IMG/VR virus record: IMGVR_UViG_3300021962_000344 | Span: 1-34,552 of that record | Reading direction: 5' to 3' (one strand) | Length of the DNA: 34,552 nt | DNA from: a virus | In this document: piece after piece, positions 1 to 34,552 of the stretch | How positions within the stretch are numbered: position 1 is the stretch's first letter | Layout of the letters: every line of letters starts with the position of its first letter | Notes under the pieces: model-generated | The model's database searches: none | Seen by the model: only the letters and a program-made list of their open reading frames with translations | Told to the model about the DNA's origin: nothing | Translations under genes and position numbers: made by a program

Positions 1-22
1 CAGTCGGCGGCGGTGATCGAGC

Positions 23-286
23 TCACGACAAGTCACCGACCGGATTGTAGATCAACTTTTTCAGCTCGGGAGTGATCTCGACCGCATCAATTCCCTCGAT
101 GCCCATCTGCCCGAGGCTCTCGCGCTGTTGCAAGATCAAGATCAGCGCCTTGATCTTCTTTATCCGCTCGCCGTATTCGCGCCCGATCGCCTTGCGCTGC
201 ACTTCGAGCGTCGTAATCGCCCGCGCAGCCCGCGAGGAAAAGCGCAAAGCCTCTAACTCGCGCTGGTCATTGGTGTTCGTTTCCAT
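23..286 (-). CDS. Small charged helical protein, unknown function
   Basis: 87 aa. It is rich in Arg, Lys and Glu and predicted largely helical (residues 10-60 contain repeated charged stretches such as EYGERIKKIKAL), with no recognised domain. The chosen ATG (forward positions 284-286) has a GGAGG 11 nt upstream (forward 298-302), separated by an A/C-only spacer; an upstream in-frame start is less likely because it would place that GGAGG inside the gene. It is the last gene seen on the minus strand and is separated by 175 bp from the helicase loader. No function can be assigned. Confidence 0.6.
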   Translation of the reverse strand: METNTNDQRELEALRFSSRAARAITTLEVQRKAIGREYGERIKKIKALILILQQRESLGQMGIEGIDAVEITPELKKLIYNPVGDLS

Positions 287-393
287 GTTGTGTGTTTCCT
301 CCGCCGGCCTCCGCGCGTGAGCTGTGCGTTGAGTCGCTTGTGTTTCGCCCACGCGTGGCCGCTGACTGATTTGGGTTTGTTGTCTGTGCCGCG

Positions 394-427
394 CACGCGA
401 CCCGTTTCGGCCCTTTTGCGTCGCGTG
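394..427. repeat. 8-bp inverted repeat in a 175-bp gap
   Basis: CACGCGAC (394-401) and GTCGCGTG (420-427) form perfect arms around an 18-nt loop, between the helicase-loader stop and the next gene. There is no T-tract on either side, so it is not a convincing terminator. It could be a regulatory site or chance in GC-rich DNA. Confidence 0.3.
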
Positions 428-461
428 TCAAGCCTCGATTCGGGCGCACGCGCAACTTGCC

Positions 462-1130
462 TCAAACAAACTTAACCGGCTCGCAAATCTCGATCAGCCG
501 CCGCACCATCGGGTCGCCCCGCACGCTCGATGCTCCGCGCTCAGCAATCCCCTGCGCGTCGAGATTGGTCGTGACGTAGAGCGGCAGACGCTCCGAGACG
601 CGGATGTCCAGAAAACGCATGAACCACGACATCGCCCAATCGCTGCGCGCCGTCTGAATCGCCTCTTGCCCGAGATCATCGATGAAGACCACCGGCCTGC
701 GTGCCACGGCATCCACCCATCCCCGCGCGTCGTCCCGCCCGTAGCTCAGGCACGCTTGGAGCTGCGAGAACCAATCGCTCGCGTGGAAGTAGCGGATGTC
801 CCGCGCCTCGTCGTGCGCCAGCCGACGCATGAGTGCCCACATCGAGCGTGTCTTGCCGCGTCCGGTCCTTCCGCTCAGAAGCAGCCCCTTAGCCCCGACT
901 TGATGCGCTAGCACGCGCTCAATCTGCGCACGGTTGAGCAGCATCCCAGCGTGCCCCCAGTCCGATTCCCGCATTGCCGGCGGAACCGCGGTTTCGAAAC
1001 GGGCGATTGCGTCGCGTTTGCGGGCTTCGGCAAGGAAATGCGCGCTTGCGGCCTCACCATCGAACGGAGTGGCCAAGAATCCCTCAGGAACGACGCCTGC
1101 GAGCAGGCTGGCCATCGGTTGCGCGGTCAT
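462..1130 (-). CDS. DnaC-like AAA+ helicase loader
   Basis: 222 aa. Walker A is GRTGRGKT (residues 87-94) and Walker B is VVFIDDLG (147-154), followed by a sensor-like VTTNLDA (about 186-192). This is the pattern of DnaC/IstB-type ATPases, which load the replicative helicase onto single-stranded DNA at the origin. The start at 1130 overlaps the upstream stop by ATGA. A longer in-frame reading upstream (to 1370) is low-complexity Arg/Gly/Gln and shadows the gene at 1127-1366, so it was rejected. The replication-protein gene at 5035-5763 is the likely functional partner. No replicative helicase is seen in the window, so it presumably loads the host enzyme. Confidence 0.85.
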   Translation of the reverse strand: MTAQPMASLLAGVVPEGFLATPFDGEAASAHFLAEARKRDAIARFETAVPPAMRESDWGHAGMLLNRAQIERVLAHQVGAKGLLLSGRTGRGKTRSMWALMRRLAHDEARDIRYFHASDWFSQLQACLSYGRDDARGWVDAVARRPVVFIDDLGQEAIQTARSDWAMSWFMRFLDIRVSERLPLYVTTNLDAQGIAERGASSVRGDPMVRRLIEICEPVKFV

Positions 1131-1366
1131 TCCCGCCCCTCCGCCCGCTTTGCCCGAAACGCCGCGAACTTTTCCCGCAGCGTGCCGACCGCCTCGACCT
1201 TGGCCTTGGCCTTGCGCGGCGCGACCTTGCCCGCAGCCCGAAGCGCTCGCTTGCCGGCTGCGATCTTCTCCTTGTTGCGCTCGCGGAACGCCGCGTGCTG
1301 CTCGCGTTTTTTGGCGACGTTCTTGCGGTTGTATTCGCGCCAGTAGGCTGTGCGGGACGTGATCAT
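1127..1366 (-). CDS. Small very basic protein, unknown function
   Basis: 79 aa with many Lys and Arg. The N-terminal half (YWREYNRKNVAKKREQ) resembles the YRxxNxxKxRExxRKYRxKNKEK repeats found in many small phage proteins, which may bind nucleic acid. It overlaps the helicase loader by ATGA. Its own ATG lies 4 nt after an AAGGAGG that is encoded by the C-terminus of the preceding gene. Function unknown. Confidence 0.6.
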   Translation of the reverse strand: MITSRTAYWREYNRKNVAKKREQHAAFRERNKEKIAAGKRALRAAGKVAPRKAKAKVEAVGTLREKFAAFRAKRAEGRE

Positions 1367-1593
1367 GCATCCTCCTTCATCGCCGCGCCCAAATCCTCGC
1401 GATCGTGAATTGCATACACGTCGCGGTTGCCGGTCGTGAAATCATCGGCGGTCACTTTGCAGTTGCGGAAAACCCAGTCGAGCCGCGCCCGCTCGGCGGC
1501 GAGTTCGTTTCGGAGTTGCTCGCGCTGCTTAATCAACTCAGCGACTTTCTCCTCCGCTGATATGAGGTTTTTACTGTGATCGGATAGATACAT
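1363..1593 (-). CDS. Small coiled-coil protein with shared C-terminal module (copy 3)
   Basis: 76 aa. Residues 12-40 are predicted coiled coil, ending in ELAAERARLDWV; a variable stretch follows, then AAMKEDA at the C-terminus. The same ERARLD...MKE layout occurs in the genes at 1595-2005 and 2244-2603. The start has a strong GAAGGAGG about 9 nt upstream, encoded by the last codons of the preceding gene; the gap between the genes is 1 nt. Its own terminal MKE codons supply the AAGGAGG for the next gene. No enzymatic motif is visible. Confidence 0.65.
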   Translation of the reverse strand: MYLSDHSKNLISAEEKVAELIKQREQLRNELAAERARLDWVFRNCKVTADDFTTGNRDVYAIHDREDLGAAMKEDA

Positions 1594-1594
1594 A

Positions 1595-2005
1595 TTATTT
1601 GGCCTCCTTCATCTCTGCGTCGATTGCGGCGCGAATGTTTACGGCATCCATGATGAGATACCACTTGCGACTCTCGTTATCCAGTTGACCCAACCAATCC
1701 AGTCTCGCCCGCTCGGCGGCGAGTTCGGCCTCGGCTTTCTCCGCACGAGCATTGGCGCGGTCAACCCACGTCGAAAACTTGTCCGCGTCCGTCGTGCCGC
1801 AGACGAGGCGCAGAGCGTGCAGAGACGCCTCGGCGCGTTCGGCACGGGCGATGGCATCTTTGCGTTCCGCGTGGTGCGCTTGCGCATTTTGTATTACCTC
1901 TCGTTGCCACTCGCGCAGTAGATTCAGCTCCACGACTAGATTATTTCGCTCATCCGTGAGAGCCTTTGCGTGTCGATTTGCTTCGGCAATTAGATGGTCG
2001 CTCAT
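1595..2005 (-). CDS. Coiled-coil protein with shared C-terminal module (copy 2)
   Basis: 136 aa, the longest of the three module-bearing proteins. Heptad-like helices fill residues 5-60 and 80-100. The module LAAERARLDWL is followed by AAIDAEMKEAK at the C-terminus. The start overlaps the previous stop by ATGA and is preceded by AAAGGAG inside the previous gene. Function unknown. Its similarity to the flanking copies suggests duplication followed by divergence of the N-termini. Confidence 0.65.
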   Translation of the reverse strand: MSDHLIAEANRHAKALTDERNNLVVELNLLREWQREVIQNAQAHHAERKDAIARAERAEASLHALRLVCGTTDADKFSTWVDRANARAEKAEAELAAERARLDWLGQLDNESRKWYLIMDAVNIRAAIDAEMKEAK

Positions 2006-2247
2006 TTTGCAGACTCCTTTCGCATATTCAACAATGCTCGTTTCATGATACGTTTCAAAAATGCTTTAGTTATCACGGTGTGGGTGGAGTTTTTAAGTGC
2101 AGGCAAATCACGAAGAAACGATTCGCAATCGACCTCTACTGACCCGCTAAAATCGGAACCATAAACTGATGCGCGTTTGCGCATGGCTTCGATGAACCGG
2201 CGATGCTGCGCGAGTGACTCTCGCAGATAGTGCAGTTCGTTTTTCAT
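2002..2247 (-). CDS. Small hypothetical protein
   Basis: 81 aa with a basic C-terminus (FLKRIMKRALLNMRKESAK). It sits between two module-bearing genes but lacks the ERARLD motif itself. It overlaps both neighbours by ATGA. Its ATG is preceded by AAGGAGG seven nucleotides upstream, encoded by the MKEG codons of the preceding gene. No function recognised. Confidence 0.6.
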   Translation of the reverse strand: MKNELHYLRESLAQHRRFIEAMRKRASVYGSDFSGSVEVDCESFLRDLPALKNSTHTVITKAFLKRIMKRALLNMRKESAK

Positions 2248-2603
2248 TTCGCGCCCTCCTTCATGGCCGAGTCGATCTCTTCGCGGTCATAAAAAGGCCA
2301 ATCGGTTTTTAAGACGTGATCCAACCGCGCCCGCTCGGCGGCGAGTTCAGCGTCGATCTTCACCACGGCGCGACAGTTATCGTCGTGGCATTGCGCGAGG
2401 GCGACCAAATCGGCCTCGGCTTTCATGGCTCGTGCAAGCGCGCCGTTCCATTTTACGAGGGCGACGGTCAGGTCGGCGTATAGTGCGATGAGTTCGCGCT
2501 CCAGCTCGCGGGCGCAATCGCGATTCGTGACGAGCGTCGCGCCTAAGCAGTCGGCGGGATATGTTGCCGCGTCGGTGCGCGGCGTGGGTGTGGGTGTGTT
2601 CAT
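2244..2603 (-). CDS. Small protein with PRTDAA N-terminus and shared C-terminal module (copy 1)
   Basis: 119 aa. The N-terminus MNTPTPTPRTDAAT and the following CARELERELIAL are of a type common in small phage proteins of unknown function. The C-terminus has ELAAERARLDHV and then DSAMKEGAK, the module also seen at 1363-1593 and 1595-2005. The start follows a CA-rich leader (2604-2622) with no Shine-Dalgarno, just after the methyltransferase stop. Confidence 0.65.
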   Translation of the reverse strand: MNTPTPTPRTDAATYPADCLGATLVTNRDCARELERELIALYADLTVALVKWNGALARAMKAEADLVALAQCHDDNCRAVVKIDAELAAERARLDHVLKTDWPFYDREEIDSAMKEGAK

Positions 2604-2622
2604 TGGGTTGTTGTGTTTATCG

Positions 2623-3648
2623 TCACGCGAATAGTTGGTCCTGCTTTTCCTTCGCTACTGAAAATCGCAATTCAGCGTGCGTCATGTTAATCTTCGCCTG
2701 CTTGAAATACGAATCCTTCAACTCGATGCCGATCGCCTTCCTACCCATAGAAACGGGACTGTAAGTTTCTGAGCCGACACCCATAAACGGCGTGAGAACT
2801 ACTTCTCCCTTGTTGCTGTAAAGCTCGATGATTCGGTCGATGACGTCGAGTTGCAGCGGATGAACGTGCTTCTCGTCGTCCTCCTCTTTGCTGTCGCGGA
2901 ACGGAAGCACGTTGTCGATTCGGATGTCATCCCAGACGCTCGATGCGTAACGCTGCCAGATGTAGTGCGAGAGCTTATTCGATTTTGGGTCGTTGTGATC
3001 GGAATACGTTGTCTTCAGATAATCCCAAAGCTCCGTCGCGCTGAACTTGGATTCGTTAGCGTTATTGAACGCTTGAAGGATGTTCGGCAAGATCGGCGTG
3101 TCGCCAAAGTATTCCTTCAGCCCTTCAGGATGCGTCACCGGCACCGCGTTGTCGCCCTTCTTGGTGAAAATCAAAACGTAGTCCGGCATCGCCGTGAAGC
3201 ATTGCGTTGAGTCCTCGACAATCAGTTTGTGCATGAGGCTCTTGACCATCGTGCGCATCCGAACTTTCAACGGCTCTTTCCAAATCGTGATGCGGTTGCG
3301 GTATTGAAAGCCGTGCTTCTCGTGCAGGCGAATAACCTCGTGCGGGAAGTCCCAGAGTCGGCAGGAGTTGTCGAAAACGTCGGTGCAGTGAACGGCCGTG
3401 ATGCGCCCCGCCTTCATCACGCGGCCCATCTCGGCAATGAGGTAGTCGTATTGCTCAAGGAACTGCTCCTTGTTTTCGCAGTTTGAGAAGTCGCGCTCGG
3501 AGCTGGAATAATTGTAAAGCCCCGCGAAGGGAGGCGAGTAAACCGATAGGTCTATTGATGCGCTCGGGATGGTCGGAAGCACTTCCATGCAGTCCGAGTT
3601 GTAGAGCGAATAGTTCGTTGTGTGGATTTGGTCTTTTGTGTTGTTCAT
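2623..3648 (-). CDS. Site-specific DNA methyltransferase (amino-methyltransferase)
   Basis: 341 aa. SPPF (residues 38-41) is the catalytic motif IV. FMGVGSE (288-294), near the C-terminus, is the AdoMet-binding motif I. The order IV before I marks a beta-class amino-methyltransferase, and the SPP(F/Y) form is typical of N4-cytosine enzymes, although N6-adenine cannot be excluded. No cognate restriction gene is visible, so it probably protects phage DNA or acts with the helicase immediately upstream, whose stop it overlaps by ATGA. The central region (about 120-260) is presumably target recognition. Confidence 0.85.
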   Translation of the reverse strand: MNNTKDQIHTTNYSLYNSDCMEVLPTIPSASIDLSVYSPPFAGLYNYSSSERDFSNCENKEQFLEQYDYLIAEMGRVMKAGRITAVHCTDVFDNSCRLWDFPHEVIRLHEKHGFQYRNRITIWKEPLKVRMRTMVKSLMHKLIVEDSTQCFTAMPDYVLIFTKKGDNAVPVTHPEGLKEYFGDTPILPNILQAFNNANESKFSATELWDYLKTTYSDHNDPKSNKLSHYIWQRYASSVWDDIRIDNVLPFRDSKEEDDEKHVHPLQLDVIDRIIELYSNKGEVVLTPFMGVGSETYSPVSMGRKAIGIELKDSYFKQAKINMTHAELRFSVAKEKQDQLFA

Positions 3649-5009
3649 AGAAACGCTGGTTTTTTTGCTGTTTGATTAAACTCTTTTTTCACTTCCCTGA
3701 AATTGTTCACCGATGAAACAAGGTTCGAGTAAAGCTCGATAGCCTTGGCTGTTTTCTCTTCGAGAGCCTGCATCACGCGCTCCTGTCCCTCTGAAATAAC
3801 CATCTCGCACGTCACGCTTTTTGTTTGGCCGAATCGCCAGAATCTTCGGATGGCTTGGTAGTATTGCTCGTAGCTGTATGTCGGGAAAAATACCGTGTGG
3901 TTGCAATGCTGCCAGTTGAGCCCCATTGAGGTCATCTTCGCCTTCGTGATCAGCCGCTTGATTTCTCCGCGCGCAAACGAGACAAGCGCCTCCTCCTTTG
4001 CTTCAAGGCTCATCCCGCCGTGAATCTCCACGGCATCCTCGTCCATCTCCGCGAGAAGATCGCTCTCGTCATTCAGGTTGCACCAATAAACCGAGGTCTT
4101 CTTTCGCGCTAGCTCGACGGCGATCTCGCATCGGCTCTGCACGGTGAGCTTCTGCTCCTCGCGAACCTCGGTCAGCCGTTTCGCTGGAACGACGAAGAGC
4201 TGTCCCTGTCCCTCGACACTCCATTGGTTTTCGTTTTTCACGATATGCTTCGAGACTTTAAGCTCCGGCAAAGAATACCGCTCGTCCCCGAACCCAATGT
4301 CAGACGGCTTCTTAATCATAACCGACCATTGATTGACCCATGAGAAAAAGTCCTTCTCGGCGTGAGGCTTGAGGTAGAACTTTTCCCCGATGTTGCGGTC
4401 GTTCGAGTCTGCGCTGCCTTGGTTGTTCTTGAAGAACTTAGTCAGCATATCCATGTAACCCATGTAGCCGAGCGCCTCCGAGCTGTTGCCCAGTTCAATG
4501 AAGTCATTGGGCGATGGCGTTGCAGTAGCCAAAAATCGGAAGCGTGTTTTTTTCATGAACGCCACGATTGAATCGCGCGTTGCTCCGTTGAAGTTCTTCA
4601 GAATGGAAGACTCGTCGAGCATCACGCAAACGAAGTCATCTGCGGAAAGCAGATGCAGGCGCTCGTAATTGCAGAGCACGATTTTCTTCGAGTGCTTCCC
4701 GTCCTTCGTGTGCTCGATGTCCGAGACGCCGATCCGCTCGGCTTCGATCATGAATTGAAAAGCGACCGCAAGCGGAGTCAGAATCAAGACCCGCCCGTTG
4801 GTTTGCCGAATGATGTTTTCTGCGACCGCTAGCTGAATCATTGTCTTGCCTAGCCCCGTGTCTAGGAAGACGCCGATGCGACCCTTCTGCAAAGCGCGAC
4901 GGATAATGTGCGCTTGAAAGTCGAAGGCGGACGGCGGAATCCAGCAGGCTTCGATGCCGCTGTCTCCTATGCTGTGCCGCTTTCGAGTTATGAACTCTGA
5001 GTATTGCAT
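3645..5009 (-). CDS. SNF2-type superfamily 2 helicase
   Basis: 454 aa. Motif I is DTGLGKT (50-56), motif II LDESS (131-135), motif III ATATP (161-165), and the C-terminal motif VI region is QAIRRFWRFGQT (385-396), giving a complete two-lobed SF2 translocase. It begins after a CA-rich leader and overlaps the methyltransferase gene by ATGA, so the two are probably made together. Phage SNF2-like proteins are usually linked to replication, recombination or DNA modification. Unlike restriction or DISARM-type helicases, it is short and has no extra nuclease domain. Confidence 0.85.
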   Translation of the reverse strand: MQYSEFITRKRHSIGDSGIEACWIPPSAFDFQAHIIRRALQKGRIGVFLDTGLGKTMIQLAVAENIIRQTNGRVLILTPLAVAFQFMIEAERIGVSDIEHTKDGKHSKKIVLCNYERLHLLSADDFVCVMLDESSILKNFNGATRDSIVAFMKKTRFRFLATATPSPNDFIELGNSSEALGYMGYMDMLTKFFKNNQGSADSNDRNIGEKFYLKPHAEKDFFSWVNQWSVMIKKPSDIGFGDERYSLPELKVSKHIVKNENQWSVEGQGQLFVVPAKRLTEVREEQKLTVQSRCEIAVELARKKTSVYWCNLNDESDLLAEMDEDAVEIHGGMSLEAKEEALVSFARGEIKRLITKAKMTSMGLNWQHCNHTVFFPTYSYEQYYQAIRRFWRFGQTKSVTCEMVISEGQERVMQALEEKTAKAIELYSNLVSSVNNFREVKKEFNQTAKKPAFL

Positions 5010-5034
5010 TGTCGTGTTGTTGTGTTGTTGCTGA
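5010..5034 (-). promoter_or_regulatory. CA-rich leader upstream of the helicase
   Basis: The 25 nt between the replication gene stop and the helicase ATG are almost only C and A on the minus strand, including CAGCAACA (5026-5033). There is no Shine-Dalgarno. Very similar leaders precede the genes starting at 8508, 9519 and 18368. It is probably a translation-initiation leader. Confidence 0.5.
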
Positions 5035-5763
5035 TCAAAATGCGTCGGCGTATTCGGAGCGCGGGGCGCCTTTGCTCAACCAATTCTTCGGGTCGTCGTC
5101 GTAACGCCCCCCGTTGAACCATGTGGCGGGATGCGGGATGAATTGCCGCTCGTCCTCAGGCCAAAGCGCAGTTGCGGCGGCGTAGGCCGTAGTCCGTTCG
5201 AGCAGATGCGCAGGTGTCTTGCCTTTCGCAATTGCTTTGGCAATCGCCTTGAGCGCGTCAACGGGCGCAACCTTGCGCGGATATGCCGAGTAGATCGCCT
5301 CACTAGCATCCGCATTAGCTTTTTCCTTTTCCTTTTCTTGTTCCATTTCTTGTATTGTCTTTGTCTTTGTATTGTCTTGAAGGCTTTGAAAGCCTTCCGT
5401 GATAGCCATCGAAAGCCTTTCCTTGAATACTTCCTCAAGGGAAATGCCGTGTTTTTCCAATGCCGCAAAGACGGGCTTGTGCGGTTTGCAATCGTGCGAG
5501 AGCTTGCCGTATTGGTAGCGAACGAACTTATGAAGCCAGAGCTTTCCGTTGGGTAGCTTGAGCAGTTGCTTGGAAAGCGCCGCAACGTCCTTTGCGGAGG
5601 ATTTGATGCCGATTTGAAACTCGGCAAACTCGTGGTCGAAGTCGATGACGCCTGATTGATCGCAGTTGTCGAGCAGGTAGAACCAAAGGAGCTTTTGGGC
5701 TGGCGTCAGCTTTCTAAACCAAGGGTCGCGCCACTTCTCGGTTTCGGTGAATCGCTTACTCAT
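5035..5763 (-). CDS. Phage replication initiation protein
   Basis: 242 aa. The N-terminal part (WRDPWFRKLTPAQKLLWFYL onward) is the winged-helix-like start of phage replisome-organiser proteins. The C-terminal part (IYSAYPRKVAPVDALKAI, about 158-175, to HPATWFNGGRY) is the domain found at the end of many phage replication proteins. A hydrophilic linker of Lys, Glu and Gln repeats (about 130-155) joins them; its DNA carries direct and inverted repeats that look like an origin. It overlaps the RusA gene by 8 nt. Together with the DnaC-like protein at 462-1130 it likely forms a lambda O/P-like initiation pair. Confidence 0.75.
   Translation of the reverse strand: MSKRFTETEKWRDPWFRKLTPAQKLLWFYLLDNCDQSGVIDFDHEFAEFQIGIKSSAKDVAALSKQLLKLPNGKLWLHKFVRYQYGKLSHDCKPHKPVFAALEKHGISLEEVFKERLSMAITEGFQSLQDNTKTKTIQEMEQEKEKEKANADASEAIYSAYPRKVAPVDALKAIAKAIAKGKTPAHLLERTTAYAAATALWPEDERQFIPHPATWFNGGRYDDDPKNWLSKGAPRSEYADAF
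5317..5397. other. Candidate replication origin inside the replication gene
   Basis: An A/T-rich, strand-biased segment inside GC-rich coding DNA. It contains repeated TTTTCC units, a 12-bp direct repeat TTGTATTGTCTT (5350-5361 and 5367-5378, 17-bp period), and a perfect inverted repeat GAAGGCTT-TGA-AAGCCTTC (5379-5397). Lambdoid phages place their origin iterons inside the initiator gene at the same relative position. This is inference from the repeat pattern only. Confidence 0.4.
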
Positions 5764-6208
5764 TTGCGTCCTTTATCAGCACCGAGCACCCCGACTCATT
5801 CCCTGACGCCCAGAGCTTCTCGACGCGCAGGCTGACCACCTGCGAGTCATCCCGCCAGATGCGCCCGCTCTTCGTGATCTGGTCCATTACCAACTTCGCG
5901 AGGTTGTCCACGTCGGGCTTCCCTGAGTGATGCACCGGTGCGCTCGCCTTGAGCCCCTTCGCGCCGAAGTGCGACTTGGGCCTTGGCAGAGAGAAGGCCA
6001 TCGAGATCGCGACCGGCCCGAGCGTCAGCGGCCACTTGTGCACGATGGCTGCATCGAGGACAACGATCTGGACCGCGCGCTTCCACTCGTCCGCCACGTC
6101 GCTGTCGTAGAACCTCGCGACGTGAACGTTGCCCATCTTGCGCGCGAACGCTCGCGGGCGCGGCTGGCCCTTCGGCTCGCCGGCGACTGTGAATGCGAGC
6201 GTGCTCAT
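5756..6208 (-). CDS. rusA: RusA-family Holliday junction resolvase
   Basis: 150 aa, a normal length for the family. The N-terminus has GEPKGQPRPRA. The acidic active site is seen as GKPDVDNLAKLVMD (97-109) and WRDDSQV (118-124), giving Asp99, Asp101 and Asp120/121 as likely metal ligands. RusA enzymes cut four-way junctions made during recombination, which fits the RecE/RecT genes nearby. It overlaps the following replication gene by 8 nt and the HTH gene before it by ATGA. Confidence 0.9.
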   Translation of the reverse strand: MSTLAFTVAGEPKGQPRPRAFARKMGNVHVARFYDSDVADEWKRAVQIVVLDAAIVHKWPLTLGPVAISMAFSLPRPKSHFGAKGLKASAPVHHSGKPDVDNLAKLVMDQITKSGRIWRDDSQVVSLRVEKLWASGNESGCSVLIKDANE

Positions 6209-6417
6209 TTCGCGACGCCTCCAATCCGATTCTTAAACAGCAGCCGCGCCTCGGCCTCCGTGATGTAGTGCCTCGTCATCCCCGCGCGCTTCGCCCGCTC
6301 ACTCACGGTGCCACGGCTCATTCTAAGGGCCATTGCGACCGTTTTAACGGGCAAAAACTGCGCGAGCATAGCGTCACACTGGATGCGCTTCGCCTCGTTA
6401 GATTTTCGTTTGTTCAT
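6205..6417 (-). CDS. Small helix-turn-helix protein
   Basis: 70 aa. Residues about 20-45 (FLPVKTVAMALRMSRGTVSE) form a helix-turn-helix. The rest (GMTRHYITEAEARLLFKNRIG) matches the C-terminal part of the protein at 8993-9193 (GIKKQYVTDLEFRQLLNQRKG), so the two are paralogues. It is probably DNA-binding, as a regulator or replication accessory. It overlaps both neighbours by ATGA. Confidence 0.65.
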   Translation of the reverse strand: MNKRKSNEAKRIQCDAMLAQFLPVKTVAMALRMSRGTVSERAKRAGMTRHYITEAEARLLFKNRIGGVAK

Positions 6418-6602
6418 TTTGTTTTTGATTTGAATCGTCCGTCCTTCTCGCGTCGGAGTTTCTCGCGCGCTTCGCCGGCAAGAAAGCAGTCAACCCATTG
6501 CTCGTCCCGCCCGCGCTGCCAGCCGCGCCACGAGCCGACGATGTATCCGATCAGCCCGCCGCTCGCGAATGTCGCGGCGAGGATTAGTGCGTCATGTATC
6601 AT
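6414..6602 (-). CDS. Small single-pass membrane protein
   Basis: 62 aa. Residues 4-24 (ALILAATFASGGLIGYIVGS) are hydrophobic and likely a membrane segment; the rest is charged (REKLRREKDGRFKSKTK). It lies between an HTH gene and another tiny membrane protein, overlapping both. Function unknown. Confidence 0.6.
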   Translation of the reverse strand: MIHDALILAATFASGGLIGYIVGSWRGWQRGRDEQWVDCFLAGEAREKLRREKDGRFKSKTK

Positions 6603-6696
6603 CGTCGTCGTCCTTTCCGGTGAAGATAAACGGATACGCCACGATCAGCAGAATCACGAAGAGCGCGAAGAAGACCGTTTCGGTGAGCCAGTTCAT
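6592..6696 (-). CDS. 34-residue membrane peptide
   Basis: 34 aa: a hydrophobic segment from about residue 8 to 26 (VFFALFVILLIVAYPFIF) followed by an acidic tail GKDDDDDT. The start overlaps the RecE-like stop by ATGA, with GGAGGGAG close upstream, and the end overlaps the next gene by 11 nt. The tight fit supports a real gene. It could be a small inhibitory or holin-like peptide; nothing shows which. Confidence 0.5.
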   Translation of the reverse strand: MNWLTETVFFALFVILLIVAYPFIFTGKDDDDDT

Positions 6697-7529
6697 TCGC
6701 TCCCTCCATACCACTTCGGAAGTCCGATTTCTCGGAGGTCGTTCGGGAGGTTGGGCCATTGCTCGCTCTTAACGCACGCCTGCAAACGAATCAAGTCCGT
6801 GATCGTTTCGTCGTGCCCGCGTGCCGTGGCCGCGTCGCTGAGTCGATAAACTGCCACGCCGTAGGGTTCGCACTTCTCAACGGCCACGAAGAAAAAATCG
6901 AACACCGGCGACCCGATGATTTCCGTGATGAGCGGAAGGTAGAACCCTGCTTGCCGGTGGTATCCGAAGTTAAAGCACGCGCGCTCGAAGTTGCGGAACG
7001 CATCCGCATCCAAGCTCTCGACGGTCTTGAGGTCCGCGACGTAGGGTCGCCCGCCGCTCAACTCGCAGCCCGCAGGGTTGAACCAGTCCGTGCGGCATTG
7101 CAGGTCCATGCCCACGTCTGGCTGCACGCGCCAGCTCAACTCCGGTAAGCCTGCGGCGAGGAGCTGCGAGGCGAGCGGGTGATGTTGCACCGCTGCCGTC
7201 ATCTCCTGCACCGACCCCGCCTCTTCCTGCGTGATGATCGTCTTCCCCGCGTGCTCGGCCTCAAACGCTGCGAAGGCGATCTTGCCCTCCTTGCTGCGCC
7301 GGTCGATGCCCTCCGGCCGGAGAGCGTAGCGGTCCCAGAATGTCGCAGGCTCCAGCACCGCGCAGTGAGCCGCTGAGCCGAGGCGAAACGCTTCGGTGGG
7401 CTCCGGTCGCGCCACCGTCTTGGCGATGAAGCGGCGGTAGTAGGAGATTGGGCGGCGGCGGAACAGCTCGAGCTTGCTGTGCGAGATCGCTTCGTTCGCG
7501 TGATAGACTTCGTTGGGTTCGGAGATCAT
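6693..7529 (-). CDS. RecE-like exonuclease (PD-(D/E)XK)
   Basis: 278 aa. GSAAH (51-55), Glu130, Asp148 (RTDWF), the catalytic D-x-K of ADLKT (166-168) and the helix YHRQAGFY (190-197) follow the order of the exodeoxyribonuclease VIII/RecE C-terminal nuclease fold. It would resect 5' ends at double-strand breaks to make 3' single strands for the annealing protein RecT, encoded one gene upstream. One small gene (7526-7822) lies between them. ATGA overlaps on both sides suggest coordinated synthesis. Confidence 0.85.
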   Translation of the reverse strand: MISEPNEVYHANEAISHSKLELFRRRPISYYRRFIAKTVARPEPTEAFRLGSAAHCAVLEPATFWDRYALRPEGIDRRSKEGKIAFAAFEAEHAGKTIITQEEAGSVQEMTAAVQHHPLASQLLAAGLPELSWRVQPDVGMDLQCRTDWFNPAGCELSGGRPYVADLKTVESLDADAFRNFERACFNFGYHRQAGFYLPLITEIIGSPVFDFFFVAVEKCEPYGVAVYRLSDAATARGHDETITDLIRLQACVKSEQWPNLPNDLREIGLPKWYGGSE

Positions 7530-7822
7530 TTAGAGTCCTCCATCAGTCCGAGCTTTGACTGCAACGGATCCACCATTGCCTCGGATTCATCCTTGTAGCG
7601 CACCGACCATCCGATCTTCACCACGACCTTCGGCGCGAGCGAGAGAGCGTCCCATTCGACCGCGAACGTGGCCTTTGCTTTAGGCTCGGTCTGGTTCTCG
7701 TCCTCAACGAACGATTCCTCGGCGGCTCGGGCGATGGCGATGAAGTGCGTTTCGAGCAGCGAGCGGAATTGCTCGGTTGCGTTGTTGATGACAGCTTGGT
7801 TTTTGATTTCGCCAGCGTTCAT
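7526..7822 (-). CDS. Hypothetical protein between recT and the RecE-like gene
   Basis: 98 aa and acidic. Residues about 52-80 (TFAVEWDALSLAPKVVVKIGWSVRYKDE) look like a small beta-sheet. No family recognised. The start at 7822 overlaps the recT stop by ATGA. Its position suggests an accessory role in the recombination module, but nothing in the sequence proves it. Confidence 0.6.
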   Translation of the reverse strand: MNAGEIKNQAVINNATEQFRSLLETHFIAIARAAEESFVEDENQTEPKAKATFAVEWDALSLAPKVVVKIGWSVRYKDESEAMVDPLQSKLGLMEDSK

Positions 7823-8508
7823 GTCGCACCTCCAGCCGTCAGCGCGGCAGTCAATCCGCCGCTGACTTTTTCCGCAAGCGGCGTCACGTTGCGCTCTTCG
7901 GGAAAGTCGCGGACCTCCTCGGCGGTGCGGAGTCCCTTGAGCACGTCGCCGAATACGTCGCGGAGGACGAAGCCCCGAGCGCGGAACTTGAGCATCCGCC
8001 TCGGGTAATCCGTCCACGGTCCCGACTTGCCCCAGAGCTTCGCCGCCTTGGCGTCGGCAATGGTGAACGTCTCCGACCCCTTCGAGCCGTCGCGACGTGT
8101 AGCCGTGACGCGGATACCAAACGAGTCTTTGCCGGCCTCGCCCACCTCCTCCTCGTTGAAGGATTCGAGCAGACCGGATGCGCGGACGAGTGCCAGCGCC
8201 GCGTCGCCGTAGATCGCCGGTCGCCCGTTGATGACTGCCGTGTTTTGCAGCGCGGCCATCGGCGTCAGCCCCAGCTCCGCGCCAAGCTGAATTGCCACGA
8301 GGACAGCCTCGGGCTTCTCCATGCCGCGCGGCGCGAAGCCGCTGGCGACGATTGCGTTTGCGAATCGGAAGGCATCCTCTAGCGATGCGAGCTTCACGCC
8401 TTGTGCGCCGTAGTTGATCGGCGTCTTGATTTGGGCTGGGCTCGTCACGCTCTTGGGCGTCTCGACCACGGCGGTTGATGTGACTGTCGGTGTTTCTGAT
8501 GTGTTCAT
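7819..8508 (-). CDS. recT: RecT-family single-strand annealing protein
   Basis: 229 aa. It has the family signature from about residue 57: SGFAPRGMEKPEAVLVAIQL, then GLTPMAALQ, INGRPAIYGDAALALVRASG, and later YPRRMLKFRARGFVLRDVFG. RecT proteins coat single-stranded DNA and anneal complementary strands during phage recombination. The exonuclease partner is two genes downstream. The start at 8508 lies behind a CA-rich leader with no clear Shine-Dalgarno. Confidence 0.9.
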   Translation of the reverse strand: MNTSETPTVTSTAVVETPKSVTSPAQIKTPINYGAQGVKLASLEDAFRFANAIVASGFAPRGMEKPEAVLVAIQLGAELGLTPMAALQNTAVINGRPAIYGDAALALVRASGLLESFNEEEVGEAGKDSFGIRVTATRRDGSKGSETFTIADAKAAKLWGKSGPWTDYPRRMLKFRARGFVLRDVFGDVLKGLRTAEEVRDFPEERNVTPLAEKVSGGLTAALTAGGAT

Positions 8509-8545
8509 TTTAACGATTGGCTGTTCTGTGTTGTGTTGTTACTGC
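8509..8545 (-). promoter_or_regulatory. CA-rich leader upstream of recT
   Basis: Contains CAGTAACA (8537-8544) followed by ACAACACAG on the minus strand, close to the leaders at 5010-5034, 9520-9547 and 18369-18391. No Shine-Dalgarno lies at a normal distance from the recT ATG. Confidence 0.45.
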
Positions 8546-8551
8546 TAGCTG

Positions 8552-8590
8552 CCCGCCGAGGTTGTGTTTCCTCGGCGGGTTTTTGCTTTT
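8552..8590 (+). terminator. Rho-independent terminator reading on the plus strand
   Basis: CCCGCCGAGG (8552-8561) and CCTCGGCGGG (8570-8579) form a perfect 10-bp stem with an 8-nt loop, followed on the plus strand by TTTTTGCTTTT. On the minus strand the stem is preceded by A residues and not followed by a T-tract. All nearby genes are on the minus strand, so this would stop antisense transcripts or work weakly in both directions. Confidence 0.65.
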
Positions 8591-8996
8591 AGAACGGGAC
8601 GTTGCCCTCGTCGATGTTCGCGACGGGAGCGGTAGGAACTGCGGCACCTGCAATGGTCCCGCGCTTTTGGTGAATGATCGTCCGCGCTGCGTTTCTAAGC
8701 AGCACGTCCTCGGGTCGCGGCGGGAAGGGTTTGCCGTTGTTGCCGATTCTTGGCTCGGCCTCTTGAGCATACCACGCCACCGAGCGTTCACCCAGCGCCG
8801 AGAGCGCAACGCCTTTGTTCTTGCCGAAATGCACTTGGACGTTGCCCGCGTCGTCGATGATCTCGGTGGGCATCGGCACCTCGTCCGAGCGTGGAGCGGC
8901 GGCAGGCTTTGCAGCCGGTGCGCCCGATGCGTAGGGTCGCGCCTCGAGGGCTTCGCGGATGCGGACTAACTCCGCGTGGATGAGTTCAAGGTTCAT
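8589..8996 (-). CDS. FGKxKG-domain protein with SSB-like acidic tail
   Basis: 135 aa. Residues 57-82 (HFGKNKGVALSALGERSVAW) resemble the small domain also found at the C-terminus of exonuclease X (DUF3820-like). A Pro/Ala-rich linker precedes it. The C-terminal tip DEGNVPF resembles the acidic D-x-PF tail with which single-strand binding proteins recruit repair enzymes. Next to recT, a role in recombination or single-strand handling is likely but inferred. The start at 8996 overlaps the HTH gene stop by ATGA. Confidence 0.6.
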   Translation of the reverse strand: MNLELIHAELVRIREALEARPYASGAPAAKPAAAPRSDEVPMPTEIIDDAGNVQVHFGKNKGVALSALGERSVAWYAQEAEPRIGNNGKPFPPRPEDVLLRNAARTIIHQKRGTIAGAAVPTAPVANIDEGNVPF

Positions 8997-9193
8997 GCGA
9001 TGCCTTTTCGTTGGTTGAGGAGCTGGCGAAATTCCAAGTCCGTGACGTATTGCTTTTTGATGCCCGAGTTCCACGCGATCTTCGAGACGCCGCCCGAGGT
9101 CATCCCGAGCGCGTAGGCGATTTCCTTGGTGCTCCAGCCGAGGAGTAAGTTGCGCACGATCTGCTCGCGCTCCGGTGTGCGTGGTCGGCTCAT
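8993..9193 (-). CDS. Small helix-turn-helix protein (paralogue of 6205-6417)
   Basis: 66 aa. Residues 15-40 (LLLGWSTKEIAYALGMTSGG) form a LuxR/sigma-type helix-turn-helix that carries most of the protein. The C-terminus shares the G(I/M)xxxY(V/I)TxxExRxLL pattern with the protein at 6205-6417. Probably a DNA-binding regulator. Confidence 0.65.
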   Translation of the reverse strand: MSRPRTPEREQIVRNLLLGWSTKEIAYALGMTSGGVSKIAWNSGIKKQYVTDLEFRQLLNQRKGIA

Positions 9194-9519
9194 GGCGCGG
9201 CCTCCACGAGCTTGAGCCCGAGCTTCGCGGCGGCGTCCGTCAGTTGCAGGAGTTCGCGATTTTTCTCGTCGCCCTGCACAGTGATCTGGCCGCGAGCGAT
9301 GTCCATCGCTCCTTCCAGTTCATCGGATTGCGCGCACTCCCAGCGCCACGCGCCTCGGTTTAAGATGTCGCCGAACGTGATCTGGTAATCCCAGCTTGGT
9401 TTGATCGCACCTATTTTGATGGTCACTCGGCGCGAGATCGTGATCTCGGCTTTGTTGCTCGTGAGCGTCCGCAGGTCTTGCGCCGCCCAGAGCATTTCGT
9501 TGTCGTCGTCGTTTTCCAT
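9190..9519 (-). CDS. Hypothetical protein
   Basis: 109 aa, acidic N-terminus (MENDDDNE), then alternating beta-like segments (AEITISRRVTIKIGAI, WDYQITFGDI). No family recognised. The start follows a CA-rich leader; the end overlaps the HTH gene by ATGA. Confidence 0.55.
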   Translation of the reverse strand: MENDDDNEMLWAAQDLRTLTSNKAEITISRRVTIKIGAIKPSWDYQITFGDILNRGAWRWECAQSDELEGAMDIARGQITVQGDEKNRELLQLTDAAAKLGLKLVEAAP

Positions 9520-9547
9520 TGTCGTCCTGTGTGTGTTTTTGTTGCTG
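9520..9547 (-). promoter_or_regulatory. CA-rich leader
   Basis: CAGCAACA (9540-9547), then AAAACACACACAGGACGACA directly before the ATG on the minus strand. AGGA is present 6 nt before the start, a weak Shine-Dalgarno at best. The remaining bases to 9630 show nothing recognisable. Confidence 0.45.
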
Positions 9548-9630
9548 ATTAGTGACCGCGTATTTTCGCACGCCCACGGTCGGGCTCGTTGGCCTTGGTG
9601 CTCGGGTGGCGCCGAAAGTTATCTATTGGT

Positions 9631-9912
9631 TCAATCCTCGGCGTAGTCCGCCGCTTCCTCCAGCGTCATCTCGCGGAGTCCGTGCGACAACGTGTCGAGG
9701 ATGTCCGCGAACGCCTGCTCGTTGTGTTGCACCGCGTGAGGCGCTGATCCGCACGCCCATTGCACCGGCTCGCATTGGCAGTCCGTGCCCGCCCAGAGTT
9801 TACCAACGGGAGCAACGAGCTGGATGACTCTCATGTCGCGATAGCCGCAATCCTCCTCGACGGTTGCGCCTGCTTTGGCGACCACGCGTTTGATGTCGTT
9901 GAGGGTTTTCAT
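9631..9912 (-). CDS. Hypothetical protein, cysteine-containing
   Basis: 93 aa. Four Cys residues (DCGY, DCQC, WAC; about 22, 45, 47, 53) could bind a metal, but the spacing matches no finger that I recognise. The C-terminus (LREMTLEEAADYAED) is acidic. The start at 9912 overlaps the endolysin stop by ATGA. Confidence 0.55.
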   Translation of the reverse strand: MKTLNDIKRVVAKAGATVEEDCGYRDMRVIQLVAPVGKLWAGTDCQCEPVQWACGSAPHAVQHNEQAFADILDTLSHGLREMTLEEAADYAED

Positions 9913-10289
9913 TTGCTGAGCCTCGCAACCTTGGCGCCGTAGGCCACGGTCGCGGGCTTCGTTGCCCCGCGCGGCCCACCGTTGTGGATTCTCGCCAGCG
10001 TGACCACGTCGCCCGCCGCCCACGCTGCGGGAGCGTAGCGCTGGAGGTAGGCGGTCACGACGCGGCGCGAGTAGTCCAGGTCCGCGCAGCGGGAATAATC
10101 CCCGCCGACCCGTGCGTCGGCGTGATAGGCTCGATGAATCTGCAAGGGCCCGAGCGCGCGGCCGCCGTCGCCGAGAATCAGCCCCGTGCGCCCGCTCGTC
10201 TCGACGACGTGGAGCGCGCGGAAGAAGCTGGGTGGTGGCGCTGCGTGCGCGGAGATCGCGAGCGCGAGGAGGAGGAATGTGGGTTTCAT
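9909..10289 (-). CDS. Secreted lysozyme-like endolysin
   Basis: 126 aa. Residues 1-16 form a signal peptide (hydrophobic FLLLALAIS, then AHA-A). The mature part starts with FFRALHVVETSGRTG, where Glu30 is the likely catalytic acid, and continues with GDGGRALGPLQIH, the pattern of lysozyme/transglycosylase folds. It would cleave peptidoglycan after Sec export, so lysis may not need a holin large enough to pass the enzyme. It lies in a run of tiny genes, about 15 kb from the holin-like genes. Confidence 0.75.
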   Translation of the reverse strand: MKPTFLLLALAISAHAAPPPSFFRALHVVETSGRTGLILGDGGRALGPLQIHRAYHADARVGGDYSRCADLDYSRRVVTAYLQRYAPAAWAAGDVVTLARIHNGGPRGATKPATVAYGAKVARLSK

Positions 10290-10444
10290 TTTGAGTTGCG
10301 CGACTTGATCGTAAAGCTGCTGAGGATCACGAAGGTTCCAATCCAGTGCTTCGGGACCGGATACCACTTGTTGTGCGATTCGATGAAGTAAAGGTCAGTG
10401 GCCTCGATGACCATGAATTTGCGATTTATGCTCCAAGGTTTCAT
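10286..10444 (-). CDS. 52-residue protein next to the endolysin
   Basis: 52 aa. Overlaps both neighbours by ATGA. Residues 33-46 (WIGTFVILSSFTI) are moderately hydrophobic, perhaps too short for a membrane span. A lysis role is possible from position only. Confidence 0.45.
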   Translation of the reverse strand: MKPWSINRKFMVIEATDLYFIESHNKWYPVPKHWIGTFVILSSFTIKSRNSK

Positions 10445-10662
10445 GGCGTCGTTAATAGTTTTGACGCGACAATCTCCGCTTTGACTATCTTCCGTAGCGT
10501 GGCGCGTGCGCTCTGTTTAATTCCCTTCGGGCATTCGTCCGGTCCGTCCGCATCAGCGTAATACTCGGCGTCAGCTTTGATTGATTCAACCGTGTCGGGC
10601 AAGCCGCGCTCAGCGTGATCTTCGCGAAAGCGTGGCGGAAGCGATTCAAGGATCGTTTTCAT
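10441..10662 (-). CDS. Small acidic hypothetical protein
   Basis: 73 aa, including ADAEYYADADGPDE (about 30-43). No family recognised. Coupled to both neighbours by ATGA overlaps. Confidence 0.5.
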   Translation of the reverse strand: MKTILESLPPRFREDHAERGLPDTVESIKADAEYYADADGPDECPKGIKQSARATLRKIVKAEIVASKLLTTP

Positions 10663-10823
10663 TTCGTGAGCTTTGAGGCGTTGCGCTTTGCGGTGGCGAC
10701 CTGTCGTGGCGTGCAGCCCGCGCCGATTGACTCGGCGAGAGCGATTGCGCGGTCGGCGCGCTGTTGGTCGGGCGCGGTGATCGCGAGGATCAGCGCTTGG
10801 GTCAGAGCTTGGGTGGTGCTCAT
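10659..10823 (-). CDS. Small helical hypothetical protein
   Basis: 54 aa, mostly Ala-rich helix (ALTQALILAITAP, RAIALAESIG). No family recognised. The start at 10823 overlaps the upstream stop by ATGA. Confidence 0.45.
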   Translation of the reverse strand: MSTTQALTQALILAITAPDQQRADRAIALAESIGAGCTPRQVATAKRNASKLTK

Positions 10824-11023
10824 GCGGCACCTCCGACCGTGACCGGCGCTCCGACTTTGCAAACCTTGCCGACTTCGTTTTTCCAGATCGCCACCTCGAC
10901 AAGCGAGCCATCTGGCATCCGAATCGTTTGGACCTCTGCGATTATTGGTCCGCTTTCGAAGGTCACGCGGTGCAAGACCTCGCGAGTGGAAACGAGGACG
11001 GGAAGGGTGGTATCGATTTTCAT
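10820..11023 (-). CDS. Small beta-rich hypothetical protein
   Basis: 67 aa of alternating beta-like segments (VLVSTREVLHRVTFE, SLVEVAIWKNEVGK). No family recognised. First gene of a chain of ATGA-coupled genes that includes the endolysin. Confidence 0.5.
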   Translation of the reverse strand: MKIDTTLPVLVSTREVLHRVTFESGPIIAEVQTIRMPDGSLVEVAIWKNEVGKVCKVGAPVTVGGAA

Positions 11024-11069
11024 GTGGTTGAGTTGCGCGCCTCGGCGTTAATTCGCTTCGGCTGGCACC

Positions 11070-11102
11070 GGAAAACCCCGCGCCTCCGAAGAGAGCGCAG
11101 GG
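11070..11102 (-). terminator. Weak terminator-like hairpin
   Basis: Minus strand: CCCTGCGC (11095-11102) pairs with GCGCGGGG (11076-11083) with one wobble, 11-nt loop, then TTTT. It would end the transcript of the 72-aa gene or attenuate entry to the next operon. Confidence 0.35.
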
Positions 11103-11125
11103 TGGTTTGCGGGAGGGGGGCGACT

Positions 11126-11344
11126 TTATTCGGTCGCGATCAAAATTCGCGTCCAGTCATTTTTTCGGCGGTGAAGAGCGACGTGAGAACCGCCCTTGTG
11201 CACGAACCATTCTCCGCCTAGAGCAACTCGCATAAATTGAGCAAACTCGCAGATGGTTTCCGTTTTATCGTGCGATGCGAGGCAGCGTGCAATCGTCGCT
11301 TCTTCGCTCGTGAGGTGGTTCGTGTTTTCTAGGGTGATCTTCAT
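11126..11344 (-). CDS. Hypothetical protein
   Basis: 72 aa. Contains WFVHKGGSHVALHRRKNDW near the C-terminus. No family recognised. The start is preceded by an A/C-rich leader; a GGAGGAG lies about 30 nt upstream, too far to act as a normal Shine-Dalgarno. First gene after the tail operon terminator. Confidence 0.5.
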   Translation of the reverse strand: MKITLENTNHLTSEEATIARCLASHDKTETICEFAQFMRVALGGEWFVHKGGSHVALHRRKNDWTRILIATE

Positions 11345-11676
11345 TTTGTGTTTTGGTTTTGTGTCTCGGGTTAATCTCCTCCGACGTCCACACTCAATCC
11401 GAACGCCCCTTCCACGTAAAGCTCAATTGCGTATTTTGTCCTGCTACTTCCCTAAGCCGTTGCAGTTGCGCCACTTAAAACCAATCAAATGTTGGCGATG
11501 GATGTGGAATCTGGGCAAAAGAAAGCCCGCGCAGCGGTAAATCCGCTCGCGGGCTTGCTGGTAGCCTCAGCCCTCCCAGCCGCATGGTGCTGCGAGGAGA
11601 GCAAAATCGGCAGCGGTTGCAAGGGTGTAATTGCGCGGCCCATACTTGCATCCGCTTTGCTAATACGTCGAGCGCG
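11345..11676. other. 332-bp intergenic region between tail and replication operons
   Basis: No ORF worth reporting on either strand. It holds the strong terminator at 11514-11556 and the A/C-rich leader next to 11344. No convincing -10/-35 pair for a minus-strand promoter was found, although the next operon would be expected to start here. Confidence 0.6.
11514..11556 (-). terminator. Rho-independent terminator after the tail operon
   Basis: Arms AAGCCCGCG (11523-11531) and CGCGGGCTT (11548-11556), extended by AGCGG/CCGCT with one bulged base and a 5-nt loop. On the minus strand the stem is followed by TTTCTTTT. It lies 120 bp past the tail-tip stop. Confidence 0.8.
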
Positions 11677-14600
11677 TCAGGTGTATTTTCCGAGGATGAA
11701 ATGATAGCGGCGATTGCCCGTCGTGCGGGTTCCGCCGTCGCGCGAGTAGATCACGAAGCGCGCGTTGGTCGAACTCGACCCAGCGTCGAAATCATAAACG
11801 CCGAGATAGTTCGTATCATAAATCTGGATAAGCCCCCAGTCTGGCTTCGCCGTGAATCCGCGATTGGTGATGTCCACGTCGAGGTCATAGTTCCCTGAGG
11901 ACACCGTGAAGTTAAATGCGTCGCTGCCCGCGTAGAGCGCGAGCTGCGCGCGCGGACTCGTTGCGGCTGCGGGAGCGACGACGAGTGAGGCGGTGCGAGC
12001 GGTTGATGCCGTTACCGATGTCAGATCTGCCGAGCCGCCGGTGATGTTTACGGCGTTCGCTTCCTGATTCATCATCGTGCCAGCCGCAACGCCCCAGTAT
12101 GTCGTCGGCGTATTGAGATTTACATTATCGCCGAACCACGCGCTCCTCGTTCCGCTGCGATCAACTGCGCGCACGCGAACAAAGGCGCTTGCTGGAAGTG
12201 CTCTCGAAAGAATTTCCTCGGCTATCGGTGACGAGAAATAAAATCCTGCGGCATACGCAATTTCAGCCGCTGCGTCCGTATCTGCGGTCGTCGCCACTAT
12301 CTCGTAGCCGACGACGCTTTTCGTGGGTGATGCAGTCCAGTTCACTCGCACCGAGAATGTCACGTCTCCTGCGCTTGTTTCGGGCGGTCGCAGAAACGCG
12401 GCGTCGTTCCCTGCGACATACGTCAAAGCACTCGGCGCAGCCGGTGGCGTCGTGTTGCTCGGCGCGCTCTGACTCAGCGCAGTCGAAATCTCCGAGATCG
12501 CCCCCGAGAACGAAATCCCGCGCGCAGCGAACTGGTAGGACTCGCCGACCGTCAGATCGTCGATTGAGACCGCGTAGGACACCGACGAGGCAATTTGATT
12601 TCCAACGATGTAATCGCTCGCGCCCGTGCGGCGGTAGAGGACATCGAGAGCGACCGCGCCGGATGGCAGAGGTGGAGCGGTCAGCGAGACGCGCGCAAAT
12701 GAACCGCCGTCGCTCGACAGATAGACCGTCGTGCTGATGAGGGTTGGCGCGTTGGGCGTGCTTGGCGCGGTCGGGTCGATAGGCCCAGCGGTGATGACCG
12801 ATGGCGTGGCCTGCACGTAGTTGGTAAACCCTGACACGTTCTCAACCGTGTCGTAAGCGTTGAGCCAATAATAATACGTCGTCCCGATGTCCACCTCTGT
12901 GTCTACGAAGCGCGATGCGCGGACTTCGGCGATCTTGCTCGTGTTGGCGTTTGCTGGCGTGACTGCCGTGGTCTTCCGGTAAATGCCGTATTCCGAAAAG
13001 TCGGGCTCGGTGTTGTCGTTCCAGTCGAGCGAGACCGCGCGGCCCGTGCCGACTACGGCGGTGAGGCCGGTGGGCGTTACAGGGGCGGTGGTGTCCTTGG
13101 CGACGCCTGTTTGCGCCGTGAGGTAGCTTGTCGAGACGCCGAAATAAGACTCGCCGTAAATGCGCACGTCGTAGGTCAGCCCGATCTTCACGTCGCTCGA
13201 AATGAAGTCGCGCGTCTGGTCCCCTGCGACGCGGCTCCATGTGAGATAAGTCGCTGACGTGCTTTCCTTGTATTCGATTCCAACTACGCCGCCCGATTGG
13301 ATGAACGCGCTGGCGGGCGCGGTCCACGCCACGAGGATGCGCGGCAGCGCCGTGCCGTCGGCTTGGATGAGTTGCGTCGTGCCGTTGGCTGTGAGCGTGA
13401 GGCCGCTCGGAGCCGCGAGCGTGAACGGATCTGGCAGCGTCGTGTTGAGCGCGCCAGCCGTGTAGATTTCATCCGTGACGTTCCACGAATAGACCGACGA
13501 GTCGGTCTCGCGCAGCGTCATGTCCACGAATACCTCGGGAGGATTGCCGCCGCTCGCGAAGTTCCACTCCATGACCTCGAAGACCTTGGAGGAAAACCCG
13601 AGCTTCGCATTGGTAATCATCACCGTATCGCCCGCGCGAACCTGCATCGCCTCGAGTCGGAAGCGCGCCGACATCGTGATTTCTTCGCGAGCGCGGCGAA
13701 GCTCGATGACCGCGAGACGCTGCGCGCAAGACGAGGAAGTCGTGAACGGCAGCACCACGTCTCGGAAAAAAACGACGCCATTGTCGTCGGAGACATAGGC
13801 GGCATCCGTGATCGTCGGGAAGTCCGTCACCTGCCAGTTGTTGATTTCGCTCAGGTAAACGCCCTTCACCGAGTTCACGCGGTCGCGTGCGCTCGTGCGC
13901 GTCTGCACGCTGATCGGCCCCACGAAATGCTTCTCGCTGAACGTCACCGTTGGGATGCGATAGGCGGCAGCGTAAGGCGCGATCTTGCCGCCGGTGTAGG
14001 CGATCAGTCCGCCCATCGCCGAAAGCAGTTTGCCGATGTTCTCATCGGGCGACGCGCTGGTCGAGACGACGCCGTTCGCCTCGTATCGGTTTTCCTCGGT
14101 CGGCGTTGGCGTCGTCACCGGCTTTATCTCGACGTTCTCGTCGCAGATGTTTGCCGCCGCCCCAAACGCCGTGTCGTCCATCTCCGCAGTCGTCATCCCC
14201 ATGCCGAGCGAGTTCGTGAGGTAGTCGCGCAAGCAGAGCGCGGCGTTGGCTGAATAAACAGTCTGAGAGTTGCGCGGGTCGAAGACCTTTCTGCCGCGCA
14301 CGACGGCGCTGATGTTTGGGATGCCGCTCGGGTATTTCTCCGCGTCCCATGTCAGGCGGACGTAGAGGTAGGCGATGCCAGAGAGCTTGTGATCTGATGT
14401 CCATTTGCCGTCCGTGAGATTGACGGTGGCGGCGATCAAATCCGCGTCCGCTGTGTCGTTTGGCACTCCGCGCTTTTTATTAATGAGCGCGACGCCCGAG
14501 TAAAATCCGGTCGGCTGATTCCCTGACAATGGCACCTCTTCATCGTTGAAATAAATCTCGTCGATTGCCTCGACCTCGTGGCCGGCCAGAGCGACGACGA

Positions 14601-14907
14601 GGTGGAGGTATTCGTTCTTCGTGCCCGTCGTCGAAATGTAAACGATGGTCCCGCTGACGCGGCAGCGACCGTAAATTATTGACCGCGCCGCGATCGGAGA
14701 ACGCACCATCTGGCCGCGCTCCGAGAGCGACGAGTCGGAGAAGCTCGGCATCTTGGGCGCGAGCAGTTTCGACGCGGCCATTGATGCTGCGGTGACGGCG
14801 ATGAATTGCACCGTGGCCGCGACCATCGCCAGAGCCTGCGACGTAATGTAAAACCCAGCCGCCTTGAACGCGGAAGCGATAGCGGATGCGATCAATACTT
14901 GTGGCAT
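11677..14907 (-). CDS. Tail-tip host-specificity protein (J-like)
   Basis: 1076 aa. The N-terminus is a hydrophobic Ala-rich stretch (about 1-50), followed by the tail-tip region (ARSIIYGRCRVSGTIVYIST and beyond) shared by lambda J-like and gene-transfer-agent hub proteins. From about residue 490 there are fibronectin type III-like repeats (TPTGLTAVVGTGRAVSLDWN, with a following YYYWLNAYD). The end (about 960-1076) is beta-rich and probably binds the receptor. It forms the tail tip that contacts the cell. SD-like GGAGA lies 8 nt before the ATG; gap to the hydrolase gene is 2 nt. Confidence 0.85.
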   Translation of the reverse strand: MPQVLIASAIASAFKAAGFYITSQALAMVAATVQFIAVTAASMAASKLLAPKMPSFSDSSLSERGQMVRSPIAARSIIYGRCRVSGTIVYISTTGTKNEYLHLVVALAGHEVEAIDEIYFNDEEVPLSGNQPTGFYSGVALINKKRGVPNDTADADLIAATVNLTDGKWTSDHKLSGIAYLYVRLTWDAEKYPSGIPNISAVVRGRKVFDPRNSQTVYSANAALCLRDYLTNSLGMGMTTAEMDDTAFGAAANICDENVEIKPVTTPTPTEENRYEANGVVSTSASPDENIGKLLSAMGGLIAYTGGKIAPYAAAYRIPTVTFSEKHFVGPISVQTRTSARDRVNSVKGVYLSEINNWQVTDFPTITDAAYVSDDNGVVFFRDVVLPFTTSSSCAQRLAVIELRRAREEITMSARFRLEAMQVRAGDTVMITNAKLGFSSKVFEVMEWNFASGGNPPEVFVDMTLRETDSSVYSWNVTDEIYTAGALNTTLPDPFTLAAPSGLTLTANGTTQLIQADGTALPRILVAWTAPASAFIQSGGVVGIEYKESTSATYLTWSRVAGDQTRDFISSDVKIGLTYDVRIYGESYFGVSTSYLTAQTGVAKDTTAPVTPTGLTAVVGTGRAVSLDWNDNTEPDFSEYGIYRKTTAVTPANANTSKIAEVRASRFVDTEVDIGTTYYYWLNAYDTVENVSGFTNYVQATPSVITAGPIDPTAPSTPNAPTLISTTVYLSSDGGSFARVSLTAPPLPSGAVALDVLYRRTGASDYIVGNQIASSVSYAVSIDDLTVGESYQFAARGISFSGAISEISTALSQSAPSNTTPPAAPSALTYVAGNDAAFLRPPETSAGDVTFSVRVNWTASPTKSVVGYEIVATTADTDAAAEIAYAAGFYFSSPIAEEILSRALPASAFVRVRAVDRSGTRSAWFGDNVNLNTPTTYWGVAAGTMMNQEANAVNITGGSADLTSVTASTARTASLVVAPAAATSPRAQLALYAGSDAFNFTVSSGNYDLDVDITNRGFTAKPDWGLIQIYDTNYLGVYDFDAGSSSTNARFVIYSRDGGTRTTGNRRYHFILGKYT

Positions 14908-14909
14908 GG

Positions 14910-15317
14910 TTAAAATCTCCAGACTCTAGCGTTTGGGAATGTCACGAATTGCAGTCCATCGCGAGCGAGGAAAGCCGCGACGCTGCCGATGCAGATGCCC
15001 AGCGCGACGCCGTCGCCGCCGTCCTGCGCCACGAGATCGCCGCGACGAGCAAGCGCGGTGGCGATCTTCATTCCTCCAGCTTCATCGACGAGGCGCTCGA
15101 TTCCGCCGCCTCGATTGAGTGCTCGATGCGCCGAGAGCGCGCTTGCGTATTGCCCGCGCCATTGCGCTGCGATGTCGCGGCCGGTTGCGATCTGCACCCA
15201 GTCCGCCGCGAAGAGACAGCAATCATTCGAGCCCCACGCAAAAGCCTCGTGGCGCTTGCGCTCGATGTAAGCCGTGAGCAGGTCCGGCCAGTTATTGCAG
15301 CGGGTAGCCATGTTCAT
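14910..15317 (-). CDS. Tail-associated NlpC/P60-like cell wall hydrolase
   Basis: 135 aa. WGSNDCCLFAADW (28-40) carries the likely catalytic Cys33 or Cys34 at the start of a helix, as in the DUF6950/NlpC-P60-type peptidases encoded next to phage and gene-transfer-agent tail tips. A candidate His follows at about 64, and RRGDLV (about 91-96) is the typical later strand. It probably opens peptidoglycan locally during DNA entry. ATGA overlap with the hub gene. Confidence 0.75.
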   Translation of the reverse strand: MNMATRCNNWPDLLTAYIERKRHEAFAWGSNDCCLFAADWVQIATGRDIAAQWRGQYASALSAHRALNRGGGIERLVDEAGGMKIATALARRGDLVAQDGGDGVALGICIGSVAAFLARDGLQFVTFPNARVWRF

Positions 15318-15943
15318 TCGTAGCCGGTGCGCTCGCTCTCACCGCCGCCTTCGTTCACCGGCGCGACGAGCTTTGCGTTGCCCCAGTAGATTTGCTTTTC
15401 CTGAATCGCCGTGACGAACTCTAGCCCCTTGTCGGACGGGAATAGGTTCTTCTGCTCTTGGTCGGTGTAGCGCACTTCACGCGGGCGGCGGAAGTCCACG
15501 AGCTTGTTCTCGGCGCTCATGCCAATCGTAGCGTTTTGCCCGTCGTCGTTGATGCTCATCACGTCCATGCGCCCAGAGAAGATCGTGACCGGCGACGACA
15601 CCAGTGCACCGCTGGCTTCAAGCGCGCCAAAAAGAACCGAGCACTCCCTGCCCTGATAATTTTCGGTGAGCGCAACGGCCAGCATCGCCGTGGGAACGCC
15701 CGAGAGCTGCATGGAAATGCCGCGCGCCGCGAGGTCCGTCGTCTCCTCAACCGGCGAGATTGAGCCGAGCGTGCCGATTCCAAGATACGCCGTGCTTCCG
15801 ACCGTGATCGTGCCGTAGCCGGTCCAGATGTGCACCGGCGTCGCGAAGGATAGCGAAGCGAGCAGAATCGGCGAAAGCTGCGATGCGCTCACCTCCGTCA
15901 CCATGTCGTTTGTGAGTCCGCGTCCTGCTGTGGTTATGCTCAT
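15314..15943 (-). CDS. Baseplate hub-type tail protein
   Basis: 209 aa, beta-rich. The N-terminal half (FATPVHIWTGYGTITVGSTA, LGSISPVEETTDLAARG) resembles the hub proteins found directly before NlpC-like genes in siphophages and gene transfer agents (DUF2163-like). The start at 15943 overlaps the previous gene by ATGA; a longer in-frame extension would be Arg-rich and overlaps that gene heavily. Confidence 0.65.
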   Translation of the reverse strand: MSITTAGRGLTNDMVTEVSASQLSPILLASLSFATPVHIWTGYGTITVGSTAYLGIGTLGSISPVEETTDLAARGISMQLSGVPTAMLAVALTENYQGRECSVLFGALEASGALVSSPVTIFSGRMDVMSINDDGQNATIGMSAENKLVDFRRPREVRYTDQEQKNLFPSDKGLEFVTAIQEKQIYWGNAKLVAPVNEGGGESERTGYE

Positions 15944-16542
15944 GACTCGACGTCCTCGACGATTGAAAAGCTGATGCCGTAAACGCTCGCCAGTTCTATC
16001 GACCACTCCGTCGTCGGCTGCGCAAGGCGGAAGACGCCTTTTGCCCGAGCGCCAGTCGTTAGACCGTAAACGATCGCCGTGCTTCCTGCGTAGCTTTTGC
16101 GGAGAGCGGGGAAAAGATCAACGGTGCCCACTCCGTTTGCTTGCACGACCTTGTAGTATGACGTGCTGATTTGCAGCCAGTCGCCGACGGCGAACTGCGT
16201 GCTGTTGGTCGTTCCGTTGTAAGTCAGCGTCGTTCCGTTAGCGGTCGCCGTCGCAACGGTCAGCGTGCCAGTAATTGAGCCACGCGGCAGCGGGTTCGCG
16301 TAGTCTTGAAAGTTGAACGTGCCGCGCTGCGCCGACAGCAAGAAGGCGATCATCGTCTCGGCATCCGCGCGAGTCATCGGCGGGCAATCAACCGAGCCGA
16401 GCCACGCTTGGCCTGCGTGGTTGTATTGCTGCGTCTGCAAGGTGAAGGGCGACGTGTTGCGCGACACCGCCGAGACGCCCGTGAGCGACAAGCGCGAGAG
16501 GTAGAACGGATCAGGCGGCGTGAGTGGATAGGTGATGGCCAT
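15940..16542 (-). CDS. Distal tail-type minor tail protein
   Basis: 200 aa. Placed directly after the tape measure and before the hub, where the distal tail protein is encoded. Residues about 60-80 (AETMIAFLLSAQRGTFNFQD) and the C-terminal beta segments (EWSIELASVYGISFSIVED) fit this class. It likely joins tail tube and tip. No exact family recognised. Confidence 0.65.
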   Translation of the reverse strand: MAITYPLTPPDPFYLSRLSLTGVSAVSRNTSPFTLQTQQYNHAGQAWLGSVDCPPMTRADAETMIAFLLSAQRGTFNFQDYANPLPRGSITGTLTVATATANGTTLTYNGTTNSTQFAVGDWLQISTSYYKVVQANGVGTVDLFPALRKSYAGSTAIVYGLTTGARAKGVFRLAQPTTEWSIELASVYGISFSIVEDVES

Positions 16543-16547
16543 GACGA

Positions 16548-17894
16548 TTAGGCGAAGGCTGCGCGGTATCCGCCGCCGCGTCGGACCATGTCGGGAATCT
16601 CGGCCTTGAGCCGCCGCCGCTCTTGTTCAAGGATTGGCACCAGCTCGGCGCGCGAGACGCCTGCGGCGATGTTGTAGTTGACCGTGACGCCGCCCGAGCC
16701 CCCGCCGCTGCTGCTCATTGCGCCGTTCGGCACGATGCTGCCCGAGGAGCGTGGAACGAAGAGCTCTGGACCTTCTTCCCCGACGACGTAGGCACCGCCT
16801 GCGTTTACGGGTCCGCCCTCGGCACGCATCCCTGACAAGATCGTCCCGATTCCCTTCGCGAGAGGCTGCGTTATCATGTTGCTGAAGACGAGGCGCACTA
16901 AGTCCTGTCCGATTGCGCGAAGCACCTCGCTTAGTTTTTGCCCGCTCAAAATTGCGTCCTCAAATCCGGTGGCGAGAATCTGGCCAGCGTCGTCGAAGAG
17001 TCGGTTTTGCTCCTTCATGAGCGCGTTGATTTTTTCCTCACGCGCTTGGATTCTCGGGAGGAGTTCCAAAAGCTGCTCTTTTGTCCTAATTTGAATCTGC
17101 ATATTTTCTTCCGGAACGTCTCGATTCAAACCGAACGCCTCGCGCCCTCCTAGTAATGCGCTGACCCGCTCCTGATCTGCTTGAAGGTTTGAGCGCAACT
17201 GTTGAATGGTCGCAACAGATGTTTGGCTTTGAACGACCCCCAGTTGATCGGTTACTTTCTTGAGTTTATCCGCCTCTGCTACTTCGTCTTTTCTCAAGTC
17301 ATTGAGAACTTTCTGAACCTCGATTTCTTTTTTCGCGGTGGCCACTGGGTCGCCTTGCCCGCGCATCGCGTCAAGTTCTGCACCAAGCGTGATAGCGAGA
17401 TTCTTTTTTGCCGCAGTTAGTTGCTCCTGTGACATTCCTATCTGGTCGAAGTCTTTTTTCAATTCGGCCAGAGTTGCGCCAGATGCCTCAATCTCTTTCT
17501 TGAATCTCACCAATTTCAGGTCGTCGAGCTTTTGCCTGATTTCATCTTTGGTAAGCGGGCTGAAAGCGTTTCCCATGCTGATGCCGACCTGCGCCAGAGC
17601 CAGCGGCAGCTTCATGAAAAAGTTGAGCGTTCCCTCGACGAGATTCTGCATCTCCATCGCGGCGACGATTTGCTCGTCGCTGAATCCCACTTCTTCGCCA
17701 GCCGTCGCGACCTTGTCCAGCCGCTGCTTCATCATGTTCAGCGCGCCCATCACGGCCTCGCCACCGAACGCCAGCTTGGTGATCTTGGAAAGCCCTTGCG
17801 TCGATTTCTCCAGCTTGCCGAGCGAGTTCTGCACCGCCGCAAACGCCGCCTTAGTCGCATCGACCGCTTTAAGTGTGAATGATGCTTCAGCCAT
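16548..17894 (-). CDS. Tape measure protein (short)
   Basis: 448 aa. Mostly helical with long coiled-coil stretches (about 120-300). The C-terminal part has MRAEGGPVNAGGAYVVGEEG and ELFVPRSSGSIVP (about 365-395), a typical tape-measure ending. These proteins set tail length and help DNA entry. It is about half the length of lambda gpH (853 aa), so the tail should be short. Its ATG overlaps the end of the frameshifted chaperone product by 8 nt. Confidence 0.85.
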   Translation of the reverse strand: MAEASFTLKAVDATKAAFAAVQNSLGKLEKSTQGLSKITKLAFGGEAVMGALNMMKQRLDKVATAGEEVGFSDEQIVAAMEMQNLVEGTLNFFMKLPLALAQVGISMGNAFSPLTKDEIRQKLDDLKLVRFKKEIEASGATLAELKKDFDQIGMSQEQLTAAKKNLAITLGAELDAMRGQGDPVATAKKEIEVQKVLNDLRKDEVAEADKLKKVTDQLGVVQSQTSVATIQQLRSNLQADQERVSALLGGREAFGLNRDVPEENMQIQIRTKEQLLELLPRIQAREEKINALMKEQNRLFDDAGQILATGFEDAILSGQKLSEVLRAIGQDLVRLVFSNMITQPLAKGIGTILSGMRAEGGPVNAGGAYVVGEEGPELFVPRSSGSIVPNGAMSSSGGGSGGVTVNYNIAAGVSRAELVPILEQERRRLKAEIPDMVRRGGGYRAAFA

Positions 17895-18368
17895 GGTGCT
17901 TCAGTTTCCGGTTTTGATGTTCGATGTATGCGATCCAGCCGTTGAGTTCCTGCGCTGGCATGGCGAGCACTTCGCTTGCGAATTTGCCGAGACGGTCCGC
18001 GAGAGCATACACGGCGAGGAAGTCGGCAGCTTCTCCGCCGTGAATCAGTTTTTTAAGTCGTCAGGCCTCGGCCCGTTTTCGGCCAGAATGGCGTTGGCGA
18101 TGCGGCCCACGACGTTGCTGTCGGCCTTGTTCAACAGCGTCGGCTTGTGCTCGATGGTGAACAGCTTCGCGCCGTGCTCGTCCGTGGCTTTCATTATCAA
18201 GATGTCCACAAGCAGCTCCATGTCGTTCTCCTTGCTGCGCCGATAAAGCCGGTTCTTTTCGCCGAGCGTGACCGGCGATGCGTGGACGACGAGCTTCCAT
18301 TCGGGCACGTCGATCTTGCGCGTGCCGAGTGATGCGAAATGTTCCCTGACGAGGTCGATTGCTTCCAT
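17887..18368 (-). CDS. Tail assembly chaperone GT fusion, made by -1 frameshift
   Basis: Reading the G-like gene to its slippery site (18048-18054) and shifting -1 gives a 53-residue extension (LIHGGEAADFLAVYALADRL ... ELNGWIAYIEHQNRK) that ends at 17887-17889. The extension has no start codon at its beginning, fills the gap to the tape measure exactly and has the WxAY-type ending of GT tail chaperones. In lambda the ratio of G to GT made by -1 frameshifting is needed for tail assembly; the product binds the tape measure. Confidence 0.8.
18010..18054 (-). promoter_or_regulatory. Programmed -1 frameshift signal
   Basis: Minus strand: heptamer A AAA AAC (18048-18054) in the correct phase, just before the zero-frame TGA. 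After a 5-nt spacer comes a stem-loop with CACGGCG (18036-18042) pairing CGCCGTG (18010-18016) and an inner GAAG/CTTC pairing. Slippery site, spacer and stimulatory hairpin are all in place. Confidence 0.8.
18045..18368 (-). CDS. Tail assembly chaperone, short G-like product
   Basis: 107 aa. Placed between the tail tube and tape measure genes, where lambda G lies. Acidic/basic mixture, no transmembrane segment; central KENDMELLVDILIMKATDE. It terminates at TGA two codons after the frameshift heptamer begins. The gene starts behind a CA-rich leader without Shine-Dalgarno. Confidence 0.75.
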   Translation of the reverse strand: MEAIDLVREHFASLGTRKIDVPEWKLVVHASPVTLGEKNRLYRRSKENDMELLVDILIMKATDEHGAKLFTIEHKPTLLNKADSNVVGRIANAILAENGPRPDDLKN

Positions 18369-18391
18369 GTGTTGTGTGTGTTTTGCTACTG
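18369..18391 (-). promoter_or_regulatory. CA-rich leader upstream of the tail chaperone
   Basis: CAGTAGCA (18384-18391), then AAACACACACAACAC directly before the ATG on the minus strand. No Shine-Dalgarno. Same type as at 5010-5034, 8509-8545 and 9520-9547. Confidence 0.5.
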
Positions 18392-18396
18392 AGAAA

Positions 18397-18786
18397 TTAG
18401 GAGGCCGTCAGCGTGCTGAGGGCGCCGTTGCCCTCGAAGGCGATGGAGCCCTCGACGATGCCGTCGAACGATGCCGAGACGTCGAATTTCGTCACGATGG
18501 CCGCGCCAGAATAGTATCGGTCTCCGGTGTCCGCGCCCTCTGGGTAAAGGTTGAGCGTGACCGAGCTTCCGATGGTAATCAGAAGTTGGCCGGCGTCGGT
18601 CTCGTCCCAGTAAAGATCGCCCGAGACGCTGAAGGTTTTCATCGTCGCAAGACGCGTGCGGTAGGTGTCGCCGATGACGGAATCCTCGACGGTGTCCGAC
18701 GAGTGGCTGAGAGCGTAGTTGCGCAACTCGCCGATTGCAGTGGTGGAGATTTTGACGAGACCTTCTCGCCCGAGGTGATTTGCCAT
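18397..18786 (-). CDS. Major tail (tube) protein
   Basis: 129 aa, beta-rich. The central GDTYRTRLATMKTFSVSGDLYWDETD region (about residues 39-64; key pattern YRTRLAT...SGDLYWDETDA) matches small siphophage tail-tube proteins. It polymerises into the tube around the tape measure. Position directly before the chaperone gene agrees. Confidence 0.8.
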   Translation of the reverse strand: MANHLGREGLVKISTTAIGELRNYALSHSSDTVEDSVIGDTYRTRLATMKTFSVSGDLYWDETDAGQLLITIGSSVTLNLYPEGADTGDRYYSGAAIVTKFDVSASFDGIVEGSIAFEGNGALSTLTAS

Positions 18787-18787
18787 G

Positions 18788-19219
18788 TTAGTCGGTGGTT
18801 AAATAAATGCAGTTGAACGTATGCCGAGCCGTGCCGAAGCGCCTGTCCTCGTCTGGCTCGATCACATAGTCGACACTCGTCAAATGAAGGTCGCGGCATT
18901 GCCCCCCGAGCGTCACGTCGGCGAGAACTGCGGCCTCCACCGCCGCGCTGCCGGTGTCGAAAAGGTCATCGATTAAATACGTCCCGCTCTCGACGGTGAA
19001 GTAATCGACGATGAGTTGCAGCTGCCGGTATTGCGTGCGGTTGCTCGGCCCGAGCGTGCGCACCTCAATCTGCTCGCTGACCGCATAAACGGCGGCGGCT
19101 GGAAACGAGATGCTTGCGATGGTGTTATTGCGCCCACGAAGGATGTTCGCGGTCGGCACGACGAGCGCGCCGGTGAGAGCGTTGGCCGTCGCGGTGCGGA
19201 TGTTGGTGCGTGTGCTCAT
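18788..19219 (-). CDS. Tail terminator protein
   Basis: 143 aa. The end EPDEDRRFGTARHTFNCIYL resembles tail terminator (gpU-like) proteins, which cap the tail tube and join it to the head. It lies between the tail-completion protein and the tube gene, the normal place. The start at 19219 (ATGA overlap) is preferred over a longer Arg/Gln-rich in-frame extension that lies over the previous gene. Confidence 0.65.
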   Translation of the reverse strand: MSTRTNIRTATANALTGALVVPTANILRGRNNTIASISFPAAAVYAVSEQIEVRTLGPSNRTQYRQLQLIVDYFTVESGTYLIDDLFDTGSAAVEAAVLADVTLGGQCRDLHLTSVDYVIEPDEDRRFGTARHTFNCIYLTTD

Positions 19220-20016
19220 GCGGCTGCTGTTTTGATTGGCATTGCTCCGCCGACGCGGGTGAAGCCGAGATTGACGGCACGGTTGGCGAGGATGGCGGCG
19301 ACTTTCTTCGCGGTCGTTCTGACGCGTGAATTGATGGCCGCGTCGATCATGCGTTGGTAGTTTGGAATCTTCACGTTGTGCGCCGTGGCCTTGATAAACG
19401 GTTGCGGCCCGAAGCTCGATTGTACCGAGCCGAAGCGGATGTTTCCGCCTGCCTGAGCCTTGAGCTTGTCGCTGAATTTCTTGTAGCGAGCGCCGGTAAC
19501 TTTTGCCGATGAGTTCCATCCGCTGACTGTCCAGCCCACGCGGTCCTCCATGATTGATCTGACTCGGCGGAAGTCGGAACCGAACGCGAGAACTCGCGGC
19601 TTGCCCTTTATCCTGCGCCACGGCGTCTGCTGCTCCTTCTTGTATTTCCGAATCGCGTCTTCGTTTTCAAGCAACGGCCTGCCGTAATAGTGCGTCAGGT
19701 TCGGATTGCGGAAAAGCGCGCGCAGCTTCTCCACGTCGCGGTTGCGGACATATCTCGCCATCGACTTGTAGAATCCGCCCTTCGTCGCCTTCGCTTGCAG
19801 GTCTTCGAAAACCAACGGTTCCGCGAGCCTGCTGAAGTCCGCGCGCACCGCGTTCGCGCCCTGCTGCTTGCTCTTGGGCGGCGTGAATTTCACGATGGTC
19901 TGAATCGCGTATTTCGCCTCCTCCTTGATGACCAGCCCGAGGTCCACCTTTGCCGCGTTGGCAAGACGCGCGAGCTGATACTCTAGCCGCGAAAAACTGG
20001 TTTCGATGTCGATCAT
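19216..20016 (-). CDS. Minor tail / tail completion protein (HK97 gp10-like)
   Basis: 266 aa. The beginning (DIETSFSRLEYQLARLANAA) and end (PFIKATAHNVKIPNYQRMID) follow the pattern of gp10-like tail completion proteins, which are usually 120-170 aa. The extra length lies in a basic central part (about 75-180, many Arg/Lys). Placed between connector and terminator genes. Confidence 0.6.
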   Translation of the reverse strand: MIDIETSFSRLEYQLARLANAAKVDLGLVIKEEAKYAIQTIVKFTPPKSKQQGANAVRADFSRLAEPLVFEDLQAKATKGGFYKSMARYVRNRDVEKLRALFRNPNLTHYYGRPLLENEDAIRKYKKEQQTPWRRIKGKPRVLAFGSDFRRVRSIMEDRVGWTVSGWNSSAKVTGARYKKFSDKLKAQAGGNIRFGSVQSSFGPQPFIKATAHNVKIPNYQRMIDAAINSRVRTTAKKVAAILANRAVNLGFTRVGGAMPIKTAAA

Positions 20017-20333
20017 ATCGCCTTCGCCACTTCAATTTCACAGCCCGCGCCCTCTGCGTCCAAGGTCACGCGTTCGATGAAATAGGTGATGCTCGCCCGA
20101 GAAAGCGTCTGGGTGACCTGCGGCGTGGCGCTCACGCTCGACGTGAGTAGAAACACCGTGAACTTGCTGTCGGTTCGGCGCTGGTCCTCAAACTCCGAGA
20201 ACGCATCACGCGAGGACGACCAGATGCCCGTGACGCTCACGCCTTGATAAGTGAACGAGATGCCAGCCTGCGCCAGTATCGCCGAGAAATCGGAATTGAT
20301 CTGCGTCGGGTCGAAGTCTCGCACGGCTGCCAT
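20013..20333 (-). CDS. Head-tail connector-type protein
   Basis: 106 aa. Beta-rich after residue 25 (ISFTYQGVSVTGIWSSSRD), then ASITYFIERVTLDAEGAGCE. Size, order and style fit small head-tail joining proteins such as lambda FII, but no clear family motif is visible. The ATG at 20333 follows the glycosyltransferase stop by 2 nt. Confidence 0.6.
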   Translation of the reverse strand: MAAVRDFDPTQINSDFSAILAQAGISFTYQGVSVTGIWSSSRDAFSEFEDQRRTDSKFTVFLLTSSVSATPQVTQTLSRASITYFIERVTLDAEGAGCEIEVAKAI

Positions 20334-20335
20334 AC

Positions 20336-20977
20336 CTATGTCGCGCCTGTAAAATAAAACCGCGCGTGCAGCTCTGGCCGGTTCGCGAGGAGCCACGGCT
20401 CCGCGTCCTCGTAGCACCGCTGTGCGTCCTGCCCGCAGGTCTGCGAGCCGACGTGGTGAACGTAGGCCCGCGAGATGAAATGCCGCCGCTTCATGTCGAG
20501 GCATTGCACGTCGTCCGAAAACCAATTTATCGGCGGGAAATCCACCCACGCGTCGCGGTGAATCCACGCGCAAATCGGCGCGATGACCGGCGTCTCGACG
20601 ATGTGCCGCTCCGACTGGTAGCGCAGGAAGTCGATTTTCCCGCGCCCGCTGCGCACGTTCTGCTCGCCGCGCGCGTAGTCCGAGCGCGTCGCGACATAGC
20701 CGAGATCGGGCACGACCTTGCGCAGATGCGCTACATCCGCGAGGAGCACCGCCCACGTCGTCGGCGTGAACACGATGTCGTCGTTGCAAATCAAAATCTC
20801 GTCGTGCCGCTTGAACGCTTCGCGCGCCGCGAAGTTGTAGGCGTCGCCGAAGTTCTTCCCGACCTTGTGATGCACATACCTCTCCACGTCCTGCGGGACG
20901 TAGGCGTTGAGCGAAGCCGTCATCACGTCGAGGCAGGCGCCGTTGACCGTGCAGACGATAATCGCGGGCGTGCTCAT
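20336..20977 (-). CDS. GT-A-like glycosyltransferase, small
   Basis: 213 aa. KNFGDAYNFAAREAFKRHDE (41-60) followed by ILICNDDIVF (61-70) is the nucleotide-sugar region of GT-A glycosyltransferases, with NDD as the metal-binding motif. PPINWFSDD (148-156) may hold the acceptor or catalytic acid. The start at 20977 overlaps the larger glycosyltransferase by ATGA. A much longer in-frame reading (to 21985) is Arg-rich and a shadow of that gene. It ends with TAG, the only functional amber stop seen in the window. Confidence 0.7.
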   Translation of the reverse strand: MSTPAIIVCTVNGACLDVMTASLNAYVPQDVERYVHHKVGKNFGDAYNFAAREAFKRHDEILICNDDIVFTPTTWAVLLADVAHLRKVVPDLGYVATRSDYARGEQNVRSGRGKIDFLRYQSERHIVETPVIAPICAWIHRDAWVDFPPINWFSDDVQCLDMKRRHFISRAYVHHVGSQTCGQDAQRCYEDAEPWLLANRPELHARFYFTGAT

Positions 20978-22359
20978 GGCTTCTTGGCCCCGAGGATTTC
21001 CTTGATGTTCTCCGCGTCGATCAGCGTCACGCCGCTTGCCAGCACGAGCTTGTCCCAGTCGTGCGGCGGCACCATGCCGTCCTCGATGTGCACCGAGATC
21101 ATGGCACGCTCTACGGCTCGCGGTTGTCCCACGTCGTGGATGAACTGCTTGGCCATCGCCATCGTCTCCTTGTCGTCGGGGCGCACGAGAAAGACGTGCT
21201 CGATGGTTTCCGGTTGCGCTGACGTCCCCAGCCACGCCTCGCGGAAGGAGACGGAGCGCGTCGAGTCTCCGAGGGTTTTCTGCGTGAGCCGAATCGCGGG
21301 TTTTTCGTGCTTGTGAAAAGCCCACTGAAGCCCGTCCGCTTTTCTCGGCTGGTCCGCGAGCCGGTAGGACCGCGCAGCGAGATCGAGACCGGCCCAGCCA
21401 TACCACTTGACCTCGTGCGTCCACGGTCGGTCTTTTTCCTTGGGCTCGGGTAGCGACATCATCCGCTCCGCCCAGAAGCTCGCGCGCCTGCCGTCGTTGC
21501 GCTCGAACGCCAGCATGATGACGGAGGCGATGGCCTCGCGGCACCACGGGAAAACCCCGTGCGCACCCATAGCGAATTGCAACGCCTCGCGCCGTGACGC
21601 GACGAGTCGCGCAAGGTTCAGCTGCACCTCGTAGCGGAACGAGTCGTCGAGATTCGGGAAGGAAAGCGCGATGCGGCCGAACTGCTCGGCGGCGGTCTTG
21701 TTGCCGGCGCAGTAGTGTTCTTGGTGGATGTAGAAGTATTGGGTCGCCGACTCCGCGATGCTTCGCCCGAGGATTGCGAGGTTGCGCTTGCGGTTGCTCT
21801 GCTTGATCGACACCGGCTGATGCCGCCAGACTGGCACCTTCCATTCGTTGTGAAGATCGTTCGGCAGCAGGAGCAGGTTTTCGTGGACGTCGTGGTGCCA
21901 GACGCGCCCCGAGGCGAACGCTGTGCGGCGGATGATTCGCTCGCGTTGCAACTTCTTGCCGGTGCCCCGCACGTCGTAGGGGCATCGGAGCATGAGCACG
22001 TCCTCCGTGAGTTCCTTGAGCCTTTCGCGGAGATCCGCCGCATCGGTCAGCACGTCGTCGCAGTCAGCCCAAAGAAGCCAATCGCCGGTGCCTTGGGCGA
22101 AGGCTTGGTTCCGAGCCCTCGCGAACGAATCGACGTGCCGCCACGCCTGCGCAGTAACCCCGTTGCGGTAGTCGGAGAAGACAATCGGGACCGCGTTGCG
22201 CTCGCACCAGTCCCGCGCGAGCTGTTCGGTGTCGTCCGGTTCCTGCGAGCCGATGGCGCGCACCAGTGAGAGTTCGTCGATAATGCCGACGAACGAATCG
22301 AGCATGGTCTTGATGTGCGCGGTCTCGTTGCCGGCAATCACGCAGAGAGAAATCGTCAT
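20974..22359 (-). CDS. Family 2-type glycosyltransferase with helical C-terminal domain
   Basis: 461 aa. SLCVIAGNETAHIKTMLDSF at the N-terminus and WLLWADCDDVL (94-104, metal-binding DxDD) identify a GT-A family 2 glycosyltransferase. WHHDVHENLL follows at about 153-162. The second half (about 200-400) is helical, perhaps TPR-like. It opens the operon that encodes connectors and tail, after the capsid terminator. Likely it modifies a virion protein or the host surface; the substrate cannot be told. GGAGG precedes the start by 10 nt with a CA-rich spacer. Confidence 0.8.
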   Translation of the reverse strand: MTISLCVIAGNETAHIKTMLDSFVGIIDELSLVRAIGSQEPDDTEQLARDWCERNAVPIVFSDYRNGVTAQAWRHVDSFARARNQAFAQGTGDWLLWADCDDVLTDAADLRERLKELTEDVLMLRCPYDVRGTGKKLQRERIIRRTAFASGRVWHHDVHENLLLLPNDLHNEWKVPVWRHQPVSIKQSNRKRNLAILGRSIAESATQYFYIHQEHYCAGNKTAAEQFGRIALSFPNLDDSFRYEVQLNLARLVASRREALQFAMGAHGVFPWCREAIASVIMLAFERNDGRRASFWAERMMSLPEPKEKDRPWTHEVKWYGWAGLDLAARSYRLADQPRKADGLQWAFHKHEKPAIRLTQKTLGDSTRSVSFREAWLGTSAQPETIEHVFLVRPDDKETMAMAKQFIHDVGQPRAVERAMISVHIEDGMVPPHDWDKLVLASGVTLIDAENIKEILGAKKP

Positions 22360-22401
22360 GTTGTGTGTTGCCTCCGGTGTGGCGAATCGCGCCGCAGCGT
22401 C

Positions 22402-22436
22402 AAAACAAAAAGCCCCACGCGGTGAGGCGTGGGGCT
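22402..22436 (-). terminator. Rho-independent terminator after the capsid gene
   Basis: Perfect 10-bp stem AGCCCCACGC (22411-22420) / GCGTGGGGCT (22427-22436), 6-nt loop, followed on the minus strand by TTTTTGTTTT. It lies 22 bp after the capsid stop and separates head and tail operons. Confidence 0.9.
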
Positions 22437-22457
22437 GTAAACTCAGGTGTATTCAGA

Positions 22458-23423
22458 TCAGGAATACTGAGTGGTGATAAGCTGACCCGCGTTCGCATTG
22501 ACCACCTTCTCGGCGGTGTATTGCGAGGCGCGCACGATGTTCGACTTGATCGCTTCTTCGCGATAGGTCGAGACGCCGATTGCTGGGCCATACTCGGACC
22601 AGTTGAGCGTGAAGCCTGCGCCACCTCCGAAGAAACCGGCAGACGCCTGCGTGACCGAGCCGACCCAGATAAACGTATTGGCCCAGACATTACCGGCAGC
22701 GAACGCGACACCTTCAGGGGCCGTATCATAAGAAGCCCTACCGATGAGCACTTGGCTGACACCGAACACCTCGGCGGCGGCTTGCGTGCTCGCGTTGAGG
22801 ATGGTGTCAGACGAAATGCCAGCGCCGCGAAGGCGGTTCTGGAACTTCGTGGAAGCGCGGATGCGGGTCCACACTGGGTTTGGGATGATGACGGACAAGT
22901 TCGTGACGCTCTCGCCCTTTGCGAGCAGACGGTCAGCAGCCTCCTGCACGTCAGCGCCGACATCGAACGTCGCTAGATTCGCGGTCGTGTAGGCGGTGCC
23001 GCTGTTGGTCGCGGTAAACGTGGAATTGTCGAACAGTTTCGCAGCAACGCGCAGTTCGTGCGCGAGGAGCAGTTTACGTTTGGCGAGCTTGGCGGCGATG
23101 ACTTCGGCGTCGAAGAATCGGGCGACGTCGAGGGTGACGGTATCGTCCACGGCCTCTTCGTATCCATATTCCAACGCCGTGTAGGTGTCTTGGTTAAACG
23201 CACGCGTGCCGCGAGCGTATGCGCTGTAAGCGGCGCGGTTCTTAACGTCGCTCTTGAGGAGCTGGCCCTCTTTGAGAACGAAGGAAGGGTATTGTCCGGC
23301 GCGCACGGGCACGTCGAGGATGGGCATGGCCTGAACGCCGATGAGTCCGGCCTCATAGTCTTTTGCCTGCTCGACTACACCGGCGATGTCGCCGCGAAAA
23401 ATGGCTGCTGAATTGGTATACAT
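22458..23423 (-). CDS. Major capsid protein
   Basis: 321 aa. Position after the protease and decoration genes, absence of a signal peptide and the composition identify it as the major capsid protein, probably with an HK97 fold. Residues about 85-120 (ALEYGYEEAVDDTVTLDVAR) and 176-190 (VIIPNPVWTRIRAS) are typical of this class in siphophages. Its ATG lies behind an A-rich leader (AAAAAAATCTTACC) with no Shine-Dalgarno, as does the decoration gene. Followed by a strong terminator. Confidence 0.85.
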   Translation of the reverse strand: MYTNSAAIFRGDIAGVVEQAKDYEAGLIGVQAMPILDVPVRAGQYPSFVLKEGQLLKSDVKNRAAYSAYARGTRAFNQDTYTALEYGYEEAVDDTVTLDVARFFDAEVIAAKLAKRKLLLAHELRVAAKLFDNSTFTATNSGTAYTTANLATFDVGADVQEAADRLLAKGESVTNLSVIIPNPVWTRIRASTKFQNRLRGAGISSDTILNASTQAAAEVFGVSQVLIGRASYDTAPEGVAFAAGNVWANTFIWVGSVTQASAGFFGGGAGFTLNWSEYGPAIGVSTYREEAIKSNIVRASQYTAEKVVNANAGQLITTQYS

Positions 23424-23442
23424 GGTAAGATTTTTTTAGGGT

Positions 23443-23793
23443 TTAGAGATTCTTCGGAATCATCTCGATGATTGCACCAGCGTCGGACGCGGTGGTCAGC
23501 GATTTGCCGACAGTGATCGTGCCGGTGATGGCAACTTGGCCGGAGGCCACGCTGAAAACCGTATCGCCGACAGTGACCGGACCAGCGAGCAGAGTGGCCT
23601 TAACGGAATTTCCGCCGAGGAACTGGACGCTGATTTGATCGCCAGAGGCAGCGTCGATCAAAGCGACGCCGTCAGGGAGAGAAGCGGTGGCGGAAAGTCC
23701 GACGCCGCGATTGCTGGAAATGGACACGAGGCGAAACGCGGTGATAGCCGAGTTTGCGACGAACGTGCCCGCATTTTGGAATGAAGTAGCCAT
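23443..23793 (-). CDS. Capsid decoration protein (DUF2190-like)
   Basis: 116 aa, almost all beta. SLPDGVALIDAASGDQISVQ and VTVGDTVFSVASGQV match the small cement/decoration proteins encoded beside the capsid gene. It would stabilise the expanded head. The leader CTAAAAAAACTACC before the ATG resembles that of the capsid gene. Confidence 0.7.
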   Translation of the reverse strand: MATSFQNAGTFVANSAITAFRLVSISSNRGVGLSATASLPDGVALIDAASGDQISVQFLGGNSVKATLLAGPVTVGDTVFSVASGQVAITGTITVGKSLTTASDAGAIIEMIPKNL

Positions 23794-23803
23794 GGTAGTT
23801 TTT

Positions 23804-24730
23804 TTAGAGTTTCACGAGTTCGCCGCCCTGCACGCGCGCACGATAGACGGCGTAAAGGTCAGCATGATTCTTGACCGCGAAGGAGATGGCCGAGGATTTG
23901 TCGCCCTTCAGCTCGGTGGCTTTGGCGGCGACGACGTCCTCGAATTTCTGCGCTTGCGTGACTGGTTTAGGAGCTTCCGCCGAGGCGATCGGGGCGGCGG
24001 GCGCACCGAATGACTTGGCAAATTCTTTGACCGCAGCGAGAGCCGCAGCGTTGGCCGCGAGTTGCACGACCTCAGTCTGTGCGCTCATGGCGGCGGGTTT
24101 CTCTTCAACGGGAGGCAGCGCAGCTTCGAGCTTCGCGAGTTTGTCGTTCATGCTCATCATGGCTGATTGAATCATGCCCTCGATGGCCTTCTTCATGTCG
24201 TCATTCATCGTTTCAATTTTTGCTTTTGATTCTGGCGCGGTCTGGAGTTGCTCCAGCTTGCGCGCAAAAAATCCATTCGGGTTCGCAGCGGGTTCGCTGA
24301 CGAGATCAACCGAGTAGATTTCAGAACACCTCTGCAAAGTCGTGAGCTTGTCCGCGCTCTTTTCCGACGGACCCGAGAACGCAATCGAGAGCCCGAACGT
24401 GTCGGGAATCCGCTCGGCAATCTCCAAAATGTAAGCGCGATGGACCGAGGATTCGAGCAGGTGCAAATCCCCGAGGAGCTTCTCGCCCTCGATGCGCAGC
24501 GTGTCGATCTAGCCGACGATGTCGCCCGCGCCGCCGCTGTGGTCCAGCTTCACCTTGAGCCCGCCCGAGTATTGCTCGGCGGCTTTCTTGACCTGCTCTA
24601 GCGTCTTGTCGTCGATCATCACGCCATGACCGAGAGCCGGTCCTTTGGTAATGAGCGAGACGCCGCGAATGATTCCGGTCTGTGCGTCGATGACGCCTGC
24701 GGAGGCTGCGAATGTGATGACGGGTTCCAT
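23804..24730 (-). pseudogene. Prohead protease interrupted by an in-frame TAG
   Basis: The first part (24509-24730, 73 aa, ends GGAGDIVG) and the rest (24508-23804) are in one frame, separated only by TAG at 24509-24511. Beyond it the family pattern continues: IDTLRIEGEKLLGDLHLLE, then EIAERIPDTFGLSIAFSG. The likely catalytic His64 (KLDHSGG) is before the stop and Ser115 (GLSI) after it, so neither half could work alone. The C-terminal part (about 150-300) is coiled coil and Ala/Pro-rich, like a fused scaffold. The gene is essential in related phages, so this is nonsense mutation, suppression/readthrough or a sequence error. Confidence 0.7.
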
Positions 24731-24753
24731 CGCCTATGCGATGCCCGTCAAAA

Positions 24754-24915
24754 TCAATCCTCCTTCTTTGCCTCGCGCCGCCAGCGCCAGAGCAGAAAAG
24801 CAATGCCGAGGAGCGTGCCGACGAGCGCGGCGACCTCGTTGACCTGCGACAGCGAGACCATCGCGGCGACTGGCGTGGCGGCGGTCAGGACGGCTCGGAT
24901 GTTGTCGGAGTTCAT
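24754..24915 (-). CDS. 53-residue membrane protein
   Basis: 53 aa. One hydrophobic segment (about 28-43, AALVGTLLGIAFLLWRW) and a charged tail RRREAKKED-like end (RWRREAKKED). Overlaps the previous gene by ATGA. Part of a row of small membrane proteins, so possibly a holin or antiholin. Confidence 0.55.
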   Translation of the reverse strand: MNSDNIRAVLTAATPVAAMVSLSQVNEVAALVGTLLGIAFLLWRWRREAKKED

Positions 24916-25226
24916 TTTTTGAATTGTCCGATTCGCTCGGTGATAATTGCAATGCTCGTTCGGTTCTCCGCGATCATGTCGCGGTTGTGCTGGATCTCGC
25001 GCTCAAGGTCTTGCCTCAGTTTCTCGCGAGCTAACTCCGCTCCGGTGTTCGTGGCCTGCTTGTTGTCGCTCGTCACCACGAGAGACACTTGCTGCCGTAG
25101 CACCGTGACTTCATGGGAAATTGAAGCGAGCGAGGACATCAGATAAATGACGCAGGAAAACAGAATCGGCAGCACGGCAAATGCAGCCTTCTCGATGAGC
25201 GCGTGCTTTGAGCCTTCGTCGCTCAT
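24912..25226 (-). CDS. Membrane-anchored coiled-coil protein (spanin-like candidate)
   Basis: 104 aa. A transmembrane segment at about 13-33 (AAFAVLPILFSCVIYLMSSL), then a long charged coiled coil to the end (ELAREKLRQDLEREIQHNRD). The layout is that of an inner-membrane spanin (Rz-like) or of XhlA-like proteins. Its place directly after the holin supports a lysis role. No partner lipoprotein is visible. Confidence 0.5.
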   Translation of the reverse strand: MSDEGSKHALIEKAAFAVLPILFSCVIYLMSSLASISHEVTVLRQQVSLVVTSDNKQATNTGAELAREKLRQDLEREIQHNRDMIAENRTSIAIITERIGQFKK

Positions 25227-25633
25227 TTTTTAGCCCTCATTTCCATGATCTTCTCAAGCGTGCGACCCCCGAAGTAGAACGACATGATGAGCATCCCCCA
25301 CTGTCCGAGCAATGAGACGTAAGCCTCGTTAGCGTTGTAGCCAAACGCGCTCATGCCCGCGAAGAGGAAGTAGCCCGCGAGGATTGCCGCGAGCGTCATC
25401 GGGCGGATGTTCTTTGACCACCACGAATCGCTCGCCATGTCCGCCTGCAACCGCTGCGTGAGGTTGTCTTGTTCCACCTTGTAGGCTTCCAAGTCCGCGT
25501 TCATCTTCGCCAGCTCGCCACTCTGCGCGAGCTGCGCCAATTCAAGCTGCGCCTTGGCCTTGGCCTCGGGGTCAGGGATGAGTTTGTCGATTAACTTCGT
25601 GCCGATGCCTAGGATTTCAGCGAGAGGGAACAT
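25223..25633 (-). CDS. 3-TM holin-like protein
   Basis: 136 aa. The N-terminus (KLIDKLIPDPEAKAKAQLEL) and the coiled helix after it, then WWSKNIRPMTLAAILAGYFL and GQWGMLIMSFYFGGRTLEKI, match the Holin_3TMs family found in phages and gene transfer agents. Two clear membrane segments lie at about 78-97 and 110-124. It would permeabilise the inner membrane at lysis. ATGA overlap to the next gene. Confidence 0.75.
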   Translation of the reverse strand: MFPLAEILGIGTKLIDKLIPDPEAKAKAQLELAQLAQSGELAKMNADLEAYKVEQDNLTQRLQADMASDSWWSKNIRPMTLAAILAGYFLFAGMSAFGYNANEAYVSLLGQWGMLIMSFYFGGRTLEKIMEMRAKK

Positions 25634-25635
25634 GG

Positions 25636-25782
25636 TTACTTTTTGTTGAACATATCGAACAACGCTTTGATTTTCTCCTCAAGAACGGCGACGCGCAGGT
25701 CGAGCTTTGAGAGCACGATGATGAGCGTAATCATGCCCAAGAAAATCGGCCAGCCCTTCACAAGGATTTCGAGCGCGTCCAT
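25636..25782 (-). CDS. 48-residue membrane protein
   Basis: 48 aa. Transmembrane segment at about 8-25 (VKGWPIFLGMITLIIVLS), followed by a short amphipathic helix DLRVAVLEEKIKALF that resembles the coiled coil of XhlA-like lysis proteins. The stop lies 2 nt before the holin ATG. Confidence 0.5.
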   Translation of the reverse strand: MDALEILVKGWPIFLGMITLIIVLSKLDLRVAVLEEKIKALFDMFNKK

Positions 25783-25811
25783 ACATTAGGGGCGGATGTA
25801 AGTTCGCGCCT

Positions 25812-25952
25812 TCACGGCGCGGGCTTGTCAGCGGCAGCGGCCTTGAGCTGTTCGATCTCCGCCAGCGCAGCCGCGAGTGAGTCCACCAGCAGATTGAGAC
25901 TCTGCTGTTGGAGTTGCTGCACGATCGCGGATTTGTGTTCGTCTTTGGTCAT
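25812..25952 (-). CDS. 46-residue helical protein
   Basis: 46 aa, Gln/Leu/Ala-rich helix (IVQQLQQQSLNLLVDSLAAA). Overlaps the previous stop by ATGA. Ends about 30 bp before the next gene. Function unknown. Confidence 0.45.
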   Translation of the reverse strand: MTKDEHKSAIVQQLQQQSLNLLVDSLAAALAEIEQLKAAAADKPAP

Positions 25953-26221
25953 GGTAATTTTTCTTCAAAGAACAGCTCAAACCCAGCGTTCACGGCCAAC
26001 ACGCACGCAAACGCAGCGTCGTCCGTCCACGCGGCGCATTGCTCTGCCGTCGCAGGCACAAGCCCCACGGCCATGATTTCCACGCCCTCCGCGTCGAGCA
26101 AGTGGCAGTCGGCTACGGCGGTGGGCGACGTGTATTGAATGTAACGGACCTCGAACTGAGTTCCGACTTTAGGCTGAGCGGGTGAGCCCATTGTGTAGGG
26201 TGCGATAGGGATGATGGTCAT
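25949..26221 (-). CDS. Hypothetical protein downstream of the fibre gene
   Basis: 90 aa from the ATG at 26221; a start at 26251 (100 aa) would overlap the fibre gene by 17 nt. Starts TIIPIAPYTMGSP and contains VRYIQYTSPTAVADCHLLDA; no family recognised. It may be a fibre chaperone from its position, but this is inference. Confidence 0.5.
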   Translation of the reverse strand: MTIIPIAPYTMGSPAQPKVGTQFEVRYIQYTSPTAVADCHLLDAEGVEIMAVGLVPATAEQCAAWTDDAAFACVLAVNAGFELFFEEKLP

Positions 26222-26234
26222 GGGTGTAGTGAGA

Positions 26235-28166
26235 TTAACTTGTGCCGCCAAATGGGAGGTAGAGGAAATTTGCAGAACCGCCTAAACGGTTTTCGATGTA
26301 GATAATGCCATTATTGAAACCGATGTTCATTTTGCCATCCGTTCCAGTTGTTCCGGTCATCGTAGTGCTGTTTGTAATGGTCACGTCTGCCGACTTGACG
26401 ATTGTGTAGAGTAAATAATTCGCTCCTGAACTAAAATAGCCGCCAATAATGGATTGGCTGTAATCGGTATTTAATATCACGAAAAGCCCACGCGAGACCC
26501 CGCCAATGACCAGCGGCGTAAACGTAGCAACGCTATCGTCGTTAATGCCTGTGCGCGTGCCAGCGATCATTGCCGTCACCGCGCCCCCGAAATAGCTCGC
26601 CCCACCCGCCGCCAGTCCCCCTTCGATCACTAGCGCACCCGCGCCTGCCGAGCCTGCGGTGGAAGAGTTAATCTTCAGCCCGCCCACTCCGGTCAAGCCT
26701 GTGTCGCTGGTCGTTCCGATGAGGACGTTGCCGCTCATCAAACTCGTTTTGGTCCCACCTTCATCGGCACTTAAAATTAGCGTATTTGTATAACTGTTGT
26801 ATAGCTCAATCGCGTTGTTTGATGACGCTTTACGCAGTTCAGCATATCTACTATTCCCGTCTGTTAATCTCAGCGCAGCAGTGGATGATCCGGTTGTTTT
26901 AATTTCTAGATTTACGCTGGGCGTCGTCGTCCCGATGCCGACTCCTCCCGTCCCGCTCGGCGTGAGCACGACGTTTTGGTTGGTGCCGCCAGCCGCGAGC
27001 GTCAGGTTGGTCGAGGCGGGGGAGGTGAGGGAGGTTGCCCCGAGCGCGCCCGTGACCGTCAGCCCCGTGCTCGCAACGTCGAGCACCTTCGCCCCGCCAA
27101 TCGCCACGCCGAGATTGTTCGCGCCAATGGCAAAAAGTCCGGTGTCTTGGTCGGCGTTAAACGCGAGGCTGGGATTTCCGACAGAGCCCGCAGCCGCGTG
27201 AACGCTGCCGGTCGGGGTAATCGTGCCGGTCACCGCGAGTCCCGTCGAGCTGATCGCCGCGCGAGCAACTCCGCTCGTCGCAAATCCGATTGCATTTGCC
27301 GCGCTGGAATAAAGTCCGGTTGTCGGGTAGTTCGTGTAATTCAGCGAAGGCGCCGCCGCCGTGCCGTCATCGAGCGTGATGTTGCCGTCGGTCGCGTTGA
27401 TCGTGATCGAGCCCGCGCCGTTGGAAATAGAAATGCCCGTGCCAGCGGTGAGCGTCGAGTTAACGAAGCCCGAGCCGTTGCCGATGAGAAGCTGTCCATT
27501 GCTCGGCACCGACACAAGGTCGGTCAGCGAGGTAACGCCGCCCCCGCCCCCGTTGCCGCGCGCTGCGTTCAGCGTCCAGTCCCCAGCCGTGCGGCTCGGG
27601 CGCTCGCGGTTGCCGTCGATGTTCGACACGAAGCTGTCGCCGTTGATCGTGACCAAGTCGAGCCGCTGATACGTTTTATCGGGCATCCACCGGCCGCGAG
27701 GATTCAGCCCGCGAGGTTCGGCGAACTCCTTGCGAAGCTGGTCGATTTCGCCCGCGCGCGGGAAGCGCGAGAGTTCGTCGGTGACGATTTCCTTCACGGC
27801 GTGCGTGAGCATTGATGCCGCGTCCTCGATGCGCGCCTCGGCCTTCGCGAGCAGATTCGCGTTCTCCGCGCGCTCGGCCATGAGCACCGAGTATTTCGCG
27901 GCGGTTGTGACCTCAAGCTGCTTCGATAGCTGCTCGACTTTCGCAGCGAGCGCCGCGCCGGTCTTCGCGTGTTCGTCGGTCGCACGCGCGCGGCAGAACT
28001 CTTCTAGCTCGGTGCGAATCTGCGGCTCGGCCTCCTCGAATGTGCGCTCGATTTCCGCGTTGAGATGCTCGCGCAGAGTAGGCAGTTGCTCCACGAGTTC
28101 GCGAAGCTCGGTGCGTTGCACGATTGCCAACTCAATCAGCCGTTCGATTTGTGTCTGGGTGTCCAT
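26235..28166 (-). CDS. Fibre-like virion protein
   Basis: 643 aa. Residues about 1-150 are coiled coil. At about 155-200 lies a small carbohydrate-binding-like domain (MPDKTYQRLDLVTINGDSFV, then WTL). A Gly linker follows, then repeated beta segments typical of trimeric fibres (GTGISISNGAGSITINATDG, GVGIGTTTPSVNLEIKT). The end is a compact beta domain. Such proteins bind sugars on the host. It lies right after the portal gene, not with the tail genes, so it may be a head or neck fibre. Confidence 0.75.
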   Translation of the reverse strand: MDTQTQIERLIELAIVQRTELRELVEQLPTLREHLNAEIERTFEEAEPQIRTELEEFCRARATDEHAKTGAALAAKVEQLSKQLEVTTAAKYSVLMAERAENANLLAKAEARIEDAASMLTHAVKEIVTDELSRFPRAGEIDQLRKEFAEPRGLNPRGRWMPDKTYQRLDLVTINGDSFVSNIDGNRERPSRTAGDWTLNAARGNGGGGGVTSLTDLVSVPSNGQLLIGNGSGFVNSTLTAGTGISISNGAGSITINATDGNITLDDGTAAAPSLNYTNYPTTGLYSSAANAIGFATSGVARAAISSTGLAVTGTITPTGSVHAAAGSVGNPSLAFNADQDTGLFAIGANNLGVAIGGAKVLDVASTGLTVTGALGATSLTSPASTNLTLAAGGTNQNVVLTPSGTGGVGIGTTTPSVNLEIKTTGSSTAALRLTDGNSRYAELRKASSNNAIELYNSYTNTLILSADEGGTKTSLMSGNVLIGTTSDTGLTGVGGLKINSSTAGSAGAGALVIEGGLAAGGASYFGGAVTAMIAGTRTGINDDSVATFTPLVIGGVSRGLFVILNTDYSQSIIGGYFSSGANYLLYTIVKSADVTITNSTTMTGTTGTDGKMNIGFNNGIIYIENRLGGSANFLYLPFGGTS

Positions 28167-28170
28167 TTTG

Positions 28171-30633
28171 TTAAAGAGTTTTTTCGGTTGGCTTTGCGAG
28201 TTCGATGATGCTTTTGCCGTTCAAAATTGGCTTTGCGCTTTCCGCGACTCGATCATTCACGTCGCGCCGAAAGTGCGTAATGGCTTCAATCCAATCCGTC
28301 GCCGACATCTTTTTTTCCGATCTTGCTGGATCGCTCGCCACCGCGCGCGCGTCGAACTCGATGCGCGCATCGACTGGCGCGGAGTTCGTCTGCTTCTTTT
28401 CCGCCTTGTTCAGCCGCTCGACGATGGCCGTGGCCCACGAATAGCCCTCGTCACCGCCCCAGCCGTTCCACGCTTGCCAGCCCTTGCCCTGCTGGTCCCA
28501 CGTCTCGCCTTGCTTGTCGGCCTCGTGGCGGTCGAAAAAGGCTTTCATCCGCCGCACGGTATCCTCCGACATCGGACGCTTGTTGATGAGATCGCGAGCG
28601 CGCGCGATGCCAACGCTGGTCATCCCGCGCTGTGACATCGGTTTCTTTTCGCGGATAGCGAGCGCGCGGCGCGCGTTGTCGGCCATTCCGTTTGTCGGGA
28701 TGTAAGAGCCGTCCGCGAAGTTGATCGTGACGAGGTTTGAATCCTCGTGCGCGCGAGCAAGTCGGATGCGGTGGTGCATCGAGGAAGCTGATACTTTCGA
28801 CGGCTGTTTCGGTAGTCCCGCAACGGAACCGGCGACCTTGCTTGCGGATTCTTTCGCCATGCCAGCGGAGACCATGAGCGTCTCGGCTGCTTCGGACGTG
28901 AGATCGCCCGCGCGTAAATTCTCGAGGATGGAGAGCACCGCCGCAATCTGCGCGCCGTTGAGCGGTGCGAGTTCGGGCGACACATCAGGGAAGGACTCGA
29001 CACCTGCGATAGCGGCCACGTCCGTCGATTCGCCGCCCGTCGCTGAAGCCGTGACGCTCGCCGCCTGCGCCTCTGCCGCGCTGGCTCCGACCGCGTCGCC
29101 TGCTGCGGCTGCGGCTGCGGGCGTGCTCGGAAGCGAGTTTGTCGTGAGCCGAATCGCGGTCTCGGGCACGCCGTATTTTTCGGCGAGCTGCTTCACGTAA
29201 GCGGCCTCGATCGCGATCTGCTCTAGGCGCGTGAAGGCGTCGGTGCCTTCTTCGGCCGCGATTTCTTGCAGCGACTTCGCGCCCTGCCGATTCTCGTTCA
29301 TGTTCGCGGCGCTCTCGCGGCCCACGTCGATTGAGAGCTTCGCAGGGAAACGCCACTCACCGCAGGTCGCGCGGCGCAGCGCGTGCACCATCGTCTCGCC
29401 CGCGAGCAGCGGAGGCGGCGGGATTTCTCCGCGCGCGATGGCGTCGAGAATCACGGCATCCTTGATCGGGTCGAGAACCTTGTCGGTAAGCACGCCTTGC
29501 TGGCGGGTGAAGACGCGGTCGGCTGCGGCGAACTCGGCGCGGACGCTTGGCCCCTTAAACTCGCTTGTGCCGAATAACACTCCCTCGGGGATGCCCACCG
29601 AAAGACTTATTTCGTGCATTAAATGTTGGACGAAACCTGTAAACGCCTGCGACGGACGCGAGGGCATGACCTCGACGCGGTCCGAGTTCTGGAAGTAGCG
29701 AATCATGCCCACCTCGGTCAGCTCGTTCTTCTGCTGCTGTCCGCTCGGGAGCGAGAGCGCAGGGTTTGGCTGGAACAGATTGCGCGGGTTGGCGGTGCCT
29801 CGGTCGTTGAAGATGAGCGCGGCCTGCTGCGATGAGAAACGCACGCCCGCTTTCTCGGCTTGCAGGATGTCGTGAAGCATCCGCGCGGTCTGAATCCCGC
29901 TCGCGAGATCAGACACGCCTCTGTATTGGTCCACACGATTTGGATCAAAAAAGTGGCAGAACTGATTTGCTGGGATGTCCTCCGCGCCGAAATAAACGCC
30001 GTCGCGCGTGACGCGGAAAATTCGGTAAGCCACCGGCTGGCCGAAGTCGTTCGTGATGATTCCTTGAAAGTAGTTGTTCGACGCGACCGCCGTGTCGTTC
30101 GGATTTCCGATGCGCGTCGCGGGCACGAGTTGGAGCTTGAGCCCTTCGCCGCTGCGACGAATCACAAAGCCGCAATCGCCGTCCACCGGACGCTCCTCGG
30201 CGGCGAGCTGCACCAATTTCTTGAACGAGTGCCGGTTCGTCACGTCGCAGTTTTTGCACCACGCGTGAAAATACTCTGAAATGATTTGGTTGTAATCATG
30301 ATCCCCAGTCGTCGGCGAGTATTCATGCGGCGTCAGGTAGAGCCCGAACTTGCGCGCGACTTCACGAATCTCAGGAGCGTTGTCCACCAGATCGCGCGCT
30401 TCATACATGAGCACCACTCGGTCCCGCTGATTCTGCGAGCTCTCGACCGGCTGCGCGTATTGCTTCGGAGCGTAGAGCCGATTGGTCCGCGCTGCGTTGT
30501 ATTCGAAAAGTGACTTGGCGACGCGAGCCTCTAGCCGTTTCAGCGCCCACGTCGGTGCGATGTTTTCCAGCGCGCGGTCGAGCCACGGCTTTTGGGCGAT
30601 CAATTTTGACGCGTCGAAAATGTCGTTTTCCAT
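28171..30633 (-). CDS. Portal protein with unknown C-terminal domain
   Basis: 820 aa; lambda gpB is 533. The first 500 residues are lambda-type portal: RDLVDNAPEIREVARKFGLY, the GDCGFVIRRSGEGLKLQLVP stretch, and GVLFGTSEFKGPSVRAEFAA. After an Ala-rich linker (about 515-560) comes a second part with SVGIARARDLINKRPMS and RMKAFFDRHEADKQGETW, then WNGWGGDEGYSWA (about 650-745). This domain recurs in phage head modules as part of other proteins, without known function. The portal forms the 12-mer DNA gate of the head. The start lies 5 nt after the gpW-like gene. Confidence 0.85.
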   Translation of the reverse strand: MENDIFDASKLIAQKPWLDRALENIAPTWALKRLEARVAKSLFEYNAARTNRLYAPKQYAQPVESSQNQRDRVVLMYEARDLVDNAPEIREVARKFGLYLTPHEYSPTTGDHDYNQIISEYFHAWCKNCDVTNRHSFKKLVQLAAEERPVDGDCGFVIRRSGEGLKLQLVPATRIGNPNDTAVASNNYFQGIITNDFGQPVAYRIFRVTRDGVYFGAEDIPANQFCHFFDPNRVDQYRGVSDLASGIQTARMLHDILQAEKAGVRFSSQQAALIFNDRGTANPRNLFQPNPALSLPSGQQQKNELTEVGMIRYFQNSDRVEVMPSRPSQAFTGFVQHLMHEISLSVGIPEGVLFGTSEFKGPSVRAEFAAADRVFTRQQGVLTDKVLDPIKDAVILDAIARGEIPPPPLLAGETMVHALRRATCGEWRFPAKLSIDVGRESAANMNENRQGAKSLQEIAAEEGTDAFTRLEQIAIEAAYVKQLAEKYGVPETAIRLTTNSLPSTPAAAAAAGDAVGASAAEAQAASVTASATGGESTDVAAIAGVESFPDVSPELAPLNGAQIAAVLSILENLRAGDLTSEAAETLMVSAGMAKESASKVAGSVAGLPKQPSKVSASSMHHRIRLARAHEDSNLVTINFADGSYIPTNGMADNARRALAIREKKPMSQRGMTSVGIARARDLINKRPMSEDTVRRMKAFFDRHEADKQGETWDQQGKGWQAWNGWGGDEGYSWATAIVERLNKAEKKQTNSAPVDARIEFDARAVASDPARSEKKMSATDWIEAITHFRRDVNDRVAESAKPILNGKSIIELAKPTEKTL

Positions 30634-30638
30634 GTTGT

Positions 30639-30875
30639 TCAGTTGCCGGTGAAGCTCACGAAGGTCGTGTCTGTGGACGTGCCAGCCGCGTCCGTCAATG
30701 CGTCCTGCAAGTTCCCGAGCATATTGTTGAGCGCGTTTAGGTCCGCGCGGCTCACGCTCTTCCCGTTCAAGCTGTAACTCTGGTTTAGAAGCACCGCTTG
30801 AATCGCGTCAATCGTCTTGGTCTTGAGCGCCGTCAGGGTGGCGCTATCCAGTCCGAGAAATGGGTTGTCGAGCAT
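30639..30875 (-). CDS. gpW-like head-tail joining protein
   Basis: 78 aa. LLNQSYSLNGKSVSRADLNA (about 29-48) matches the gpW pattern, and the position between terminase and portal is that of lambda W. It helps to attach the tail after packaging. Confidence 0.7.
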   Translation of the reverse strand: MLDNPFLGLDSATLTALKTKTIDAIQAVLLNQSYSLNGKSVSRADLNALNNMLGNLQDALTDAAGTSTDTTFVSFTGN

Positions 30876-30902
30876 ACCACTGCCCGAAACGTCAAACCGG
30901 CC

Positions 30903-32693
30903 TTAGTCTTTCACCGGCGTGTAGCGGACGACGTTTGCAATCGTGGCCATGCAGAGCATCATCGCCGACGTGTCCAAGCCGTGATTCGGTGCGTTGCTTT
31001 TGACCTCCTGCCAGGCCCAAACGCCCGAGCGAATCTCGACCTTAGACTCGCCCTTGAGATGCTCCAGATACAGCGGATTGACGTCGGCCGGTAAAAGCCA
31101 CTTGAGGTCGCCCTTGGCCTCGAGCGCGTTTGCCAGCAGGTCCTTAAAGTAGTCGCCGCTCCAGTCGTAGTAATACACATCCCCGCCGCGGTAGTCGCTC
31201 GTGCGCGGCTCCGAGAACGGGAAGTTGATCAGCTTGTCGCTCGCGTCGTCGCGCATCGTCCAAGTCTTCCGCGCGTGCCCACGCATCCCTCGCCAGCCAA
31301 AGTCCGCGCAGTCGCGATCCACGTCGGCCGGCCGGTAGCCGCGGTCCTGAGCGACGCACGCGTCTTGCACCTTGTAGCGGTGCTGCATCTGTCGGAGCTG
31401 GTCCCGCGTCTCGATGCGGCCGAAATAGAGCTGCTTGTAGGTCGGGCCAGTTGCCGAGCTGAACGCGCCGATTTCCACCCACCAGTGATCTTGCTGGCGG
31501 TCGATTGCCATGAAGCGGATGACCTCGCCGTCGATGCCCTCGCCGTTGCTGAACTGCGCCACGGTGTAATCCGACTTCGTCACGAAGAGGTTCACGACCT
31601 TCTTCTCCATGACCCACGGCTTCGCCTCGCGCTTGGTTCTAAACTCGATCTTCATCTTGTCGTCGCCTTGCCGCACGAAGTGATTGTCCGCCGCGCAGAA
31701 CTCCTCGACGAGCAAGCGCATCGGCCGGCTGACGACCGACTCGACGCGGAAGCTCTGGATCTCCGCCGGCGCGGCCGGGTTCATCGCCACGAAGCGCCCC
31801 GCGCGCTTCCATCCGTTGCGCGTCGTGTCGGTGTCGGGCGACTCGTGGCCGCAGTGAGGACAGCGGAACCGGCACGAGGCGACCGCTCGAGCCACGTCCC
31901 AGGTCTCGTCGTCTCGCTTTGCCGCGGCGTCCCAGACCACGCCGCCCCGCAGCCCGGTCTCCTCGTTCTTCTCGAGTCTGAACGCGAGCGGGTGAACCTT
32001 GCGGCACGCCGGGCATTCCGTGCTCCACTCCTGCTGCGTGCCCTGGCGGAAGCTCGTGTCCTCCACGTTGCCGGTCTCGAGGTCCATGATCGGCGCCTGC
32101 GACGTGTTGTAAATCTTCGAGCGCCCGACTTCCTCGAAGCGACTGACGCGCGCTACGGCGTGACCGTAAACCTCTTGCCACTTCGGGAGCCAGATCTCGT
32201 CGTTGATTTTGTAGCGGATGGACTGCGACTGCTGCGACGAAAGGTTGGCCGGGTTGAGCAAAAAGAAGAAGCCGCCGAAGTAGATTTCGGTCGTCGTCCG
32301 GTGCGGTCCGACGCGCGGGAGCATCGCGGCGACCGGCTTGCAGCTTTCGAAGATCGGGTTGAGCCGTGACTTTGCGTGCCTATCGATCATCTCGTCAGTC
32401 TGCATCGTCCATGAGATCGGCCCCGCGTCGTTGCAGATAAGCCACGGCACCCAGATGTCAGCGACGAGCGTGCCACCGATCTGCACGGCCTTACGGAAGT
32501 GCACGCGCCTCACGAGCGGATTCTGCAACGCGTCGAAGATCGGAATCAGCCACGGCGAAATCTTGACGTTGAAGGGGCCTGAGGTCGCGTAGGACTCGGG
32601 CAAAATGATGTGCTTGCGCGCCCACTCGTAGATCGGCGAGCGGTCGGGCTGCGGGAGGCGCAGGGTGGTGAGGAGAGCGTCGGAGGCGGTCAC
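30903..32693 (-). CDS. Terminase large subunit (GpA type)
   Basis: 596 aa from the GTG at 32693, chosen because it overlaps the previous stop as GTGA; an in-frame extension to 32759 lies over that gene. KAVQIGGT is the variant Walker A, and INDEIWLP carries the Walker B acids. CPAC and CPHC form a zinc-binding pair (about 225-295), as usual in GpA proteins. The nuclease domain starts with MAIDRQQDHW (about 414). It cuts concatemeric DNA and pumps it through the portal; GpA members usually cut at cos sites. Confidence 0.9.
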   Translation of the reverse strand: MTASDALLTTLRLPQPDRSPIYEWARKHIILPESYATSGPFNVKISPWLIPIFDALQNPLVRRVHFRKAVQIGGTLVADIWVPWLICNDAGPISWTMQTDEMIDRHAKSRLNPIFESCKPVAAMLPRVGPHRTTTEIYFGGFFFLLNPANLSSQQSQSIRYKINDEIWLPKWQEVYGHAVARVSRFEEVGRSKIYNTSQAPIMDLETGNVEDTSFRQGTQQEWSTECPACRKVHPLAFRLEKNEETGLRGGVVWDAAAKRDDETWDVARAVASCRFRCPHCGHESPDTDTTRNGWKRAGRFVAMNPAAPAEIQSFRVESVVSRPMRLLVEEFCAADNHFVRQGDDKMKIEFRTKREAKPWVMEKKVVNLFVTKSDYTVAQFSNGEGIDGEVIRFMAIDRQQDHWWVEIGAFSSATGPTYKQLYFGRIETRDQLRQMQHRYKVQDACVAQDRGYRPADVDRDCADFGWRGMRGHARKTWTMRDDASDKLINFPFSEPRTSDYRGGDVYYYDWSGDYFKDLLANALEAKGDLKWLLPADVNPLYLEHLKGESKVEIRSGVWAWQEVKSNAPNHGLDTSAMMLCMATIANVVRYTPVKD

Positions 32694-32872
32694 GCGATCA
32701 GGTGAAGCACCCACGTCGAAAACGCTTCGCTCTGACTGATGCCGCGAGCCTTGCACCAAGCGCGAAAACGCGCCGCGACTTGCGGACGGAGGCGCACCGT
32801 CACGGCGACGGCCCGCTGGTCGGGCGGGAGGGGCTTGCGGCCTGCTCCGGTGCGTTTGCCACCGGCGGTCAT
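32690..32872 (-). CDS. Small DNA-binding protein, ribbon-helix-helix-like
   Basis: 60 aa. Starts GGKRTGAGRKPLPPDQRAV, then AVTVRLRPQVAARFRAWCKA and a helix ending WVLHLIA: one strand and two helices, as in CopG/Arc-type repressors. Encoded between the terminase subunits, where it might regulate or assist packaging. Confidence 0.55.
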   Translation of the reverse strand: MTAGGKRTGAGRKPLPPDQRAVAVTVRLRPQVAARFRAWCKARGISQSEAFSTWVLHLIA

Positions 32873-33036
32873 GCGGCGACCTCGTAACCGGCGGCCAGAA
32901 GTTTTGCGGCGACCGCCATCGTTACCACCCAGAATTTCATGTCATCGCCCAGAATAACCATCGAGGCTTTGACGGTGCGGTCCGAGTAGCTGCGGGCGTT
33001 TGCGAGGCTGTTAAATTTGGCGGCGGTGAAGTTCAT
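32869..33036 (-). CDS. Small hypothetical protein
   Basis: 55 aa from the ATG at 33036. YSDRTVKASMVILGDDMKFW resembles small phage proteins of unknown role. Another ATG at 33048 is equally possible; an earlier TTG would overlap the terminase gene. No Shine-Dalgarno distinguishes them. Overlaps the next gene by ATGA. Confidence 0.5.
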   Translation of the reverse strand: MNFTAAKFNSLANARSYSDRTVKASMVILGDDMKFWVVTMAVAAKLLAAGYEVAA

Positions 33037-33079
33037 ACCCGAGAGCATGGGAGGCGTTTGATTGATTGCAAGCGCTATT

Positions 33080-33565
33080 TCAAACAATCGCTTCCGCCCC
33101 TCTCGACCTGTCCAACGCCTCGCCCTCGAACGTCGCGATGTTCGCGTTCACGACCTCTCGAATTTCTTGCAGGATGACGCCGCCCTCGACGTTCAGCTCC
33201 GCCGCGTTCATCCCGACGCCGCGCGGCCCCAGCTCGACCTCCAGCTTGAGACGCAGGAGCAGGTTGAGCTTCTGGCCGAGAGTGACCAGCATCGCCTCGA
33301 CGACTTCGCGGTCGATGACGTCACCGGCTTCGCGTTCGTTTTTGCTGCGGGCGAGGCGGATTTGCTCGCGCATGAGTTCGGCTTTGAGCTCGGCGAGCGT
33401 AGAGTCCTTGAGCCTGCCGAGCCCGTTTCGGTCCGCCCAGACCTTGACTGCTGCCGCGTCCTCGCCGTGCGGAAAGCCGTCGCGCTTGCGCCAGTTCCGC
33501 AGCGTGCGGACGTCGATTTGCAACGCCTCGGCGATGGCGGTTAGTTCGGGCTCAGGTTTGGGCAT
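33080..33565 (-). CDS. Terminase small subunit
   Basis: 161 aa. N-terminal helix-turn-helix (TAIAEALQIDVRTLRNWRKR, about 9-28) for binding the packaging site, then coiled helices (about 55-110: LAELKAELMREQIRLARSKN) and a C-terminal part for contact with the large subunit. It lies two small genes before the large subunit and overlaps the HNH gene by 14 nt. Confidence 0.75.
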   Translation of the reverse strand: MPKPEPELTAIAEALQIDVRTLRNWRKRDGFPHGEDAAAVKVWADRNGLGRLKDSTLAELKAELMREQIRLARSKNEREAGDVIDREVVEAMLVTLGQKLNLLLRLKLEVELGPRGVGMNAAELNVEGGVILQEIREVVNANIATFEGEALDRSRGAEAIV

Positions 33566-34433
33566 AGTTGGAGCCTTTGCTGCAGTTTTCGGACGCCCAC
33601 ATTGGCTGAAGATTGCGCCAGTTGAAACACTGAATCACCTGCTCTTTGTCGCTCAAATCAAATGAAGCGCATGGGCGGATGTGATCGACGTGCCATTCGC
33701 CGTAATTTTCCCACGTCATTCCTCTCTCGAATTTGCCCTCGATGTAACTCCTGAGAAATCCAACTGGGCAACCGACCAGAGAAAACGAGCCGACGCCATT
33801 CACTCGCTGACTTTTCATGGCTGACCATATTCGATTCATCACGGTCTTTCTTAGCCTTGCGGACGGAATCTCCATGTTCTCGCGCCATCTCGCTTTTCTC
33901 GTTTCGCTGGGCGTCAGCGAATCGCTTGGCTTAAAGTAATTCCTTCGCTTAGTCGTGTCGATTCCCGCCTCTTTTAGCGCGTGCAAAACCTGTCCGCTAG
34001 AGGTTCCAAATTCCTTGGCGATTGTTTTGCATCCGCTTCCTTGGTGATAACGAGCCATCATGACGATGATGTTGTCCCACGCTTTGCTCGCGCTTGCTTT
34101 TGATTGAATGGATTTGCTTCCGTTTTTTACGGCACCGCCGGTCAGCCACTCAATGACGTCGCCTTCAATTACCTTTTTCAAAAAGGTTTCATGCCTCCAT
34201 CCCTTCGACTTCGAGTTTACATTTCTTATGCACATTTTCCGGCAAATTAATTTTGAGATTTCTTTTGATCTCGAGAATTCGTTTATCGTCTGCTCGCAGA
34301 TTTCGCCCGTGTAAATGTTTCGCCATTTGTGCAACCGCACCACGCGACAACCTCGAGTTTTCTTTGCACGCCGAAAGTTTTGCATCGCTTTTCGAGCGCC
34401 CACCTTTTTGTCCCATAGCTCGAGCTGATTCAT
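33552..34433 (-). CDS. HNH homing-type endonuclease
   Basis: 293 aa. The C-terminal part has SLVGCPVGFLRSYIEGKFER, GMTWENYGEWHVDHIRP and FNWRNLQPMWASENCSKGSN, the HNH nuclease of phage homing-type enzymes (catalytic His in HVDH, Asn in WRNLQP). The middle (HQGSGCKTIAKEFGTSSGQV) is a helix-turn-helix. Near the N-terminus, NIYTGEICEQT and SKGWRHE form a NUMOD-like segment. HNH enzymes next to terminase genes can also assist cos cleavage. The first 30 residues are doubtful: a better N-terminus lies in another frame. Confidence 0.8.
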   Translation of the reverse strand: MNQLELWDKKVGARKAMQNFRRAKKTRGCRVVRLHKWRNIYTGEICEQTINEFSRSKEISKLICRKMCIRNVNSKSKGWRHETFLKKVIEGDVIEWLTGGAVKNGSKSIQSKASASKAWDNIIVMMARYHQGSGCKTIAKEFGTSSGQVLHALKEAGIDTTKRRNYFKPSDSLTPSETRKARWRENMEIPSARLRKTVMNRIWSAMKSQRVNGVGSFSLVGCPVGFLRSYIEGKFERGMTWENYGEWHVDHIRPCASFDLSDKEQVIQCFNWRNLQPMWASENCSKGSNYAQT

Positions 34434-34461
34434 TTAGCGAAACGATTGGTTCTGTTTTCAT
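34372..34461 (-). other. Probable true N-terminus of the HNH protein, in another frame
   Basis: The ATG at 34461 opens a frame that reads SLNESARAMGQKGGRSKSDA and KLSACKENSRLSRG. This is the GGxxKSxAKxxAxxEN pattern that precedes NUMOD-like segments in related phage proteins. To continue into the HNH frame one extra base must be skipped near 34370. A single-base insertion in this sequence is the simplest explanation. Confidence 0.4.
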
Positions 34462-34534
34462 TTGAGTCAACTGTTTTGCCTGATTTGTAAACTGGTCTGC
34501 GGAACTGTGTTGAGAAAACCAAATCCAAAAACTG

Positions 34535-34552
34535 GGTTTAGGTCACCTAACC
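34535..34552. repeat. Palindrome at the right end
   Basis: TTAGGT-C-ACCTAA (34538-34550) has perfect 6-bp arms; GG/CC continues the pairing around one bulged base. It lies about 75 bp upstream of the HNH gene and is cut by the window end. It could be an operator or part of a packaging site. Confidence 0.4.

Follow-up and report, generated by a model that had tools for sequence, protein, structure and literature searches.

The gene for a putative prohead protease in an environmental virus record carries an amber codon in its reading frame, which raises the question of whether this stop is read through, divides the gene into two working parts, or is a one-off change in a single genome or its sequence. 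We analysed the 34,552 bases of the record (hereafter the window; G+C 0.59), in which the minus strand carries head and tail genes. The protease gene is located between the portal and major capsid genes. Its open reading frame (24730-23804, minus strand) spans 308 codons with no frame shift, and its sole internal stop is a TAG. The first-pass annotation had claimed that a lone TAG splits an otherwise intact protease frame, and this was confirmed, with homology continuing on both sides of the stop.

Table 1. Positions of the interrupted gene, its parts and the neighbouring late genes in the window.
Feature	Position	Strand	Basis or remark
Head-maturation protease-scaffold gene, 308 codons, TAG at codon 74	23804..24730	-	Continuous frame, 80 intact relatives, profile and fold matches
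In-frame TAG, codon 74	24509..24511	-	Tyr or Phe in all relatives
Upstream piece, 73 codons, contains His64	24512..24730	-	Frame reading
Downstream piece, same frame, contains Ser115 and scaffold-like C-terminal part	23804..24508	-	Frame reading
Codon of His64, likely catalytic	24539..24541	-	Invariant in both alignments (56 and 33 sequences)
Codon of Ser115, likely catalytic	24386..24388	-	Invariant in both alignments (56 and 33 sequences)
ATG of codon 175, likely nested scaffold start	24206..24208	-	Invariant ATG and A-rich leader directly upstream (24206-24251); inference
Terminase gene	32759-30903	-	Among the head and tail genes
Portal gene	30633-28171	-	Pfam lambda family
Scaffold/decoration-like head gene, downstream of protease	23443..23793	-	phrog_673 head scaffolding protein, E 8.9e-12
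Major capsid protein gene	22458..23423	-	phrog_1005 major head protein, E 1.2e-28
Gene with terminal TAG (20336-20338)	20336..20977	-	20 relatives terminate in TAA

Identity of the interrupted gene

Searches with the protease returned nothing above the cut-off in Pfam, no match at E 1e-5 in the phage database, no match by sequence among solved structures, and only a weak head-protease match in PHROGs (E 0.025). When matches at E up to 5 were accepted, the phage database yielded 25 records, and each of the 15 listed carried a head-protease or scaffold-protein annotation. Profile comparisons gave E 2.7e-06 with annotated phage head proteases and E 7.5e-07 with 20 of their viral-contig relatives; the LDHS motif and a serine motif were aligned in the comparisons with phage head proteases. 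H64 and S115 were unchanged in 56 aligned sequences. A joint alignment of 33 sequences, which extends to about 20% identity and includes PHROG 976-type proteases, retained only seven invariant columns (L62, H64, S65, G73, L85, S115 and P147), and the amber codon directly follows the invariant G73.

A full-length model from 56 close sequences had low confidence (pLDDT 42) and gave an uninformative PDB search, and it was set aside for a model of residues 1-165, which was built with distant relatives and with the TAG read as Tyr (pLDDT 70, pTM 0.69). Foldseek identified T4 gp21 (5jbl) as the best solved match of this model (E 2.1e-04, TM 0.53); the 5jbl chains were the only PDB matches at E <= 0.001, herpesvirus assemblins were among the next solved-structure matches, and many prohead proteases were matched in BFVD. 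The predicted residues 1-165 therefore resemble the T4 gp21 capsid assembly protease and the herpesvirus assemblins in fold, but differ from them in having no sequence-level match to solved structures, and the confidence of the model was moderate.

The PHROG 976 head-maturation proteases, found in the Bacillus Andromedavirus phages Finn and Bolokhovo, Bacillus phage 276BB001 and Staphylococcus phage MVC_VPHSA1, have aligned His and Ser motifs, a long C-terminal scaffold-like tail, and the same gene order of protease, scaffold/DUF2190-like gene and major capsid gene. In each of the four regions inspected, the next gene after the protease is of similar size and either scaffold/DUF2190-like or hypothetical, and beyond it lies the major capsid gene or its position. 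In contrast to these likenesses, identity is only about 20%, the window protein had no PHROG 976 match of its own (hmmscan), and the stop at codon 74 belongs to the window copy. Because profile matches, shared motifs and the fold match agree, the first-pass naming of a prohead protease-scaffold gene was right. Sequence comparison and modelling thus support the gene product as a head-maturation (prohead) protease with a scaffold-like C-terminal part and predicted protease activity. The amber codon falls between His64 and Ser115, so that the two likely catalytic residues indeed lie on opposite sides of the stop, as had been proposed.

Codon 74 in relatives and the age of the stop

The read-through protein could be aligned over its whole length with 80 viral contigs (tblastn, 82-97% identity), and not one of the 80 had a stop; codon 74 was TAC, TAT or TTT in every one. 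Across all fetched loci, the 79 distinct alleles encoded Tyr (69) or Phe (10) at this position and never a stop, which answered the earlier proposal to compare the codon in relatives. A viral-contig scan, which may not cover records very close to that of the window, found no TAA, TAG, TGA or TGG in the codon 74 context. Judged by this collection, TAG at this codon is private to a single metagenomic contig. The frame was continuous in all relatives, and the two truly separate genes that the first-pass annotation had considered as a counter-case were absent.

Internal stops were also absent from the relatives' copies of the protease, decoration, major capsid, glycosyltransferase, portal and terminase genes. 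Because no relative's core-gene copy has one, the stop at codon 74 is more than chance. Internal stops seen in the relatives' copies of 18788-19621 and 15314-16006 were rejected as interruptions, since these starts were called too early: similarity to PHROGs sets in only at residue 135 and residue 29, respectively. The call of the tail-terminator ORF 18788-19621 is thus too long, as stops occur in relatives within its first 95 codons, and residue 135 is an ATG at about 19219.

Within the window, comparison with relatives showed no other interrupted gene among the core genes checked, in agreement with the earlier statement that no further large gene has an internal TAG. Private amino-acid changes in the decoration, capsid, glycosyltransferase and portal genes were at or near the background of other contigs. 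With the checked core genes intact and private changes at or near background, the stop fits one isolated event and points neither to prophage decay nor to an assembly of low overall quality.

The 30 nearest relatives over the site shared 88-92% DNA identity across 1.3 to 8 kilobases. Relative to the nearest of them (L002), dN/dS was 0.018 before the stop and 0.076 after it, which shows strong purifying selection on both sides. Only two or three codons of the window protease are private, the stop being one. Since private codons are so few and purifying selection is strong, the stop must be recent on any reading.

Because every one of the 79 distinct alleles from relatives encodes an amino acid at the site, a one-off mutation or sequence error with no special decoding is the most likely explanation. 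We consider it very probable that the stop is private to this one metagenomic contig and reflects either an isolated nonsense substitution or an error in a consensus base. A single-base change would have turned a conserved Tyr codon of the protease into TAG. A consensus-base error in the metagenome assembly has roughly an even chance of being the cause, and a very recent, real nonsense mutation in the sampled phage genome has a chance a little under even. The first-pass annotation had left room for suppression as well as simple mutation; the mutation half stands, with sequence error as an equal candidate, and the suppression half is not supported. No evidence favours a functional role of the stop in this phage lineage; the codon itself is certainly in the record.

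Suppression, recoding and gene splitting

If the amber codon were read through by a suppressor tRNA of the host, or of the phage beyond the contig, a full-length protease would be made. The downstream frame is intact and conserved, as this explanation would have it, and UAG suppressor tRNAs are used by some phages (PMC11210395). In a study on Salmonella phage SPN3US, amber alleles of the prohead protease gene work in suppressing laboratory hosts, where maturation of the mutant was normal (PMC7411985). These gene 245 mutants are similar to the present case in having a nonsense codon in a prohead protease gene; they differ in being laboratory mutants with a known suppressing host, whereas the stop studied here comes from one environmental contig. 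A search for the host with the protease alignment and the terminase found no relative in species-representative genomes, and a host amber suppressor is formally possible.

The window, possibly an incomplete contig, contained no tRNA gene, nor did the contigs of seven long relatives; accordingly, no suppressor tRNA with a CUA anticodon, for which the first-pass annotation had advised a search, was found in either. Rfam gave no match in the window. The absence of tRNA genes, of an in-frame TAG in any other checked core gene and of a stop in relatives, together with the use of TAG as a terminator in the same window, argues against read-through, to which we assign a slim chance. Slimmer still is the chance of an amber-suppressing host in which UAG is tolerated, or used to keep the protease low versus scaffold and capsid, with the scaffold made from the nested start at 24208.

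The use of TAG as a terminator also bears on a second possibility, namely that TAG has become a sense codon in this phage, as it is in translation table 15. The first-pass annotation had called TAG rare here. It is indeed rare as a terminator in the window, a point in favour of reassignment, but it still ends a real gene: 20336-20977 terminates in TAG at the very codon where 20 relatives have TAA (three relatives have TAG), indicating that TAG acts as a stop here. The terminase of one relative likewise ends in TAG, and those of the others end in TAA or TGA. TAG-recoded phages (crAss-like phages and Lak megaphages; translation table 15) are similar in having an in-frame TAG in a late gene. They have many such genes, with in-frame TAG in 41 ORFs of phAss-1 (PMC10607447), and a survey of table-15 phages reported a CUA suppressor tRNA in about half of them (PMC11210395); neither feature was seen in the window. 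Here, in contrast, a single TAG in one gene of one contig was found, the one at 24509 being the only in-frame TAG among the core genes compared. Relatives at about 90% DNA identity have no in-frame TAG in the protease gene, the suppressor tRNA was not found in the window or the seven long relatives, and the probability of reassignment is close to nil. The room that the first-pass annotation had left for suppression is thus not supported, given the sense codon in relatives, the lack of tRNA genes in the window and seven long relatives, the terminal TAG of 20336-20977 and the absence of another in-frame TAG in the checked core genes. More generally, the case cautions against inferring recoding from a single in-frame stop in one phage contig of metagenomic origin if every relative encodes an amino acid at that position.

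A purposeful split, in which the two pieces would be made separately by re-initiation and work together or apart, has a very slight probability. Start-like in-frame codons do follow the stop, the first being a TTG at 24466, 15 codons on, with a weak ribosome-binding match (-5.7 kcal/mol), and the ATG at 24208 resembles a real internal start. However, the arrangement is absent from all relatives, it separates His64 from Ser115, and too little time has passed since the stop arose for such an arrangement to have evolved. In the predicted fold, codon 74 also lies inside a continuous long strand (residues 71-81), which argues against a split at this point.

Consequences of the stop and the surrounding late genes

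If the isolated stop is real, translation would end after 73 residues. No active protease would then be expected, because His64 and Ser115 end on separate pieces. For SPN3US, head formation is described as severely impeded without the prohead protease (PMC7411985). A genome with this stop would depend on help from an intact phage sharing its cell or on a host that suppresses amber codons; if real and suppressed, the stop would make a gene for capsid maturation conditionally lethal in a natural phage.

The scaffold could still be made from the ATG at 24208 and would be spared unless through polarity. Within the protease gene, 20-base stretches with at least 10 A occur only directly before this ATG, and of 63 distinct relatives, 53 likewise have the most A-rich stretch of the gene at this place. 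The decoration and capsid genes, too, have A-rich leaders that lack Shine-Dalgarno matches. These features suggest that a nested scaffold protein starts at codon 175, in the manner of lambda C/Nu3.

The protease ATG is kept in all 45 relatives listed in a comparison of the upstream region. A second in-frame TAG (24734-24736), two codons before this ATG, was not counted as belonging to the gene, because TAG, TAA and TTG all occur at this place among relatives. It is the last codon of a short frame (TTG ACG GGC ATC GCA TAG) that follows GGAGG just before the protease ATG, within 24731-24765. An inverted repeat, CATCGC...GCGATG, spans the protease start codon.

Several late genes lack Shine-Dalgarno matches: the starts at 28166, 25633, 23793 and 23423 have A-rich leaders, some with ACC before the ATG. 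Strong Shine-Dalgarno matches were found at the gene starts 22359, 7529 and 1370, and this mixture of leader types may give a clue to the host group. Immediately after the capsid gene come a family 2 glycosyltransferase gene (20974-22359), kept in many relatives, and the gene 20336-20977. The first 527 residues of the portal (28171-30633) are about 93% identical to those of relative L088, whereas the C-terminal third is only about 52% identical, suggesting a swapped module.
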